A stretch of 64,000 bases of DNA, from NCBI GenBank assembly GCA_038878695.1, contig JAVZVD010000001.1, positions 372,001 through 436,000 on the forward strand. The letters are read 5' to 3'. The notes beneath the pieces were generated by a model. It was given only the letters and a program-made list of their open reading frames with translations. It did not search any database and had not been told where the DNA came from. Below, one piece after another: positions 1 through 64,000 of the stretch. The stretch's first letter is position 1, and each line of letters begins with the position of its first letter. The stretch comes from Fervidicoccaceae archaeon (lineage in GTDB: Archaea > Thermoproteota > Thermoprotei_A > Sulfolobales > Fervidicoccaceae). Position numbers and translations under genes: made by a program.

Positions 1-929
1 CTCCTTATGGTCGGGGTCGGCTTGAAGACCACGCGGAAGACGAGCGGGGATCCTGTGCTGAGTCCTCCTAGGATTCCGCCGCATTTATTCGAGGCGAGGG
101 CCACGCGTTTCTCTCCGCCATCCTCGAGGACTGTCCACTCATCGTTAGCCTCACTGCCGCGCATCTTGGCCAACTCGAAGCCAAGGCCGAACTCCACGCC
201 TTTCACGGCCGGTATAGCGAATAGAATCTTGGCGAGATCTCCGTCGAGTGTATCCATGGGAGGTTCTCCTAAGCCTAGGGGGAGGCCGGTTGCTATTGTC
301 TCAACGATGCCGCCTACGCTATCTCCCTCCCGTTGCACCTCTCGGAGTAGCTCCACCATAGCCGTTGACGCTCTTGGATCGGGGCACCGCACGGGGCTCT
401 CGAGCGCAGACCTCTCTAAGCTCTCGATATCCATAGAGGGGTCTATTGAGGCGTCCACGTGACCTATTCTCTTGACGTAGGACACCACGCGGATCCCGTG
501 GAGCTTGAGGAGGACCTTAGCTACGGCTCCCGCCGCCACGAGACCTACCGTGATCCTCCCGGAAAAGATCCCTCCTCCCCTGTAGTCGTTGAAGCCCCTG
601 TACCTAGCCCATGCTACGTAATCCGCGTGGCCCGGCCTGGGCTTGTATTTGACCTCCTCGTAGAATTCCGAGTCTACGTCGACGTTCCTAACGATGATCG
701 TTATAGGAGCCCCAGTTGTTCTACCGCGGAAGACCCCGCTCAGTATCTCTGGTCTATCGGGCTCCGCTCTCGACGAGACCAGGCAGCCGCCCGGCGCGCG
801 TTTGGAAAGCTCCTTCGCTATGATCTCCTCGTTTATCTCGAGACCGGGGGGGCACCCCTCTATGACCACTCCCACGCAAGGCCCGTGGCTCTCGCCGAAG
901 AGAGTTATCCTAAATCTTTCCCCTAGCAC
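1..929 (-). CDS. aroC: Chorismate synthase (3' end cut by window edge)
   Basis: Last enzyme of the shikimate pathway: converts 5-enolpyruvylshikimate-3-phosphate to chorismate using reduced flavin. Reading the minus strand from the GTG at 929 gives an N-terminus with FGESHG and a CPPGL motif, then GRTTGAPI, RPGHADY and GGGIFSGR, all hallmarks of the family. About 309 residues are present; the C-terminus lies outside the window. The start overlaps the end of aroA by 20 nt, so it is the next cistron of the same operon. No plus-strand frame here looks like a real protein. Confidence 0.95.
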   Translation of the reverse strand, partial: MLGERFRITLFGESHGPCVGVVIEGCPPGLEINEEIIAKELSKRAPGGCLVSSRAEPDRPEILSGVFRGRTTGAPITIIVRNVDVDSEFYEEVKYKPRPGHADYVAWARYRGFNDYRGGGIFSGRITVGLVAAGAVAKVLLKLHGIRVVSYVKRIGHVDASIDPSMDIESLERSALESPVRCPDPRASTAMVELLREVQREGDSVGGIVETIATGLPLGLGEPPMDTLDGDLAKILFAIPAVKGVEFGLGFELAKMRGSEANDEWTVLEDGGEKRVALASNKCGGILGGLSTGSPLVFRVVFKPTPTIR

Positions 930-2184
930 GACCTATCACCTCGACGACCACTCCAAGCTTTCTGAGATCGTCTATGAAGCTCGGGTAGGACTCTCTATGT
1001 TTCTCAAAGCCCGAGATAACCACAGGACCTTCGGCCCTCGTCGCGGCGACGGCCATGGCCATGGCTATTCTGTGATCCCCGTAGGAGCTTACGGTTCCTC
1101 CGCGTACGCGCCCGCCTCGCACCACGAGCGAGCCCTCGCGAGCCTCGGCGTGCACTCCTAGTCTACGGAGATTCGAAACGAGGGATCTCAATCTATCGGA
1201 CTCTTTGTATGCCAAGTGCTCTACTCCTTTGAGAACGGTGACTCCTCTGGCGTGAGCGGCTAGAGCTGCTAAAACGGGTACGAGGTCTGGCGTATCAGAG
1301 CAGTTCACCTCCACGCCCTCGAGAGGATCGGCGCGTTCCACTTCGACGGCCGCGTCCCCCACTCTAACCTTCGCTCCCATTTCTCGGAGGATTTCGACCA
1401 CGGCTCTGTCGCCCTGCTTCGTTCGCGTGGAGAGGCCGGTGACGCGCACTCGCCCAGCGAGAGCGCCGAGAGCTAAAGGGAAAGAGGCAAGCGAGAAATC
1501 TCCTGGGACTTTCACGCGCGCCGGCCTATAACCGTCCAACGGCTCTGCTATGAAGAGGGAGCGCCCCTCTACATGCACTCTGGCCCCGAACCATGACATA
1601 ACTTCGACGGTCATATCGACGTAGGGGGAAGATTTGAGCTCGCCGACAACCTCTACCTCGAGCTCGAGCAGCGGAGCTATCAAGAGCAGGGCACTAACGA
1701 ACTGCGAGCTCTTGGAGCCATCCACGCGCACCCTAACCCCTCTCGCCAACTTCGAAGCTCTCACGGCCACGGGAGGGAAACCATCGCGAGATAAGACCTC
1801 GGCTCCCAACTCTCTCAGCGACTCGACTAGAGGGGCCATCGGCCTCCTATTTAGCGAAGAGTTTCCGTAGAGAATCGTGGGGCCTCCGACTAGTGCCGCC
1901 ACAGCCGTGGCCAATCTGATCGTGGTTCCAGAGCCTCCACAATAGACGTAAGGAGGAGCCCTCAGCCTATCGGGGGGGCGCACGAGGGCCCCCTCGATCT
2001 CGGCCCCGAACTTCCTCGCCGCGCGCAACGCCACTAGCGTCGTCCCGGCTATTAACATTCCTTCGATCTGCGACTCTCCAGTAGCGAGTAACGAGGAGAA
2101 AATGAGCCTGTGCGTGTAGCTCTTCGACGGAAGAGCCTCGACTTCTCCCTCCACATGGTCCACCGGCCTCACTCGGACCCTCAA
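910..2184 (-). CDS. aroA: 3-phosphoshikimate 1-carboxyvinyltransferase (EPSP synthase)
   Basis: Joins phosphoenolpyruvate to shikimate-3-phosphate, the sixth step of chorismate synthesis. The 424-residue protein is full length for the family. Visible motifs: SKSYTHR near residues 20-26, a GGSGTTIR loop near 83-90 (GN/GG-SGT family motif), DGSKSSQF, PGDFSLASF, DTPDLVPVL with the catalytic Asp region, KESDRLR and SYGDHRIAMA near the end. The start is a TTG behind a purine-rich GAGAGGGTGAG stretch, 6 nt after the aroK stop. It overlaps aroC at its 3' end. Confidence 0.96.
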   Translation of the reverse strand: MRVRVRPVDHVEGEVEALPSKSYTHRLIFSSLLATGESQIEGMLIAGTTLVALRAARKFGAEIEGALVRPPDRLRAPPYVYCGGSGTTIRLATAVAALVGGPTILYGNSSLNRRPMAPLVESLRELGAEVLSRDGFPPVAVRASKLARGVRVRVDGSKSSQFVSALLLIAPLLELEVEVVGELKSSPYVDMTVEVMSWFGARVHVEGRSLFIAEPLDGYRPARVKVPGDFSLASFPLALGALAGRVRVTGLSTRTKQGDRAVVEILREMGAKVRVGDAAVEVERADPLEGVEVNCSDTPDLVPVLAALAAHARGVTVLKGVEHLAYKESDRLRSLVSNLRRLGVHAEAREGSLVVRGGRVRGGTVSSYGDHRIAMAMAVAATRAEGPVVISGFEKHRESYPSFIDDLRKLGVVVEVIGRARGKI

Positions 2185-2190
2185 ACAGTC

Positions 2191-3033
2191 TCACCCTCTC
2201 AAACGAGTAAGTAGCACCTCTCCATCAGCTCCTTGCCAGGCCTCGATCACCTCACCCGGGTCATCGGTGACAGCGAAGATTGTAGGACCCTTTCCCGTGA
2301 CTCCCGCACACGCCGTTCGTGGTAAGAGGAGCGCCCTCAATATGGGCTCGGGGTCCACCCCGGCGACGAGCGACGTCAGCAGCCCATTCAGCGAAGCTGC
2401 CCCCCAAATCTTCCCGGCCAGCATCAGATCAACTGCCTCTTCGTAAGCGTTCCTCAGCCGCTCATAGGCCCCTTTATCTACCTCCCTAATGTGGATAGAA
2501 CGCCGAGGCACCAACGCGACGACCTGCATCTTGGGCAAGCGGAGGTGCCTTAGTAGTTTACCCTCGCTATTATTCGTCACGAAGAGCCCCTCTCCGAGCG
2601 TAGCGAGAGCGTCATCGAGAGCACCGGTCAGAGTGAGTCTCGCGCGCCGCGCGATCTCCACGACGAGTCTGGCCTCCTCCATTAAGTCGAGCCGTATGCT
2701 CATAGCGTCAAGCCAACCGCGTAAAAGACAGCCGAGTAGAGCCGTGCTGCTCTTCATGCCCTTAGCCACGGGGATCTCTGACTCAACGGAGAACCTCAGA
2801 CCACCGCTGTACCCGAACCTCTCTCTCAGCGTCTCTAATAAGCTAAGGGAGACGTCGCTCTCGAGTTCCACGGGAGCGCCTCGGGCCCTAGACTTGCCAA
2901 CCACCACGGGCTCGTCGAGTAGCTCAACTTCGCACTCCATGCGCAGGTTCACGCCAACGGCCGCTCCTACCCCAGTGGGAATCGCGTTAAGAAAGCTCAA
3001 GGCCCCGTGCGCCCCTCCTACGCCCTTCTTCAC
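2191..3033 (-). CDS. aroK: Archaeal shikimate kinase (GHMP family)
   Basis: Phosphorylates shikimate with ATP. Archaea lack the bacterial P-loop shikimate kinase and use a GHMP-superfamily enzyme; this 280-residue protein shows the GHMP motif PVAKGMKSSTALL near residues 88-100 and a late GVTGKGPTIFAV glycine-rich segment (motif 3). The operon position between aroE and aroA fits shikimate kinase rather than homoserine kinase, which is encoded separately at 13.9 kb. The start is GTG, 11 nt after the aroE stop. Confidence 0.93.
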   Translation of the reverse strand: MKKGVGGAHGALSFLNAIPTGVGAAVGVNLRMECEVELLDEPVVVGKSRARGAPVELESDVSLSLLETLRERFGYSGGLRFSVESEIPVAKGMKSSTALLGCLLRGWLDAMSIRLDLMEEARLVVEIARRARLTLTGALDDALATLGEGLFVTNNSEGKLLRHLRLPKMQVVALVPRRSIHIREVDKGAYERLRNAYEEAVDLMLAGKIWGAASLNGLLTSLVAGVDPEPILRALLLPRTACAGVTGKGPTIFAVTDDPGEVIEAWQGADGEVLLTRLRG

Positions 3034-3044
3034 GACTTAACCCC

Positions 3045-3881
3045 TCAGCGCATCTGCATGCTACCGAGGAATTCCATCCCGTAGGAGCGCAGCTCTTCGA
3101 CCTCTACATCTAATCCGAGCCAGATCTTGAGGTTCTCAGCGGCCTGATAACAGAGGACCCAGAGCCCGTCTATCGTCGTGCACCCAGCGGATTCTGCCGC
3201 GGCCAAGAGCCTGGTCCTAAGCGGATTGTAAACGAGATCCATCACGATTAGCCCAGGATGCAGAGAGTCCTCGGGGACGGGGCTCTCCCATGAGAGAGTT
3301 CCCACGGGAGACGCGTTAATCAGTAGATCAACTCGACCGAGGATCTCTCTAACCGCTATATTCGATGCCTCGAGACCTACGGCGTCGAGGCCCCACCTCG
3401 ATGCCAGAGCCGCTAGCTCCTTGGCCGAAAAGCCGGTCCTGCTGAGCACTACGACGCGTCTCGCGGAATCTCTCAACGCATAGACGACTCCTCGAGCGGC
3501 TCCTCCGGCTCCAACGACGAGGACCTCGCCAAGGCCTCGGAGCACATGGAACCTCTCTAAAGACCTCCTCACTCCGATCCAGTCCGTGTTATAACCAAAG
3601 AGCTTCTCATTTACATTGAGCACGGTGTTCACCGCCCCGATCTCTCTTGCCGTGGCGTCGAGCTCATCTAAGAGTGGCACTACCGTTGTCTTGTGAGGGA
3701 CGGTGACGTTGAAGCCGGCGGCCTCTCGTGCCACAAACTTCACGAATTCTCTCAGTCCCTCCACATCGACCTCGAGAGGCTCGTATCGCGCTCCGATGCC
3801 TCTAGAGGAAAAGACCCTGTTATAGATGTGCGGGCTGGCTGTGTGCGAGAGTGGCTTCCCAACAATGAAGAACTTCTTCAC
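3045..3881 (-). CDS. aroE: Shikimate dehydrogenase
   Basis: NADP-dependent reduction of 3-dehydroshikimate to shikimate. Motifs: GKPLSHTASPHIYN at the N-terminus (substrate-binding SLSH-type site), NVTVPHK with the catalytic Lys, AVNTV, the nucleotide-binding GAGGAARG, and NASPVG. I place the start at the GTG at 3881: it forms a GTGA overlap with the aroD stop and has GAGGAG about 7 nt upstream. A frame extension to 3917 would add 12 residues unlike the family and run back into aroD. Confidence 0.95.
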   Translation of the reverse strand: MKKFFIVGKPLSHTASPHIYNRVFSSRGIGARYEPLEVDVEGLREFVKFVAREAAGFNVTVPHKTTVVPLLDELDATAREIGAVNTVLNVNEKLFGYNTDWIGVRRSLERFHVLRGLGEVLVVGAGGAARGVVYALRDSARRVVVLSRTGFSAKELAALASRWGLDAVGLEASNIAVREILGRVDLLINASPVGTLSWESPVPEDSLHPGLIVMDLVYNPLRTRLLAAAESAGCTTIDGLWVLCYQAAENLKIWLGLDVEVEELRSYGMEFLGSMQMR

Positions 3882-4591
3882 GTCGATCTCTCCTCGGCGA
3901 GTCCGAGCTTGGTCCAAACGCGCACGAGCTCCTCTACGGTCAGTTGTCCCTCGGCTGTAGGGGTCCCTCCGGCTGGGTAAGCGTAAGTGAAAGGAGCGCC
4001 AAAGAGGGGAGAGAGGATGCGCGAGACTACGCCGAGTCTCCCAACGCAGAAGGAAACGACCCTGCCGCTAAACATAGCGCAGGCCTCTAGAGCGGCAATA
4101 TTGTCTTCAATCCTTGAGGCCCTGTAGACTACCTTGACTACATCGGCTCCCAACCGAAAGCCCCTCAGAATTCTGGAGCGCAAATCGTCGCGAGAGAGAG
4201 CTGAGCTCAGCTCGTGTGAAGACACGATCAGCTTCGCGCCCCGTCTCTTCAACTCGCTCGCGACATCGCTCACGCGTTCATAAGACAGCTCGAGATCCGC
4301 GGCGACTCCGACCGCCGAGCTCAGCTCTGCTACGATTTCGGCTTTGCGAACGGGGCTTCCCGAGTAGAGGCCGCCCTCGCTGCGCTCCCTAAGCGTTACG
4401 ATGACCTCGACACCTCGTCTCTTCAGCCTCTCAGCAAGTTCCATCACGTCTTCCAGCGGGAGCCGTTGCTCTCCTAGGGCCCATAGGAGATAGTCGAGCC
4501 TCAACTCAGCCATCGCGGTGGAGAGGGACTCGGCCAGCCTCTTAAGCTCGTTGAAGTTCTCGGCGGCTAGCACCGTACATATGGCTCTCAC
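3878..4591 (-). CDS. aroD: 3-dehydroquinate dehydratase, type I
   Basis: Dehydrates 3-dehydroquinate to 3-dehydroshikimate through a Schiff-base lysine. Type I features: ELRLDYL near the N-terminus, VIVTLRERSEGG, KLIVSSHE with the catalytic His, and DVVKVVYRA, which carries the Schiff-base Lys. The start at GTG 4591 gives about 237 residues, near the usual archaeal length, and forms a GTGA overlap with the aroB stop, with GAGGAGGCGCTAAG ahead as a binding site. An upstream start at 4630 would add 13 residues read from inside aroB and is unlikely. Confidence 0.94.
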   Translation of the reverse strand: MRAICTVLAAENFNELKRLAESLSTAMAELRLDYLLWALGEQRLPLEDVMELAERLKRRGVEVIVTLRERSEGGLYSGSPVRKAEIVAELSSAVGVAADLELSYERVSDVASELKRRGAKLIVSSHELSSALSRDDLRSRILRGFRLGADVVKVVYRASRIEDNIAALEACAMFSGRVVSFCVGRLGVVSRILSPLFGAPFTYAYPAGGTPTAEGQLTVEELVRVWTKLGLAEERST

Positions 4592-5640
4592 TGGATTGAT
4601 CTTCTTAGCGCCTCCTCGAACTCCCTCCAACTGAGCTCCACCACCTCGACGCGACCTATCGCCACGGGGAGAGCGAGGACGGGTCTACCACGCCTGAACT
4701 TCTTGTCGGCTCGCGCGTTCTCGAGAAGCCTCTCCGCGTTGATCTCAATTTCCGCGGGGAGGCTCAGTGACCTGAGCACGTTGAGCAGCCTCTCGCGCTC
4801 TTTCGACGGAAATCCTACGAGCTCCTCGGCCATTCTCGCCTCGACGGCCATGCCAGCAGCTACGGCTTCTCCGTGTGCTACGGAGTAACCGGACGCTCTC
4901 TCGATCGCGTGGGCCACCGTGTGACCGAAGTTTAACCTCGCTCTCACGCCTTTGCTGTCCTCGAAGTCTACTTCGACGTGTTTGATCTTCACATTAATGC
5001 TCCTTTTTATAGCCTCCTCGAGGAGGACCCAGTCCTCGAGGAGACTTCTCCCCGCTCTCTCGATGAGCTCGAAGAAGTCGCCGCCCTCTATTACGGCATG
5101 CTTAACTATTTCGGCCGCCCCGTGTCTGAGCTCGCGCTCAGGCAAGGTCCTCAAGGTCTCGGGGTCTATGACCACCAGCTCGGGGAGCGAGAAGGTCCCC
5201 ACATCGTTCTTGCCTTCGAAGTCTATTGCCGTTTTGCCTCCTATCGAGGCATCAGCCTGGGCTAAGAGCGTCGTAGGCACGTAGGCTACGCGGCAGCCTC
5301 TCATGTAAGTCGAGGCGGCGAATCCCACCGCGTCTAAGAGAGCCCCCCCTCCTATGCCCACCACGAGCGTATCGCGCGTCGCTCCTACTCGCGCCAGCCC
5401 CCTCCATACTTGGGACACGACCTCCAAGGACTTACAGCTCTCCCCCGAGGGCAGAGGAAGCAGTGAGTAGCGCACGCCAGCCTCATCGAGTGAGGACGAG
5501 GCCAACTCGACGAGAAAGCGAGGAAGCAGCCCCTCATGCGCTAGCACGACACCGTACGGCTCAAGACCGGCGACGATGCGTCCTAAGCTTCCAAGGGACC
5601 CTCTGCCGACCACGATCTCGCAGGTCAGCTCCCTCCTCAC
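4588..5640 (-). CDS. aroB: 3-dehydroquinate synthase
   Basis: NAD- and metal-dependent cyclisation of DAHP to 3-dehydroquinate, step 2 of the pathway. Seen in order: [11 protein letters not shown] (NAD-binding GGG..D), [19 protein letters not shown], the metal site around GHTVAHAIE, and [10 protein letters not shown]. The length of about 350 residues is normal. The GTG at 5640 overlaps the aroF stop as GTGA, the same junction as at aroD and aroE; a TTG at 5655 is the alternative and adds five residues. Its presence with AroF shows that this organism uses the standard DAHP route, not the ADTH/DHQ-synthase-II route of many euryarchaea. Confidence 0.95.
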
Positions 5641-6434
5641 AGCAAGCCTAGGCAACGAAGCTCACCCATCAATGCCTCGAAATCAGACGGCGAGAGGCTC
5701 TGGGGGCCATCGGATAGAGCCTTCTCGGGATTTACGTGGACCTCCACAATTATCCCGTCGGCTCCGGCGGCGAGAGCAGCCTTAGCGAGAGGCGGCACGA
5801 GAGAGCGCTTACCGGCCGGGTGACTCGGATCCACGAAGATCGGCAGGTGGGATATCTCCTTTATCACCGGTACAGCCGCTATGTCGAGGGTGAACCTGGT
5901 TCTGGTCTCGAAGGTTCTTATTCCGCGCTCGCAGAGGATCACATCCTCGTTCCCGCTCGACATGATGTACTCGGCCGCGTAGAGTAATTCGTCGATAGTC
6001 GCTCCGAAGCCTCTTTTAAGCAGGATCGGCTTGTCGACTCGGCCCAGCTCTCTCAAGAGCGGGAAGTTCTGCATGTTCCTGGCCCCTACTTGGATAACGT
6101 CTGCGTATTCCGCGACCAGCTTCACGTCGCGCACGTCGAGGACCTCCGTGACGATGGGTAGACCAACGGAGTCTCTTGCCTCGCGGAGGATCTTCAATCC
6201 CTCGACACCGAGCCCTTGAAAGGCATAGGGCGAGGTCCTCGGCTTGAAGGCTCCTCCACGCAACATATGAGCTCCGGCCCTCTTGACGGCCTCGGCCGTC
6301 TCGAGCAGCTGCTCTCGCGACTCGACGGCGCAGGGGCCGGCAACCACGACGGGTCTCTCGCCTATCCTAAGATTTCCAATTTTTATTACTGTTTTATTCT
6401 TGTACTCTTTCGTTACTAGTTTGTAATCTACCAA
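5637..6434 (-). CDS. aroF: DAHP synthase, class I-beta
   Basis: Condenses phosphoenolpyruvate with erythrose-4-phosphate, committing carbon to aromatic synthesis. The 265-residue protein has [27 protein letters not shown], the catalytic KRG segment (LLKRGFG) and DPSHPAGKR, all of the I-beta/KDO8P-synthase type. No fused chorismate mutase or ACT-type regulatory domain is visible, so feedback control by an attached domain is unlikely. The start is TTG, 6 nt after the tktC stop. A possible internal promoter lies just upstream. Confidence 0.95.
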
Positions 6435-6440
6435 TTTCTC

Positions 6441-7394
6441 TTACCTCTTTTGTTTAATCAATTTTATAATCTCATCTAGGACTTTCTCGGGCGTCAGACC
6501 GTAGTGAGCGAGGAGTTCCTCGTAGCTCCGAGCGGACGTGCCAAAAGACTCTCGAATTCCTATCCTGCGCAGAGGAACGGGGTACTCCTCCGAGAGGACC
6601 TCGGCGACCGTGGAGCCGAGGCCGCCTACCACGCTGTGTTCCTCCAACGTCAGAACGCAACCCGTCCTCCTAGCGTGCTCAACGAGCGCGCGAGAGTCGG
6701 GAGGCTTAATCGTGTGAAGATCTACGACCATTGCCCGAAGTCCGACCTTCTCGGCGAGCTTCGAGGCTTCAAGCGCTATTCTGACCATGGGGCCGCACGC
6801 CACGACGAGAACATCTTCTCCATCCCGCAGAACTGATGCCCGCCCGAGCCTCAATGAATCGCCGCGCTCGTAAACTTCGAGAGCGTTGTCTCTACCCAAT
6901 CTCACGTAAACCGGACCGACGACCTCCTCGAGGGCGCAGCGTAGGAGCTCGCGCGTAGCGATAGCGTCGGCGGGGGACACTACGGTGAAGCCCGGGAGAA
7001 CTCTAGTGAGAGCGAGGTCTTCCAGAGCTTGATGGGAGGACCCGTCGATGTGAGCCGATAGACCCGCATGCGTGCCAACGAGCTTCACGTTCAATCGGTC
7101 ACGTGCCACGGTATTTCTTATCTGCTCCCAGCCCCGCATCATGAAAGACGCGAAGGCCACGGCCACGGGGAGAAGGCCCGCTATAGCCATTCCGGCTGCG
7201 GTAGAGATGAGATCTTGCTCGCTTATTCCGATATTGAAGAACCTGTGGGGGAACATCTCCGCGAATGCGAAAGTCCCCGTAGAGCGCGCTGTGTCCGCAT
7301 CGAGGACCACTACATCGCTATTCCTGAGGCCGAGCTCAACCAAGGTCTCCCCGAGCGCTTTGCGATAGCTCTTGGCGGTGAGCTGGACTGTCAA
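6441..7394 (-). CDS. Transketolase, C-terminal subunit
   Basis: Second half of a split thiamine-diphosphate transketolase. The 317 residues cover the pyrimidine-binding domain (FFNIGISEQDLISTAAGMA with the catalytic Glu of the ISEQ motif) and the C-terminal domain (VVACGPMVRIALEA, LEEHSVVGGLGS). Paired with the N-terminal subunit encoded upstream, it should interconvert ketose and aldose phosphates. In an aro operon its likely job is to supply erythrose-4-phosphate to AroF, since many crenarchaea lack the oxidative pentose phosphate pathway. The TTG start has GGGGAGGG just upstream. Confidence 0.93.
   Translation of the reverse strand: MTVQLTAKSYRKALGETLVELGLRNSDVVVLDADTARSTGTFAFAEMFPHRFFNIGISEQDLISTAAGMAIAGLLPVAVAFASFMMRGWEQIRNTVARDRLNVKLVGTHAGLSAHIDGSSHQALEDLALTRVLPGFTVVSPADAIATRELLRCALEEVVGPVYVRLGRDNALEVYERGDSLRLGRASVLRDGEDVLVVACGPMVRIALEASKLAEKVGLRAMVVDLHTIKPPDSRALVEHARRTGCVLTLEEHSVVGGLGSTVAEVLSEEYPVPLRRIGIRESFGTSARSYEELLAHYGLTPEKVLDEIIKLIKQKR
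6455..6470 (-). promoter_or_regulatory. Possible internal promoter before aroF
   Basis: In an otherwise GC-rich operon, 6370-6475 is locally AT-rich. On the minus strand a TATA-like ATTATAAAATTG lies about 26-28 nt before the aroF TTG, the spacing that would give a nearly leaderless aroF transcript. It sits inside the end of tktC. This is inference from spacing and composition only. Confidence 0.35.
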
Positions 7395-7445
7395 AGCCCT
7401 CCCCTCTCCCCCGACTCCCCTTGACCTCGGAGCGCTTTCTAGTGT

Positions 7446-8294
7446 TCACCCTAATTCCTCGAAGCCGGAGGAGCCCGTGTAAACTATCACGGCGGTTGGC
7501 CTGCTGTTCTTCGCTGTGGAGGCCACGTTGAGCGCCCACGCGATAGACTCTACGTTGTTCTCCACCTCGAGCACGTTCCACCCAAAGGACCTCCACTTTT
7601 CCCTCAGAGGCTCTTTGGGCTTCACGAGTTCGGTGGGACCCGTGTGTTGCATTAAGTTCCTATCGATGACAGCGATCACCTCTTCTAATCCATAGGCGGC
7701 CGCGGTGGCGGCGGCCTCCCACACTTGCCCTTCGTCGAGCTCGCCATCCCCCATGATAACCGCCACCTCGAGCTTCTCGCCTTTCAATCTCCCGGCCAGT
7801 GCTATGCCGTTTGCAATTGAGAGCCCCTGCCCTAGCGAGCCGCTAGATACGACGATGCCGGGCACCGTTCGAGCCTCGGGGTGAGCTTGTAGCCTCGAGC
7901 CGAGAGAGGCGAACCTCTCGAGCTCTTCGCCGTTTATCGCGCCGGTCTCGGCGAGCCACGCGTAGACCGCCATGGAGCAGTGGCCCTTGCTCACAACGAC
8001 GAAGCGCCTAGAGCCCGCGCTCTTCTCGGCCCAAAGCCCGTAGAGGACTGCGACTATTTTGAGCGATGTCAGAGCAGAGCGCATATGCCAAGCTAGTCCC
8101 TTGGACTCCAGCTCTCGCAACCTGAGGAGCATTCCGCGAAGCGACGCGGAGAGCCTCTCGAGCTCCTCACGCGGAGGCCGGAGATTCTGTAGCGGGGAGG
8201 CTCGAGGGTCGAGAGGCTCGACCCCGCTTCTCAGGCTCGATATTGGCGGGGCAACTCCCCCGCCTCGGGAAATTGGCGTGACCTCACGCCCCAT
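7446..8294 (-). CDS. Transketolase, N-terminal subunit
   Basis: Binds the thiamine diphosphate pyrophosphate: GDGELDEG near residues 182-189 starts the GDG...N cofactor motif, ending near DRN about 213. SKGHCSMAVYA and VVSSGSLGQGLSIANG are typical. The usual GHPGG motif is replaced by WHMRS around residue 70; the His aligns with the catalytic His, but the glycines are gone. The first 40 residues or so are a Pro/Arg-rich tail that family members lack, so the true start may lie further in. First gene of the shikimate operon, with a promoter-like box about 45 nt upstream. Confidence 0.9.
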   Translation of the reverse strand: MGREVTPISRGGGVAPPISSLRSGVEPLDPRASPLQNLRPPREELERLSASLRGMLLRLRELESKGLAWHMRSALTSLKIVAVLYGLWAEKSAGSRRFVVVSKGHCSMAVYAWLAETGAINGEELERFASLGSRLQAHPEARTVPGIVVSSGSLGQGLSIANGIALAGRLKGEKLEVAVIMGDGELDEGQVWEAAATAAAYGLEEVIAVIDRNLMQHTGPTELVKPKEPLREKWRSFGWNVLEVENNVESIAWALNVASTAKNSRPTAVIVYTGSSGFEELG

Positions 8295-8335
8295 TGGAAT
8301 TCCATCGCATCCACCCGAGCTTGGTTAAGGAGTGG

Positions 8336-8357
8336 GATAAAAGTGGTAATTTAAATG
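8336..8357 (-). promoter_or_regulatory. Promoter of the transketolase-shikimate operon
   Basis: The minus strand reads CTTTTATCCC (8336-8345), preceded by ATTTAAATT that overlaps the stop of the next upstream gene. The TATA-like box would start transcription near 8312, giving a leader of about 18 nt before the ATG at 8294. Confidence 0.5.
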
Positions 8358-8662
8358 TTACGGCCTCGCGGAGAACAGAAGACCCGCTCGAGCTCGATGG
8401 CGAACTCGCTCAAATCGACTGGACAGCCAGTCATTATCTTACCGCTCGAGGGCTCGAGCAGGACCGGAACAATCGTTCTACCGCCGGTAAGCCACTTGAG
8501 CTCCTCCTTATGCTCTCTGGCGTCTCGCACCTCGACTTTACTCAGCAGCCCAAGGGTCTCGAGGAATCTAAGGATCCTCGCGCAGGGTAGACATCTCTCA
8601 TCGCCGAGCAGCGTGTAGAGGACGAGGCCCTCAATGTTGCAGGCCAGCCCCTCTCTTCTCAT
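8351..8662 (-). CDS. Glutaredoxin/thioredoxin-like small protein
   Basis: A 103-residue protein with a thioredoxin-like fold pattern. The N-terminal strand GLVLYTLLG is followed by a redox site CLPC (residues 24-27), then a helix, a central strand, and the cis-Pro signature TIVPVLLE around residue 63-70. It probably acts as a cytosolic thiol-disulfide or mixed-disulfide protein; the partner is not evident. The ATG at 8662 has an excellent binding site (GAGGTGA) 6-8 nt upstream. It begins just before the end of the upstream small gene, so the two are probably co-transcribed. Confidence 0.72.
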   Translation of the reverse strand: MRREGLACNIEGLVLYTLLGDERCLPCARILRFLETLGLLSKVEVRDAREHKEELKWLTGGRTIVPVLLEPSSGKIMTGCPVDLSEFAIELERVFCSPRGRNI

Positions 8663-8666
8663 TCGT

Positions 8667-8909
8667 TCACCTCGAGCCGAAGATCCGACGGGCCTTCTCG
8701 ACGATCCTGTCTCTCTCCCCGCGCAGCTCTTCCTCGAGTTGTCGAAGAAGCTCGACCTTCCTTCTCTCCAGTATCGCCTTGGACTCGGCATACTTCTCTG
8801 AAAGCGCTCTCCTGAGCTTCTCCAAGTACTGCTCTCTCGGCGCAAGAGGCAAGCGGCCTCCCTCGAGACGTGGAGGGGACTCGGGCAGCTCTAATAAGCG
8901 CTCGCTCAT
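8667..8909 (-). CDS. Small charged helical protein, function unknown
   Basis: I do not recognise this 80-residue protein. The first 30 residues are Pro-rich; the rest is strongly charged and heptad-like (repeated LRR, EKY, ERRK, LEEEL, RIVEKARRIF), predicting one long helix or coiled coil. It lies tightly between the 8950-9639 gene and the glutaredoxin-like gene on the same strand. Weak resemblance to helical stalk subunits of V/A-type ATPases comes from composition alone and should not be used as a name. Confidence 0.55.
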   Translation of the reverse strand: MSERLLELPESPPRLEGGRLPLAPREQYLEKLRRALSEKYAESKAILERRKVELLRQLEEELRGERDRIVEKARRIFGSR

Positions 8910-8949
8910 CGAAGGTGGGGGAGAGATTCACGCGATCATCGAGGCCTGT

Positions 8950-9639
8950 TCACGCTAACATCACCTGACCCTTTTTGACCTTGAAGAGACCCTGCTCGAC
9001 CATTCTATAGAAGAGGACCCTAGCCTCCTCTCTAGTTGCGCCGAGCCTCGCGGCTAGGACATTGACGGCGTCCTTGAGGGTCAACTGACCAAACTCGACC
9101 ATAGCATCGAGCAGCACTTTTCGCCCGCGCTCTAAGAGGGCGTCCGGCCGCTCCGAGACCGCGCTCACGGAGTCGAGCGAGATCGCGTAATACTCTATAA
9201 TGCCGCTCGGCAGCAGAGCTCTGTAGAGCCCCCGAGCGTCGGGTCCCGCGACTCTCACGACCGGTACGCCCAGGATTACGCCGATCCTCCCAGCCGAGTG
9301 AGTCAGGATTACTCTTAGAGCTCCGCCGAGCTCTCGGATTTTGCGCGAGCTCGGCTTAAGCTCGACGCCGACTGCGTGCACGACGGCGGGTCTCCCTCGT
9401 ACTTCCTCGAGGCTCTCGACCACGTCTAAGTCGCTCGCTACCCCGCGCCTCCTGAGGATCTCGTAGAAGGCCTCCTCGTGTAATGGGGAGAGCTTAACGA
9501 GGCAGGAGCGGGCTCTCGTAGCAGTTATGTTGGCCACAGCGTGCGCGGCCAGGACCGTGGAGAGCGAGCTCTTATGCGTGACTACCACAGCCCTAACTAT
9601 CCCTAAGCTCTCCAAGATCCCGCGCTTCACGTCGTTCAC
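8950..9639 (-). CDS. Conserved-looking protein with C-terminal winged helix, function unknown
   Basis: About 229 residues. The N-terminal two thirds alternate hydrophobic strands and helices (AVVVTHKSSLSTVLAAHAVANI, PAVVHAVGVEL, GGALRVILTHSAG), suggesting a Rossmann-like or DHH-like alpha/beta domain without recognisable catalytic motifs. The last 60 residues (MVEFGQLTLKDAVNVLAARLG...VEQGLFKVKKGQVML) look like a winged helix. The GTG start at 9639 forms a GTGA overlap with the upstream glycosyltransferase stop and has GGAGGAG ahead. The tight coupling suggests a joint role, but I cannot name it. Confidence 0.7.
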   Translation of the reverse strand: MNDVKRGILESLGIVRAVVVTHKSSLSTVLAAHAVANITATRARSCLVKLSPLHEEAFYEILRRRGVASDLDVVESLEEVRGRPAVVHAVGVELKPSSRKIRELGGALRVILTHSAGRIGVILGVPVVRVAGPDARGLYRALLPSGIIEYYAISLDSVSAVSERPDALLERGRKVLLDAMVEFGQLTLKDAVNVLAARLGATREEARVLFYRMVEQGLFKVKKGQVMLA

Positions 9640-12119
9640 GCTCCTCCTTGGGAGAGCTCTCTTCTCATCTCGCTCTGATAAACCGCGCGAGCAGAGAACG
9701 CCAGTAGACAAAGGGACCTGAGCAGAGAAAGCAGCGTCGGTAACGAGAGAGGATCGAGAGGGCTGCTGGGCGCGAATTTGAAGAGGAATCTCTGAAGTTC
9801 AGCCCCCTTCCACCAGGCGGGGAGAATGAGAGCGTTGATCGCGTCGGCCGCCCACAGAGCTGCGAGCTCTCGAGCTCCGAGTAACGCGCCAGCCGGTAGC
9901 ACGAGCAGCAACCACTGTGGGAGCGTGTTGAGCGATAGGGCGTAGGCCGACGCGAACGCCACATAGAAGCCCTCCGCCGGCCCCAAGCCGCCCCTCCTCG
10001 CTAAAGCGTAGGGGACTAGTGCCGAGGCAATTAAGAACACCAAAGACCCAATTACTCCCAGCGACGCGACAATCGAGGCCACGCCGGGGGTCTGGGGCTG
10101 CAGGAGAAGGGAGGAGATAGCCTCGGCTTTGTCGCTCCACGCGATCGAGGGGAACAAATTGATGCAGAGAAACGAGGAGACAAACGCCGCTAAGAACTTG
10201 AAATCGCGCTTCAACATCCCTAGGATCGCGGCAGCAATCGCGGCGGCCGGGCTATTCGCTGCTAGCCCCATGAGAGCCCCCGATCTGATGGGGCAGCCCT
10301 CGAGGGCCAGATTCAACGCTGCGAGACTCAAGGCCGTCGAGAAGAGGCTACCGTCGTGCACTGAGTAGAGCACGAGCGATAGGAGAGGCACCAAAGCTGC
10401 GAAGCGTCTGGGTTTGCGCGCCTTAACGCGCAGGGCCTCTAGCTCGTTGAGTACGAGGAGCAACCCTATGAGGTCCAGAACCCAGAGCGTAGAACTCGAG
10501 GAGTCTAGCTTCGACAAGACCTCGCCGAGGAGAGGAGCCAGCCCCATGGCGGCGACTCTCTCCCCGAGGCTTACGATCTCGGTTGAACCTAGCTCTACCA
10601 CGGAGAAGTGCAATCCTAGAGAGAGAGCAGCAGCACCAGCGAGCGTGGCGTAGGAGTGCCTGTAACTCGGTGGAGCCTTCGCGAGCTTCTCGAGCCACCT
10701 CAGCTCGGCGGGGAATCGCGAGCTTCTCGAGAACCCCCTAACTGCGCTTAACGCAAGGTTCCGCCACGACTTCCAGGAGCTTTCGACGAGCGAGCTCCTG
10801 TCGCGCGCGAGCACTTCGAGAGCGGAGGGGAACGATGCGTAGATCGCCGGAGCAAAGTCAATGGCATAGAAGCTGTACTGCGTCCTATTGCCAAGTAAAT
10901 AAATTAAACAGAAGCCAGCAAGAAAGAACTGCCAGAATAAGAACGCATCGAGGGCTGTTAACGCGGGCTCGCGCCTTGGGGCTTTTAACGCCGTAGGCAA
11001 GATGCACAGGCCGACCACGAGCACCGGGGCATAAATAAAGGGGGAAGCCCTGGCTTTCATCTCCGGTTCGAGGCTCAGGTAGAAGGGGTTCAGCCCGAGG
11101 AACCAATCGAGCGGGCTCGAGGAAGGAGGCCCCTCGGGTCTGCTCGACGTGTGCCACGCTAGCGCTCTCTGGAACTCCTCGAGGAAGTCCTCGGGGCCGA
11201 GAACGCGCAAAAGCGGAGCGGCTGTAATCAGCGCCGCGACCAGGCTGAGGCATAGAGCGCCTGCCACGATTGTCGGGCGGCCGCCGCGCAGTCTCCACGC
11301 TATATATATCGCGGGTAACGCGAAGAGGCCCGGGCCCTTCGTGGCGATCCCGAGCGCAGTCGCAAGGACCGCCAATGCGAACTTCCCTCTCACTACCGCG
11401 TAGAGAGCGAGAGCCACGAAGAACGCCAGATGTATGTCGAGCATCGCGACGGCACCCATGTTAGTCGATAGAGGATCAAGAGCCGCCGCCGCGGCAGCAA
11501 GGAGCCCGCCGAACGCCCCGAGAGCCGCGTAGCCGGTCGCGCCGGCCAAGAGCACGAGAGCGCAAGCCTCAAGCACGCTTGGTAGACGCCAACTGAGAGG
11601 TTCGTCGCCGAGAAGCGCTATCGATAGAGCAATTATGTATTTGCCGAGAGGAGGGTGCTCTAAGTTATAATAGCGGTCTATAGCGTAAGCGTCGGGAAAA
11701 GGGAATCCCGGCACGATTTTGACAGCTGGGAGACCTTCGAGGATGTCCCTCGAGTCGGGCGGAAGGGCCACGGCTATGGCCAATGCTTCCGAGTAGTCTC
11801 CCTTAACTACGCGTAGTCCGGCCGACGCCACCGCAGCTTCGATCTCCTTGAGCGCAGGACCCGAGCTCGCGAACAAAGTGTAGACCACCATTCCGTCTTC
11901 CTCGTGCTTGGGCTCTATGCCGAAGACCTCGTGGAGGATCATGCGAGCGCTAGAGACGTACCAGACCTCGTCGCTGACGTACCAATCGCTAGCGGCAGCC
12001 AATCGATAACACGCGTGAGCTTTGTAAACTGCTAGCGCCATTATCAGAACGAATGCGACGAGCTTGAGAGTGCGACTCGAGGCGCGGACCTCGGGGGGCA
12101 ACGAAAGGCGCGGCACCAT
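9636..12119 (-). CDS. PMT/ArnT-type integral membrane glycosyltransferase
   Basis: An 827-residue multispanning membrane protein with roughly 14 or more hydrophobic segments. One membrane segment (LVAFVLIMALAVY) comes before an outside loop with the acidic pair SDEVWYV, which matches the catalytic DE site of dolichyl-phosphate-sugar glycosyltransferases. Further on, YNLEHPPLGKYIIAL is the HPPLGK motif typical of PMT-type enzymes. The likely role is transfer of a sugar from a polyprenyl-phosphate carrier to protein or lipid at the outer membrane face. A cis-prenyltransferase that makes such carriers is encoded at 27.2 kb. The exact donor and acceptor are unknown. Confidence 0.8.
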   Translation of the reverse strand: MVPRLSLPPEVRASSRTLKLVAFVLIMALAVYKAHACYRLAAASDWYVSDEVWYVSSARMILHEVFGIEPKHEEDGMVVYTLFASSGPALKEIEAAVASAGLRVVKGDYSEALAIAVALPPDSRDILEGLPAVKIVPGFPFPDAYAIDRYYNLEHPPLGKYIIALSIALLGDEPLSWRLPSVLEACALVLLAGATGYAALGAFGGLLAAAAAALDPLSTNMGAVAMLDIHLAFFVALALYAVVRGKFALAVLATALGIATKGPGLFALPAIYIAWRLRGGRPTIVAGALCLSLVAALITAAPLLRVLGPEDFLEEFQRALAWHTSSRPEGPPSSSPLDWFLGLNPFYLSLEPEMKARASPFIYAPVLVVGLCILPTALKAPRREPALTALDAFLFWQFFLAGFCLIYLLGNRTQYSFYAIDFAPAIYASFPSALEVLARDRSSLVESSWKSWRNLALSAVRGFSRSSRFPAELRWLEKLAKAPPSYRHSYATLAGAAALSLGLHFSVVELGSTEIVSLGERVAAMGLAPLLGEVLSKLDSSSSTLWVLDLIGLLLVLNELEALRVKARKPRRFAALVPLLSLVLYSVHDGSLFSTALSLAALNLALEGCPIRSGALMGLAANSPAAAIAAAILGMLKRDFKFLAAFVSSFLCINLFPSIAWSDKAEAISSLLLQPQTPGVASIVASLGVIGSLVFLIASALVPYALARRGGLGPAEGFYVAFASAYALSLNTLPQWLLLVLPAGALLGARELAALWAADAINALILPAWWKGAELQRFLFKFAPSSPLDPLSLPTLLSLLRSLCLLAFSARAVYQSEMRRELSQGGA

Positions 12120-12160
12120 CGAGTCGCAACTCCGGCGCTAAGCTTGAAAACTCGAGCTCG

Positions 12161-12168
12161 TATTTAAC
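12161..12168 (+). promoter_or_regulatory. TATA-like box for the HAD phosphatase gene
   Basis: TATTTAAC is centred about 26 nt before the TTG at 12190. This spacing predicts a leaderless transcript that starts at or next to the start codon, a common arrangement in crenarchaea. Confidence 0.5.
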
Positions 12169-12189
12169 GGCTATGCGCGGTGCATCGAT

Positions 12190-13032
12190 TTGCCCAAGCC
12201 TACGCTGATCTTCACCGACGTAGACAGGACTCTGTTGGGGCCTAGAGGAGAGCTAGACTCTCTTCGGAGCCTCTTAGAGAAGCTGCGCCTCCTCGGAGTG
12301 CCCGTGATCCCTGTGACCAGCAGGACCTCGGGGGAAGTTCTGTTGCTAATGAGAAGTTTACCCTTAGGATTCGTTGGGAGAGCTCGCGTGGCCGTGGTAG
12401 AGTCGGGGGGAGCGATACTTCTTTCGAGAGAGCTCGCGTGGCTCTCCGCCAAAGCGTCGAGGAACCCTACGCTACCGTCCGACTTCGCGGAGGTCCCACT
12501 GGCGAGGCCTCTGATCGAGATCGACAAGCTACTCGACGAGCTCCTGGCCGAAGCCGATTGCGTAGACGCGATCAGGTTCAGCAAAGCCGAGGCGAGAGAG
12601 ATAGCCAGGGAAACGGGGATGAAGCTCGAGGAGGCGGAGCTCGCAAAAACACGGAGATACGATGAGGCGCTAATACTTAAGGACCCTGCGTGTCGGAGGA
12701 GGTTCCGCCTGTTGGCTCTTAAGGCGGGTTTGGAAGTCCTAGAAGGAGTCAAGATAATACACGTCGGCTCAGGCATAGGGAAAGGGAGGGCTCTCGCGTT
12801 TCTGTTGAGGAACCTTCTGCTCCTGGAGAAGAAACCTCTCGTAGTCTGCCTCGGGGACTCCGAGGCCGATCGACCCATGCTTGAGAGCTGCGACGTCTCA
12901 GTTCTAGTCCCGTGGCCGGATGGGAGCTACCGTGCTGACTTGAAGAAAGCGGTCTACATCAAGAGCCCCTTCCCCGCATCGCTCGGCTGGGCGTGGACTC
13001 TCGAGAAGCTCGTTCTACCGCGGATCACGTGA
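12190..13032 (+). CDS. HAD-superfamily phosphatase, mannosyl-3-phosphoglycerate phosphatase-like
   Basis: A 280-residue HAD type IIB phosphatase. Motif I is FTDVDRTLL (nucleophile Asp about residue 10), motif II VTSRTSGE, the cap carries the RRYDEAL segment seen in mannosyl-3-phosphoglycerate phosphatases, then the Lys/GKG region (GSGIGKGRAL) and motif III/IV CLGDSEADRPML. The best match in memory is MpgP, which makes the compatible solute mannosylglycerate, but no mannosyl-3-phosphoglycerate synthase gene is in the window, so the substrate is uncertain. The start is TTG with no binding site, consistent with the leaderless promoter. Confidence 0.75.
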   Translation: MPKPTLIFTDVDRTLLGPRGELDSLRSLLEKLRLLGVPVIPVTSRTSGEVLLLMRSLPLGFVGRARVAVVESGGAILLSRELAWLSAKASRNPTLPSDFAEVPLARPLIEIDKLLDELLAEADCVDAIRFSKAEAREIARETGMKLEEAELAKTRRYDEALILKDPACRRRFRLLALKAGLEVLEGVKIIHVGSGIGKGRALAFLLRNLLLLEKKPLVVCLGDSEADRPMLESCDVSVLVPWPDGSYRADLKKAVYIKSPFPASLGWAWTLEKLVLPRIT

Positions 13033-13034
13033 GA

Positions 13035-13161
13035 AGGCCCGGTCCCGGCTCGGGGCCCCTGCGAGCCCTCGCGGAGCTCACGGGGGCGCCCGACGCGGTC
13101 GGCTTAACTTCTGGGATCTGACGAGTCCAGGTGTTGCCCGACCGCTATGGCCGGGCCGGGC
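13035..13161 (-). rRNA. 5S ribosomal RNA, solitary gene
   Basis: The minus strand contains the 5S signature CCCAGAAGTTAAGCCGACC together with CGGGCAACACCTGGACTC, close to the Sulfolobus 5S pattern as I remember it. The ends pair as helix I: GCCCGG-C-CCGGC at the 5' end with GCCGGG-A-CCGGGC at the 3' end, one C-A mismatch in 12. Length of about 127 nt fits archaeal 5S. No 16S or 23S gene is in the window; 5S genes standing apart from the rRNA operon are usual in crenarchaea. The 3' end meets the end of the plus-strand HAD gene almost directly. Confidence 0.92.
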
Positions 13162-13183
13162 GGATCTCTCTTCGCCGGAGAGG

Positions 13184-13196
13184 TCTATTAAATTTC
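13184..13196. promoter_or_regulatory. AT-rich promoter block shared by 5S rRNA and the downstream HAD gene
   Basis: The only AT-rich segment here (TCTATTAAATTT on the plus strand, AAATTTAATAG on the minus). On the minus strand it lies about 26 nt before the 5' end of the 5S gene. On the plus strand it lies about 25 nt before 13215, just ahead of the TTG start of the HAD gene with its own binding site. It may serve both directions. Confidence 0.55.
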
Positions 13197-13226
13197 CCGC
13201 AGCGCAGACACGTGGAGGAGATAGGC

Positions 13227-14006
13227 TTGGACGAAAAGCTGAAGTTCATCGAGGTAGTAGCAGCTGACATAGACGGGACCATTACGAGGGACCGAAGCGG
13301 CTACGAGCTATCAATTGAAAGCATCGCGGCATCGCGCCTCCTCCGCCTAGCCGGCTTGGACTTCGTTTTGGTGACAGCGAACAGCCTTCCCGTGGCGTTA
13401 GGGCTCGGGCGCTATCTCGGCGCCTCGGGGGTCGTCGCGGAGAACGGATGCGTCGTAGCTCGAGTCGAGCCCTCGAGTGCACGCGACGTTGTCGTCGAAT
13501 GCGAAGCGAGCGCTATCGATGTAGCTCGGGAGGCTGCCCTGGCTCATCCCGAAGCGCTCAGAGAGAGCTGGCAGAACATCTATCGCGAGTGCGACGCGGC
13601 TCTCATCGCGGAGAAGAGTACCAGCCTCGGTGCAGTCGTCGAACTCGTCGAGAGGTTTCTAAAAGGTCGCGGACTCTCCGGGCGTTATAAAATCTCGGCG
13701 AGCGGCTACGCGGTGCACATCACGCCGCGCGACTGCTCGAAGGCGCTAGGTCTCAAAAAGTACTTGGAGCTCGTCGGCTTGAGCTTGGAGAATGCCATGT
13801 GCATAGCCGACAGCGCCATGGATGTGGACTTCATAGCGGCTTGCGGGGTAGCCGTAGCGGTCTCGAACTCAGATGATGAGCTGAAGAAGGTGGCCCACTG
13901 GGTTACCGATTCACCCAGTGCTCGCGGATTCCTTGAGGCAATTGAGCGGCTGATCGAATTTAAGCTGTCGGTGCTCCGACAGAGCCCCTTCGGCCGGTCG
14001 CGTTAA
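13227..14006 (+). CDS. HAD phosphatase, archaeal phosphoglycolate phosphatase/SPP type
   Basis: About 259 residues of the archaeal SPP-like HAD family. Motif I AADIDGTIT, motif II VTANSLPVA, VVAENGCVV, then a cap region, HITPRDCSKALGLKKYLE (Lys motif) and motif IV IADSAMDVDFI. Likely hydrolyses a small phosphate ester such as phosphoglycolate or a sugar phosphate. I start it at TTG 13227, behind GGAGGAGAT, because an extension to 13131 would read antisense to the 5S gene and add residues unlike the family. Its 3' end overlaps the convergent thrB gene by 96 nt. Confidence 0.8.
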   Translation: MDEKLKFIEVVAADIDGTITRDRSGYELSIESIAASRLLRLAGLDFVLVTANSLPVALGLGRYLGASGVVAENGCVVARVEPSSARDVVVECEASAIDVAREAALAHPEALRESWQNIYRECDAALIAEKSTSLGAVVELVERFLKGRGLSGRYKISASGYAVHITPRDCSKALGLKKYLELVGLSLENAMCIADSAMDVDFIAACGVAVAVSNSDDELKKVAHWVTDSPSARGFLEAIERLIEFKLSVLRQSPFGRSR

Positions 14007-14945
14007 CCTCACCTCTATCGAAGAATAGTACCTCGACCACTTCGAGAGGATCTCGTCCGCCACCTCCTCTGCCCTCTCCCTGCTTGCGAGCGCGAAGACG
14101 GAGGGGCCTGCTCCGCTCAAGTTGAAGCCTAAGGCTCCACGCTTAAGAGCTCCCTCCTTGAGCTCCCAGTAGCCGCGCACGAATTTGGCTCGGGCCTTCT
14201 CTATTGGACCTCCGCAGCTCACGGCCCTGCCGACGAGAGCCAAGTCTCCACGCCTAAGGCCCTCGACGAACGAGGCTGCGCAACTCACCATCTCGACGAC
14301 CTCGCCGAGCTCTATAGAGCTCGGCAGGATGCTCCTCATTACGCCGGTCTTCCCGAGCCCCTCGCCCTCCTCATAGTCGAGGGGGTCAAGCGGAGTCGCG
14401 ATCACCACTACTAGGTCCTCGGGCCAGGGCACTCTCACAGGATTTGGCCTACCCGATCTGACTTCTCCCAAGACGACGAGACCTCCGAGCAAGGCGGCTG
14501 CTACATTGTCGTAATGGGGGCTCCCGCCGAGAAGCCCCTCGAGTCTCCCGCAAAGTGCTACGAGCTTGCGGCGATCCTCCGCCGCTTCGGTGGCGTGAGC
14601 TACGAGGGAGGCAACAGCCGCTATTGTGGCAGCAGACGACCCGAGCCCTCGCGCTATCGGCACGCCCTTCTCTAAACGGAGTTTGACGAGCAGTCGAGAA
14701 AGATCGAGCCCCAGCTCTCGAGAGAGCTCTAGCAAAGAGAGATAAGCCAAATTCTTCTCACGCGACGGGAGCCCCCCGGCCCATTCGCCTCTCACTTCAA
14801 GCTCGACGCGAGGAACGTCGTTCTCAAGCAGCTCGAGACATGCCACGTCCCAGTACGCGTCCACGGCGAGCGCGGCTACGTCGAAGAGGCATCCCAAGTT
14901 CGCGATAGATGCAGGAGCTCGCGTGCAGGCGGAGAATAACTTCAA
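13911..14945 (-). CDS. thrB: Homoserine kinase
   Basis: GHMP-family kinase that makes O-phosphohomoserine for threonine synthesis. The N-terminus APASIANLGCLFDVAALAVD is the family's substrate-binding start; the ATP-binding motif is VPIARGLGSSAATIAA; LGGSPHYDNVAAALLGGLVV is diagnostic of homoserine kinase; GFNLSGAGPSVFAL is motif 3. At 344 residues it is about 25 longer than needed: the tail after RPAEGA is read antisense to the HAD gene. The start is TTG at 14945. A TATA-like CTTTTAGCC lies on the minus strand around 14983-14991. Confidence 0.92.
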   Translation of the reverse strand: MKLFSACTRAPASIANLGCLFDVAALAVDAYWDVACLELLENDVPRVELEVRGEWAGGLPSREKNLAYLSLLELSRELGLDLSRLLVKLRLEKGVPIARGLGSSAATIAAVASLVAHATEAAEDRRKLVALCGRLEGLLGGSPHYDNVAAALLGGLVVLGEVRSGRPNPVRVPWPEDLVVVIATPLDPLDYEEGEGLGKTGVMRSILPSSIELGEVVEMVSCAASFVEGLRRGDLALVGRAVSCGGPIEKARAKFVRGYWELKEGALKRGALGFNLSGAGPSVFALASRERAEEVADEILSKWSRYYSSIEVRLTRPAEGALSEHRQLKFDQPLNCLKESASTG

Positions 14946-15048
14946 GCGAGTCTATCCTCCGCCGTGAGGTATGACTACTAGCTGGCTAAAAGCTAGGCGT
15001 CTCCTCGCAAGCTTAGCTGCGTTGCGGCGGCTCGCCGCTGACCCCTCA
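14946..15048 (-). promoter_or_regulatory. Intergenic region with two short inverted repeats between the DHH gene and thrB
   Basis: Holds CTAGCT-(7 nt)-AGCTAG near 14974-14993 and GCGGCG-(3 nt)-CGCCGC near 15026-15040. Read on the minus strand these lie after the stop of the DHH gene and before thrB. The second could help end transcription of the DHH gene; the first contains the TATA-like box of thrB. No RNA gene is recognisable here. Confidence 0.3.
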
Positions 15049-15978
15049 TCACCTCTTCGGCTTCAATATCCTCGAGAAGAGAGAAACTATGTGGTCTCTA
15101 GCACTCTTCGCGCTCTCTATACTTAATCTCGCCCCAGCGGCGCGCTTGTGACCTCCTCCGCCCATCAATCGAGCTAGCGTCGAGACGTCGAACTTGTCGC
15201 TCCTCATGCTGACCCCCCTGCCATAGATGAAGACGTAGAGGTCGGCTTTCCTTTTCAGACCCTCCTCGAGGAATCTGTGGAGGTCGCTCGGATGGACCCT
15301 CTGATCAGGATACGCGAAGAGCAGCACAGTGTCGTCAAGGACCACGGTCTCCGAGGATTTAGCTGCCTCTGCGAGCAGCTTCTCGTAGTCTCTACGGATC
15401 TTCTCGTGCTTCTCTTCGGCCCAATCGGGCCAGAGTATACCATCTAGCCACGCCTCGAGGGCCCTGTACCTGAGGTCCCACCCCTCCCACCTCAACAGGA
15501 CCCTCCACTTTGGCGTGAGAGGCAACTTGTTCGAGAAACTGTCATCGTCTATGGCCATTCTAACTAGGATATCGTGGAACTCGTCGAGGAGAGCCCCATG
15601 AAGGAGCTCGCGCTTGACCAACTCAGCCGTGCAACTCGCGGTGGGATCGACGACGAGCTTCACATTAGGAAGGCTCGAAGCGAGCTCTAAGAGGTCAATC
15701 GGCCACTCGTGGTGATCTATTATAACCAGGCCGCGTCCGCGGGAGCGAGCCCTCTTCAAGATCTCGCGCAGAGCCTCTGCGTCGGGGTTGAGGTCTAAAA
15801 CGAAGATGCGACCTACGCCCGCCTTGAAGAGCTCTTTGACGAACTTCTCCACGCTCCCTGTGCTTGAGAGCCTTATGTTAGAGGGGTCTACGTTGAGGTA
15901 GCGGGCCACTAGCACGGCTGAGGCTAGGCCGTCGATGTCCCAATGAGATATTATGCCCTCGGGCCTCGCTGAGTCCAT
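15049..15978 (-). CDS. DHH-family phosphoesterase
   Basis: A 309-residue DHH/DHHA1 protein. The DHH half shows HWDIDGLASAVL (metal ligands), VLDLNPD, the name motif IIDHHEWP, and VDPTASCTAELV. The DHHA1 half ends in GGGGHKRAAGARL, the substrate-binding glycine motif. Family members cleave single-stranded nucleic acid ends (RecJ/GAN) or short oligonucleotides and cyclic dinucleotides (NrnA/GdpP). The short length and absence of extra domains make an oligoribonuclease or 3'-5' exonuclease role as likely as a GAN role. A TATA-like box on the minus strand lies at 16019-16028. Confidence 0.85.
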   Translation of the reverse strand: MDSARPEGIISHWDIDGLASAVLVARYLNVDPSNIRLSSTGSVEKFVKELFKAGVGRIFVLDLNPDAEALREILKRARSRGRGLVIIDHHEWPIDLLELASSLPNVKLVVDPTASCTAELVKRELLHGALLDEFHDILVRMAIDDDSFSNKLPLTPKWRVLLRWEGWDLRYRALEAWLDGILWPDWAEEKHEKIRRDYEKLLAEAAKSSETVVLDDTVLLFAYPDQRVHPSDLHRFLEEGLKRKADLYVFIYGRGVSMRSDKFDVSTLARLMGGGGHKRAAGARLSIESAKSARDHIVSLFSRILKPKR

Positions 15979-16091
15979 TCCTTGCTACCTCGAGGGGCCG
16001 AGCCCTGACGGTGACTTAGTAATAAAAGAGAGGAGCGGATATGTAAACGTAACCTAAGCCGTGGCCGAGAGTAGCTGAGCGATCGAGAAGG

Positions 16092-16174
16092 CGCGCGGGA
16101 GTGATGAGCGCGGGGGACTCCGGACGCTCACTAGGGCTATGACGCTTCCGGTGGTAGCCTCTGACTCGCGCGCT
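16092..16174 (+). ncRNA. Candidate C/D box sRNA (weak)
   Basis: A perfect C box GTGATGA (16101-16107) and D box CTGA (16161-16164) are enclosed by a terminal stem, GCGCGGGAG with CTCGCGCGC, pairing at 8 of 9 positions. Inside, CTCA (16127-16130) and GCTATGA (16136-16142) sit where D' and C' should be. The two guide spacers of about 18-19 nt are longer than the usual 10-13 for archaea, and I could not match either to an rRNA or tRNA from memory. It lies in the 222-nt gap between divergent genes. Confidence 0.3.
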
Positions 16175-16200
16175 CGAGCGAGGCTAGTCCCGGTGAGAGC

Positions 16201-17877
16201 TTGCTAGACGGTGTCGCCTTGGTCGACGCGCTGGCCGTGGGAGTCGAGAGAAGGCTCAGCACGGTCGACTTCATAGGAGCGGGTCCCAGGACCGTGGCGG
16301 GGGTGCTCGAGGCCGCGGGAGTGCGCACGCTAATCGTGCCGGCAGAGGTGGTGTTTGAGAAGCCGAGAGTCCTCGAAGATTTCTCGGTTCTCTTCGTGAG
16401 CGGTATGATCACGGACCTACCTGCCGTCAAAAGAGTCATGAGAATCTGGAAGAGGCGCGGAGGGCCCATAATAGTTGGAGGCCCCATCTCGAGCGCGGGA
16501 CCTCGGCTTCTCGCTCTCGGAGCCGATGTCGTCGTTTTCGGCGAGGCCGAGGGCACGCTAGTCGAGCTCCTTAACAAGACGAGCCTGCTTGAGGGTCGAG
16601 TTATTCCTGAGGAGTTAGCGGAGATACGCGGCCTGATGTTCTCGCGCGGAGGAGAGGTCTTCTTCACGGGCAGGAGGCCCCCCCTCTCTTCTCAGGAGCT
16701 CGCCTCGTTACGGCCATCGACCGAGCTGATAAGATGTTATCCGCGCTTCTGGGCCAACCGCGTCTACGTGGAGGTCACGCGGGGTTGCAGTAATGCGAGG
16801 ATCTCCCCGGCCTCACTGCTGCGGGGTCGCCCCTATCCCGGTTGCGCCTACTGCGGAGTAGTAGCCACGTGGGGCCCCTCTAGGAGCATCCCTCTCGATA
16901 GAATAAAGCGAGACATCGAGGGGCTGATCGATGAGGGGGTCAGGCGCATAGTGCTTGGAGGCTCCGACTTCCTTGATTACGGGCGAGGGGATCTTCTCGA
17001 GGACCCTCGCCATCCTCCCCCTAATCTCGAGGCAGTGGGGAGGCTGCTGGAGGAGGTATTCTCCATCCCCGAGGTCGCAGTCGGCGAAGTAACCGTGATG
17101 ATCGAGAACCTCAAACCGTCTACGCTCAACGAGGAGGCGGCCACGCTGCTCGGGTCGTACCTCAGGGGCACCTCAGTCAATTTGGGTATCGAGACCGGGG
17201 ACGAATCGCTGTCGAAGAGCTTAGGCAGACCCTTCACCGTGGAGGAAGCCATCAGGGCGGTGAGCTTGTTGCTGCGAGAGGGCATGAAGCCCCACGTCTA
17301 CTTGATCTATGGGTTGCCGGGACAGACTCGAGAATCCGTCGAGGCTACGCTCTCGCTAATCGATAAGCTCGAGGCTATGGGCGTCGAGAAGATAACTCTC
17401 TACAGATTTACGCCCTTGCCTCGCACCGGACTAGAAGACGCCGAACCAGGGAGACCCGAGGATCCTCTAAACAGAGTGCTCATAAAGAGGGTGCGCGCTT
17501 TCAACGTTAAGGCTAAGAAGAGAATGATTGGCGAGAAGCTGAATGTGATCGTAGCGGCTAAACTGAGAGGCCGTTACATCGCGTATCCCGTCAAGCACGG
17601 CCCTGTCGTAGAGATCCCAGAAAACGACTCACCCAAAGAGATCTTGGGACGCCGCGCGAAGGTCCTGATCACCGATATCGTCACGGATAGAATGCTAAGG
17701 GGTAGCGTGATTACCGTGGGAAGGCCTGTCGCGAGAGAAGACATTTGGACTCGCTTTCTCGGGAGCGAGCGCGCATCGCTCCCACCCGAACCATCAGACC
17801 GGACTCGTGAGTTGAAGAGAAGACGCCCTATTCGAGGACACGACGCGCGAACTCGCGGAGGAGTAAGGAGAACTTAA
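16201..17877 (+). CDS. B12-binding-domain radical SAM protein with C-terminal TRAM-like domain
   Basis: A 558-residue protein. Residues 1-130 form a B12-binding Rossmann-like domain (GAGPRTVAGVLEAAG, GPIIVGGPISS, ADVVVFGEAEGTL). The radical SAM core follows from about 185: RGCSNA with Cys196, then GCAYC with Cys215 and Cys218, so the first cluster Cys is separated by an 18-residue insert. SVNLGIETGDES and YLIYGLPGQT are typical core strands. A TRAM-like beta domain spans about 440-515. The substrate is unknown; TRAM hints at RNA. Start TTG 16201 follows GGTGAG; an in-frame stop at 16162 rules out much extension. Confidence 0.82.
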   Translation: MLDGVALVDALAVGVERRLSTVDFIGAGPRTVAGVLEAAGVRTLIVPAEVVFEKPRVLEDFSVLFVSGMITDLPAVKRVMRIWKRRGGPIIVGGPISSAGPRLLALGADVVVFGEAEGTLVELLNKTSLLEGRVIPEELAEIRGLMFSRGGEVFFTGRRPPLSSQELASLRPSTELIRCYPRFWANRVYVEVTRGCSNARISPASLLRGRPYPGCAYCGVVATWGPSRSIPLDRIKRDIEGLIDEGVRRIVLGGSDFLDYGRGDLLEDPRHPPPNLEAVGRLLEEVFSIPEVAVGEVTVMIENLKPSTLNEEAATLLGSYLRGTSVNLGIETGDESLSKSLGRPFTVEEAIRAVSLLLREGMKPHVYLIYGLPGQTRESVEATLSLIDKLEAMGVEKITLYRFTPLPRTGLEDAEPGRPEDPLNRVLIKRVRAFNVKAKKRMIGEKLNVIVAAKLRGRYIAYPVKHGPVVEIPENDSPKEILGRRAKVLITDIVTDRMLRGSVITVGRPVAREDIWTRFLGSERASLPPEPSDRTRELKRRRPIRGHDARTRGGVRRT

Positions 17878-17883
17878 GGAGAA

Positions 17884-18057
17884 CTAAATCATCTCGACTC
17901 TCTCGCCTCGAGGCGATAGCACTCTCACGATGTACTCTAGCTTGTTCCTCACTCTCGGGGGCTTATTCTTCCTCCCCTTGGACGGAATTTTCGGAGTCTG
18001 ACTTCTCACCTTTCCAGCCTTCGTTAGAGAGCCGTGACTGGGCACGGGCTTCACCAT
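17884..18057 (-). CDS. rps30e: 30S ribosomal protein S30e
   Basis: A 57-residue basic protein: the ATG at 18057 opens [19 protein letters not shown], followed by [20 protein letters not shown], the archaeal S30e pattern ([16 protein letters not shown] is diagnostic). It ends with ...RGERVEMI and a TAG at 17884-17886. A TATA-like box GTTTTTAAT sits 26 nt upstream, so the mRNA is probably leaderless. The gene is convergent with the radical SAM gene, with 6 nt between the stops. Confidence 0.93.
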
Positions 18058-18078
18058 GTGGAAGAAGGGAGAAAGAGG

Positions 18079-18087
18079 ATTAAAAAC
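18079..18087 (-). promoter_or_regulatory. Promoter of rps30e
   Basis: Minus-strand GTTTTTAAT centred at about 18083, 26 nt before the ATG of rps30e. It predicts a leaderless transcript. The plus strand of the same 117-nt gap holds CTTATTAGA near 18114-18122, which may serve gatD. Confidence 0.55.
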
Positions 18088-18174
18088 GTCAGGAACGCCT
18101 TCCCGCCGCGCGCTTATTAGAAGGTTTCCTAGACCCTTGGAATGTAGATCTCTTCTCAGGCGGGGCGATAACGT

Positions 18175-19509
18175 GTGGGAGGGGGGCCGGCGACGCCAGA
18201 ATTGCTAAGGCCCGGAGCTCGCGTTAGGATACGCACAAAGAAGGGGCTCACGCTCGAGGGCCTCGTCCTGCCCAGGTACGAGCTCTACTCGAAGGAACAT
18301 ATCACGCTGAAGCTTGACAATGGCTACAATGTGGGAGTCAAGCTCGAGGATATCGTGGAGGTGAACCCCATTGAGTCGCGCCCGAGTGTCGGTTCAGCTT
18401 ACGGAGAGGTGATAGCCGAGCTGCCGAAAGTAGCGAAGGAATTGCCCGAAGTCCTCGTCGTGGGGACGGGGGGCACGATAGCGAGCAGAATAGACTACGA
18501 GACCGGCGGCGTGAAGCCAACCCTCTCTGCAGAGGAGTTGATGCGAGCTCTGCCCGAGCTCGCGGAGATAGCGCGACTCGAGACGATCTCTCTCTTTAAC
18601 ATACTTAGTGAGAACATGGAGCCGAGGCTCTGGAGCGAGCTAGCCGAGCGCATACTCGATGAGCTGGAGAAAGGCGATGCGGCCGGCATAGTCGTGACGC
18701 ACGGGACCGACACTATGGCCTACACGGCGGCGGCTCTGAGCTTCGCGCTTCGGCGGCTCCCTGCGCCGATAGCGTTAGTGGGTGCGCAGAGAAGCAGCGA
18801 CAGGCCCAGCAGCGATGCCGCCCTGAATATGCTGTCTGCTGTACTCTATGCGTTGAGCGACTTCGGCGAGGTCGCAGTAGTAATGCATGGGGAAATCGGA
18901 GATACGTACGCTCTGGCCCATAGGGGGGTCAGAGTGAGGAAGATGCACGCGAGCAGGAGAGACGCCTTCCAATCCATAGGCTCGAGGCCTCTAGCTAAGA
19001 TATTCCCCCTGGAGAAGCGCGTGATGCCTCTACGCAGCGACTACGCGAGGAGAGCTCCCCGCGGCCTCTTAGAGGCTCGAACGCGATTCGAGGAGAAGGT
19101 GGCTCTCGTTAAGTATTATCCTGGCATGAGCTCAGAGCTCCTAGATTTCCTGGTGGACCGCGGATACCGGGGCGTGGTGATAGAGGGCACGGGGATGGGT
19201 CACGTCGCGGAGAGGCTCGTGCCTTCGGTGAGGAGAGCCGTAGAGCAGGGCACTGTGGTGGTCGTGGCCACGCAGTGCATCTTCGGCTCGGTCGACCTCT
19301 ACGTCTATAGCACTGGGCGCAAGCTCTTAGAGGCCGGCGCTATGCCGGCCGGCAACATGCTGGCCGAGACCGCTTACGTGAAGCTCTCGTGGCTCCTTGG
19401 CAACTTAAATGACGAGAGAGAGGTGGTAGCACTCTTCCGAGAGAATCTCGTTGGCGAGTACGAACCGAGAGAGCTCACATCGTATTTCCCTCGATGGGAC
19501 CACGGGTGA
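18175..19509 (+). CDS. gatD: Glutamyl-tRNA(Gln) amidotransferase subunit D
   Basis: Archaea-specific asparaginase-like glutaminase subunit that releases ammonia for conversion of Glu-tRNA(Gln) to Gln-tRNA(Gln) with GatE. A small N-terminal beta domain ([22 protein letters not shown]) is typical of GatD. The asparaginase domain carries [13 protein letters not shown] with the catalytic Thr, [19 protein letters not shown] with the second Thr-Asp pair, and [16 protein letters not shown]. At 444 residues it is full length. gatE starts 6 nt after its stop, so the two form an operon. The start is GTG. Confidence 0.95.
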
Positions 19510-19515
19510 GAAGTC

Positions 19516-21438
19516 TTGGACTTCAGAGCTCTCGGTTTGAGAGTAGGGCTCGAGATACATCAACAGCTCGCCACGCGCTCAAAGCTATTCTGCAATTGTC
19601 CAACCGAAGCGCACTCCGAAGGCGCCGAGAGTTCATTTGAGCGAAGGCTCCGCCCTACTCCCAGCGAGTTGGGCGAGGTCGACGTAGCAGCGTACTTCGA
19701 GTGGAAGAGGGGCAGAATCTACGTTTACCGCGCTCCAGAGCAGTGCTCGTGCCTGGTCGAGGCCGACGAGAAGCCCCCCCACCTCCTCAATAGGGAAGCC
19801 CTGTTGGTGGCCCTGGGCGTCGCCAAGGCCCTAGGCGCTGTGCCCGTCGACGAAATACACGTCATGAGGAAGATCGTCATAGACGGCTCGAACACGACCG
19901 GCTTCCAAAGAACGGCTCTCGTGGCAATCGGCGGGAGCATAGAGGTCGGTGGCAAGAAAATCGGAATACAGACCATCTGCTTGGAGGAGGACGCGGCGAG
20001 AAAACTCGAGGAAGGAGGACGCGTAGCCCAATACTCTCTCGACAGGCTCGGCATACCTCTGGTGGAGATATCCACGGCTCCTGACATAGAGACCCCAGAG
20101 GAGGCTGAAGAGGTCGCCCTGAAGCTTGGGCAGCTCTTAAGATTGACCGGGCGCGTCAGGCGAGGGATAGGCACGATAAGACAGGACCTCAATGTGTCCT
20201 TACGAAATGGAGCTAAGGTAGAGATCAAGGGGGTCCAAGAACTTAGGCTCCTCTCTAAAGTCGTTCGCAACGAGGCGCTGAGGCAGAAGAAGCTCTTGGA
20301 GATAAGAGAAGAACTCGAGAGGAGAGGGCTCTCGGTCAACGATTTGAAATACGAGCCCGTCGATCTCACGGAAGCTCTTAGGTTGAGCGGGAGCAAGCTC
20401 GTTAAGAGGCTTCTATCTGGCGATGGAGTTAGAGCGTTCGGCCTGAGACTCCCTAAAATGAGGGGGATACTAGGCGTGGAGATTCAGCCGGGGAAGAGAT
20501 TCGGGGCCGAGGTGGCCGACTACGTTAGGTTCTGGAGCGGAGCTGGCGGGTTATTGCATCGAGACGAGTTACCGGGCTACGGAATAAGCGAGGAGGATGT
20601 GCGGAGACTTTGCAAGGCTCTGGGGGCCTCCGAAGAAGACTCCTTCGTCGTGGTGATAGATGAGGCGTGGAGGGCCCTCGAGGGCTTGAGAGCGGCGCTC
20701 GAGCGCCTGAGGATGGCTTTCGAGGGAGTCCCGCGCGAGACGAGAATGGCAGAGCCGGACGGCACGACGCGCTACATGAGACCTCAGCCGGGAGCTGCCA
20801 GGATGTACCCGGAGACCGATGTGCCTCCTATAGTCGTCACGGAAGAGCTCCTGAGAGAGGCCGAGAAGTACAAGCCCGTCGACCCCGGCGTTAAGCTGAG
20901 AGAGCTCGTCGAGCTCTATGGACTGAGCTGGCAATTAGCGGAGCAGCTCCTGCTCGACGAGAACCTACAACTCGCGGAGGAGCTCATGAGGATGTTCAGA
21001 GGCAGAGTCGATCCTACTCTCGTGGCTGCTATGTTCGTCAACACTCTCAGGGCACTCCGAAGAGAGGGCGTTCCCGTAGACTCTCTAGAGGTCAAGCACT
21101 ACGTAGAAGCCCTCGAGCTCGTCGCGAGCGGCAAGATCGCTAAGGAGGCTCTGCCAATGCTTCTCGAGGCCCTCGCCAGGAGCCCCGGGCGCAGAGCCGA
21201 GGACGTAGCGTCCGAGCTCGGATTGAAGGCCCTATCGTTCGAGGAACTCGAGCGACTGGTCGATAGAGTAATCGAGGAGAACTTAAGCCTTATCATAGAG
21301 CGTGGAGAAGCTAGCGCTAAACTCGTAATAGGCAAAGTGATGACTCTGGCTAGGGGCAGAGCCGACGGCAAGATCGTAGCCGAGCTCGTCAGGAGCAGAA
21401 TTGCGCGCATCGCTGATTCCAGATCTCGAGCTGCCTAG
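19516..21438 (+). CDS. gatE: Glutamyl-tRNA(Gln) amidotransferase subunit E
   Basis: Kinase/transamidase subunit that activates Glu-tRNA(Gln) and uses ammonia from GatD. The 640-residue protein begins LGLRVGLEIHQQLATRSKLFCNCP, the GatB/GatE signature. A zinc-type Cys pattern (CNC near 38-40 and the later CSC) and ISTAPDIETPEEAEEVALKLGQLLR follow. An AspRS-like insert (PKMRGILGVEIQPGKRFGAEVADYVRFW) distinguishes GatE from GatB. The C-terminus is the YqeY-like tail domain. The start is TTG. Confidence 0.95.
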   Translation: MDFRALGLRVGLEIHQQLATRSKLFCNCPTEAHSEGAESSFERRLRPTPSELGEVDVAAYFEWKRGRIYVYRAPEQCSCLVEADEKPPHLLNREALLVALGVAKALGAVPVDEIHVMRKIVIDGSNTTGFQRTALVAIGGSIEVGGKKIGIQTICLEEDAARKLEEGGRVAQYSLDRLGIPLVEISTAPDIETPEEAEEVALKLGQLLRLTGRVRRGIGTIRQDLNVSLRNGAKVEIKGVQELRLLSKVVRNEALRQKKLLEIREELERRGLSVNDLKYEPVDLTEALRLSGSKLVKRLLSGDGVRAFGLRLPKMRGILGVEIQPGKRFGAEVADYVRFWSGAGGLLHRDELPGYGISEEDVRRLCKALGASEEDSFVVVIDEAWRALEGLRAALERLRMAFEGVPRETRMAEPDGTTRYMRPQPGAARMYPETDVPPIVVTEELLREAEKYKPVDPGVKLRELVELYGLSWQLAEQLLLDENLQLAEELMRMFRGRVDPTLVAAMFVNTLRALRREGVPVDSLEVKHYVEALELVASGKIAKEALPMLLEALARSPGRRAEDVASELGLKALSFEELERLVDRVIEENLSLIIERGEASAKLVIGKVMTLARGRADGKIVAELVRSRIARIADSRSRAA

Positions 21439-21449
21439 TGTCTGATTAA

Positions 21450-21515
21450 GCGCATCAGCCAAATGCCTTCTCATCAAGAGTTATTTTCAGTGACGGGAGT
21501 ACTCTTCATCTGCGC
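21450..21515 (-). ncRNA. C/D box sRNA, 2'-O-methylation guide for 23S rRNA
   Basis: Read on the minus strand, in order: stem GCGCA, C box ending GATGA (21506-21512), spacer AGAGTACTCCCGTCA, D' box CTGA (21487-21490), C' box TGATGA (21471-21476), 12-nt guide GAAGGCATTTGG, D box CTGA (21455-21458), stem TGCGC that pairs perfectly with GCGCA. The D guide is complementary to CCAAATGCCTT, a stretch of the conserved 23S GTAGCCAAATGCC region as I remember it; the methylated base would be the third A. A TATA-like block lies about 26 nt upstream. The gene is divergent from nop5. Confidence 0.85.
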
Positions 21516-21530
21516 AGCTCCCGAGGAGTA

Positions 21531-21546
21531 GCACAATAATTTATTC
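21531..21546. promoter_or_regulatory. AT-rich promoter between the C/D sRNA and nop5
   Basis: AATAATTTATT lies 20-30 nt before the 5' end of the minus-strand sRNA, the expected TATA position. On the plus strand it precedes nop5 by about 55 nt; a second box, CCTAAAAGG at 21555-21563, fits nop5 better. The gap thus gives divergent transcription of a guide RNA and of the proteins that bind such RNAs. Confidence 0.55.
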
Positions 21547-21597
21547 CGGAGCTCCCTAAAAGGCTCGCGCGAGTCGTGCTCGAGCGGTGTCACGAGC

Positions 21598-22836
21598 TTG
21601 GGCAAGCTCTTCCTGCTACACCATGTCGTGGGGACGTTCCTGCTAGACGAGCGAGGAGAGATAGTAAAGGGTTTCCTAGCCGTTAAGGACATTGATGAGA
21701 ACGTCGAGCAGAATCTGAAACTAGAGAGCGGGTCGGATGAGCTCCCCGCCTCGCTCTCGAGAGTTTTCGAGGAGCTTAGCGCAGATTCGACGTATGTCGT
21801 AGAGACAGAGCAGTTAGCTAGACTGCTTTCGAGGCGTGGCGCAGCGGGAGTAGAGGTTGACAGAGGCGCTGAGCCTTTCAGGAGGTTCCGCGAGCGCGTC
21901 GCAGATATCGCGGTGGAGCTCGGGTTCGTGAGAAGCAGAGAAGAATATTACGAGTACATGAGGGCTTTCCTAACGGAGCTCGCGCGAAGAAAGCTACGAG
22001 CTGCGGCTAGAAGGAGAGACCTGCTAGCTGCTCAGAGCATAAGGGCTATCGATGACCTCGATAAGACGTTCAATCTCTTCGCCACTAGGCTGAGAGAGTG
22101 GTATGGTGTGCACTTCCCGGAACTTGATGAGCACATTCCTAAGCACGAGCAGTACATAGAGCTCGTTTACGAGCTAGGACATCGCGAGAACTTCACGATC
22201 GAAAAGCTCGAGAGGCTTGGCGTGCCGAGATCGAAGGCCGAGAAGATAGCAGAGGCGGCTCGAAACAGCATAGGAGCGGACCTAAGCGACTTTGACATAG
22301 AGCCGATAAAGGTCATGGCTGAGATAGCTCTCACGATGTATAATCTACGTCAGCGCCTGGCGGACTACGTCGAAGCCGTTATGAGAGAAGTAGCCCCGAA
22401 CGTCACGGCGCTGGTGGGAGGGCTGCTCGGCGCCAGATTAATAAGCTTGGCCGGAAGCCTCGAGGATCTCGCGAAGCTTCCGGCCAGCACTATTCAGGTC
22501 CTCGGCGCGGAGAAGGCACTCTTCCGGGCCTTGAGGACAGGCACAAAGCCACCAAAGCATGGCGTGATCTTCCAATATCCCGAGATCCACAGGAGCCCGA
22601 GGTGGCAAAGGGGAAAAATAGCCAGAGCTCTCGCCGGCAAGCTCTCCATAGCAGCCAAGGTCGACGCATTTACGGGTAGGCTCGTCGGCGAGAAGCTTGT
22701 TGAGGACCTGAAGAAGAGGATCGAGGAGATCAAGCGGCTCTACCCGAAACCCCCACTCAAGAAGGAGGTCGCAGGACCTCTGCCTCCTAAGAAGGAGAAG
22801 GAAAAGAAGAGAGAGACAAGAAGACCGCGTAGGTGA
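21598..22836 (+). CDS. nop5: Nop5 (Nop56/58-like) core protein of C/D box sRNPs
   Basis: Scaffold of the archaeal 2'-O-methylation complex: binds L7Ae-sRNA through its Nop domain and fibrillarin through its N-terminal domain. In the 412 residues I see an N-terminal domain (1-120), a coiled-coil region and the Nop domain with ALVGGLLGARLISLAGSLEDLAKLPASTIQVLGAEKALFRAL, then HGVIFQYPEIHRSPRWQRGKIARALAGKLSIAAKVDAFTG. The Lys/Arg-rich tail is usual for archaeal homologues. The start is TTG at 21598. Fibrillarin follows after 6 nt. Confidence 0.95.
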   Translation: MGKLFLLHHVVGTFLLDERGEIVKGFLAVKDIDENVEQNLKLESGSDELPASLSRVFEELSADSTYVVETEQLARLLSRRGAAGVEVDRGAEPFRRFRERVADIAVELGFVRSREEYYEYMRAFLTELARRKLRAAARRRDLLAAQSIRAIDDLDKTFNLFATRLREWYGVHFPELDEHIPKHEQYIELVYELGHRENFTIEKLERLGVPRSKAEKIAEAARNSIGADLSDFDIEPIKVMAEIALTMYNLRQRLADYVEAVMREVAPNVTALVGGLLGARLISLAGSLEDLAKLPASTIQVLGAEKALFRALRTGTKPPKHGVIFQYPEIHRSPRWQRGKIARALAGKLSIAAKVDAFTGRLVGEKLVEDLKKRIEEIKRLYPKPPLKKEVAGPLPPKKEKEKKRETRRPRR

Positions 22837-22842
22837 GATCGC

Positions 22843-23544
22843 GTGAGCCTCCCCGTGAGGGTCTCAGAGCACCCGCTCAATAGGCACATATACGTTGTGG
22901 AGTTGGAAGACGGTAGCTCGAAGCTGGCTACGCTCAATATGGTTCCTGGTAAGAGAGTCTACGGCGAGAAGCTCTACAACATCGCCGGCAACGAGTATAG
23001 AGAGTGGGTTCCGTATAGGAGCAAGCTCGCGGCTGCTATACTCCGCGGCATAAGGAGCGTTCCGCTGAGAGAGGGCGACAAGGTCCTTTACTTGGGAGCG
23101 GCAGCTGGCACCACGGTGAGTCACGTAAGTGACGTGGTCGGCAAGAGCGGGAGAGTCTACGGCGTGGAGTTCGCCCCTAGAGTAATGAGAGATTTCCTGC
23201 TCGTAGTGCGTGATAGAAGCAACGTGCTCCCCATATTCGCTGATGCGAGAAAGCCGTGGGAGTATGCGCATCTCCTAGAGCTCGTCGATGTCCTCTACGT
23301 GGATGTAGCACAGCCCGAACAGGCCTCTCTGACCGCAGACAACGCTCACCACTTCTTGAAGCCCGGCGGTAAATTGTTCTTCGCTATAAAGGCGAGGAGC
23401 ATAGATGTGACGCAGGAGCCGACGGAGGTCTATAAGCGCGAGATCGATACGCTGAAGCGCGGAGGCTTCGAGATAATCGACGTGGTTCACTTAGAGCCTT
23501 ACGACAAGGACCACGCCATGGTCCTCGCGGAGTATCGGGGATGA
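22843..23544 (+). CDS. flpA: Fibrillarin-like rRNA/tRNA 2'-O-methyltransferase
   Basis: S-adenosylmethionine-dependent methyltransferase of the C/D sRNP, guided by box C/D sRNAs such as the one encoded just upstream of nop5. The 233 residues include the N-terminal beta domain ([32 protein letters not shown]), [19 protein letters not shown], the SAM site [35 protein letters not shown], and the conserved [14 protein letters not shown]. The GTG start is preceded by GGTGAGATC. It shares an ATGA junction with the next gene. Confidence 0.96.
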
Positions 23545-24002
23545 GCTCACACGGTTTTAGGGACCGGGGGGAGGCGGGCGAAGTCGAGGCTTCCGTTCGC
23601 GAATACAAATATCTCGAGTTGCTTTTTGCTCATGAGTCTAGGAACTTATTCGCGGAGCCTCTGAAGAGGAGGCCCCTGAGCGAGCTCAGCGGGGACGAGG
23701 ACGTGGTCGTACCCCTCGACAACGGCTCCCAGCTGTTGATCTCGAGACACGAGGTGAGAGCACTCAAGCTCAGAGTGCCCAAGTATCTACACGCGAAGCT
23801 CACATTACCTCTACATCTAAAATTAATTAGTACTCATCCTCTCAAACTAAAAATAGCAGGAGACTTGTGGCAGAGGAGGGTCATTTGGTACCTGCTGAGG
23901 GGGGAGCTACGCTGGGAGGTCGAGGACACGGTGAGCGAGTCAGAGTTCGTGAGGCTCCTCCGGGAGTTCCCCACTGCTCTCCACCTTAGCCTTGAGAGGT
24001 GA
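23541..24002 (+). CDS. UPF0216 (DUF61) family protein
   Basis: A 153-residue protein that resembles the archaeal UPF0216/DUF61 family, whose function is unknown. Supporting segments are [36 protein letters not shown] and the strand-rich [19 protein letters not shown], followed by a helix-rich [14 protein letters not shown]. The ATG forms an ATGA overlap with the flpA stop, and the stop forms a GTGA overlap with the next gene, so translation is probably coupled through nop5-flpA-UPF0216-COG1395. The assignment rests on memory of the family pattern. Confidence 0.65.
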
Positions 24003-24985
24003 GCCGCACCTTGGCACCGCAAGGTCGCGTAAAGAGAATAGAACGTGCGCTGAGCGAGCTGGTGGAGGAGCTAGCCTCCGAGGCAAAGGGAAAACTTGAG
24101 AGGCATGGCTACTCCGTCGTGATGTTGGAGAGCCCGCGCTCCTCGGCCAATAGAAGCATAGATCTCCTTGCTTCGGGCGGCGAGAGAAGACTCCACGTCA
24201 AGGTGACGCTCGACGCAGAGAGCCTCGACCAGAGGGATCTGGGAGACTTAGCTGGCTTCGCGAGGACGATCAGATCGGCCCCGCTCGTGGTCTGTGAGTA
24301 CGTCGGGAGGATAGATGTTCACGATGACGTGATCTACGAGCGGGGGGGAGTGCCGGCGGTCAGCATAAGTACTCTCGACCCTCTACTGCGAGGCGACAGG
24401 TCGCTCTACGTGATAGGTAGGCGAGCGAACTTTTATGTGAGAATAGATGGAGAGAAGCTTAGAGAAAAGCGAGAGGAGCTCGGCCTCAGCCTCGGCAGAG
24501 TTGCCGACGCCTTAGGGGTATCCAGAAAGGCCGTGTATGAATACGAGCGTAATGCCTTCGACGTCGAAATCGAAGTGGCCGAGAAGCTCGTCGAACTGTT
24601 CGGCGAAGATATCACGAAACCGTACAGGCTCTTCGACGAGGAGGAGTGGCCGAAGCTCCCTCGCTCGCTCGAGCCCGATAATAAGCTAGAGAAGAAAGTC
24701 CTGGAGATGCTGAGCCCAAGAGGGGTGACTTATCACGCCAAGAAGACTTTCGCGGACGTGCTGATGACCACGCGCTCAAAGAGATTGATCATAACAATTG
24801 AACACTCGAAATCTAGTTCCACGATAGAGGAAAAGATCAACGAGTTAAGGAAGCTCCGCGGCATGGACGACATATGCAGGGTAGTCGTCTCTAGGAAGGA
24901 GAGCGCGAGCGAGAACGAAATATTGTATGTAACCGAGGACACAATGGACAAGCTGAAGACGTTGCTAGATGAGGAAGAACTCTAG
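23999..24985 (+). CDS. COG1395-type transcriptional regulator (nuclease-like domain plus XRE HTH)
   Basis: A 328-residue archaeal regulator. Residues 1-135 resemble a restriction-endonuclease-like fold (SIDLLASGGERRLHVKVTLDAE, PLVVCEYVGRIDVHDDVIYERGGVPAVSI) that may be inactive. A Cro/XRE helix-turn-helix follows at about 153-205 (LREKREELGLSLGRVADALGVSRKAVYEYERNA). The C-terminal domain (about 230-328) has a second alpha/beta fold. The family is widespread in archaea with unknown targets. The GTG start overlaps the preceding stop as GTGA. Confidence 0.85.
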   Translation: MSRTLAPQGRVKRIERALSELVEELASEAKGKLERHGYSVVMLESPRSSANRSIDLLASGGERRLHVKVTLDAESLDQRDLGDLAGFARTIRSAPLVVCEYVGRIDVHDDVIYERGGVPAVSISTLDPLLRGDRSLYVIGRRANFYVRIDGEKLREKREELGLSLGRVADALGVSRKAVYEYERNAFDVEIEVAEKLVELFGEDITKPYRLFDEEEWPKLPRSLEPDNKLEKKVLEMLSPRGVTYHAKKTFADVLMTTRSKRLIITIEHSKSSSTIEEKINELRKLRGMDDICRVVVSRKESASENEILYVTEDTMDKLKTLLDEEEL

Positions 24986-25554
24986 TGAGAGGGCTCCTCG
25001 CCTCGAGCGGCATACTCATCACGGGTCCTCCCAGAAGCGGCAAGACCTCTCTCGTCATAGAGGCGACGTCTCTCGCCAAGAGCTTAGGCCTAAGAGTGAT
25101 CGGATTCTTCGCCCCGGAGGTTAGAGAGGGGAGCTCGAGGATAGGCTTCAATATTGAGACGGTGAGCGGAGACGCCGTTCCGCTGGCTCGTAAGAGCCCG
25201 GCTCAGCCTTGGGGCATTCGATTCGGCTCTTACTATGTGAACCCGGGAGCCAAGGTAGTCTTCGAGGAGCTGCGGAGAGCCCTAGAGGCGGGATGCGATC
25301 TGCTGGTTATCGACGAGATAGGACCCATGGAGCTGCTGGTGCCCGGAGCTCGCGAGCTCTTCCGTGAGGTCCTCTCGAGGAGGAATCTCAATCTGCTCGG
25401 AGTAATTCACAGGAGGCTATCGAGTTACGACAGAGAGCTCTATAAGCTCGCGCTCGCTTACAAAATTTACGACACCGCTCTACATCCGAGAGAGCTCGTA
25501 GCGTCCGAACTCTCTTCTTGGATTAGATCTCTGGCTTTCGCGGGGACTCGCTGA
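24985..25554 (+). CDS. THEP1-type nucleoside triphosphatase
   Basis: A 189-residue P-loop NTPase. Walker A is ITGPPRSGKTS (about residues 9-19), the family segment VIGFFAPEVREGSSRIGFNIETVSGDAVPL follows, and Walker B is LLVIDEIGPMEL. This matches THEP1 family members, which hydrolyse a range of NTPs; the cellular role is not established. The start GTG shares one base with the TAG stop of the COG1395 gene (TAGTG), so it is translated from the same message. Confidence 0.9.
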   Translation: MRGLLASSGILITGPPRSGKTSLVIEATSLAKSLGLRVIGFFAPEVREGSSRIGFNIETVSGDAVPLARKSPAQPWGIRFGSYYVNPGAKVVFEELRRALEAGCDLLVIDEIGPMELLVPGARELFREVLSRRNLNLLGVIHRRLSSYDRELYKLALAYKIYDTALHPRELVASELSSWIRSLAFAGTR

Positions 25555-25573
25555 GACGGCCGGGACGTTCGAG

Positions 25574-26779
25574 ATGTTGAGTAGAAGAGAAGAAGCTTCG
25601 ATCAGCCTAGACGCGCTCAGAGTAATCGAGGAGGGGAAAGTGAAAGTGTTGGCGCCAGCGTTGGAGCTCTACGTGAGGCCCAATGGCGTGCCGGAGCCCG
25701 CTTGGGCCCCGGTCTTCTATAATCCGGCGATGACTGATAATCGTACTCTCACGGTCCTACTGGTGAGGTGTTCGCGAGCACTAGGCCAACGCGTCGAGAC
25801 CTTCGTGGAGCCTCTCGCGGGGATCTGCGTCAGATCCGTGCGCGCTCTTATCGAGGGAGGAGCGGAGACGGCCTACGCTTTTGACGCGAACCCCCTGGCT
25901 GTTTATTTGTGTCATAAGGCGTCTCAACTCAACAAGCTCGTCGGCAGACTCTTACCCGAGAGGGTTGACGCGAACGAGGGGCTTCTGCGGTTAGACAGCG
26001 AGGGCGTGCGGGTAGACGCGGTCGACTTGGATCCCTTCGGGTCCCCCATCTACTACGTAGCGAGCTCCGCCAGAGCTCTGGGACGAGGCGGTCTACTAAT
26101 AGCCACGGCGACGGACCTCGGGTGCCTCGAGGGAAAGTACCCGGAGACTGCGCGCAGAAGATACGGTCTCAGGGTCAGGAGGACCGATTATTCCAAGGAG
26201 GTTGCTGCTAGAGCGCTCGTGGCGGCAATGATCAGGCAGCTCGCCGCATTGGAGCGAGGAGCGAGGCCTGTCCTCGCCTACTACGAAAAGCACTACGTGA
26301 AGATCGCTCTCTCGGTGAGGCACAGCAGAGGAGAAGCCTCTGCCTCCCTCGAGGAGACGGGGTATTTGTGTCTCGATGAGAGCGGATACCCTGAGGCGCT
26401 GGCTAGGTCTCCCTCCGAGTGTGACCAGCGAGAGTACATGGGCCCCCTCTGGTTAGGGCCCATCTATCATTCGAGCCTCCTGAAAGAGCTCTGCAGCGTC
26501 GGAGAAGCTGAAGTCTCGCCGAGACTGAGAAAAGCCTTGAAGCTAATCGAGTCCGAGGCCTCGGTGAACAGCCCCTTCTATTACAAGTTAGACTCTCTGT
26601 GCTCTCGATACTCCATTGGGAGCATGCCGTCGCCAGACGTTGTCGTGGTGAAGCTCAGAGAGATCGGCTACTCGGCTAGCAGAACGCACTTCGACCCCGT
26701 GGGAGTGAAGACCTCAGCTCCTCTGAGCGACGTTCTGCGAGCTATCCGCGAGGCTCAACTCTCTCAGCCATCTGCTTAG
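25574..26779 (+). CDS. trm1: tRNA (guanine-26-N2) dimethyltransferase
   Basis: Makes N2,N2-dimethylguanosine at position 26 of tRNAs. The 401-residue protein shows the Trm1 order: VLAPALELYVRPNG and VFYNPAMTDNRTLTVLLV (substrate region), the SAM domain FVEPLAGICVRSVRALIEGGAETAYAFDANPLAVYLCHKASQLN, and the catalytic VDAVDLDPFGSPIYYVASSARAL. The C-terminal domain has GPLWLGPIYHSSLLKEL. The ATG at 25574 is 19 nt after the THEP1 stop. The 3' end overlaps the convergent TFE-beta-like gene by 66 nt. Confidence 0.95.
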   Translation: MLSRREEASISLDALRVIEEGKVKVLAPALELYVRPNGVPEPAWAPVFYNPAMTDNRTLTVLLVRCSRALGQRVETFVEPLAGICVRSVRALIEGGAETAYAFDANPLAVYLCHKASQLNKLVGRLLPERVDANEGLLRLDSEGVRVDAVDLDPFGSPIYYVASSARALGRGGLLIATATDLGCLEGKYPETARRRYGLRVRRTDYSKEVAARALVAAMIRQLAALERGARPVLAYYEKHYVKIALSVRHSRGEASASLEETGYLCLDESGYPEALARSPSECDQREYMGPLWLGPIYHSSLLKELCSVGEAEVSPRLRKALKLIESEASVNSPFYYKLDSLCSRYSIGSMPSPDVVVVKLREIGYSASRTHFDPVGVKTSAPLSDVLRAIREAQLSQPSA

Positions 26780-27109
26780 GGTCGAGCAAGTCGCAGGGGA
26801 AAGTCTAGGGTTCTGCGAGCAGTCAAAGAGGTGCTTGCAAGAAAAGCAGGGCGTCATCGAGACGAGCTCGAGATTGACTGAGACGATTTGACCGTTCATT
26901 CTCCTAGAGGCCATGAGCTTGTACGTCCGTTTGCCGTTTTCGACGTAGGGCTCTCTCCTGAGCAATCCCAGCCTCTCTAGCTTCCTGACGACTCTGCTGA
27001 CTTTCTTGGAATCCGAGCCTAAGACCTCGCGGAGAGCGAATTGCGTCACGGGGCCCTTCTCATTTAAGATCCTCAGGACCTCTAGCTCTAAATCCGTCAG
27101 ATCCTCCAT
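26714..27109 (-). CDS. TFE-beta/RPC34-like transcription factor (winged helix plus Fe-S Cys cluster)
   Basis: A 131-residue protein: an N-terminal winged helix (DLTDLELEVLRILNEKGPVTQFALREVLG...VVRKLERLGLLRREPY), then a cysteine cluster, PCFSCKHLFDCSQNPRLSPATCSTLSRWL, with spacing Cx2Cx5C and a fourth Cys after LSPAT. That pattern matches the archaeal RPC34/RPC39 homologue, shown to be TFE-beta, which carries a 4Fe-4S cluster and works with TFE-alpha in promoter opening. No TFE-alpha gene is in the window. A generic MarR/Lrp-like regulator is less likely because of the cluster. A TATA-like CTTAATATG lies near 27174-27182. Confidence 0.78.
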   Translation of the reverse strand: MEDLTDLELEVLRILNEKGPVTQFALREVLGSDSKKVSRVVRKLERLGLLRREPYVENGKRTYKLMASRRMNGQIVSVNLELVSMTPCFSCKHLFDCSQNPRLSPATCSTLSRWLRELSLADSSQNVAQRS

Positions 27110-27192
27110 GGCCTACCCCGTTGAGGCTCTCGCGAGTTCGAGGATCCCGCTCCCGAGACGAGAATATCCGCCCGCTCATATTAAGGTGAGCC

Positions 27193-27996
27193 CTAAGAGC
27201 CGAACCTCCTCTCCCTCTGCTGAAACGACCTGACGGCTCTCCACAGGTCTATCTTGCGGAAGCTCGGCCAGTACACGTCCGCAAAATAGAGCTCCGAATA
27301 TGCGAGTTGCCAGAGCAGGAAGTTGCTTATCCTCTCCTCGCCGCTCGTTCTAATCACGAGGTCGGGATCGGGAGCCTCGCTCGTGAAGAGGTACTCGCGG
27401 AAAAGATCCTCGTCTATTCTCTCGCATTCCACTCTGCCAGAGAGCGCGTCGGCCACGAGCCTCCTCACCGCGTCGATTATCTCGTCTCTGCCTCCATAGC
27501 ACAGAGCCACGTAGAGCACTCCACCATCGTTCGAGGCCGTCTTCTCTTCGACGAGCTCCGCCACCCTTCTAACTTCATCGGGCACGAGCGAGAGCCTCCC
27601 AATGACCCTCACCTTTAATCTCTTCTCCCAGACTTCGCGGCTCTCAAGCAGCTCCTCGAGGCCCTGCTTGATTATCGAGAAGAGATGTTCGCGCTCTTCG
27701 GGCTTTCTTCTCGTGCAGTTCTCCTTCGACATGGCGTATATGGTCACATACTTCACGCCTAGCTCGTCGAGCCAGCGCATGACCTCGCGCATCTTCTTGT
27801 AGCCCTCCACGTGACCGAAGACGGCGCTCCACCCGCGCTCCTTTGCCCAACGCCTGTTGCCGTCCGGTATTATCGCAACGTGGCGCGGCACAGGTCCTTG
27901 CTTTATCTGTCTCCAGAGCCAGAGTTCGTATAGCTTATAGAGGGGAGCCAGGACCGCCCTCAGCGACTTGAACCTCGCCCCGACCCCGGCGCTCAT
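27193..27996 (-). CDS. uppS: cis-Prenyltransferase (undecaprenyl/polyprenyl diphosphate synthase family)
   Basis: Elongates isoprenyl diphosphates in cis to make the long polyprenyl carrier used for glycosylation in archaea. Signature motifs in the 267 residues: HVAIIPDGNRRWAKERGWSAVFGHVEGYKK (catalytic Asp and the first conserved region), YAMSKEN, YVALCYGGRDEIIDAVRRL, and DPDLVIRTSGEERISNFLLWQLAYSELYF. The membrane glycosyltransferase at 9.6-12.1 kb would use such a carrier. The start is ATG at 27996. Its 3' end lies 83 nt upstream of the TFE-beta-like start. Confidence 0.95.
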   Translation of the reverse strand: MSAGVGARFKSLRAVLAPLYKLYELWLWRQIKQGPVPRHVAIIPDGNRRWAKERGWSAVFGHVEGYKKMREVMRWLDELGVKYVTIYAMSKENCTRRKPEEREHLFSIIKQGLEELLESREVWEKRLKVRVIGRLSLVPDEVRRVAELVEEKTASNDGGVLYVALCYGGRDEIIDAVRRLVADALSGRVECERIDEDLFREYLFTSEAPDPDLVIRTSGEERISNFLLWQLAYSELYFADVYWPSFRKIDLWRAVRSFQQRERRFGS

Positions 27997-28082
27997 TTAC
28001 TCCACGCGAGCTATGGGCTCTCTCGGGAGAAGGAAAAAAGCCTCTGCTCGGCGGAGAAGATGATCGGCCGGAGGGGAGGGCG

Positions 28083-28676
28083 TTGAGCTGCGAGAAGAAG
28101 CTCGTGGCTGTCGGCACCACGAACAGGTCCAAGCTGCTCGGCGTGGCCAGGGCGTGGAGACTCTTCGGTCCGGCAGAGCTCGTGGCGATAGACCCCGGAT
28201 CTCCTGTGAGTCCTCAGCCGCTCGGATGGAGCGAGGTAGTGACGGGCTCTCTTGCCAGGGCTCGGCGAGCTCTCGAGAAGGTGAGCGATGCATCATTCGG
28301 GGTGGGCCTGGAGGCCGGGCTCGTGCCAGCCCCCGTCCCTACGGGCTATCTCGAGGTGCAGGTCGCGGTGATCGTCGACGATCAGGCTAGGGTCTCCGTG
28401 GGCACCAGCGCTGGTTTCGAGATCCCTCACGAGATGCTAGGGAGAGTCTTAGGGCTCGAGGAGCTGGGCGCGGTGGCGGAGAGGGAGCTGAGAAGGAGAA
28501 ACATAGGCGAGAGGGTAGGTCTGATAGGATACCTCACGCGGGGCTCTATGACGAGGGCGGATCTAGCTTTTCAGGCCACGCTGAGCGCTCTCATCCCGCG
28601 CCTCAGGCCCGACCTCTACCCGGCCCTTCCAACCGTGGGAGAGTACGAGGCGCAGCTGAGAGAGAACTTCTTCTGA
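28083..28676 (+). CDS. DUF84 inosine/xanthosine triphosphatase-like protein
   Basis: A 197-residue house-cleaning NTPase of the DUF84 (YjjX-like) family, which hydrolyses non-canonical ITP/XTP. Motifs: VAVGTTNRSKLLGVARA at the N-terminus, the family serine/glutamine stretch SPQPLGWSEVVTGSLARARRAL, FGVGLEAGLV, and TRGSMTRADLAFQATLSALIP near the C-terminus. The TTG start has GGAGGGGAGGG directly upstream. It is divergent from uppS across an 86-nt gap. Confidence 0.85.
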   Translation: MSCEKKLVAVGTTNRSKLLGVARAWRLFGPAELVAIDPGSPVSPQPLGWSEVVTGSLARARRALEKVSDASFGVGLEAGLVPAPVPTGYLEVQVAVIVDDQARVSVGTSAGFEIPHEMLGRVLGLEELGAVAERELRRRNIGERVGLIGYLTRGSMTRADLAFQATLSALIPRLRPDLYPALPTVGEYEAQLRENFF

Positions 28677-28757
28677 GAGCAGAGAGTAGGGTCCTCCTAA
28701 TTAATCCCTCCCGAATTCACTTCACGCAGACTCGGGGGAGTTGGAGGAGCGAGTGGC

Positions 28758-29162
28758 TTGAGCGTATACCAAGGCAGAGATTCTAAGAAGCCCTCGGGGG
28801 GCCTGAGGAGGAGGCCTTACAAAGTTAAGCGCAAGCATGAGCTCGGGCGCTTCCCTACGCACACCACGGTCTCGAGAGAGCACGTTGTCGTGGCTCAGAG
28901 AGTGCGAGGCGGAAACTTGAAGCTCAGAGTCAAGAAGGCCAGCGTGGCGGTGGTGTCTGATCCCAGGACCGGCGAGAGCAGGGTCGAGAGGATTCTCAGA
29001 GTAGTTGAGACGCCGTCTAACAGAGAGCTGGCGAGGTACGGCGTGATAGTCAAGGGCTCTATCATCGAGGTGGAGAGCGGGCTAGCCGTGGTCACCTCGA
29101 GACCTGGGCAGGACGGCGTGGTCAACGCTGTTCTGCGAAGCGAGCGGGGACTCGCTCGTTGA
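28758..29162 (+). CDS. rps8e: 30S ribosomal protein S8e
   Basis: Small-subunit ribosomal protein found in archaea and eukaryotes. The 134 residues open with VYQGRDSKKPSGGLRRRPYKVKRKHELGR, diagnostic of S8e, followed by VVAQRVRGGNLKLRVKKASVAVV and VIVKGSIIEVESGLAVVTSRPGQDGVVNAVL. The start is TTG with GGAGGAG about 10 nt upstream; a TATA-like CTAATTAATC lies at 28697-28706. The stop shares a TTGA junction with srp19. Confidence 0.96.
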   Translation: MSVYQGRDSKKPSGGLRRRPYKVKRKHELGRFPTHTTVSREHVVVAQRVRGGNLKLRVKKASVAVVSDPRTGESRVERILRVVETPSNRELARYGVIVKGSIIEVESGLAVVTSRPGQDGVVNAVLRSERGLAR

Positions 29163-29461
29163 GCTCGAGGAAGTACAGAGGAGAGCGCATATGCATTTGG
29201 CTCGCGAGTCTCGATTCAAAGCTGAGTCGAGGTCGGGGACGCAAGATCTCATTGAATAAGTCCGTGCCAAGGCCCTCGCTGACTGAGCTAGTGGAGGCGG
29301 CTAAAGCCCTCGGTCTGGATCCCGTCGTCGAGGAGAAGCGATACCCGAGGGCGTGGATGAAGGTCGGGAGGGTCTGCGTCAAAAAGCTCGGGCGAAGGAG
29401 CGAGATTCTTGCTGCGCTAGCCAATAAGATAAAGGAGATGAGGGGGACGGCCCGCGGCTGA
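29159..29461 (+). CDS. srp19: Signal recognition particle protein SRP19
   Basis: Binds SRP (7S) RNA and promotes assembly with SRP54. The 100-residue protein shows ICIWLASLDSKLSRGRGRKISLNKSVPRPSLTELVEAAKALGLDPVVEEKRYPRAWMKVGRVCVKKLG, the complete archaeal SRP19 pattern (the R-G-R-x-I loop and the late KxYPR segment). The TTG start overlaps the S8e stop by four bases. No SRP RNA gene is recognisable in the window. Confidence 0.95.
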   Translation: MSSRKYRGERICIWLASLDSKLSRGRGRKISLNKSVPRPSLTELVEAAKALGLDPVVEEKRYPRAWMKVGRVCVKKLGRRSEILAALANKIKEMRGTARG

Positions 29462-29629
29462 TTAATAAGAAGCCGAGCTGGGGATTGCCGAGGACGGCCT
29501 AATAGCCGACGCAGAAGCCTGAGACGCTCTCGCTAACCGGGTAGAGGCTGAGGAAAGTAATACGTGCAGCTTCTCTTAAATCGCAGGCTACGACTGCGAT
29601 AGACACCGTTAGGACCGAGGTCGTGATAC
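29462..29629 (+). promoter_or_regulatory. 168-nt gap with two promoter-like boxes; possible small RNA between them
   Basis: GATTAATAAG at 29460-29469 and CTCTTAAATC at 29574-29583 are TATA-like. The second sits about 50 nt before gar1 and is probably its promoter. The first would start a transcript near 29492 with no open frame behind it; 29492-29570 contains small inverted repeats (CGGC/GCCG, CTCT/AGAG) but no clear C/D, H/ACA or tRNA signature. I cannot say what it holds. Confidence 0.3.
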
Positions 29630-29632
29630 TTG

Positions 29633-29926
29633 ATGAGACTCGGAACGATCGAGAAGATCTTCAAAGACAAGATCCTCGTCGTGAAGCTGGATCCACGACC
29701 TCGGCCTCCACCCATAGGGTCTCCGGTCTTCTTGATCGATTCCACAAGGCTCGGCAAGGTCCTCGACATCGTGGGCCGAGTCGACGATCCGCGAGCCCTC
29801 GTGCTCCTCACGACAAAGATCGAGCGGATCCCTCTACAGGGTAGAAGCGTCTTCGTAGAGGCGCGAGGGAGAAAAGAGGAGGAGAGAGGCGGAGGCGATA
29901 GAGTTGCTCGCCGCAGAAGACGATGA
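29633..29926 (+). CDS. gar1: Gar1, H/ACA ribonucleoprotein subunit
   Basis: Accessory protein of the pseudouridylation complex with Cbf5, Nop10 and L7Ae. The 97-residue protein has the core beta-barrel: RLGTIEKIFKDKILVVKL, PPIGSPVFLIDSTRLGKVLDIVGRVDDPRALV, then an Arg-rich tail. The start could be TTG 29630 or ATG 29633; the ATG matches the family. It overlaps the TFB gene by 23 nt, an arrangement (gar1 next to tfb) seen in other archaea. Confidence 0.92.
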   Translation: MRLGTIEKIFKDKILVVKLDPRPRPPPIGSPVFLIDSTRLGKVLDIVGRVDDPRALVLLTTKIERIPLQGRSVFVEARGRKEEERGGGDRVARRRRR

Positions 29927-30806
29927 GGTCTCGTGCGAGGAGGGGCATCTGATCATAGACGAGACGCGTGGAGAGCTAATATGTAGCTCCACGGGCGAGA
30001 TCGTCTCAAGAGTCGTTGATCTGGGGCCCGAGTGGCGCGAGTTCTCGTCCGAGGACAGAATGGCCAGATCGAGGCAGGGGAGTGCTCGCACGAACTTGGT
30101 GCACGACCACGGGCTCTCTAGTATCATAGATTACAGAGACGTAGACCGCCTCGCCCCCACCAAGAGATTCGAGGGTCGCAGGCTCCAGAGACTCCAGATG
30201 GCGAGCAGAGTAGCTGGGCACCGGAGACTAGTCAGATCGCTTCAAATCGTCAAGAGGGAAGGCGAGAAGCTCGGCCTCCCTAGGAGAACTCTCGAGACAG
30301 CTGGCGTGATGATGAGGAGAATCATCAGCAAGGGGCTCGGCAGAGGAGCCATGCTGAGCGCCTACGTGGCGGCGGCCCTCTACGCATCGAGCAGAGTGAC
30401 AGGAGTCCCGAGGCCGTTCTATGAGGTGGCGAATAGCATTGGGGTCCCACTCGAGAGGGCCCGCTATGCCTATAAGAGGCTGGTCGAGCTCGAGGGGGGG
30501 AAAATCGAGGCCAAGATATACAAGCCGTCGGACTACGTGGCGAAAGTCAGCAGCGTCCTCGGTTTCTCGAGCGAGACCGAGAGGTTGATGTACAGGCTCG
30601 CCAGGGCTGCCGAGAAGCTGGGTCTAGTCCACGGGAAGTCGCCGACCGCGGTGGCTGCTGCCGTGGCCTACATAGCCGGTGGGGTGCTCGGCGAGAAGAG
30701 AGACCAGAAGACTGTGGCTCGTTCTCTCGGAGGATTCACCGACGTGGCCGTGAGAAACAGATACAGAGAGCTGATCGATAGACTCTACATCGAGGTCTCG
30801 CTCTGA
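29904..30806 (+). CDS. tfb: Transcription initiation factor TFB with degenerate zinc ribbon
   Basis: General factor that binds TBP-DNA and recruits RNA polymerase. The 300 residues contain the B-reader/linker (LGPEWREFSSEDRMARSRQGS, HDHGLSSIIDYRDVD) and two cyclin repeats (about 110-205 and 206-300, e.g. FYEVANSIGVPLERARYAYKRLV, SPTAVAAAVAYIAGG). The N-terminal ribbon is odd: instead of CxxC...CxxC it reads CEEGH...CSSTG, so ligand positions 14 and 30 are Gly and Thr; only Cys11, Cys27 and a nearby His15 remain. The TTG start follows GGAGGCGAT. The rest is well conserved, so the gene is not decaying. Confidence 0.93.
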   Translation: MLAAEDDEVSCEEGHLIIDETRGELICSSTGEIVSRVVDLGPEWREFSSEDRMARSRQGSARTNLVHDHGLSSIIDYRDVDRLAPTKRFEGRRLQRLQMASRVAGHRRLVRSLQIVKREGEKLGLPRRTLETAGVMMRRIISKGLGRGAMLSAYVAAALYASSRVTGVPRPFYEVANSIGVPLERARYAYKRLVELEGGKIEAKIYKPSDYVAKVSSVLGFSSETERLMYRLARAAEKLGLVHGKSPTAVAAAVAYIAGGVLGEKRDQKTVARSLGGFTDVAVRNRYRELIDRLYIEVSL

Positions 30807-30811
30807 TTCTC

Positions 30812-31915
30812 TCATAGCCCCTCGTTGGAGCCCCTCTCGTACTTCCTCACTAGGGTTCTTGCTAATGCCGTCAGCGCTCCCGAGACGCCTATACCCACTA
30901 GCATCAGCTCGACGAAGCCCGACTCGAATAGCGCTGATTTAAGGACCCTGGCTTCAATCCCAGGAGTGAGCTGACTCAACGAATTTCCGAGCCTTGAGAA
31001 CGCCACGGCGAACATCGTGGCCAAGAAAGCTCCAACCACGTCGTGCCAGACCTTCACGTCCCTCTCGACGATCCTACTCACGGCCCTCCCGATGAGGAGC
31101 GAGAGGAACGAAGCGCACAAAAGAGGCCCCCCTCCCCCCAGCGCCTCCCCCACGCCGTTCAGCGTAACTCCGTAGGCTCTTACGGAGCTCGCGACAACGT
31201 AGACCCCTGTTACGGCGAGAGCCAGAGCTAGCACCACCGAGACGAAGATCACAGGGAACTTGGCCCAATAGCTCTTCAGCTTATCGTCTAGGTTGAAGCC
31301 TCGAATTACCATGAATCCTCCGATGAGGATAGCCGCGGCAGCGAGCGCGTAGTTCAGGAGCCCTAGCACCTTCAGGATCGCCACGGTGAGTATCACAGCC
31401 CCTGGCAGGCCCAAGAAGACTCTACTGAAGCGGGGCTCGCTCAGGGCCTTTCGGGCGTATCTGGCTAGGAGGACGTACGTCGTCTCGACCCCTCTCCACT
31501 GCTCCACGATCACTCGCTTGATCCCAGAGACTCTGATCCTGGATTGGATGACCGGCAGAACCCCCTCATCGTCGGCACCGTCTACAACGACAAAGGCCTC
31601 TGTCGCCCCGGTCGATGCCACTAGCTCCTCGACCTCTCTGCCCAGCTTCATGGAGGCTCTCACGAAGTCCGTCGCCTCACCCCCGACGAGCGCGATTTCA
31701 GCGTCTACGCTCTCGCTCTTCAGCCTCCTGTACAGCTGAAGGCCAACAAAGAGGGAGTTCAGGTCGCTGTCCTCGGGTCTCACCGAGGCGTACCTCAGAG
31801 CTACTTTCTCGACCTCCTGCTCCCCGACTATGGGGGTCGAGAGGCCCAGCTCTCTCCCCACGTCGTTGTCGCGATCCACCACGAGCACGAGGATCTTAGG
31901 ACTCCCGGCCTCCAC
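30812..31915 (-). CDS. DUF373 family membrane protein
   Basis: An archaeal protein of unknown function, 367 residues. A soluble N-terminal domain (1-170) starts KILVLVVDRDNDVGRELGLSTPIVGEQEVEKVALRYASVRPEDSDLN, typical of DUF373, with VIVEQWRGVETTYVLLARY near its end. Six or so membrane segments follow from about residue 180 to 355. It is convergent with tfb (5 nt between the stops) and lies downstream of the coiled-coil gene on the same strand. Confidence 0.82.
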   Translation of the reverse strand: MEAGSPKILVLVVDRDNDVGRELGLSTPIVGEQEVEKVALRYASVRPEDSDLNSLFVGLQLYRRLKSESVDAEIALVGGEATDFVRASMKLGREVEELVASTGATEAFVVVDGADDEGVLPVIQSRIRVSGIKRVIVEQWRGVETTYVLLARYARKALSEPRFSRVFLGLPGAVILTVAILKVLGLLNYALAAAAILIGGFMVIRGFNLDDKLKSYWAKFPVIFVSVVLALALAVTGVYVVASSVRAYGVTLNGVGEALGGGGPLLCASFLSLLIGRAVSRIVERDVKVWHDVVGAFLATMFAVAFSRLGNSLSQLTPGIEARVLKSALFESGFVELMLVGIGVSGALTALARTLVRKYERGSNEGL

Positions 31916-31952
31916 GCGCGGGATCTACCGAGGAGTGATTAGCAGAGCTCTC

Positions 31953-31966
31953 AGGAATTAATTCCT
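31953..31966. promoter_or_regulatory. Perfect 14-bp palindrome upstream of the DUF373 gene
   Basis: AGGAATTAATTCCT is a perfect palindrome in a GC-rich setting, centred about 44 nt before the DUF373 start. It can act as a TATA-like element on the minus strand, or be an operator for a dimeric regulator. No second copy was noticed in the window. Confidence 0.35.
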
Positions 31967-31982
31967 ACACGTGGGGAGGCCC

Positions 31983-32852
31983 TCAAGTAAATTCGTCTTG
32001 ACCCGAGAAGAGCAGCTTGGCTTCCTCGAATGTGAGCCTCTCGCCGCGAGAGAGCTTCGCCGAGGCCTCCTCGCGCCTCCTCCTGAGGAGCTCCGCTCTC
32101 TCGCGCCTGAGAGCCTCCTCGAGCTCGGCCTTCGCTCGCCGCAGCTCGTTGAGCTTGACCGAGATCGCCTCGCTCAGCTCCTCGATCGCCTTCCTGATAT
32201 CGGAGGCCTCGGACTGCAGCTTCTTTATCCTATTGCTCAGCTCCGAGAGCCTCGACTTTATCTTCGCGGCCTCTTCGTCGGTTCGCGCGGCCGAGGCTCT
32301 CAGCCGCTCGAGCTTCTCGAGCTCGAGCGAGAACTCGAGCTTGAGGCTGGCGGCGAGAGCTCGCAGCTCCTCTCCCCTCTTCTCGGCTTCCCTCGCCTTC
32401 AACGCTTTCTCGAGCTCTTCCTCGAGCTTGGCTATCTCGCTAATGATCCTCCTCTCTTCCTCCGAGCTCATCGTCGTTGTCTGGAGCTTCCACTCAAGCT
32501 CATCGATCCTCCTCCTCGCGACGGAGGCCGGCACTTTCACCTGAGACCTGAGGCTCCTGGCCATCTCTGCCTGAGCCCTCATCTCGGAGCGACAGCTCTC
32601 GATCCTCTTCCTAAGCTCTCTCAGCCTGCCCGAGACCTGCTTGATCTCCTCCCCAATTCTCTTCTTGGCATCTCCCAGATTCCTGAGCTCAGATATGAGG
32701 GCCCTCCTTTCGGCGGCCGACGCCCTCGTCTGCGCTCTAATCGTGGCCAGAGCTTCGACGAGCTCGCGCCTTCTCCCGCTCAACTCATCGAGCTCCGCTC
32801 TGAGGGCCTCTATCCTCTTTCTGAGGCTCTCGACTCTCTCTCCCCCGCTCAT
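31983..32852 (-). CDS. Long coiled-coil protein (COG1340-like)
   Basis: A 289-residue protein made almost wholly of charged heptads (LRKRIEALRAELDELSGRRRELVEAL and so on), interrupted near residues 105-115 by a Pro-containing hinge (VKVPASVARRRIDELEWKLQT) and ending in a short non-helical tail GERLTFEEAKLLFSGQDEF. The hinge-and-tail pattern fits the archaeal COG1340 coiled-coil family, of unknown function. The Glu/Leu/Arg-rich composition creates long open frames on the other strand, which I regard as shadows. Confidence 0.78.
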   Translation of the reverse strand: MSGGERVESLRKRIEALRAELDELSGRRRELVEALATIRAQTRASAAERRALISELRNLGDAKKRIGEEIKQVSGRLRELRKRIESCRSEMRAQAEMARSLRSQVKVPASVARRRIDELEWKLQTTTMSSEEERRIISEIAKLEEELEKALKAREAEKRGEELRALAASLKLEFSLELEKLERLRASAARTDEEAAKIKSRLSELSNRIKKLQSEASDIRKAIEELSEAISVKLNELRRAKAELEEALRRERAELLRRRREEASAKLSRGERLTFEEAKLLFSGQDEFT

Positions 32853-32933
32853 TCCCCGATCCTCGTCAAAAGGCCTCGAGAGGCTGCCGCCTCTCCCCTT
32901 AAAAGCTCTCCGCGAGGCCTAGAGCATCACGCG

Positions 32934-33230
32934 GTGAAATTCTTGGCCCGGGGAGCGCGAGTGACTAGGACCATACTGAGCGTGCTAAGAGAGCTGGGCC
33001 CCTCGAGTCCGAGCGACGTCGTGGTCAGAGCGGGGCTCCCCAGGTATCTCGTGCTGGCGGCCTTCCAAGTCCTCGAGGAGCTGGGACTCGTCAGGAGGAT
33101 CTACGATAAGGGCTCGCACAAGGTATACGTGGTGAGCGAAGAGGGCGCGAAACTCCTCGAGGGCAGCGAGAAGAGCGCGAGCGAGCCCGTCGCGCTCGGA
33201 GCCGCCGAGGCGGCTACAGGAGAGACCTGA
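32934..33230 (+). CDS. Small winged-helix DNA-binding protein
   Basis: About 98 residues, mostly one winged helix: VTRTILSVLRELGPSSPSDVVVRAGLPRYLVLAAFQVLEELGLVRRIYDKGSHKVYVVSEEGAKLLEG, then a low-complexity Ser/Ala/Glu tail. Probably a transcription regulator. Start GTG 32934 lies about 33 nt after a TATA-like CTTAAAAG (32898-32905); an in-frame GTG at 32961 behind GGGGAG is equally possible and trims nine residues. It is divergent from the coiled-coil gene. Its end overlaps the convergent 33214-34386 gene by 17 nt. Confidence 0.72.
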   Translation: MKFLARGARVTRTILSVLRELGPSSPSDVVVRAGLPRYLVLAAFQVLEELGLVRRIYDKGSHKVYVVSEEGAKLLEGSEKSASEPVALGAAEAATGET

Positions 33231-34386
33231 GCTTAGCCTTCATGAACTCTATCATCGATGCGTTGAGATCCCACCCTCTAGCGTGCTGACTGAAGGAGAG
33301 GAAGGGCACGGTGTAGCTCTCTATGGAGGAGTTATCGAGGACGTAGAAGCTCAGCTCGACGCCTAGCCGCCGAGCGTTCGCGTTTATGATCTCAAGGCTC
33401 TTCGCTAGATTATCTGGCCTGAGCGCCAGCAGGAAGATCACGCGATCCGAGTCAGAGATGGAGCCAACGGAGAACTCAAAGGCCCTCCTCAACGCGAGTA
33501 GAAGCAGCCTGCAGGATCCGAGATCGCCGCGCCCTAGCGCTAGTACACAGATCAAGTCGTCCGTAGCGACGGATCGCGCTATGCTCACGCCCGTGAAAAA
33601 TCTCGCGGCGTGCCCTTCTAGGTGCTTCATTAGCCTCTGCCTCGATACTCCGAGCCTCTTCGCTAGAGCCGAGGGCTTCGTGAGAGCGTCGGCGTGGTAC
33701 GCGGCCGCTATCAACAGGTCTAAGAGATCGACCCTAACAGGCCACGCTCCGAGCTCAGCGCCGAGGCTCGAGATAGACGCGCCCGGCGAGTCCCGGAAAT
33801 CGAATTCGAAGACCTTCCCCCAATCCGTCTTGGCGAAGTCTCTGGTGAGCGTATCGGGCGAGGGCCTGTTGCGCAGAGTCTCTATTAAGACGAGGGACTC
33901 CTCGACGGGGAAGCGCGAGCTCACCTCATCCACGATGCTCTCTATCGCATTCAAGTCCATGGGCACGTAGAACATCATGAAGCCTCTTCTCTCGCCGATA
34001 AGCGAATTAGCCTTCCATCTCAGGGTCCACTTGAGAACCTCGTTGAAACCTCTGACGCGGAGCTCGGGGTCGGGCTCCACGGGTTTCTTGAGAGAAACGA
34101 AGAGCGTCGTGAGGCCCATCGCGGTCTCGTTGATATCCGCCCTGAACCTGAATCCCATGCCCAACAATCTTCTCAGCCTCGATTTGACTACTTCCGTCGG
34201 ATAGCCCGCTCTCTCCGCTAGAGAGCTGAGGCGAATTGGGGGCCTCGAGCTCAAGAGGGCCTCGAACGTGGCTCTGTAATCGTCTCTGGCTAGTACGCGG
34301 AGAGCCCACTGGAGCGGAGGCCTTCGCTCTTCCCCTTTCTTAGCGTTAGCGCCTCGGCCGAGAGGGCGAAGAAAGGCCTTGTCCAC
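33214..34386 (-). CDS. Predicted regulator with two winged-helix regions, function unknown
   Basis: A 390-residue protein. An N-terminal HTH lies at about 35-78 (ARDDYRATFEALLSSRPPIRLSSLAERAGYPTEVVKSRLRRLLGMGF) and a second at about 220-265 (LLDLLIAAAYHADALTKPSALAKRLGVSRQRLMKHL). Each is followed by an alpha/beta region resembling an Lrp-type effector domain (MGLTTLFVSLKKPVEPD; VATDDLICVLALGRG). It looks like a tandem or internally duplicated Lrp-like protein. The ligand is unknown. A TATA-like ACTTATATAC on the minus strand (34417-34426) gives a short leader to the GTG start. Confidence 0.68.
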   Translation of the reverse strand: MDKAFLRPLGRGANAKKGEERRPPLQWALRVLARDDYRATFEALLSSRPPIRLSSLAERAGYPTEVVKSRLRRLLGMGFRFRADINETAMGLTTLFVSLKKPVEPDPELRVRGFNEVLKWTLRWKANSLIGERRGFMMFYVPMDLNAIESIVDEVSSRFPVEESLVLIETLRNRPSPDTLTRDFAKTDWGKVFEFDFRDSPGASISSLGAELGAWPVRVDLLDLLIAAAYHADALTKPSALAKRLGVSRQRLMKHLEGHAARFFTGVSIARSVATDDLICVLALGRGDLGSCRLLLLALRRAFEFSVGSISDSDRVIFLLALRPDNLAKSLEIINANARRLGVELSFYVLDNSSIESYTVPFLSFSQHARGWDLNASMIEFMKAKLRSLL

Positions 34387-34498
34387 GCTCGCGACCCGCT
34401 AGAAAGCACGTAGAAGAAGTATATAAGTTCAAGTAATCAACCCAGTACGAATGATTTCAAAAATCCGGGGCGCGCTTCTACGATCGCGGCGCGACCTC

Positions 34499-34672
34499 TC
34501 ACCAACCAATGTCGTTGACTTTCCAGTTCATGGGCTTCAGCACCTCCAGATCGGTTTTCTCTATAAGTTCCAAGTCGTCCAACGCCAGCATCAGCGCGGG
34601 CAATCCACGAACGTCTACCCCCCTCTTGAGGGGGAGAGGCCCGTCGTGCCTCACCGCGACGCTTTTGGACAA
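34499..34672 (-). CDS. Small hypothetical protein (57 residues)
   Basis: Unrecognised. The minus-strand frame from TTG 34672 reads LSKSVAVRHDGPLPLKRGVD, continues with a Leu-rich segment (GLPALMLALDDLELIEKTDLEVLKP) and ends MNWKVNDIGW before a TGA. Support: GGAGAG lies 6-10 nt before the TTG; an AT-rich TATA-like AAATATAGAAA lies about 35 nt upstream; the amino-acid mix (Leu, Val, Asp, Lys) is protein-like, while the opposite strand gives a Ser/Arg-rich shadow. It fills what would otherwise be an empty 500-nt gap. Confidence 0.55.
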   Translation of the reverse strand: MSKSVAVRHDGPLPLKRGVDVRGLPALMLALDDLELIEKTDLEVLKPMNWKVNDIGW

Positions 34673-34888
34673 GATTCTCTCCAGTAAGAGAAATACTTTT
34701 CTATATTTTTGTTATTTATTTACATGCGCCTCGAGAGATATCATGGTAATACGCAATCTTAATAGAAAAATTATAAATAAGACATCTCTCAAGCCTTCCT
34801 CTCGTGGCAGAAAATAAATCTTCTCCGGCTCAATATAAAGACGGGCTTGTGGCAGAGGAGACCTCGTCGACTAGAAGGTACGAGACTC
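34673..34888. promoter_or_regulatory. AT-rich divergent promoter region before the DUF763 gene
   Basis: The most AT-rich stretch in the window. It holds several TATA-like boxes: TATATTTTTG near 34702-34711 for the minus-strand small gene, ATTATAAATAAG near 34770-34781, and CAATATAAAG at 34831-34840, which fits DUF763. The octamer GTGGCAGA occurs twice, about 43 nt apart (34804 and 34848), flanking the last TATA box. No origin-type repeats or RNA gene are recognisable. Confidence 0.45.
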
Positions 34889-36028
34889 ATGGTTAGGGTA
34901 GCCGAACTCCCCCTACATGGAGGAAAAGTGCCTATTTGGATGCTGAGATACATGGAGAGGCTCGGAGCCTCCGTGATCTCAGCCTTCGTTGAGCTCAGGG
35001 GACCAGATGCCCTTCTCTCGGCCCTCTCCGACCCGGCTTGGCTTCAGGCCTACGCGGCGGTCATCGGCATGGACTGGGATAGCAGCGGGGCCACGGTCGT
35101 CGCGCTCTGGACCCTGAAGAAGGCCTCGCTCGAGAGACCCGAGCTCGGCTTCCTGGTCTTGGGGGGGAAGGGGAGAGCCATGCTCGAGATCCCGGAGGAG
35201 GCCGGGCTCGCCGAGACGAGACTCGGGCTCGACGCGGAGCTCTTGAGAAGGCGGAGCAAGCTGGCCGCGAGGCTCGACGGCGTATTCCTTCAGGACGGCT
35301 ACGAGCTCTACGTCCACTCGCTGATCGTGTCGGAGAGCGGCAAGACCGTCGCGGTCCAACAGGGCATGAGCCCCGAGGAGGGACTCGCGAGGCGCTACCA
35401 CATCGATAAGTTCGAAGTCGAAGAACCTCACTCAGGCGTGGCTGGGGCTCCTAAGAGCGAGGTCCTCGACGCGACGGCCTCCGAGAGCTCCGAGGCCAGA
35501 AGAACTTACCTCGACGTGATCGCGGAGGGCCCCCGTAGATTCTCGAGGCTCTTGGCCGAGGCGACGGCTTCCCTGAGAGGTCAAGCCACTTTGATTAGAG
35601 CCCCTCGCTCGACTTCGAGCGACGTCGCGCCCATCGGCGAGAGGATCCCAGAGGTCTACAGACCTACCAAGCCGTCCAAGAGGCTCGAGGAGGCGGTGAA
35701 GAGGCTAGCCGAGGTCAGGCCGAGGACCGATCTCGAGCTGGCGCTCGCCCCGGGGCTGGGCCCCGCCCTTCTGAGGGCTCTGGCCCTCATATCTCACCTG
35801 ATCTACAGAGTCCCCACGAGCACGAGAGATCCCGTGACGCATCTGCTCAGCCCCTACGTCTACGGGTACGCCGTGGGCGGCAAAGACGGGGTGCCCTACC
35901 GCTTCAGGCCCAAGCTCGCCGAGGCAGTGGCGGCTACCCTGGAGGATGCAGTCGATAGGGCCAAGCTCGGCGACGCGGAGAAGCTCAAGGCCTTAGCCAG
36001 GCTCAGGAGACTCGTCGAGCGACTTTAA
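34889..36028 (+). CDS. DUF763 family protein
   Basis: A 379-residue protein of a family found in archaea and some thermophilic bacteria; biochemical function unknown. Conserved segments seen: VAELPLHGGKVPIWMLRYM, IGMDWDSSGATVVALWTLK, GGKGRAMLEIPEE, LAARLDGVFLQDGYELYVHSLIV, and VAVQQGMSPEEGLARRYHI. The many conserved Asp, His and Gln residues suggest a metal-dependent enzyme, possibly nucleic-acid linked; that is inference. I start it at ATG 34889, where the family begins, rather than 14 codons upstream. Confidence 0.85.
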   Translation: MVRVAELPLHGGKVPIWMLRYMERLGASVISAFVELRGPDALLSALSDPAWLQAYAAVIGMDWDSSGATVVALWTLKKASLERPELGFLVLGGKGRAMLEIPEEAGLAETRLGLDAELLRRRSKLAARLDGVFLQDGYELYVHSLIVSESGKTVAVQQGMSPEEGLARRYHIDKFEVEEPHSGVAGAPKSEVLDATASESSEARRTYLDVIAEGPRRFSRLLAEATASLRGQATLIRAPRSTSSDVAPIGERIPEVYRPTKPSKRLEEAVKRLAEVRPRTDLELALAPGLGPALLRALALISHLIYRVPTSTRDPVTHLLSPYVYGYAVGGKDGVPYRFRPKLAEAVAATLEDAVDRAKLGDAEKLKALARLRRLVERL

Positions 36029-36049
36029 GCTCGATCTCTGGGTTGAGCC

Positions 36050-36877
36050 GTGAGCTCGGAGATAGATCTGGTCAAGTGGAGAGAGCTTAGAGAGAAGCTG
36101 GCGGCGAGCGACGTCGTCTTAGTGCTCGTCGAGGCGAGGAACCCCCTCGGCACGTTCAGCGAGAGGCTGTGGAGAGAGGTCGAGGAGGCCGGGAAGAAAG
36201 CGGTCCTCCTCCTCAATAAATCGGATCTCGTCCCGCCTCGAATAGCTATCGAGTGGTCAAGCTATTTGGAGTCCAAATTGAACTCACCGACTCTGCCTAT
36301 CTCGGCAACCAAGAGACTGGGGACGTTGAGGCTGAGGAAGCTCCTCAGGAGGCTTTTGAGGGAGTCGGGACGCGAGAAACTCTACTGCCTCGTTGCGGGC
36401 GTGCCCAAGGTGGGCAAATCCTCAGTCATCAACGTATTGAAGGGGAGGAGCTCCGCTCCTACTAGCCTATACCCGGGCTCCCCCGGTTACACCAAGTCCT
36501 ACACTTTCTACAGAGTCGAGTCCAGGATCTACATCTTAGATGCGCCGGGGGTGGTCCCCGACGTGCCAGACCCCCTCGAGAGGCTCCTGAGGCTCCACAA
36601 GCCCGAGAAGCTCCCCGACCCCGTCGGAGCGGCCGTGGCCGTTCTCGAAAGGGTAGCGCGAGGATTCAAAAAAGACCTCGAGGCAAAGTACCGCGCTCCC
36701 TACGTCGAACCCTACAGCTTCCTGTCTGAGCTCGCTAGGAGAAGGGGCTGGCTGGAGAAGAAGACGGGAGAGCCTCTAATAGAGCAGGCCGCTCTGGTCG
36801 TGGTGCGCGACTACCTCGGCGGCGAGATAAAGTTTTACGTTGAGCCGCCGATCAGAGCGCGCGAGCCTCGAGACTGA
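36050..36877 (+). CDS. Circularly permuted GTPase (YlqF/RbgA-YawG type)
   Basis: A 275-residue GTPase with motif order G4-G5-G1-G2-G3: NKSD near residue 58, SATK near 86, P-loop GVPKVGKSSV near 120, a Thr in the switch region (PGYTKS), and DAPG near 164. Such permuted GTPases act in late assembly of ribosomal subunits. The N-terminus VVLVLVEARNPLGTF matches the DARxPLxxR segment of the family. The start is GTG, 21 nt after the DUF763 stop. Its 3' end overlaps the convergent htpX gene by 26 nt. Confidence 0.9.
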   Translation: MSSEIDLVKWRELREKLAASDVVLVLVEARNPLGTFSERLWREVEEAGKKAVLLLNKSDLVPPRIAIEWSSYLESKLNSPTLPISATKRLGTLRLRKLLRRLLRESGREKLYCLVAGVPKVGKSSVINVLKGRSSAPTSLYPGSPGYTKSYTFYRVESRIYILDAPGVVPDVPDPLERLLRLHKPEKLPDPVGAAVAVLERVARGFKKDLEAKYRAPYVEPYSFLSELARRRGWLEKKTGEPLIEQAALVVVRDYLGGEIKFYVEPPIRAREPRD

Positions 36878-37988
36878 CCCGCAGATTCTCGAGGAACCTG
36901 AGCCTCTTGGAGATCGGCGGGTGCGTGCTGAAGAGCTCCGAGAGCCCTCCCTCCCTCCTTCTCATTAGCTCTTCGACCAGTCTATCTATGTCGCCGAAGT
37001 AAGCCCTGGGTCTCCTGGATTTCCTCCTGCCCCAGAACTCGTCGTAGGCGGGAGCGCCATAAGCCCAAATCAGATAATTAACGATAAAGAGCATCGCGGC
37101 GGTCTTATTGGCGCTCTCCGAGAGCTCGGGAGCCTCTTTATAGGCTACGTATAGCCTCGCTAGAGCCCTCTGCAGGAGTCTCGGGGCGCCTGTGAGTTTG
37201 CCGCTGAACGCGTCGGCGTAGTATTCGCGCAGCCTGCTGAAGTGCGTCACCAGGAAGTGGAAGAGGAAGCCCGCCGTGACTAGGAGGAGGCCCGCTCCAA
37301 CGTAGTAGAGAGTTGCGTTGCCCCCGCTCTTTCTGCTGTTCGACCCAACGAGCCAGCCCCACATTAGGAGGCTTCTGCCGATGTAGTACATGGCTGCCGG
37401 CAACAGGCTGAGCGCTAGTATGGCCGCGACGTCTCTGTGCTTGAGGTGGCCCAGCTCGTGGCCCAGCACGGCCTCGACCTCCTCGGGGGGCAGGAGCTCG
37501 AGCAGTCCTCTCGTCACAGCCACGTAATTGCCGAAGAGAGGACTCCCGTAGGCGAAGGCGTTGGGAGCATCCACCTCGGCGATTCTAAGCTGCGGGGCCC
37601 TCTTGAGCCCGGCTCTCCTGGCCAAGGGCTCGAGCCTCGCGACCAGCCACTCCTCAGCTAACGAGGGAGGCCTAGTTCTGTAGGCGGCGTTTATGATGGC
37701 TGGAGCAAAGAGCCACTGGAGCGCCATAAAAAGCGCTACGAAGAGCACTCCACCGTAGAGTATACCGGGCCCTGCCCCGAGGAGTTGAGCGGCAAGCAGC
37801 AGGACGCCGAGCGACCCCAGAAAGGCCGCTCCGGCGGTCGCGATCATCGACAACCTAAGGCCCAGCAGGCTCCTTGGCTCGGGGCCTATTAGTCTGCCGC
37901 CGAGCAGCGAGACGAGCCCAATCGCTAGAGCCAGAGCTAGGCCGGCGAAGATCGCTTCGAGGATCAACGCCTGAAATATCATGACCAT
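36852..37988 (-). CDS. htpX: HtpX-like membrane zinc metalloprotease (M48)
   Basis: Membrane quality-control protease. The 378-residue protein has two N-terminal membrane segments (about 5-30 and 40-66), a third near 75-95, then the zinc site AVLGHELGHLKHRD (HExxH with Glu; about residues 175-188) and further membrane segments near 190-265. The third zinc ligand is expected in the segment EYYADAFS (Glu). FSTHPPISKRLRFLENL is the usual C-terminal HPP motif. A palindromic TATA box lies 26-30 nt upstream of the ATG at 37988. Confidence 0.92.
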   Translation of the reverse strand: MVMIFQALILEAIFAGLALALAIGLVSLLGGRLIGPEPRSLLGLRLSMIATAGAAFLGSLGVLLLAAQLLGAGPGILYGGVLFVALFMALQWLFAPAIINAAYRTRPPSLAEEWLVARLEPLARRAGLKRAPQLRIAEVDAPNAFAYGSPLFGNYVAVTRGLLELLPPEEVEAVLGHELGHLKHRDVAAILALSLLPAAMYYIGRSLLMWGWLVGSNSRKSGGNATLYYVGAGLLLVTAGFLFHFLVTHFSRLREYYADAFSGKLTGAPRLLQRALARLYVAYKEAPELSESANKTAAMLFIVNYLIWAYGAPAYDEFWGRRKSRRPRAYFGDIDRLVEELMRRREGGLSELFSTHPPISKRLRFLENLRVSLEARAL

Positions 37989-38013
37989 TACCTGCTAGCG
38001 ACTTAGCGATCCA

Positions 38014-38075
38014 GATTATAATCCTTGCCGATTTGAGGCTACGAGCGTAATAGCGTCAGGCTCTCGTTTTTAAAT
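38014..38075. promoter_or_regulatory. Divergent promoters of htpX and the POR operon
   Basis: GATTATAATC (38014-38023), a perfect palindrome, sits about 30 nt before the htpX ATG and would give a nearly leaderless message. TTTTTAAAT (38067-38075) sits about 40 nt before the GTG of the POR gamma gene. Both are standard archaeal TATA-like elements in a 122-nt gap. Confidence 0.55.
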
Positions 38076-38110
38076 CCCGAAGAAACCTCGCAAAGCGGTG
38101 CTTCTCTGTA

Positions 38111-38701
38111 GTGCTCAGCGCGACGCGTAGAGTCGTCGAGGGCGTGTGGTTAGGGAGAGCCGGGCAGGGAGCCGTCCTGGCCTCATATATACTGGCCGAA
38201 GCGGCCGTGCTCGAGGGAAAGCCGGCCATAGGGATGCCGGAATTCGGCGCCGAGAGAAGAGGAGCCCCCGTCAGGGCGTTCAATAGAATAGTTGCCCGCC
38301 CTCTCCCAGGAGACGCCAATATACTACCTAGGACTCCGATAAGCTTAGCAGACTTTCTCGTCGTCATGGACCCTCACCTCGTCTCAGCTCGTCATCTCGT
38401 GCCCTCCCTAAGAGAGGGAGCAGTCGTGGTGGTCAACACGAGCAGGACGCCCCAGGAGACCTCGCGCCTCCTCGGAGTCGAGGGGGTAAGGGTTTTTGTT
38501 GTCAACGCCACCGAGATGGCCCTCAGGCACGTGGGCAGGGCTGTGGTCAATACGACGCTTCTCGGCTCTCTCGCGAAGGCGACCGAGGTAGTAGGGCTCG
38601 AGAGCCTCAAGCTGGCCTTAGCTAGGAGATTCGGTGGGCCTCTTCTCGAGAAGAACACCAGAGCTCTCGAGGCGGGCTATCGAGAGGTGGAGGGCGCGTG
38701 A
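38111..38701 (+). CDS. porG: Pyruvate:ferredoxin oxidoreductase, gamma subunit
   Basis: First of four genes for a 2-oxoacid:ferredoxin oxidoreductase that makes acetyl-CoA and reduced ferredoxin. The 196-residue gamma subunit shows VWLGRAGQGAVLASYILAEAAVLEG, MPEFGAERRGAPVRAFNRI, and ATEMALRHVGRAVVNTTLLGSLAKATEVV, typical of PorG/VorG. The start is GTG. It shares a GTGA overlap with porD. Pyruvate is the likely substrate from the alpha-subunit motifs, but 2-oxoisovalerate cannot be excluded. Confidence 0.93.
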   Translation: MLSATRRVVEGVWLGRAGQGAVLASYILAEAAVLEGKPAIGMPEFGAERRGAPVRAFNRIVARPLPGDANILPRTPISLADFLVVMDPHLVSARHLVPSLREGAVVVVNTSRTPQETSRLLGVEGVRVFVVNATEMALRHVGRAVVNTTLLGSLAKATEVVGLESLKLALARRFGGPLLEKNTRALEAGYREVEGA

Positions 38702-39024
38702 CTTCGACGACCCTGGCCCCCCGGTGGCACGAGATGCCGCCGGGAGCTGTCGTGCGCGAGCTCGGCAACTCGGCCTCAATCGATAGGAGCGATTGGAGGC
38801 TGGAGAGGCCGGTGAGGGATCAAGAGAAGTGCATACGGTGCAGGCTCTGCTGGATCTATTGCCCCGACGGGGCGGTGCTCGAGCTCGACAAGCCCTACAT
38901 CAATAGAAATGGCAGGAGATACGAGGTGACTTACGAGTTCGACTATAGGCTGTGCAAGGGCTGCGGCATCTGCGCCGAGGAGTGCACGGTCAAGGCGATC
39001 ACCATGGTCCCGGAGGCGCTGTAG
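38698..39024 (+). CDS. porD: Pyruvate:ferredoxin oxidoreductase, delta subunit (2x 4Fe-4S)
   Basis: Ferredoxin-like electron-transfer subunit of 108 residues. Two CxxCxxCxxxC clusters are visible: CIRCRLCWIYCP (about residues 43-54) and CKGCGICAEECT (about 86-97). The N-terminal 40 residues form the usual non-cluster lead. The GTG start overlaps the porG stop. The alpha gene follows after 1 nt. Confidence 0.94.
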   Translation: MTSTTLAPRWHEMPPGAVVRELGNSASIDRSDWRLERPVRDQEKCIRCRLCWIYCPDGAVLELDKPYINRNGRRYEVTYEFDYRLCKGCGICAEECTVKAITMVPEAL

Positions 39025-39025
39025 A

Positions 39026-40219
39026 GTGACGCTCGCCTCCACGAGAGTGAAGGTGGCCACGGCCAACGAGGCCGCGGCCGAGGCGGTGAAGGACGTCGAC
39101 GTGGACGTCGTGGCGATCTACCCGATAACACCGCAGACTACAGTGGTTGAGAAGATAGCGGAATTCGTCGCTAACGGGGATTTAGATGCTGAGCTGATCT
39201 ACGTCGAGAGCGAGCACAGCGCGATGAGCGCGCTCATCGGGGCCTCGGCCTGCGGAGCCAGAGCCTTCACCTCGACGAGTAGCCAGGGCCTCATCTACAT
39301 GCACGAGGTGCTCCACATAGCCAGCGGGATGAGGCTGCCCCTAGTCATGTGCGTCGCCATGAGAGCCCTCTCCGCTCCTATCAGCATATGGAATGACCAC
39401 TCCGACCTCATGAGCGTCAGGGACTCCGGTTGGGTCATCTATGTGGCCTCATCGGCTCAAGAGGTGTACGACACCACGGTAATGGCGTACAGATTGGCCG
39501 AAGATCCGGAGGTCCTGCTCCCCGTCATGGTGGCCTACGATGGCTTCATAGCGAGCCACACAGCAGAGCCCTTCGAGCCAGCGGGACGCGAGAGAGCCCT
39601 CGAGCTCTCGCCCAAGAGGCGGACGTGGAGCAGGCTCGACCCCGACAGTCCCATCACGATGGGGACGATAACGTCGCCGGAATACTACTACGAGTTCAAG
39701 TACCAGCAGGTGGTAGCCATGGAGAAGGCTCTCGAGAAGGCCCGAGAGCTCGAGCGTGCCGCGCAGCGGGTGCTGGGCAGGAGCTACGGTCTCATCGAGA
39801 CGTATAAGATCGAGGACGCAGACGTGGCTCTGCTCGTGATGGGGTCCTATTGGGACAACGCCAGGCTGGCCGTGGACGAGGCTCGGAGGAGGGGGACGAG
39901 GGCCGGCGCCCTCAGGCTCAGACTCTATAGGCCCTTCCCGCTGGAGGAGCTCGAGCGGGCGCTGAGGGGGGTCTCCGTCCTCGGGGTGGTCGACAGGGCA
40001 ATCAGCTACGGGGCCAGGCCAAGTGGCCCGATCGCTCTGGAGATAGCAGCGTCGATCGGGAGGAGGCTGGACCTCTCTCTCGTTAGCATCGTGGCCGGGC
40101 TGGGGCAGAGGACCGTCACCGTGGAGGACCTCACCGAGCTCGCGGTCTCTCTCGAGAACGCCCGAGGAGCGAGGGACGCTCATCTAGTCACGCGGTTCTA
40201 TGGGGTGAGAGGCCTTTGA
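39026..40219 (+). CDS. porA: Pyruvate:ferredoxin oxidoreductase, alpha subunit
   Basis: A 397-residue subunit with the pyrimidine-binding domain of the thiamine enzyme. Key segments: NEAAAEAVKDVDVDVVAIYPITPQTTVVEKIAEFVANGDLDAELIYVESEHSAMSALIGASACGARAFTSTSSQGLIYMHE and RALSAPISIWNDHSD, which is close to the pyruvate enzymes, then VAYDGFIASHTAEPFE. The C-terminal domain has VMGSYWDNARLAVDEARRRG. It ends in a four-base overlap with porB. Confidence 0.95.
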   Translation: MTLASTRVKVATANEAAAEAVKDVDVDVVAIYPITPQTTVVEKIAEFVANGDLDAELIYVESEHSAMSALIGASACGARAFTSTSSQGLIYMHEVLHIASGMRLPLVMCVAMRALSAPISIWNDHSDLMSVRDSGWVIYVASSAQEVYDTTVMAYRLAEDPEVLLPVMVAYDGFIASHTAEPFEPAGRERALELSPKRRTWSRLDPDSPITMGTITSPEYYYEFKYQQVVAMEKALEKARELERAAQRVLGRSYGLIETYKIEDADVALLVMGSYWDNARLAVDEARRRGTRAGALRLRLYRPFPLEELERALRGVSVLGVVDRAISYGARPSGPIALEIAASIGRRLDLSLVSIVAGLGQRTVTVEDLTELAVSLENARGARDAHLVTRFYGVRGL

Positions 40220-41163
40220 TGAAGGTCCCTGAGAGCGTGAGAGATATACCTAGAGAAGAGCTATTCGTTGGGGGGCACGGCCTCTGCGCAGGCTGTGTGG
40301 CTGGCACCATAGCGCGACATCTCGTCAAAATGGCTGGGCCTAATACTATCGTGGTCTCCTCGACGAGCTGCGTCGAGGTCTCGACAGCCTTCTATCCCTA
40401 CACTTCGTGGAGGGTGCCGTGGATTCATGTGGCATTCGAGAACGCGGCGGCCGTGGCCTCCGGGATAGAGTCCGCCCTCAAAGTTCTCGCCAGGAAGGGA
40501 GCTATAGACCCTAGCAGGAGGATCAACGTCGTCGTCTACGCCGGCGATGGGGGAACGTTCGACATAGGTCTGCAGGCTCTCAGCGGGATGCTCGAGAGAG
40601 GGCACAAAGTCACGTACGTAGTTTACGACAATGAGGCCTACATGAACACGGGGATTCAGCGAAGCGGCGCTACTCCACCCATGGCGTGGACCTCGACGAC
40701 ACCTGTCGGCTCTAAGGTGCGAGGAAAGGAGGGGAGGAAGAAGGACATAGTGGCCATAGCGCTAGCTCACGGAATACCTTATGCCGCTACGGCTAATCCG
40801 GCGTACCCTCTCGACATGGACGCGAAGTTCGTGCGCGGGCTTTCGGCCCCCGGCCCCTCGCTAGTTCACGTTCTGATGCCGTGCACAACGGGCTGGAGGT
40901 TCGAGCCGAGGATCGGGATAAAGTTGGCGAGACTGGCGGTAGAGACGGGCATGTGGATAAACTATGAGGTGGTAGAGGGGAGGCTCAGAGTCACCACCAA
41001 GGTTCCCAAGAGGAAGCCCGTCGAGGAGTATTTGAGGCTGCAGGGAAGGTTCTCGCATCTGACTCCCGAAGAGATACGCGAGATACAGAACACGGTAGAT
41101 CGGGAGGTGGATAGAATCAACGCATTAGCCGGGGAGATCGCCATAGGGCCCGTGGCGCGCTAG
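40216..41163 (+). CDS. porB: Pyruvate:ferredoxin oxidoreductase, beta subunit
   Basis: The thiamine-diphosphate- and Fe-S-binding subunit, 315 residues. GGHGLCAGCVAG carries the first two cluster cysteines, STSCVEVSTAFYPYTSW continues the TPP pocket, YAGDGGTFDIGLQALSGMLERGHKVTYVVYDNEAYMNTGIQRSG is the GDG...N cofactor motif, and VLMPCTTGWRFEP supplies the last Cys. The stop overlaps the end of the convergent gatB by four bases. Confidence 0.95.
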   Translation: MMKVPESVRDIPREELFVGGHGLCAGCVAGTIARHLVKMAGPNTIVVSSTSCVEVSTAFYPYTSWRVPWIHVAFENAAAVASGIESALKVLARKGAIDPSRRINVVVYAGDGGTFDIGLQALSGMLERGHKVTYVVYDNEAYMNTGIQRSGATPPMAWTSTTPVGSKVRGKEGRKKDIVAIALAHGIPYAATANPAYPLDMDAKFVRGLSAPGPSLVHVLMPCTTGWRFEPRIGIKLARLAVETGMWINYEVVEGRLRVTTKVPKRKPVEEYLRLQGRFSHLTPEEIREIQNTVDREVDRINALAGEIAIGPVAR

Positions 41164-42629
41164 CTCGCTCCGGGCCCCTCCTCTTCGAGCTCGGCGCGAG
41201 CTCGCTCCAGCATCTCTTCAACAATCGCTCGGAGCACTCTGGGATCCGCTCTCTTGCCCGTCCTCTCCATCGCCTTTCCTATCAGATGCTGGATCGCGCG
41301 CTTATTCCTCAAGGCGTCTCTCACGGCTTTCTCGTTCTCGGCGAAGACCTGTCGAACCACAGATCTCAGCTCCTCGACGTCACGAACGACGCGCCACCCC
41401 CTTTCTGTCACCACGGCCTCGGGGTCTCGGCCGGATAGGAGGTCTGGTATGATCTCCTTGGCCATCTTTATCGTAATGAGGCCCTCGCTCAACATCTTGA
41501 TCACCTTGGCGGCGACGTCGGGGGGAACGAGCTTCCACAGCTTTTCGGGGCTCTCCTCGGGAACCCAGCCCAAGAGATCATTGACTATATACGAGGCAAC
41601 GAGGTCCCCCTTGACGCCGCTCAGCTCAACTACACGCTCGTAGTACGAGGAGAGGGCGCGCCTGGAGACGAGCACGTTCGCGAGATAGGGGCTGAGGCCG
41701 TGCTCCTCCACGAGGCGCCTGAGCTTGGCGTCGGGCAGCTCTGGCATTTCTCTCCTCAGCTTCTCCAGCAGCTCCCGCGTGATCTTCAGCGGAGGCAGGT
41801 TGGGGTCCGGCATGTACCTGTAGTCCTCTTCGACCTCTTTCCTCCTCAGAGGAAACGTGACTCTCCTGATCGGGTCCCAGTGCCTAGTCTCTCTCCTAAT
41901 CGGGATGTTCTTCCTCAACGCGTCGAGCTGTCTTTCTCTCTCGTACCTAATAGCCTGGATTATGTCACTGATGCTGTTCAGATTCTTTATCTCGACCCTC
42001 TCGCCTCCATCGACGCTTATGTTTACGTCTACGCGCAGCGCGCCCTCGAGCGAGAAATCTGTCACGTTAAGGTGTTCGAGCACGCTTCTGACCTTCTTAA
42101 GGAAGGCCTCGACCTCGACCTCGCTCGAGAAGTCCGGTTCTGTGACTATCTCGAGAAGGGGCACGCCGCTCCGGTTGAAGTCGACGAGCACGTAGGGGCT
42201 CGTTAGCGCGGAGCCCGTCGGGTGAACGAGTCTGGCCGGGTCCTCCTCGATGTTGAGCCTCCTCAGCCTGAAGACTCTCTTGACCCCGCCGACCTCTACT
42301 TCTATTCTTCCTCCGCGCGCTAGGCTCATCACGCCCTTTCCGTCATACTGCGTTATCTGATAGCTCTTGGGGAGATCCGGGTAGAAGTAGTGCTTCCTCG
42401 CCCACGAGAGAACGGGCGAGATCTCCATGTTGAAGGCGAGAGCGACCATCAGCGCTTTCTCTACGACGGCTCGATTCGGCTTAGGTAGAGCTCCTGGCAT
42501 GCCTAGGCAGACGGGGCATACATTCGTGTTGGGGGGCTTGCCTCTGTAGTCGGCGCTGCAGCTACAGAACAGTTTAGTCTTTACGCTGGTCACTTGAAAG
42601 TGCATCTCGAGCCCCAAAATAGTCCTCAC
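41160..42629 (-). CDS. gatB: Asp-tRNA(Asn)/Glu-tRNA(Gln) amidotransferase subunit B
   Basis: Kinase/transamidase subunit of GatCAB. The protein (about 489 residues) opens TILGLEMHFQVTSVKTKLFCSC, followed by NTNVCPVCLGMPGALPKPN (zinc Cys pairs), YFYPDLPKSYQITQYD, VDFNRSGVPLLEIVTEPDF, and the YqeY-like C-terminal domain. I start it at GTG 42629, which overlaps the gatA stop as GTGA behind AAGAGGTGG. A start at 42674 would add 15 residues read from within gatA. Since GatDE is also present, GatCAB most likely makes Asn-tRNA(Asn). Confidence 0.94.
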   Translation of the reverse strand: MRTILGLEMHFQVTSVKTKLFCSCSADYRGKPPNTNVCPVCLGMPGALPKPNRAVVEKALMVALAFNMEISPVLSWARKHYFYPDLPKSYQITQYDGKGVMSLARGGRIEVEVGGVKRVFRLRRLNIEEDPARLVHPTGSALTSPYVLVDFNRSGVPLLEIVTEPDFSSEVEVEAFLKKVRSVLEHLNVTDFSLEGALRVDVNISVDGGERVEIKNLNSISDIIQAIRYERERQLDALRKNIPIRRETRHWDPIRRVTFPLRRKEVEEDYRYMPDPNLPPLKITRELLEKLRREMPELPDAKLRRLVEEHGLSPYLANVLVSRRALSSYYERVVELSGVKGDLVASYIVNDLLGWVPEESPEKLWKLVPPDVAAKVIKMLSEGLITIKMAKEIIPDLLSGRDPEAVVTERGWRVVRDVEELRSVVRQVFAENEKAVRDALRNKRAIQHLIGKAMERTGKRADPRVLRAIVEEMLERARAELEEEGPGAS

Positions 42630-44074
42630 TGGGACCACCTCTTGGCTGACTTGTACACGAGCTCCGTGAGGCACTTGGCGATCTCTAGGAGTCTCGGGTC
42701 GCTCAGCCTGGGGCCGATTAATTGCATCGAGATAGGAGCTCCGCGACTCAAACCGATGGGGAAAGAAATCGCCGGTAGCCCGCTGAGGTTAGCTACGACG
42801 AGGGGGGCGTCGACGGCATTCAGCTTCGAGAGGTCGGTGACGTCGAAGTCTAGCGGCAGGGGCCTGACGGGAGACCCCGGGGAGACTATCGCGTCGTATC
42901 TCGCCAATATCTCCGCGATCTTGCGAGCTAGGAGAGATCTAGCTCTGAGAGCCCTCGAGAAATACATATCGTAGTAGCCCTTGCTCAGGACGAAGGCCCC
43001 CAATATTATTCTCCTTCTAACTTCCCATCCGAAGAGCGCCCGAGTTCTCGAGTACACTTTGTCCCACGATGAGCCTTCCAGAGGCACGACCCTCTTGCCG
43101 AATAAGACCCCGGTATACCTGGCGAGGTTGCTGCTGGCCTCCGAGAAAGCAATGACGTAATAGATCTGTGGAGCCTTTAGGACGAGCGGGCACTCCACCA
43201 CGTCTATCTTCACGCCCTCGGAGGAGAGCTCGTCTAGAGCTTTCCAGAATCCTCTGATCACGTCCTCGTCGGCCTGAGGGTGCTCGACCAGCTCGCGTAT
43301 CACAGCGAGTCTGAGCCCTTCCAGGGCATCGGGAGACGGCTCAGAGAAAGCGACCTTGAGGAACTCAGCTTTAAGATCGGCGTCGAGAGACGTAGCGTCC
43401 CTCGAGTCTCGACCGGCGATGACGGACATAAGCAGTGCCAGGTCCTTCGCGTTGGCAGCCATAGGTCCTATCTGCTCCAGACTCTCGCCGTACGACACTA
43501 GACCGTACCTGCTGACGAGCCCGAAAGTGGGCTTCAGCCCGAAGGTTAAGGTCCACGCGGCGGGGAGCCTTATGCTACCGCCCGTATCGCTACCCAGAGC
43601 CACAGGCACCATGCCGGACGCGACTGCCGCAGCGCTACCGGAGCTGCTGCCGCCGGGAGACAGCGAGAGATCGAGCGGGTTCCTAGTGGGCCCAAAAGCG
43701 CTCGTAGTACCCAGAGCCCCCATGGCGAACTCGTCCATGTTGGTTTTGCCGATGACGATGGCGCCGGAGGCCTTCAATCTCTTCGTGACAGTGGCATCAT
43801 ATGATGGCACGAAGTCCTCGAGGACTCGGCTGGCGCAGGTGGTCCTGAGCCCCATCGTGGCTATGTTGTCTTTAAGGGCTATCGGGACCCCAAGTAGAGG
43901 TCCGCGAACGCGCGGTGGATCCTCCAACGCGCTCCCATCGATCGTTATGAAGGCGTTGATCTGGGGGTCTAGTCTCTTTATATTCGCGAGAGACCTCTCG
44001 AGGAGAGCCAGAGGATCCGCCGAACCTCTCTCGGCCTCACTAACGAAATCTACTACTCTCTCGTAAAGGGTCAG
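42626..44074 (-). CDS. gatA: Asp-tRNA(Asn)/Glu-tRNA(Gln) amidotransferase subunit A, probable CTG start
   Basis: Amidase-signature glutaminase subunit of GatCAB. Motifs: GPLLGVPIALKDNI (catalytic Lys), GKTNMDEFAMG, LSPGGSSSGSAAAVASGMVPVALGSDTGGSIRLPAAW (cis-Ser and Ser nucleophile). The first ATG/GTG/TTG in frame is TTG 43927, but 49 family-like codons precede it (TLYERVVDFVSEAERGSADP, then a LALLERSLANIKRLDPQINAFITI stretch). The only start-like codon at the right place is CTG 44074, in a CTGA overlap with the gatC stop, with AAGGTGGTGAT ahead. This gives 482 residues, the normal GatA length. Confidence 0.92.
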   Translation of the reverse strand: MTLYERVVDFVSEAERGSADPLALLERSLANIKRLDPQINAFITIDGSALEDPPRVRGPLLGVPIALKDNIATMGLRTTCASRVLEDFVPSYDATVTKRLKASGAIVIGKTNMDEFAMGALGTTSAFGPTRNPLDLSLSPGGSSSGSAAAVASGMVPVALGSDTGGSIRLPAAWTLTFGLKPTFGLVSRYGLVSYGESLEQIGPMAANAKDLALLMSVIAGRDSRDATSLDADLKAEFLKVAFSEPSPDALEGLRLAVIRELVEHPQADEDVIRGFWKALDELSSEGVKIDVVECPLVLKAPQIYYVIAFSEASSNLARYTGVLFGKRVVPLEGSSWDKVYSRTRALFGWEVRRRIILGAFVLSKGYYDMYFSRALRARSLLARKIAEILARYDAIVSPGSPVRPLPLDFDVTDLSKLNAVDAPLVVANLSGLPAISFPIGLSRGAPISMQLIGPRLSDPRLLEIAKCLTELVYKSAKRWSQ

Positions 44075-44364
44075 TCTTCGATCACCACCTTTGGGGCCTT
44101 GACGAATCCGGCCTCCACCTCGGCGTTGCGCAGAGGCTCTAGAAGCTCCTCGCGCTCAGGCTCGTCGTCTCTCAGCTCGCCAGAGCCACCTACGTAGAGG
44201 AGCTCCGACGAATCTGACACATCGATGGAGAGGACGTCGTTTATGTAGCTTATCAAAATCTCCAATTCGCTTAGCAGTCTCTCGACTTCCCTCGGCTCGA
44301 GCTCTACGAGAGTTAGCCTCGAGAGATACTCCACCAACTCGCGAGAGAGGACCCGATCCGTCAC
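44071..44364 (-). CDS. gatC: Asp-tRNA(Asn)/Glu-tRNA(Gln) amidotransferase subunit C
   Basis: Small structural subunit that wraps GatA and GatB. The 97 residues fit the family: LVEYLSRLTLVELEPREVERLLSELEILISYINDVLSIDVSD, then an acidic middle with LRDDEPEREEL and LRNAEVEAGFVKAPKVVIED, which matches the usual N-A-P-x..G-x-F-x-V-P-x-V ending. First gene of the gatC-gatA-gatB operon. Confidence 0.9.
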   Translation of the reverse strand: MTDRVLSRELVEYLSRLTLVELEPREVERLLSELEILISYINDVLSIDVSDSSELLYVGGSGELRDDEPEREELLEPLRNAEVEAGFVKAPKVVIED

Positions 44365-44427
44365 GATGGCACGCTCCTCTCCGCCTACTGCTCTACGCCT
44401 CTCCGGCCTAGGTACGCGCGCTGGCGC

Positions 44428-45180
44428 TTAATTTTCCCCCTCCTCGAGCTGTTCCAGTGTGGTTTGACGCCTCAGGACTATTTCCCGGACCCCGCCTATG
44501 GCGGGGAAAGAGACGTTGTAGACCACCGCTTTGCCGATCCGAGCCACGGGCACTTTGCCCTTGTGGGCGTGCCCGTGGACCACGATATCGACCTCTCCGT
44601 CCGATATGACCTTTTCTGCGGCTCTCGACCCCATCTGGGGCCACGCCCATCTGGCTTCACCTATCAGGGTCTTGGTGGTAGGGGGATAGTGAAAGAGAAC
44701 CACCCTGAAAGTCCCCACCCTCCGAGGTGCTAGAGAGAAGTCCCTCAACATCTCTAGCCTCTTGCTATAGACCTCCGCCAGCCACGGCGCGTTCCTCGAC
44801 TGCCAGTTCGTGAGCTCGTCCAGTATTCCGGTGGAACCCAGAACATCGAGCCTCAATCCACCAAGCTCTACCGAAGCCACTTCGTCGTCGAGCCACAAGA
44901 CGCTGGGCGTCGCGGCTCTGATCGCTTCTCTCGTCTCAACGAAGTCGTCATTGCCGAATACTCCGACGATCTTGGTCGCGGACTTGCATTCGCGAAGCAC
45001 CCTCTCCACGAGCTCTGCTGCCTCCGCTCTTCCACGATCTACGATATCCCCGGCTATCATCAAAACGAAGCTCCTCCTAGAATCGCACACCTCCAATAGA
45101 GCGTCCCGCCATATCGCTAAGTAGCGCGGTGAGTGTATATCGGATGTAGCTACGATCAGGGGCTCTTCTCTTAAGCTCAA
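44428..45180 (-). CDS. Calcineurin-like metallophosphoesterase
   Basis: A 250-residue two-metal phosphoesterase. The metal ligands are visible: VATSDIHSP (D, H), MIAGDIVDRG (D), VFGNDDF (N, D), VLFHYPPTT (H) and VVHGHAHKG (GHxH). It belongs to the small archaeal YfcE/ICC-like phosphodiesterases; the substrate cannot be deduced. A TATA-like ACTTAAATCC on the minus strand (45234-45243) lies about 60 nt upstream of the TTG start. The 91-nt gap before it holds nothing else I recognise. Confidence 0.85.
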   Translation of the reverse strand: MSLREEPLIVATSDIHSPRYLAIWRDALLEVCDSRRSFVLMIAGDIVDRGRAEAAELVERVLRECKSATKIVGVFGNDDFVETREAIRAATPSVLWLDDEVASVELGGLRLDVLGSTGILDELTNWQSRNAPWLAEVYSKRLEMLRDFSLAPRRVGTFRVVLFHYPPTTKTLIGEARWAWPQMGSRAAEKVISDGEVDIVVHGHAHKGKVPVARIGKAVVYNVSFPAIGGVREIVLRRQTTLEQLEEGEN

Positions 45181-45271
45181 GCGCCTCGCTCCTCTCCCGG
45201 TCTCGAACTTCCTCCGCCGATTGTAGGCCGAGTGGATTTAAGTGCGCAGAGCGCCGAGAACCTCGGGCCCC

Positions 45272-46015
45272 CTATCCGAAGAGCCTCCTCGCGTTCCGCC
45301 TGACCGCATCAACTAGCGTCGCCTCGTCTTCGCCCCGTAATTCGGCTAGGAGGCTCACGAGGTCTGGTATCATGGTTGTGCTCAGCCTCGCGCCTCTGTA
45401 CTCGTAGGGCCCATCGCTCTCGGTGAGGATTTTATCGAGTGGCACTGCCTTGGCAACTGCTCTGTGTCTCTCCTGAAGCCTCGCCGCTACGTTGATCGAG
45501 AAGTAGAATCCTCGCTCGACCGCTCTCTCTAGTAGATCGATAGGCCCCGTGTACCAGTGGAACACCGCCCTCTCGATCTCCGACCTCTCCAGGAACTCCA
45601 GGACCTCACGCCAAGCTCCGGCCGCGTGTACGTTGAGGACCGCGCCTAGCTCCTCAGCCAACTCCACCAACTCCGCGAAGACCCTTCTCTGCCTCTCGAG
45701 AGTCTCCGGGACGAACTTTGTGTCCAGCCCTACCTCTCCAATGCACGAGACCCCGAGGTCTTCCGCCAGTTCTTTAACGGCTTTAACCTCGCTGAGGCTC
45801 ACATCGGAAACTCTCCACGGGTGCACCCCAACGCATGGTAGGACGAAGGGTCTCTCCTCTTTTAACTCCACGCTCCTCCTCGAGCTCTCCAGGTCCTCCC
45901 CAACGGAGACTATCAGGAGCGGCGAGAGCTCTTCTATTTTTCTCCAGTCCTCCTCTGTGTACTCGATTGCATGGGTGTGCGCATCTACGATGCCGGTCAA
46001 AGTACGGACCTTCAC
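45272..46015 (-). CDS. TatD-family metal-dependent hydrolase
   Basis: A 247-residue TIM-barrel hydrolase. VDAHTHAIEY (HxH metal pair), CIGEVGLDTKF (catalytic Glu strand), VLNVHAAGAW (His), VFHWYTG (His) and LTESDGPYEYRG (Asp) follow the TatD order. Homologues are DNases or D-aminoacyl-tRNA deacylases; the substrate is unknown here. The GTG start overlaps the thrS stop as GTGA, so it is translated with the synthetase. That might point to a tRNA-linked role, but this is only inference. Confidence 0.85.
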   Translation of the reverse strand: MKVRTLTGIVDAHTHAIEYTEEDWRKIEELSPLLIVSVGEDLESSRRSVELKEERPFVLPCVGVHPWRVSDVSLSEVKAVKELAEDLGVSCIGEVGLDTKFVPETLERQRRVFAELVELAEELGAVLNVHAAGAWREVLEFLERSEIERAVFHWYTGPIDLLERAVERGFYFSINVAARLQERHRAVAKAVPLDKILTESDGPYEYRGARLSTTMIPDLVSLLAELRGEDEATLVDAVRRNARRLFG

Positions 46016-47937
46016 GGCATGACTCCTCGCGTGGCACGCTTCGTCTCCTCTATGATCATTGAGGCTAACTCTTCCGGCGTCGCCTCGAATCTCTCCTCTC
46101 TAGGCGCGTAGCGCCTTCTCTCGTCCACACCGTACCTTATCCTGGTCACCGACAGAGTCCTACTCGAGACCTCACGTTCTCCTACTACAGCTATCATGGG
46201 AACTCGAGAGGACCTAGCGGCCCTAATCCTCGCGCTCAGCCTCCCCTCGGAGAAGACCTCTGCCCTCACCCGCCTTGCTTTGAGCTCCTCGGCCACATGC
46301 TTAGCGTAGGAGAGCTGCTCTTCGTTTTCTTCCTCCACGGGCAATATGGCTACCTGGAGCGGCGCGACCCATAGCGGCACTCTGCCAGCGTAATATTCTA
46401 ACAGTATCCCGGCGAACCTCTCTATAGTACCTATCAGGGCTCTGTGTATCATTACCATGTAGCGCTCGCCCCCGCTCGCGTCCGTGTAGGTGAGGCCGAA
46501 TCTTCTGGGCAGATTGAAGTCCAACTGTATCGTACCGCACTGCCACTCTCGCTCAAGAGAATCGCGGAGAACCACGTCGATCTTCGGTCCGTAGAATGCC
46601 GCCCCGCCAAGGTCGATCGAGAAGCTGGCTCCTCTGGCTTTGAGCGCAGCCTCGAGGGCTCTCTCGGCCTCTCTCCAAAGCTCCTCGTCTCCTAGGTACT
46701 TCGAGAGACTCGAGGGATCTCTGAGGCTCAGCTTGAAGAAGTACTCCGTCACTCCGAAGGCCTCGTAGACCTCCTGGAGCAGGTCGAGGACGCGCTCTAC
46801 CTCCTCCTCGATCTGATCTTCGCGAGCGAAGATGTGGGCATCGTCTTGAGTCATGCCTCTGACCCTGACCAGGCCGTGGAGGGTCCCTCCCCGCTCGAAT
46901 CTGTAGACCGTCCCCAGCTCGAAGTAGCGCAGAGGCAGATCTTTGTAGCTCCACCTCTTCCTTTTGACTATGGCTATGTGGAGCGGACAGTTCATCGGTT
47001 TGACCACGTGAGTTCTGCCTTCGTGCTCGAAGACGAACATGTTCTCGCGGAAGAGCTCCAGGTGACCGCTGACCTTATAGAGGTCGGCCGCGACTACGTG
47101 TGGCGTCACCACGGGCTGATAGCCTCTGAGCATGTGTAGTCTGTAGAGGTACTCTTCGATGGTCCTCCTCATGGTCGCCCCGGCCGGAGCCCATAGCACG
47201 AGCCCAGCTCCTACCGATTGCTCGAAGACGCAGAGGTCCATTCTGCGGACCAGCTCCACGTGATCGCGCGCTCTGATCTCCTCGAGGCGCTGCTCGTACA
47301 GCTTCTCGTCTGCGGCGCTAGGGTAACCCGTGAGGTGCACTCTCTCCATGATAATGCCCGTCGCCTCGCCGAGCCAATGCACTCTGCTGACATTGGACGC
47401 CGTTACGACGGAGTTGGGGTAGCTCGCGCGCCCATCGATGAGCTCTTCCGAGAAGCCGACCGACTCGCCACAGCGCACTAAGGTGAGCAGAGGGCCTGTC
47501 GCCTCTCGCGCCCTCTTATAGAGGAAGGGTTCTCCGGCTTGCTTCAACCTCTCCAGGACTTCCTCTTTCGGTATCACCTGGAAGAGAGCCTCGCCCGAGG
47601 AGAGAATCGAGCGCGTCTCTTCTGCTATCTTGTCGGCGACGCTCTTGTCTAGGTTAGCGTCGTACGCAAAGAAATCTATTCTGCTCTCTTCACCGACTAC
47701 GCTGACTCCCCCCAACAAGGAGCGCGGGAGCACTCTCTTCGTGGCCAGCGAGGCGACCTGACCCAATATCTCGAGGAAGACCCTCCTCCCGACACCCTCT
47801 CCGTGATATAAGGCGCGGCTCGTCGCGGCGGAGGGCTCGACCAGCCTATACACTTTGAGGCCCTTCTCCTCGACCACGTAGGCTACAGGTGATCCTAGTT
47901 CGCCGCTCGGGCTCGCCTCGGCTCCGCCGTCCCGCAC
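46012..47937 (-). CDS. thrS: Threonyl-tRNA synthetase (no editing domain seen)
   Basis: Class II synthetase of 641 residues. Motif 2 and 3 regions: LPLRYFELGTVYRFERGGTLHGLVRVRGMTQDDAHIFA and YMVMIHRALIGTIERFAGILLEYYAG. The zinc-site Cys is in VVKPMNCPLHI. The anticodon-binding domain follows. The N-terminal 200 residues have neither a bacterial TGS/HxxxH...C editing site nor the archaeal N2 editing domain in recognisable form. Some crenarchaea keep editing on a separate ThrRS-ed protein, which would have to be elsewhere. A TATA-like CTTATTTAGC lies at 47971-47980. Confidence 0.93.
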   Translation of the reverse strand: MRDGGAEASPSGELGSPVAYVVEEKGLKVYRLVEPSAATSRALYHGEGVGRRVFLEILGQVASLATKRVLPRSLLGGVSVVGEESRIDFFAYDANLDKSVADKIAEETRSILSSGEALFQVIPKEEVLERLKQAGEPFLYKRAREATGPLLTLVRCGESVGFSEELIDGRASYPNSVVTASNVSRVHWLGEATGIIMERVHLTGYPSAADEKLYEQRLEEIRARDHVELVRRMDLCVFEQSVGAGLVLWAPAGATMRRTIEEYLYRLHMLRGYQPVVTPHVVAADLYKVSGHLELFRENMFVFEHEGRTHVVKPMNCPLHIAIVKRKRWSYKDLPLRYFELGTVYRFERGGTLHGLVRVRGMTQDDAHIFAREDQIEEEVERVLDLLQEVYEAFGVTEYFFKLSLRDPSSLSKYLGDEELWREAERALEAALKARGASFSIDLGGAAFYGPKIDVVLRDSLEREWQCGTIQLDFNLPRRFGLTYTDASGGERYMVMIHRALIGTIERFAGILLEYYAGRVPLWVAPLQVAILPVEEENEEQLSYAKHVAEELKARRVRAEVFSEGRLSARIRAARSSRVPMIAVVGEREVSSRTLSVTRIRYGVDERRRYAPREERFEATPEELASMIIEETKRATRGVMP

Positions 47938-48034
47938 TCATCCTCACCGTTTAGCCGGACCAGCGCGCTAGCTAAATAAGAGCTTCATCGCAGTTTTTAT
48001 TTGCGTCAGTTGATGTGCTGGAGCGCCCGCGGAA

Positions 48035-48727
48035 ATGGCCTTTGTCCTGTTCACTGGAGGCAAGGACAGCACGTACGCGCTGCACGTGGCTCACGCGAGC
48101 GGATACGAGATAACGGGGCTCTGCTGCGTGGTGCCGGCCTCGCGCGACTCCATTCTCTTCCACTACACCGAGCCGCGACTCTTCCAACTTCTTGGCCGCG
48201 CGTACTCGATGCGCGTTTGCTTGGTCGAGGGGGTCCGCGACGACCTACCCTCGTTAAAGGAGGCGTTGCGCGAGTGCGCGAGAGAGCTCGGGGGAGAATA
48301 CGTCGTCGCGGGGGCACTGCGCTCGAGCTACCAATTGATGAAGTTCTCTCAAGCGGCTCTCGCGATAGGGCTGAAAATCAAGGCTCCTCTGTGGCTCAGA
48401 GGAGGCGGAGGATACCTGAGAGAGCTCATCGAGTGCGGCGTGAGATTCATTATAACCAAGATCTCGACCGCGGGCATGCCGGCCCGATTGCTGGGAACAC
48501 CAGTGGACTTGAAGACCGCCGAGGAAATAGAGTCACTCTCAGAGAGATGGGGCTTCGATCCCAGCTTCGAGGGAGGAGAAGCCGAGACGCTAGTTCTCAG
48601 TGCTCCTCTCATGCGGGCCAAGCTAAACGTGAGGGGATATGCGGTGGCGTGGGGCGAGAGAGGAGAGTTCATAATTGAGGAGGCCTGGCTCGAAGAGAAA
48701 AAGGCGGGCAAAGGGGCTCAAGTTTAA
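48035..48727 (+). CDS. dph6: Diphthine-ammonia ligase (Dph6 family)
   Basis: ATP-dependent amidation of diphthine to diphthamide on elongation factor 2. The 230-residue adenine-hydrolase-fold protein has the PP-loop FTGGKDSTYALHVA at the N-terminus, VVAGALRSSYQ, and FEGGEAETLVLSAPL, the conserved GExG/E-T segment of Dph6. The ATG at 48035 follows a TATA-like TTTTTATTT (47994-48002) by about 35 nt. It is divergent from thrS. Confidence 0.88.
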   Translation: MAFVLFTGGKDSTYALHVAHASGYEITGLCCVVPASRDSILFHYTEPRLFQLLGRAYSMRVCLVEGVRDDLPSLKEALRECARELGGEYVVAGALRSSYQLMKFSQAALAIGLKIKAPLWLRGGGGYLRELIECGVRFIITKISTAGMPARLLGTPVDLKTAEEIESLSERWGFDPSFEGGEAETLVLSAPLMRAKLNVRGYAVAWGERGEFIIEEAWLEEKKAGKGAQV

Positions 48728-48787
48728 ATACCGACGCTACTGCCGTCGAGATACTAGGTAAATCCCTCTCGGAGGAATTAGCTCGGA

Positions 48788-49231
48788 GTGGCCGAGGCCC
48801 AGAGCTCTAGTGGAGAAGGCACGACTAAAGAGGAGGATAATAACGGCGTAATCGGGAAGCACTTATACGGAAACTTTTACGGGATAAATAGCGAGCTGCT
48901 AGGCGACAAAGATTTCCTCGAGAGATTAATGCTCGAGGCGGCGGAGCTCACGGGAGCTAAGGTGGTAGAGCATCACGCGTGGTCCTTCGGCGGTAAGAAG
49001 GGAGGAGTCAGTGTACTCGTTTTGGTCACCGAGAGCCATTTGGCTCTCCACACATGGGTAGAGTATGGTTACGCTACCGTGGACATATACACCTGCGGAG
49101 CCCACACGGACCCGCTAAGAGGATTCAATCTCCTATTGGAGAGATTGAAGCCTAGAAGATACATTGCTCGCTACGTGGAACGCAGCAGCCGCGAAGAAAT
49201 CTTCCTCTCGGAGCGCGAGATAGCCCGTTAA
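48788..49231 (+). CDS. speH: SpeH-type pyruvoyl decarboxylase (S-adenosylmethionine or arginine decarboxylase)
   Basis: Proenzyme of 147 residues that cleaves itself to form a pyruvoyl group. The cleavage site is TESHLALHTWVEYGYATVDIYTCG: Glu82-Ser83 is the expected cut, and His and Cys are the catalytic residues. The first 25 residues are a Ser/Glu-rich tail. Crenarchaea often have two such paralogues, one acting on S-adenosylmethionine and one on arginine, both for polyamine synthesis; motifs alone do not separate them. TTTAAATA at 48721-48728 is a likely TATA box. Confidence 0.85.
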   Translation: MAEAQSSSGEGTTKEEDNNGVIGKHLYGNFYGINSELLGDKDFLERLMLEAAELTGAKVVEHHAWSFGGKKGGVSVLVLVTESHLALHTWVEYGYATVDIYTCGAHTDPLRGFNLLLERLKPRRYIARYVERSSREEIFLSEREIAR

Positions 49232-49373
49232 AATAAACTACCAGTTTTTATACTATGCTTGCGGATTTCGCCACTTTTCGAATAATACCTCAAATTAGAA
49301 ACCTAATAAGCTCTCTTCACGGAGTACCACAGGCGGCCCCCATCGTAGCCGGCGATTCCGCGGGGAGAATAAC
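49232..49373 (+). promoter_or_regulatory. Intergenic region upstream of ileS with two TATA-like boxes
   Basis: TTTTTATACT (49246-49255) and CCTAATAAG (49300-49308) are AT-rich boxes. The second is at a suitable distance to start ileS transcription near 49330, leaving a leader of about 40 nt. No guide-RNA boxes or tRNA features are present. Confidence 0.4.
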
Positions 49374-52300
49374 ATGAGGCTCTCCTGGCAGCCTGGAGCA
49401 AGCTACGACCCCTCGGCAATCGAGAGAGAAGTGAAAGACTTCTGGAGGAGGATAAGCCTCTACGAGAAGCTCAAATACAAGGGCAGAGGACCGAAGTTTT
49501 ACTTCCTCGATGGGCCCCCCTACGCTTCGGCCAAGAGCATACACCTCGGAACAGTCTGGAACAAGGTCATCAAAGACGCCGTGCTTAGGTACAAGAGGAT
49601 GAGAGGATTCGACGTCTGGAACAAGCCCGGCTACGACACGCACGGCCTCCCGATAGAAGTGCTCGTCGAGAGGAGTCTGAAGCTCAAATCGAAGAAGGAA
49701 ATCGAGGAGCGGGTCGGAATAGAGAACTTCGTGAAGCTGTGTAGAAGCCTCGTTGACGAGAACATCGCCTACATGACGAGGCAGTTCGAGGACATAGGAT
49801 CCTCGTTCGATTGGGAAAACCCCTACGTAACGTACAGAAACGAGTACATAGAGAGCGGCTGGTGGCTCATAAAGAAAGCGTGGGAGAGAGGCCTCCTGAG
49901 TCGCGAGTTGAGAGTGGTGCACTGGTGCCCACGATGCGAGACCACGCTCGCGGACTACGAGGTCTCAGAATACGCGGAGCTCGAGGATCCCTCGGTCTAC
50001 GTCAAGCTGAAAGTGCGCGGTACATCGAAATCGAACGAGTACTTAGTAGTATGGACGACCACTCCCTGGACTCTGCCGGCCAACGCCTTCGTGATGGCTA
50101 GCCCACATCTCGACTACGCGCGCGTGCGAGTCGGAGACGAGATCCTGATCTTGGCGGAGAAGAGAGTCGAAGAAGTGATGAAGGAAATCGGAGTCCCCTA
50201 CGAGGTTATTGAGAGGTTCCCGGGTACCTCGCTCGAAGGCTTCAGCTACGAGCACCCACTGGAAGACGTCGTCGACGCGCAGCAACTCCTCAAGCCTTAC
50301 CACGTCGTGGTCATGGCCGCAGAGGCGGTATCGGCCCACGAGGGCACGGGCTTGGTGCACGCCGCTCCCGGCCACGGCGACGTGGACTTCGAAGTGGCCT
50401 CGAGGCTGAATATACCGGTCGTCTCGCTAGTCGACGAGAGAGGGCGCATGAGCGAGGACGCCGGGATTTTCCGGGGAATGCACTTCCGAGAGGAGGCCAA
50501 CGACAAGATACTCGAGGAGCTCAAAAGACGCGGCGCACTTCTCCACGCATCGAAGATCAGACACAGGTACCCCATTTGTTGGAGGTGCAAGAGCCCTCTA
50601 CTCTTGCGCGCTTCGACGCAATGGGTGATTCGCGTCACCGCCATCAAGGACAGGCTCCTGGAGGAGGCCAGGAAGATCCGGTGGATCCCCGAATGGGCCA
50701 GGAGCAGATTCGAGAACCTCTTAGCTGAGCTGCGGGATTGGGTGATCAGTAGGCAGAGGTATTGGGGCATCCCGCTTCCAATATGGGTGTGCGAGAGATG
50801 CGGTCAAATCGCGGTGGTTGGGAGCAGGAGAGAGCTCGAGGAGCTAGGAGGAGAAGCGCCGAGCGACCTCCACAGGCCGTGGATAGACCGGGTCTCACTC
50901 ACCTGCAGCGTTTGCGGAGGCCGAATGAAGCGTACCCCCGACGTGGCGGATGTGTGGTTCGATAGCGGCATAGCATTTTTCGCTAGCCTGGGCGAACCCC
51001 CCGGCGGAGAGACGTGGAGGGGGCTCGCTCCGGTCGATTTGGTGATCGAGGGGCACGACCAAGTAAGAGGATGGTTCTTCAGCCTTCTCAGGAGCGGGCT
51101 GTTAGCTCTGGACGCCGCGCCCTACTCGGCGGTGCTGGTGCATGGCTTCCTCCTCGACGAGCAAGGGCGTGAGATGCACAAGAGTTTGGGCAATTACGTC
51201 GAGTTCGAGGAACTGGTAACCAAGTACCCCAGAGACGCTATACGCCTCTGGCTCCTCCAGAGCACTCTGTGGGAGGACCTGAGGTTTTCGTATAGATCGC
51301 TCGAGCAGGCGAGACGTGATCTGACGGTGGCTTGGAACGTGTTCAACTTCGCCGCCACGTACATGTCGCTGGACGGCTTCGACCCCGAGGTCCATACGCT
51401 CAAGGAGCTCAGGCAACACATGAAAGTCGAGGATCTCTGGTTGCTCTCGAGATACGCCAGACTCTTTCGAAGATACATCGAGAATATGGAGGCCTACGAG
51501 TTGCACGCGGCTGTGAGGGAGCTGAGGAGATTCATAGTCGAAGACCTGAGCCATTGGTATGTAAGGATCATCAGGCGGAGGGTGTGGACCGAGGGGGAGT
51601 CCAAGGACAAGTTCGCCGCCTACGCCGCGCTTTACACTGTCCTGAAAGGCTGGCTCCTGATGGCCGCACCATTCCTGCCATTTATGACCGAGTACCTCTA
51701 TCAACACTTCGTCAGACCCTTCGTTTCAAATTCCAAGGAATCGATACACTTGGAGAGACTCGAGGAGGCACCGGGGGAGTACGTGAACGAGGAGCTCGAG
51801 AAGTCCGCGGAGATAGTGAGAGCGATGGTCGAGGACGTCCTCGCCCTGAGAGCGAGGGCCGGACTGAAGCTCCGCCAGCCTATATCCAGAGTCGTAGTAG
51901 CCCCCAAGACCGACGAGGCTCGCAGCGCCGTCCACCTAATGAGCGATATTCTTCGAGAGCTCGCGAACGCTAAGGAGCTCGCCATGGTGAGTCTCGAAGA
52001 GCTGAGAATCTTGGAGTCCTCCGGCGGATACGTCGCGTGCTCTAGTGCGAGCTACGAATTGGCAATCGACGCGAGACTCTCACTCGATCTGCTCTATGAG
52101 GGTCTAGCGAAGGAGCTTGTGAGGCGAGTCCAGCATACGCGCAAGCAGCTAGCTCTCAACGTAGAAGAGTACATAGAGTTATGGGTAGAAGGTGACGAAG
52201 AGCTGCTCGAAGCAGCCAAAAGATGGGAACGCTATGTGAAAGAGGAGACGAGAGCCGTGAGCTTGACGTATGGAGGTCGCCCCCCCGACGGCGCTCACGT

Positions 52301-52412
52301 CGTCGAGTGGGACATCGATGGCAAGCGCCTCCTCATAGGAGTTAAGAGAAGAGGGGCGACTTCGCAATCTTTTAAATCGCCCGAGACCGCAGGAGAGACC
52401 GAGCCGCGGTAG
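49374..52412 (+). CDS. ileS: Isoleucyl-tRNA synthetase
   Basis: Class Ia synthetase of 1012 residues. The HIGH-type motif reads PPYASAKSIHLGT (about 48-60), the CP1 editing domain includes VWTTTPWTLPANAFVMASP and TGLVHAAPGHGDVDFE, the KMSKS loop is MHKSLGN (about 601-607), and two zinc-type Cys groups lie at CWRCK and CERCG...CSVCG. The C-terminal anticodon domain is complete. The stop TAG at 52410-52412 lies inside the tRNA-Glu gene. The promoter of that tRNA lies in the last 15 codons of ileS. Confidence 0.97.
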   Translation: MRLSWQPGASYDPSAIEREVKDFWRRISLYEKLKYKGRGPKFYFLDGPPYASAKSIHLGTVWNKVIKDAVLRYKRMRGFDVWNKPGYDTHGLPIEVLVERSLKLKSKKEIEERVGIENFVKLCRSLVDENIAYMTRQFEDIGSSFDWENPYVTYRNEYIESGWWLIKKAWERGLLSRELRVVHWCPRCETTLADYEVSEYAELEDPSVYVKLKVRGTSKSNEYLVVWTTTPWTLPANAFVMASPHLDYARVRVGDEILILAEKRVEEVMKEIGVPYEVIERFPGTSLEGFSYEHPLEDVVDAQQLLKPYHVVVMAAEAVSAHEGTGLVHAAPGHGDVDFEVASRLNIPVVSLVDERGRMSEDAGIFRGMHFREEANDKILEELKRRGALLHASKIRHRYPICWRCKSPLLLRASTQWVIRVTAIKDRLLEEARKIRWIPEWARSRFENLLAELRDWVISRQRYWGIPLPIWVCERCGQIAVVGSRRELEELGGEAPSDLHRPWIDRVSLTCSVCGGRMKRTPDVADVWFDSGIAFFASLGEPPGGETWRGLAPVDLVIEGHDQVRGWFFSLLRSGLLALDAAPYSAVLVHGFLLDEQGREMHKSLGNYVEFEELVTKYPRDAIRLWLLQSTLWEDLRFSYRSLEQARRDLTVAWNVFNFAATYMSLDGFDPEVHTLKELRQHMKVEDLWLLSRYARLFRRYIENMEAYELHAAVRELRRFIVEDLSHWYVRIIRRRVWTEGESKDKFAAYAALYTVLKGWLLMAAPFLPFMTEYLYQHFVRPFVSNSKESIHLERLEEAPGEYVNEELEKSAEIVRAMVEDVLALRARAGLKLRQPISRVVVAPKTDEARSAVHLMSDILRELANAKELAMVSLEELRILESSGGYVACSSASYELAIDARLSLDLLYEGLAKELVRRVQHTRKQLALNVEEYIELWVEGDEELLEAAKRWERYVKEETRAVSLTYGGRPPDGAHVVEWDIDGKRLLIGVKRRGATSQSFKSPETAGETEPR
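52369..52377 (+). promoter_or_regulatory. TATA box of tRNA-Glu inside ileS
   Basis: CTTTTAAAT is centred about 30 nt before the first base of the tRNA, within the last codons of ileS. The surrounding sequence is GC-rich, so the box stands out. Confidence 0.6.
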
Positions 52413-52477
52413 TATAGCCCGGCCAAGTATGCGGGCCTCTCGAGCCCGTGACCCGGGTTCAAATCCCGGCCGCGGCA
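52403..52477 (+). tRNA. tRNA-Glu (CTC anticodon)
   Basis: The cloverleaf is complete: acceptor GCCGCGG with CCGCGGC and A73; D arm with GTAT/GTAT (two G-U pairs); anticodon stem CGGGC/GCCCG with loop CTCTCGA, anticodon CTC after U33; variable TGAC; T arm CCGGG-TTCAAAT-CCCGG. No intron and no encoded CCA. The first ten bases overlap the end of ileS, whose TAG stop is formed by tRNA positions 8-10 (U8, A9, G10). Confidence 0.97.
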
Positions 52478-52519
52478 CTAGCTCTGCGCGGGCCCTCCTC
52501 TCACGAGGAAGTCCGTGGC

Positions 52520-52575
52520 CCCGCCTCTTCTCCGAGTATCAGCGTTTTCGAGAGCTACCCTCGCGAGAAGGCGGG
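52520..52575 (+). other. Long imperfect hairpin downstream of tRNA-Glu
   Basis: CCCGCC/GGCGGG, TTCTC/GAGAA and CGAG/CTCG stack into a stem of about 15 pairs with two small bulges and a 23-nt loop containing CGTTTTCG. It fills the gap between tRNA-Glu and the TATA-like box of rpoH (CTTTTAATC, 52583-52591). It may be a processing or termination signal, or an unidentified structured RNA; no ACA or C/D boxes were found. Confidence 0.35.
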
Positions 52576-52665
52576 ACTAAAGCTTTTAATCGGTAAACGG
52601 AGGCGAGCTTAAAGCCTCGAACGGCGACGTTTTCGCGAAGTGAGAGCAGGAAGGGTAGGAGCGTC

Positions 52666-52914
52666 ATGCCTTCAGGCTCGAAGTTTAACGTGCTAGACCA
52701 CAGGCTCGTCCCTAAGCACGAGCGCGTGCCTCTCCATGAGGTCCCCCGAGTGTTGAGAGAATTGGGGGTTGAGCCGACTCAGCTCCCTCTCATAAAAGCG
52801 AGCGACCCGGCGGCCCGCGCCGTCGGGGCCAGGCCGGGCGAGTTGGTCAAGATCGTGAGGAGAGGAACGACGGGAGGTCCCATAGTGGTATATAGATTCG
52901 TTGTGGTGGGGTGA
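52666..52914 (+). CDS. rpoH: DNA-directed RNA polymerase subunit H (Rpo5)
   Basis: An 82-residue assembly-platform subunit, homologous to the C-terminus of eukaryotic Rpb5. [70 protein letters not shown] is the full archaeal pattern. First gene of the RNA polymerase operon. The ATG follows GGTAGGAG; the stop is 7 nt before the rpoB start. Confidence 0.96.
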
Positions 52915-52921
52915 GAGCTTC

Positions 52922-55900
52922 GTGGCCAGCGCCGCTCCCGACCTCATTGACGACAACGACAGGTGGATCCTCGCTCGCAGCTTCATTGAGGAATACGGGC
53001 TCGCCAGGCAGCACCTGGACTCCTATAACAGATTCGTTGACGCAATGCTCCAAGAGATAATCGATGAGCATGCGGAGATAGAGACCGAGATACCCGGAGT
53101 AAAGTTCAAGCTCGGGAAAATTGAGGTCCTGAGGCCAGTCGTGCGCGAGATCGACGGATCCGAGACGGAGATAACACCCTTCGAGGCGAGGACGAGGAAT
53201 CTGACTTACGCCGCTCCCATGTACCTCGAGATAACCCTCGTGGAGAACGGCGTGGAGACCTCGAAGGAGAGGGTCTACATTGGCGACCTCCCGATCATGG
53301 TGAAGTCTAAGCTTGACCCGACCAGCAATTTCGGGCCCGACGAGCTGATCGCGATCAACGAGGATCCGGAGGACCCAGGCGGGTACTTCATAGTGAACGG
53401 GAGCGAGAGGGTAATCGTGGCCCAGGAGGACATGGTAGCCAACAGGGTCCTTGTCGATGAAGGCAAACCGGGAACCAACGTGTTGCATACCGCGAAGGTG
53501 GTATCGAGCACGGGCTCGCAGAGGACCCCCGTCATTGTAGACAGGTACCGAGATGGCACTCTCCACGTGAGCTTCGGCGGAGTTCCCACGAAGGTGCCCT
53601 TCGTCGTGTTAATGCGAGCGCTCGGAGTCGTCAAGGATAGAGACATCGCGCTCATGGTCTCGTTCGACCCCGAAAAGCACAACTTACTCCTCCCCAGCTT
53701 CGAGGCGGCTCGAGCCATAGCAACGCAGGAGGACGCCCTCGATTACATTGGGTCCAAGGTGGTCATCGGTCAGCCGAGAGAGGTCAGAATCGAGAGGGCC
53801 AAAAACGTAGTGGACAAATATCTCTTCCCGCACTTGGGGACAAAACCCGCCAGCAGACACGTCAAGGCTCTATTCTTAGCTCAGATGGTGGATAGGCTCT
53901 TAGACCTCGCGCTGGGTAGGAGAGAGCCCGACGACAGAGACCACTACGCTAATAAGAGGTTGAAGTTGGCTGGCGAGCTCCTCGCTACGTTGTTCCGAGT
54001 AGCGTTCAGGCAATTTGTGAGAGACATGAAGTATCAGACCGAGAAAGTGATGGCGAGAAATAGAAGGATCAGGGTATCGTCTGTCGTGAGGCCTGACGTG
54101 ATAACCGAGAGGCTGAAGCACGCTCTGGCCACGGGCAATTGGGTCGGCGGGAGAACCGGAGTGAGTCAGCTCCTAGACAGGACAAACTGGATGAGTATGC
54201 TTAGTCATCTTAGACGCGTTGTGTCCCCTCTCAGTAGAGCGCAGCCTCACTTCAAGGCCAGAGACCTCCACGGGACTCAATGGGGCAGAATGTGTCCCTT
54301 CGAGACCCCGGAGGGCCCGAACTGCGGGCTCGTCAAGAACCTCGCGCTCCTCGTGAATATAACTGTGGGGGTAAATGAGAAGGCCCTAGAATCGAGGCTC
54401 TACAAGCAGGGCGTCATCCCGGTACAGGAGGCCTTAGATAAACATCTGAGCGGGGAGCTCGACCTATCGAGCTATTATAAGGTCTTCCTCAACGGCAGGC
54501 TGATCGGCTACGTGGAGGACGGCGAGAGTCTCGCTCAGAAGTTGAGAGAGCTGAGGAGGAGAGGAGCAATATCTCATGAGGTCAACGTGGCCGTCTATAC
54601 CACGGATTACGTGCGCGAGGTCTACGTCAACGCCGACGCAGGAAGAATACAGAGGCCCCTCCTAATAGTTAAGAACGGTAAGCCCCTCGTGACGAAGAGC
54701 GACATCGAGAGTCTAGTGAAGGGGGAGAAGAAGTTCTCGGATCTCGTCAGAGAGGGTAAGATAGAGTTCGTGGACGCCGAAGAGGAAGAGAACATCTACG
54801 TAGCGGTGAAGCTAGAAGATCTGCTCGAGGACTCGAGCTACACGCACCTGGAGCTCTGGCCCGCCTCGATTTTAGGCGTGACCGCTCAGACTATACCCTA
54901 CGCCGAGCACAATCAGTCTCCGCGCAATGTTTACCAAGCCACCATGGCCAAGCAGGCTCTGGGGTTCTATGCCGCGAACTTCCCAGTTAGAACGGACTCG
55001 AGAGCCCATCTCCTCTGCTATCCTGAAAAGCCTCTCGTTCAAACCAAAGCCCTCGACGTTATAGGCTACAACAGCAGACCCTCTGGGCAGAACGCTATCG
55101 TTGCGGTGATGAGCTTTACAGGTTACAACATAGAAGACGCGCTTATCTTTAATAAATCAAGCATAGATAGAGGCTTCATGAGGTCTATATTCTTCAGGCT
55201 ATACGTGGCTGAAGAGAGAAAGTATCCGGGAGGCCAGGAGGACCGTATCGAGATCCCTGAGCCGGGTGTGCGAGGCTATAGAGGACTCGAGTACTATAGG
55301 AAGCTCGACCCCGATGGCATAATATCGCCGGAGGTCGAGGTCTCCGGAGGAGACGCGCTGGTTGGTAAGACCAGCCCGCCGCGATTCTTCGAGGAGTTCC
55401 GCGAGGCCGGCTTCGGTGCTACGGCGAGGAGGGACGCCTCGGTGTGCTTGAGGCATGGCGAGAAGGGAGTCGTCGACGCGGTGCTCATAACCGAGACGCA
55501 AGAGGGAGACAAACTCGTCAAGGTGAGAGTGAGAGATTACAGGATCCCGGAGATAGGAGATAAGTTCGCGTCGAGGCACGGACAGAAGGGCGTGATCGGA
55601 ATGGTCTTTGCTCAATATGATATGCCCTACACCGAGGAGGGCATAGTCCCCGACATCATCATCAATCCCCACGCTTTCCCCTCTCGAATGACGCTCGGTC
55701 AGCTCCTCGAAGCGATATCAGGCAAGCTCGCGGCTATCCAGGGGAGGACGATAGATGCTAGCCCCTTCTCTAAAGAGCCCATCGAGGAGATCAAAATGAA
55801 GCTCCTGAGCAGAGGCTATTCCCCAGACGGTCGCGAATTGATGTACGATGGGAGAACCGGCGAGCTCTTGGGTCAGCCCGTCTTGATAGGCGTGGTGTAC

Positions 55901-56305
55901 TATCAGAGGCTACACCACATGGTGGCGGACAAGTTCCACGCGAGAGCGCGCGGACCGGTCCAGCTGCTCACGAGGCAGCCCACCGAGGGCAGAGCGAGAG
56001 AGGGCGGCCTGCGCTTCGGAGAGATGGAGAGAGACGCGTTGGTCGGTCACGGGACAGCCATGGTTCTCAAGGAGAGACTCCTCGACAACAGCGACAGAAC
56101 CATTGTCTACGTTTGCGTTAAATGCGGGCTGATTGGGTGGTACGATAGGAACAAAAATAGACCCTATTGTCCGATCCACGAGGACAAAGGCGAACTATAC
56201 CCGGTCGAGATGTCTTACGCATTCAAATTGCTTCTGCAGGAGCTAATGAGCATGGGAATAGCTCCAAGGCTGGAGCTTGTTGACCCGTACGAGAGAGGTG
56301 CCTGA
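52922..56305 (+). CDS. rpoB: DNA-directed RNA polymerase subunit B (Rpo2, undivided)
   Basis: Second-largest polymerase subunit, 1127 residues, in one piece as in crenarchaea and unlike the split B'/B'' of many methanogens. Landmarks: lobe region GGYFIVNGSERVIVAQEDM, fork segment TQWGRMCPFETPEGPNCGLVKNLAL, IVAVMSFTGYNIEDALIFNKSS, IGDKFASRHGQKGVIG, and a C-terminal zinc site CVKCG...CPIHED. I start it at GTG 52922, behind GGTGAG; a GTG 21 nt upstream would lie inside rpoH. Confidence 0.97.
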   Translation: MASAAPDLIDDNDRWILARSFIEEYGLARQHLDSYNRFVDAMLQEIIDEHAEIETEIPGVKFKLGKIEVLRPVVREIDGSETEITPFEARTRNLTYAAPMYLEITLVENGVETSKERVYIGDLPIMVKSKLDPTSNFGPDELIAINEDPEDPGGYFIVNGSERVIVAQEDMVANRVLVDEGKPGTNVLHTAKVVSSTGSQRTPVIVDRYRDGTLHVSFGGVPTKVPFVVLMRALGVVKDRDIALMVSFDPEKHNLLLPSFEAARAIATQEDALDYIGSKVVIGQPREVRIERAKNVVDKYLFPHLGTKPASRHVKALFLAQMVDRLLDLALGRREPDDRDHYANKRLKLAGELLATLFRVAFRQFVRDMKYQTEKVMARNRRIRVSSVVRPDVITERLKHALATGNWVGGRTGVSQLLDRTNWMSMLSHLRRVVSPLSRAQPHFKARDLHGTQWGRMCPFETPEGPNCGLVKNLALLVNITVGVNEKALESRLYKQGVIPVQEALDKHLSGELDLSSYYKVFLNGRLIGYVEDGESLAQKLRELRRRGAISHEVNVAVYTTDYVREVYVNADAGRIQRPLLIVKNGKPLVTKSDIESLVKGEKKFSDLVREGKIEFVDAEEEENIYVAVKLEDLLEDSSYTHLELWPASILGVTAQTIPYAEHNQSPRNVYQATMAKQALGFYAANFPVRTDSRAHLLCYPEKPLVQTKALDVIGYNSRPSGQNAIVAVMSFTGYNIEDALIFNKSSIDRGFMRSIFFRLYVAEERKYPGGQEDRIEIPEPGVRGYRGLEYYRKLDPDGIISPEVEVSGGDALVGKTSPPRFFEEFREAGFGATARRDASVCLRHGEKGVVDAVLITETQEGDKLVKVRVRDYRIPEIGDKFASRHGQKGVIGMVFAQYDMPYTEEGIVPDIIINPHAFPSRMTLGQLLEAISGKLAAIQGRTIDASPFSKEPIEEIKMKLLSRGYSPDGRELMYDGRTGELLGQPVLIGVVYYQRLHHMVADKFHARARGPVQLLTRQPTEGRAREGGLRFGEMERDALVGHGTAMVLKERLLDNSDRTIVYVCVKCGLIGWYDRNKNRPYCPIHEDKGELYPVEMSYAFKLLLQELMSMGIAPRLELVDPYERGA

Positions 56306-56308
56306 ACA

Positions 56309-58960
56309 ATGAGCTCTCCCTCGAAGAAAGTGGTAAGCAGCATCAGGCTCGGCGTGCTCTCGCCGTCCGACATAAGGAAGATGAGCAGAGTTCAAGTGAT
56401 CACGGCGGAGACCTACGATGAGGACGGCATGCCAATCCAAGGCGGCGTCATGGATCCGAGGCTTGGAGTCATAGAGCCGGGACAGAAGTGCCCCGTTTGC
56501 GGAAACGCGTTACAGACTTGCCCCGGCCACTTCGGTCACATAGAGCTGGCAAAGCCTGTCATCCACGTGGGCTTCGTGAAACACATATACGATTTACTAC
56601 GCGCCACTTGCGCTAAGTGTGGGCGCTTGCTCTTGTCGCAGGATCTCGTCGAGAAGTATCTCGACCTCCTCGATAGGCTCGAGAAATACATACCGCGACT
56701 TGTCCCCAGATTACACGAGCAGGTCAAGAACAAAGCTTTCTCTGCTCCTTCTTGTCCTCACTGCGGAGCTCCCCACTTGAAGGTTAAGTTCGAGAAGCCC
56801 TCACACTTCTACGAGGAAAGCGAAAAGGGGCTGAGGAAGCTCGCCCCCGATGAGATTCGCGCCAGGCTCGCCAACATACCAGACAGCGATTTGAGGCTTC
56901 TCGGAATTAACGCGTCTGAGAGCAGGCCCGAGTGGTTCGTCCTCACTGTGTTGCCGGTCCCCCCCGCTCAGGTGAGGCCCAGCATATTGCTCGAGACCGG
57001 CATAAGATCTGAGGACGACTTAACGCACAAGCTCGTCGACATAATAAGAGCCAACTTGAGACTCAAGGAGAGCATAGAGGCGGCCGCGCCCCCTATTGTA
57101 ATAGACGACCTCTGGGAGCTTCTCCAGTACCACGTGACCACGTACATAGACAACGAGGTGCCCGGCATACCACCGGCGCGCCACAGGTCCGGCAGGGCCC
57201 TCAAGACTTTGGCGCAGAGGCTACGCGGCAAAGAGGGGAGGTTCAGGGGGAACCTCTCGGGCAAGCGCGTCGACTTTTCCGCCAGGACGGTCATCTCGCC
57301 CGACCCCAACCTCAGCATAAACGAGGTCGGGGTCCCAGAGGAAATGGCGAAACTCCTCACGGTCCCAATGGTCGTGACCCCGTGGAACATCGACGAGGCT
57401 CGGAGGCTCGTTATGAATGGCCCGGAGCGCTGGCCGGGCGCCAACTACATCATAAGACCCGATGGGAAGAGAGTGGATCTAAGGTTCTTCAAGGACAGGA
57501 AGGCTCTCGCCAGTTCCTTAGCCCCAGGCTATGTGGTCGAGCGTCACTTGATGGACGGCGACGTGGTGCTATTCAATAGGCAACCTACCCTCCATAGAAT
57601 GAGCATCATGGCACACATAGTCAAGGTGCTGCCGGGCAAGACCTTCAGACTTAACCTCCTCGTCTGTCCGCCCTACAACGCAGACTTCGACGGCGACGAG
57701 ATGAACCTCCACGTGGTCCAGACCGAGGAAGCGAGAGCTGAGGCCAAAGAGCTCATGCTCGTGGAAAAGCACATACAGTCACCAAGATATGGAGGCCCGA
57801 TCATTGGGGGGCTCCAGGATTACATCAGCGGAGCTTACCTTCTGACCGTGAAATCAACGGTGTTGACGAGGGAACAGGTTATGGACATCCTGTCGGTCAC
57901 AGGCTACGATGGCGAACTGCCCGAGCCGGCTATCTTCTCACCGCGCGAGTTCTGGACGGGGAAGCAGCTGGTCAGCTTGTTCCTGCCTCCAGACTTCATA
58001 TTCAGAGGCAGAGCGTCGGTGAGCGCGGGGAAGCTGAGATGCACTGACGAAGACTGCCTGAACGACTCCTTCGTGTTGATCAAAAAGGGGAAACTCCTCG
58101 TGGGGGTGCTCGATAAGAAGACGATAGGCGCTCAGCAGCCTGAGAACATAGTGCATTGGTTGGTTAAGGAATACGGGTCCGGGGCTGCTAGAGAGTTCCT
58201 CGACAGAGTCTTCAAGACGTTCATCTTCTTTGCCGAGAAAAGCGGCTTCACCATGACCTTCGAGGACGTTCAGGTGGAGCAACCCGTCAAGGCCCGCATT
58301 CGAGAGAAGCTAGAGGAGGCCGAGCGCGACGTGGAGAAGCTCTTAGAGGACTACGAGAGCGGAAGGCTAGAGCCCTTGCCGGGTAGAACGCTGAGTGAAA
58401 CTCTGGAGCTCAAGATAATCGAGAGACTCAGCAAGGCGCGAGACGCGGCAGGGGAGATCGCCGCCGAGAACTTGGACATCTTTAACAACGCCCTCGTAAT
58501 GGCCAGGACGGGAGCTAGGGGCAATATCCTCAACTTGACGCAGATGAGCGCGACGCTCGGTCAGCAGTCCGTCAGAGGCGAGAGAATAAGCAGAGGCTAC
58601 CGGGGTAGAGTCCTGCCGCACTTCAAGGCGAACGACATCTCGCCGGCAGCCCGCGGCTTCGTTTACTCGAGCTTCACCGACGGGTTGAACCCGCTGGAGA
58701 TGTTCTTCCACGCTGCTGGAGGACGTGAGGGTCTAGTTGACACGGCTGTAAGGACAAGCCAGAGCGGTTACATGCAGAGAAGGCTCATGTACGCTTTGAT
58801 CGACATATACGTGACATACGACGGTAGCGCCAGGCTCTCCGATGGCACCATAGTGCAAATGGTCTATGGGGAAGACGGAGTGGACCCCTCTAAAAGCGAT
58901 CATGGCAAGCCGGTTAATGTGGAGAGGATCATCGATAGAGTGATAGGTTGGAGGGAGTGA
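56309..58960 (+). CDS. rpoA1: DNA-directed RNA polymerase subunit A' (Rpo1N)
   Basis: N-terminal part of the largest subunit, 883 residues. It has the clamp zinc sites ([20 protein letters not shown] and CAKCG...CPHCG), the rudder/lid region, the catalytic [16 protein letters not shown] with three Asp, and the start of the bridge helix ([26 protein letters not shown]). It starts at ATG 56309, 3 nt after the rpoB stop. It shares a GTGA overlap with rpoA''. Confidence 0.97.
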
Positions 58961-60195
58961 GTGAGAGACCCTTGACCGGGGAAATTTTGGGGCAAGCGGA
59001 GATCGAGCGCATAGTGCGCGAGAGAGCCTCGGGGAAGATCCCCGAAAAGCTCGTCGAGGAGACTGTGGCGAGGCTCAAGGGTAAAAAGGTCACGCGAGAG
59101 GAAGCTGAGAAAATAGTCGATCTAGTAATCGAAGCGTATGTGGCAAGTCTCGTCGAGCCGGGTGAGCCGGTAGGAGCTGTGGCGGCGCAATCCATCGGTG
59201 AGCCCGGGACTCAGATGACTCTGAGGACCTTCCACTACGCTGGCGTTAGGGAGTTCAACGTGACACTCGGGCTGCCGAGGCTCATCGAGATAGTCGACGC
59301 GAGGAGGACTCCGTCGACGCCAATGATGGAGGTGTACCTTGACGAAGCGCACAGACACGATCTACAGAAGGCCCTAGAGGTGGCGAGAAAGCTCGAGATG
59401 ACGCTCTTAGAGAACGTGGCAAGCTACGTCGAGGTGGACCTAGCGCTCAACGCTATCAGGATCCGCCTAGATCCGGAGATGTTGAGAGACAAGGGACTAA
59501 CGATGGAGTACGTGCTCGGGGTCGTGAAGAAGACCAAAGTGGGCGAGGTGCGCTTGGAGGACGACCACACGATACTTGTCGAGCTCGGCGAAGAGCTCGA
59601 CTTGGCTCGATTGGCGAAGCGCAAAGAAAGGCTCCTCGGGCTCAAGCTCAAGGGGGTCCGAGGCATCAAGAGAGCCATAGTGCAGCTGAGGACCACGGAG
59701 TACGGGAACGAGTACGTCGTGGTAACCGACGGCTCGAATCTGGCTCAAGCGCTCAAGGTGAAGGGAGTAGACCCCACTAGGACCAGGACGAACAACATCT
59801 ACGAGGTGGAGCAGGTCCTTGGCATCGAGGCAGCCAGGAACCTCATCATCGAAGAGATGATGAACGTGCTCCAGGAGCAGGGTCTCGAGGTAGACCCGAG
59901 ACACGTCTACTTGGTCGCCGACATAATGACGCATACCGGGCGCGTCAGGCAGATAGGCAGACACGGCGTGTCCGGCGAGAAAGACAGCGTCCTAGCGTGC
60001 GCCGCCTTCGAGATGACCACGAAGTATCTTTTTGATGCGGCCGTTCGAGGTAGGCGCGACAGCCTGAGAGGCGTCACGGAAAACGTTATAGTGGGACAGA
60101 CCATCCCCATGGGAACTGGTGCAGTCGACCTCTACATGATGCCCCTCAAGCTGAGGGAGGGAGGAGCCGAGGCCGAGGAGGCGAAGAGAGCGTGA
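58957..60195 (+). CDS. rpoA2: DNA-directed RNA polymerase subunit A'' (Rpo1C)
   Basis: C-terminal part of the largest subunit, about 412 residues, including the trigger loop ([22 protein letters not shown]), [23 protein letters not shown], and [31 protein letters not shown] near the end. The GTG start at 58957 overlaps the rpoA' stop as GTGA and follows TTGGAGGGA; a TTG nine bases upstream is the alternative. Confidence 0.96.
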
Positions 60196-60542
60196 GCCTG
60201 GGAGCGAGCTTAGAGAGAGAGCTGAAAACGGCCTACAATACTGGCAGAGTCGAGCTGGGCACGAAGGCCTCACTCAAGGCGCTTAAGCTCGGGAGAGCGA
60301 AGGTGGTTGTAGTGGCGGCTAACGCTAATCCCTCGACGAGATCGGACGCAGAGCGATACGCCGAGCTCTCGGGAACGCCTTTGCTCTTTTTCAACGGGAC
60401 GAGCGTCGAGCTGGGAGGATTGCTCGGGAAACCCTTCCCGGTCCAGATGCTAGCAGTAGTTGACCCCGGAGAGTCTCAAATAGTAGAGCTCGCGCTCAGC
60501 GAGAGAGCCAAGGAGAAGACCAAAGAGGCGGTGAGGGCTTAA
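60192..60542 (+). CDS. rpl30e: 50S ribosomal protein L30e
   Basis: A 116-residue member of the L7Ae/L30e fold family. [82 protein letters not shown] is the archaeal L30e pattern, in its usual place between rpoA'' and nusA. The GTG start overlaps the rpoA'' stop as GTGA. Confidence 0.94.
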
Positions 60543-60974
60543 TTGCCTAACATAAAGCTCACATCTAGAGAGCTGAAATACATAGCTCTATTTCAAGACT
60601 TAACCGGCGCCACCGTCAAGGACTGCATAATCGTCGAGGAGGACAACAGCGTAATATTCGTGGTCAAGCGCGGAGAGGCCGGCATCGCGATTGGTAAGGG
60701 AGGAATGAACGTCAAGGCTCTCAGAAAGATGCTAGGCAAAGACGTGAAAATAGTTGAGGACGGCGAGACAGCCGAAGAGCTCGTAAAGAACAGCCTGGCA
60801 CCGGCTAGGGTCAAGAGCGTGAAGTTGATCGAGACCTCAGGCAAGAAAACGCTCTACGTTGTCGTCGAGCCGGAGGATAGAGGGCTAGCCATAGGGAAAG
60901 GAGGCAGGAACATAAACAAGGCGAGGCTTCTGTTGAAGAGGTACTTCGACGTAGAGGACGTGGTCATCATATGA
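60543..60974 (+). CDS. nusA: NusA-like transcription termination/antitermination protein
   Basis: A 143-residue archaeal NusA of two KH domains without the S1 and N-terminal regions of bacterial NusA. GEAGIAIGKGGMNVKALRKML and DRGLAIGKGGRNINKARLLLKRYF are the two GxxG KH motifs. The TTG start comes immediately after the L30e stop. Expected to bind RNA; its role in archaeal termination is not firmly known. Confidence 0.95.
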   Translation: MPNIKLTSRELKYIALFQDLTGATVKDCIIVEEDNSVIFVVKRGEAGIAIGKGGMNVKALRKMLGKDVKIVEDGETAEELVKNSLAPARVKSVKLIETSGKKTLYVVVEPEDRGLAIGKGGRNINKARLLLKRYFDVEDVVII

Positions 60975-61043
60975 GGGCGGCGGGGCCGCGGCATTCTTTA
61001 TAATTCTTGATTTGCGAGAGCGCATTCGAGAGCGTGAGAGCTC

Positions 61044-61487
61044 GTGCCCGGCAAGAAGGCTCCCCTCGGACTCTACGCGGCCAGAAACCTCAGGAGAAAG
61101 AGGAAGAAATTCAGATGGAGTCAGATGGAGTTCAAGAGGAGAGCGCTTAGGCTCAAAGAGAAGGTCGACCCCCTCGAGGGAGCCCCCATGGCGAGGGGCA
61201 TAGTGCTCGAGAAGGTCGGTATAGAGTCCAGACAGCCTAATTCCGCTGTCCGGAAGTGCGTTAGGGTGCAGCTGATCAAGAACGGGAAGGTCGTCACGGC
61301 CTTCGTGCCTTGGGACGGAGGGCTGAATCTGATAGATGAGCACGATGAGGTGATTGTGGAGGGAATAGGCGGGAGCAGAGGGAGATCCATGGGAGATCTG
61401 CCAGGCGTCAGATATAAAGTAGTAATGGTCAACGGGGTCTCCCTGAAGGCGCTACTGCTAGGCAAGAAGCAAAAGCCAGTTAGATGA
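61044..61487 (+). CDS. rps12: 30S ribosomal protein S12
   Basis: A 147-residue decoding-site protein of archaeal/eukaryotic S23 type. [61 protein letters not shown] (with the PNSAVRK loop), and [34 protein letters not shown] are diagnostic. The GTG start follows a TATA-like TTTATAATTC (60997-61006). Confidence 0.97.
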
Positions 61488-61562
61488 TAGCTTACCGGAG
61501 CTCGAGCGGACTTAAACAATTTAATATCGCCGCTCCACAAGAGCTTATCGGTAGGAAGCTGT

Positions 61563-62036
61563 TTGTCGCTTGGGGAGGGTCCTCGTAGGAGCTCCTCTTA
61601 TCTTCGCGTCTTTGATCTCGAGGCTCTGATATTCCCCGGACTCCCGGCCACTCCAGCTATAGTTCTGCATCTCGAGGAGGGGCTCACTCTAACGCTCTAT
61701 CACGTTCCTCTCGAAATAGTCGAGGCGATCAACACGTTCAGGGGGGTAGAGCACGTCTTCGGGAGGCTCACGGGTCCAAATAGGGAGAGCGTGTTCGATC
61801 TGCTGGCCGCGCACGAAGAGCTGAGGAGGGTCCTCACGAGCGAGCTCTCCCACGTAGTGATCGACGAACTGGACCGGGAGACCATGCTTTTCACGGCTAA
61901 GGCCGTGTTCTCCGATGGAACGACGACCATCGAGAGACGCATGATACCGAGCCACGCCGTTTTCCTGGCCTTCATAGCGGACAAGCCCGTTTATGTTTTG
62001 AAGAGACTGGCCGAGGAGCAAGCAGCGAGAACGTGA
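61563..62036 (+). CDS. DUF151 (bifunctional nuclease-like) protein
   Basis: A 157-residue protein of the DUF151/BFN family: PATPAIVLHLEEGLTLTLYHVPLEIVEAINTFRG, then LLAAHEELRRVLTSELSHVVIDELDRETMLFTAKAVF and MIPSHAVFLAFIADKPVYVLKRLAEE, which keep the family's strand-helix order and the S-DAVALA-like segment (here PSHAVFLAF). Homologues from plants and Thermotoga have reported nuclease activity; the archaeal role is unknown. It sits between rps12 and rps7 with its own TATA-like TTTAATATC (61519-61527). The start is TTG. Confidence 0.8.
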   Translation: MSLGEGPRRSSSYLRVFDLEALIFPGLPATPAIVLHLEEGLTLTLYHVPLEIVEAINTFRGVEHVFGRLTGPNRESVFDLLAAHEELRRVLTSELSHVVIDELDRETMLFTAKAVFSDGTTTIERRMIPSHAVFLAFIADKPVYVLKRLAEEQAART

Positions 62037-62121
62037 GTCGACCCGCAGCGAAGCGACTCTCCTCCAAAATATTAAGCCGGCTTATCGCCTCTACACCGAG
62101 ATAAGCTAAGAGGGAGCGCGC

Positions 62122-62709
62122 TTGAGCGGGTCGCCTCTGAAGTCGGTCGACATCAAGCTGTTCGGGAAGTGGAGCTATGAGGGCGTAGAAGTCAGGGACC
62201 CGAGTCTCAAGAAATACATCTGCCTGAGGCCCGTTTATCTACCGCACACAGGAGGAAGGCACGAGAGCAGGAGATTCGGCAAGGGGCAGGTCCCAATAGT
62301 AGAGCGCCTTCTTAACAGGCTGATGAGGCACGGTAGAAATATGGGCAAGAAGCACTTAGCGTATAACATCGTGAAGAAGGCCTTCGAGCTGATCTATCTC
62401 TCAACGGGCGAGAACCCCATTCAGGTGCTGGTGCGAGCTGTTGAGAATTCCGCTCCCCGGGAGGAGACTACGACGATAATGTACGGTGGCATAAGATACC
62501 ACGTCTCCGTCGACGTATCTCCGCTCCGCAGGATCGACCTAGCCCTGAGGCATCTGACAGACGGTGCCAGGAACTGTGCCTTCAACAACCCGAAGCCCAT
62601 AGAGGAGTGCCTAGCCGAGGAGATAATTGCGGCCGCTAACAATGATCCCAAGAGCTACGCGGTGTCGAGGAAGGACGAGATAGAGAGGATAGCGCTGAGC
62701 TCCAGGTGA
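62122..62709 (+). CDS. rps7: 30S ribosomal protein S7
   Basis: A 195-residue small-subunit head protein. [123 protein letters not shown] and [19 protein letters not shown] show complete archaeal S7. The TTG start follows a TATA-like AATATTAAG (62068-62076). Confidence 0.97.
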
Positions 62710-62726
62710 GAGAGCGGCGGGGACAA

Positions 62727-62735
62727 CTTTTAAAT
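62727..62735 (+). promoter_or_regulatory. Promoter of the EF-1alpha gene
   Basis: CTTTTAAAT in an 88-nt gap after rps7 would start transcription near 62757, leaving a leader of about 40 nt before the ATG. Confidence 0.55.
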
Positions 62736-62797
62736 GTCCGCTTCTCATTATCCCCCGCTGACTCGGTGAGATAGACCAGCGGTCGAGGTGTGCACGA

Positions 62798-64000
62798 ATG
62801 AGCGAGAAGCCTCACTTGAATTTAGTAATCATAGGTCACGTGGATCACGGCAAGAGCACGTTGACCGGCCACATACTGTACAGGCTCGGTTACGTTGACC
62901 CCAAGAAGTGGGCCGAGATCGAGGAGGAGGCGAAGAAGAAGGGCAAGGAGTCCTTCAAGTTTGCCTGGATACTCGATAGGCTCAAGGAGGAGCGAGAGAG
63001 AGGACTCACTATAGACCTGGCCTTCATGAAGTTCGAGACGAAGAATCGCTACTTCACCATAATCGACGCGCCGGGCCACAGAGACTTCGTTAAGAACATG
63101 ATAACTGGAGCTAGCCAGGCCGACGCGGCTCTCCTTGTGGTCTCGGCCAGGCGGGGTGAATTCGAGGCTGGCATGAGCCCCGAGGGCCAAACGAGGGAGC
63201 ATATTATACTCGCCAAGACCATGGGAATAGACCAGGTTATTGTGGCCGTGAACAAGATGGATGTCACCGAGCCGCCGTGGAGCGAGGAGAGGTACAAGCA
63301 GATCGTCGACACGGTCTCCAAGTTCATGCGCGGGCTCGGCTACGACATATCCAAGGTCCCCTTCATACCGGTCTCCGGCTGGCTGGGCGACAACCTTATC
63401 GAGCGCAGCCTCAACATGCCGTGGTACAACGGTCCTACGCTCGTGGAGGCTCTGGACGCGCTTAAGGTGCCGCCCAAGCCCGTCGACAAGCCCCTTAGGA
63501 TCCCCATTCAGGCTGTGCACTCCATCAGCGGCGTAGGCACCGTGCCCGTCGGCCGCGTCGAGAGCGGGGTCCTCAAGAAGGGAGATAGGGTGGTTTTCAT
63601 GCCACCGGGCAAGGTCGGCGAAGTGAGAAGCATAGAGATGCACCACCAGCCCATCGAGAAGGCTGAGCCCGGAGACAACATAGGCTTCAACGTGAGAGGC
63701 GTGAGTAAGCAGGACCTGGCTAGAGGCGACGTGGCTGGTCACCTCGATAATCCACCGACCGTGGCCGAGGAGTTCACGGCTAGAATCTTCATAGTCTGGC
63801 ACCCCTCCGCCGTGACCGTGGGTTATACTCCAGTGATACACGCTCACACCGCTAGCGTAGCCTGCAGAATTTCGGAGCTCGTGAGCAAGCTCGACCCGCG
63901 GACTGGCAAGGAGGTCGAGAAGAGCCCCCAATTCCTCAAGCAGGGTGACGCGGCGGTAGCGAAGTTCGTTCCGATAAAGCCTATGGTGATCGAGAGGTTC
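62798..64000 (+). CDS. tuf: Elongation factor 1-alpha (C-terminus cut by window edge)
   Basis: GTPase that carries aminoacyl-tRNA to the ribosome. From ATG 62798: SEKPHLNLVIIGHVDHGKSTLTGH (P-loop), RLKEERERGLTIDLAFMKF (switch I with Thr), DAPGHRDFVKNMITGAS (DxPGH), VAVNKMDVT (NKxD), then the domain II start KPVDKPLRIPIQAVHSISGVGTVPVGRVESG. 401 codons are present; the remaining part of domain III lies beyond the window. Confidence 0.97.
   Translation, partial: MSEKPHLNLVIIGHVDHGKSTLTGHILYRLGYVDPKKWAEIEEEAKKKGKESFKFAWILDRLKEERERGLTIDLAFMKFETKNRYFTIIDAPGHRDFVKNMITGASQADAALLVVSARRGEFEAGMSPEGQTREHIILAKTMGIDQVIVAVNKMDVTEPPWSEERYKQIVDTVSKFMRGLGYDISKVPFIPVSGWLGDNLIERSLNMPWYNGPTLVEALDALKVPPKPVDKPLRIPIQAVHSISGVGTVPVGRVESGVLKKGDRVVFMPPGKVGEVRSIEMHHQPIEKAEPGDNIGFNVRGVSKQDLARGDVAGHLDNPPTVAEEFTARIFIVWHPSAVTVGYTPVIHAHTASVACRISELVSKLDPRTGKEVEKSPQFLKQGDAAVAKFVPIKPMVIERF

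Follow-up and report, generated by a model that had tools for sequence, protein, structure and literature searches.

A transcription factor B with two cysteines in its B-ribbon, a state common to nearly its whole archaeal order

The zinc site of the B-ribbon is ancient and widely conserved in transcription initiation, and TFB1 of Sulfolobus, which was sequenced long ago, is a much-used crenarchaeal system for in vitro work. Descriptions of archaeal and eukaryotic TFB present the B-ribbon as a conserved zinc ribbon (PMC2246294, PMC7289017), and the zinc ribbon has been called conserved in all TFBs (PMC2246294). Zinc ribbons with missing cysteines have been described in other, different transcription factors, namely Sulfolobus TFE-alpha, which keeps three of its four ribbon cysteines and is reported to be zinc-bound (PMC4495717), and TFS3 (PMC5715097). 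In the open literature we found no paper giving lost ligands as an order-wide state or proposing a disulfide in a TFB ribbon, and the Sulfolobus ribbon may have been described in older work.

The TFB analyzed here is encoded in a 64,000-nucleotide stretch of the genome of a Fervidicoccaceae archaeon (the window). Sulfolobus-type TFB1, the SUI1-linked main TFB, has the same two-cysteine ribbon, the same spacing, the same B-reader motif and the same cyclin repeats as the window TFB, but the window TFB is Gar1-linked and its first knuckle reads CEEGH, where that of TFB1 reads CPPD. Sulfolobus-type TFB2, the probable Gar1-linked orthologue (for example L096), shares the Gar1 neighbour with the window TFB; however, L096 and most of its relatives retain all four cysteines (Cys4), and in the core tree their grouping with it is not firm. 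The TFBs of the rudiviruses ARV2, ARV3, MRV1 and SSRV1 also have a two-cysteine ribbon, but in these the chain starts near the first kept cysteine.

The open reading frame at 29904-30806, whose translation contains CEEGHLIIDETRGELICSSTGEIVSRVVDLGPEWREF and whose N-terminus is MLAAEDDEVSCEEGHLIIDETRGELICSSTGEIVSRVVDLGPEWREF, encodes a full-length TFB that belongs to the Gar1-linked (TFB2) lineage and has the two-cysteine B-ribbon standard in its order. The TFIIB-repeat model PF00382 matched it in two stretches with 64 bits, against a cut-off of 23.6, and in alignments with other TFBs the B-reader/linker segment GPEWRxF...RSRxG...HDxGLS was present after the ribbon, in agreement with the first-pass annotation, which had described the B-reader, the linker and both cyclin repeats as well conserved. 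That annotation had also reported a ribbon short of two of its four cysteines, and this was confirmed: C11 and C27 are the only cysteines among the 300 residues, ligands 1 and 4 of the canonical CxxC...CxxC set are absent, and the TFIIB zinc-ribbon model PF08271 scored 20.2 bits, below its cut-off of 29. Gar1 lies directly upstream of TFB in the window, in the other family members whose flanks were examined, and in distant archaeal lineages. The gene order at 28758-29926 is S8e, SRP19 and Gar1, followed by the TFB, and the starts are overlapping or closely spaced.

Features of the TFB gene and its Gar1 neighbour (positions in the window)
Feature	Position	Strand	Basis
Gar1-type protein, 23-base overlap with TFB start, marks Gar1-TFB locus	29630..29926	+	PF04410, 35.4 bits
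TFB (TFIIB homologue), 300 aa, Gar1-linked paralog (TFB2 lineage), TTG start	29904..30806	+	PF00382, 64 bits; gene context
Glu8, most simply the position of lost ligand 1	29925..29927	+	CxxC spacing to ligand 2; column with 17 different residues among variants
Cys11, most simply homologous to canonical ligand 2, kept; putative partner of Cys27	29934..29936	+	Cys in 87/87 variants; same distance to Cys27 as between the matching cysteines of canonical TFBs
B-ribbon with two cysteines, CEEGHLIIDETRGELICSSTGEIV...	29934..30010	+	sequence, alignment; AF2 strands 16-19, 24-27, 33-36
Cys27, most simply canonical ligand 3, kept	29982..29984	+	Cys in 87/87 variants
Thr30, most simply the position of lost ligand 4	29991..29993	+	Thr in 74/87 variants
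B-reader/linker start (GPEWREF...RSRQG...HDHGLSS), conserved	30024..30110	+	alignment with other TFBs
First cyclin (TFIIB) repeat	30228..30485	+	PF00382, 32.4 bits
Second cyclin (TFIIB) repeat with VRNRY helix-turn-helix	30510..30776	+	PF00382, 36.5 bits

The chance that a sequencing error, a wrong frame or a wrong start conceals a canonical CxxC in this gene is negligible. No cysteine is encoded between the preceding in-frame stop and the start (RREGEKRRREAEAIE), so that no alternative start restores CxxC, and the seven further genomes sampled from the family all show the two-cysteine state, which argues against a sequencing error; every sampled TFB of the family and both TFBs of this genome are in the same state. 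An error or an upstream start giving a canonical ribbon, which the first-pass annotation had named as fatal to its observation, was therefore looked for and not found, and the observation stands.

A genome search gave a second TFB at G000:C2:70717-71652, a TFB1 that adjoins SUI1 and aRF1, so that the window TFB is not the only TFB of its genome, as had been considered. The two proteins are 36% identical, and the ribbon of the second, CPPDAVVFDPERGEYICAATGEII, is also without ligands 1 and 4. Since both TFBs are of the two-cysteine kind, initiation seems to run without a standard ribbon in this organism, which is what had been proposed for the case of a single TFB.

The spacing between the second and third ligands is 16 in 61 of 72 canonical TFBs, and the two kept cysteines are likewise 16 apart in 73 of the 87 two-cysteine variants. 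Because of this shared spacing, C11 is most simply homologous to ligand 2 and C27 to ligand 3, and by gapless homology the lost ligands are most simply the first and the fourth, not the second and the fourth. The rudivirus TFBs, in which one or a few residues precede the first kept cysteine (three start at MSC or MNC, one at MESEIIC) and which have little or no chain at the position of ligand 1, fit a loss of this ligand. The lost ligands had earlier been placed at Gly14 and Thr30. Thr30 agrees with the position of ligand 4, but the other loss is moved from Gly14 to Glu8, the position of ligand 1, because the earlier assignment requires a three-residue deletion and is probably one cysteine off.

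For the survey of relatives, TFB genes were sampled from genomes across the window's family, order, class and phylum, and 166 with adequate core length were counted. A single-sequence scan of genome contigs with the window TFB returned no relative, but an alignment query did find relatives. The two-cysteine ribbon is common to nearly the whole Sulfolobales-like order, including Sulfolobus-type TFB1. Among the 110 TFBs sampled from the order (families coded f1-f11), 87 had two cysteines (xCCx), 16 had Cys4, four had none, two had three, and one row was truncated, whereas Cys4 was found in all 56 outgroup TFBs, from 27 families outside the order. Comparison with relatives, which the first-pass annotation had recommended, thus showed the same state family-wide and order-wide. 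Named loci with the two-cysteine state include Candidatus Aramenus, Staphylothermus and Pyrodictiaceae records, and Cys4 was seen in those TFB loci of Euryarchaeota, Asgard, Bathyarchaeota and Micrarchaeota records whose ribbon was inspected.

Family f7, which presumably contains Ignicoccus hospitalis (f11, for its part, looks to us like Sulfolobaceae), has one detectable TFB, with a Cys4 ribbon, in its genomes (G013 and G023: L086 and L078; G042: L288). It is the sole family of the order whose main TFB has a Cys4 ribbon. The core tree places f7 inside the two-cysteine group with weak support, and on this tree the two-cysteine label needs 11 changes, four of which are forced by well-supported branches.

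At a pLDDT of about 75-83, AF2 predicted three strands in the window ribbon from a general alignment and still did so from two-cysteine sequences alone. The best PDB matches of the predicted ribbon were the Pyrococcus furiosus TFB ribbon (1pft) and the human TFIIB ribbon (1dl6), which have four zinc-binding cysteines, whereas the window ribbon is without ligands 1 and 4. The first of these, 1pft, was the best match (E 0.026, prob 0.94) and shares 37% identity, a level at which the sequence contributed to the structural match. No solved structure of a two-cysteine TFB ribbon was found.

In the two-cysteine ribbon the normal three-strand fold is probably retained, as is the usual docking on RNA polymerase. 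This ribbon has no Cys4 zinc site, and its knuckles are probably pinned by a C11-C27 disulfide with one cysteine from each former zinc knuckle. We lean towards this reading of a metal-free ribbon that folds and docks normally and in which the disulfide replaces zinc; the absence of metal and the normal docking are what we infer. The disulfide is favoured by the retained cysteine pair, by the predicted fold, by the presence in the window's genome of a protein disulfide oxidoreductase scoring above its curated cut-off, and by reports that intracellular disulfides are common in thermophilic archaea, including Sulfolobus (PMC3177088). Furthermore, TFB1 of Sulfolobus solfataricus binds RNA polymerase and directs transcription in vitro (PMC2246294), so that two-cysteine ribbons appear functional, and in several genomes one RNA polymerase must presumably serve both Cys4 and two-cysteine TFBs, which suggests that the docking surface does not depend on the zinc form. 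The earlier proposal that the fold must be held in another way is upheld, the standard ribbon being indeed missing.

The disulfide oxidoreductase was present in all 44 genomes tested, including those of the Cys4 relatives (family f7 and the outgroups), and it was rejected as the reason for which families changed.

Alternatively, C11 and C27 might bind zinc in an altered site, completed by two non-cysteine ligands (Asp, Glu, His, Thr or water) or by one that RNA polymerase provides. Exactly two ancestral cysteines are kept, one per knuckle, and Asp or Glu occupies the C2+3 position and Thr the C4 position in 55 and 74, respectively, of the 87 variants, as such a site might have it, but no candidate ligand is conserved, as C2+3 may also be G, V, S, I, N, T, L or P, and the first knuckle is one to three residues shorter in 14 of the 87. 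The viral TFBs, with their starts so near the first kept cysteine, have little or no upstream chain to supply another ligand. An altered zinc site thus appears unlikely. His15 of the window TFB, the histidine beside position 14 for which a role as zinc ligand had been raised, was rejected as a substitute ligand, because the alignment showed that this position is not His in relatives.

The two kept cysteines are strictly coupled in the sequences sampled. C2 and C3 are Cys in 87 of 87 variants and belong to a set of only eight columns that never vary, while 17 different residues occur in the C1 column and Thr fills the C4 column in 74 of 87. The second paralog of f5 (L107, L108, L112 and L123, forming one clade with an SH-aLRT of 99) is without cysteine at all four ribbon positions and has Asp at position 3. 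No complete sequence was found in which only one of the kept cysteines is lost; the lone xxCx row, L019, is truncated. Cysteines kept or lost as a pair are what a bonded pair would show, the paired loss resting on one evolutionary event. It is also conceivable, if improbable, that the metal-free ribbon has free thiols, that strand packing and docking on RNA polymerase hold its fold, and that the cysteines persist because they pack in the core or touch RNA polymerase. The f5 clade, which still keeps the RGEYI...TG pattern, indicates that a TFB can exist without either cysteine; however, that both cysteines are invariant and disappear together is easier to reconcile with a covalent bond between them than with independent roles in packing. 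In two second-paralog ribbons (L098 and L102) three cysteines are present and ligand 4 alone is replaced or missing, which suggests that these are possible intermediates and that ligand 4 can go first.

Sulfolobus TFB1 belongs to the group whose ribbon cannot form a Cys4 site. If the disulfide does replace zinc, the docking step of initiation would be zinc-independent and could respond to the redox state, and reducing agents or zinc added during purification would matter for experiments. The odds seem even that in almost the whole of this hyperthermophilic order a single disulfide replaced the B-ribbon zinc, that the ribbon then spread between paralogs by gene conversion and into rudiviruses, and that recruitment of RNA polymerase is zinc-independent and possibly redox-sensitive.

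Two TFB loci were found across the order and beyond it, SUI1-TFB (TFB1) and Gar1-TFB, the latter being that of the window. The second, more divergent TFB has Cys4 or three cysteines in f8, f9, f11 and part of f10, and it has two cysteines in f1-f4, parts of f6 and one f10 genome. Because TFB2 is canonical in several related families, the two-cysteine ribbon probably spread between paralogs. The state probably appeared first in the SUI1-linked main TFB1 of the order, and the second TFB of several lineages, including the window's family, would have acquired it either through gene conversion confined to the ribbon, with TFB1 as the donor, or through parallel loss.

In the f10 genome G016, TFB1 and TFB2 (on G016:C52 and G016:C38; L041/L025 and L072) share an identical stretch of 110 bp, which begins directly behind the first Cys codons and extends past GPEWRAFTP, whereas their flanks and cores are highly diverged (cores 35% identical). 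In G026 and G035, sister genomes of G016 within f10, TFB2 is still Cys4. Ribbon-only identity, diverged cores and the Cys4 state in the sister genomes are best read as ribbon-limited gene conversion in G016, an assembly misjoin being the alternative.

In the two-cysteine TFBs outside the TFB1 clade, the ribbon is closer to the TFB1 of the same genome than the core is, and Glu follows T-G in 21 of 24, compared with 0 of 72 Cys4 TFBs. For the window TFB and its own TFB1, identity is 0.51 in the ribbon and 0.33 in the core, and we infer conversion of the window gene itself. An independent loss of ligands 1 and 4 from the TFB2 of this family, with no conversion, concerns origin only and is compatible with any of the mechanisms above; it is a serious possibility, though one we would put somewhat below even. 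The ribbon of the family's TFB2 is only 43-60% identical to that of its own TFB1, and the first knuckle is shorter in the TFB2 of some family members, both of which fit parallel loss, but the excess of ribbon over core identity, the shared Glu after T-G and the converted ribbon of G016 speak for gene conversion. The ribbon apparently behaves as a module exchanged among paralogs and viruses, a point relevant to how docking on RNA polymerase can be uniform despite a diverging promoter-reading core.

The rudivirus TFBs of ARV3, MRV1, SSRV1 and ARV2 (L291-L294) carry the two-cysteine ribbon and are 24-30% identical overall to the TFB1 of the window's genome. Their ribbon is nearly identical to that of host TFB1 and sits on a strongly diverged core.
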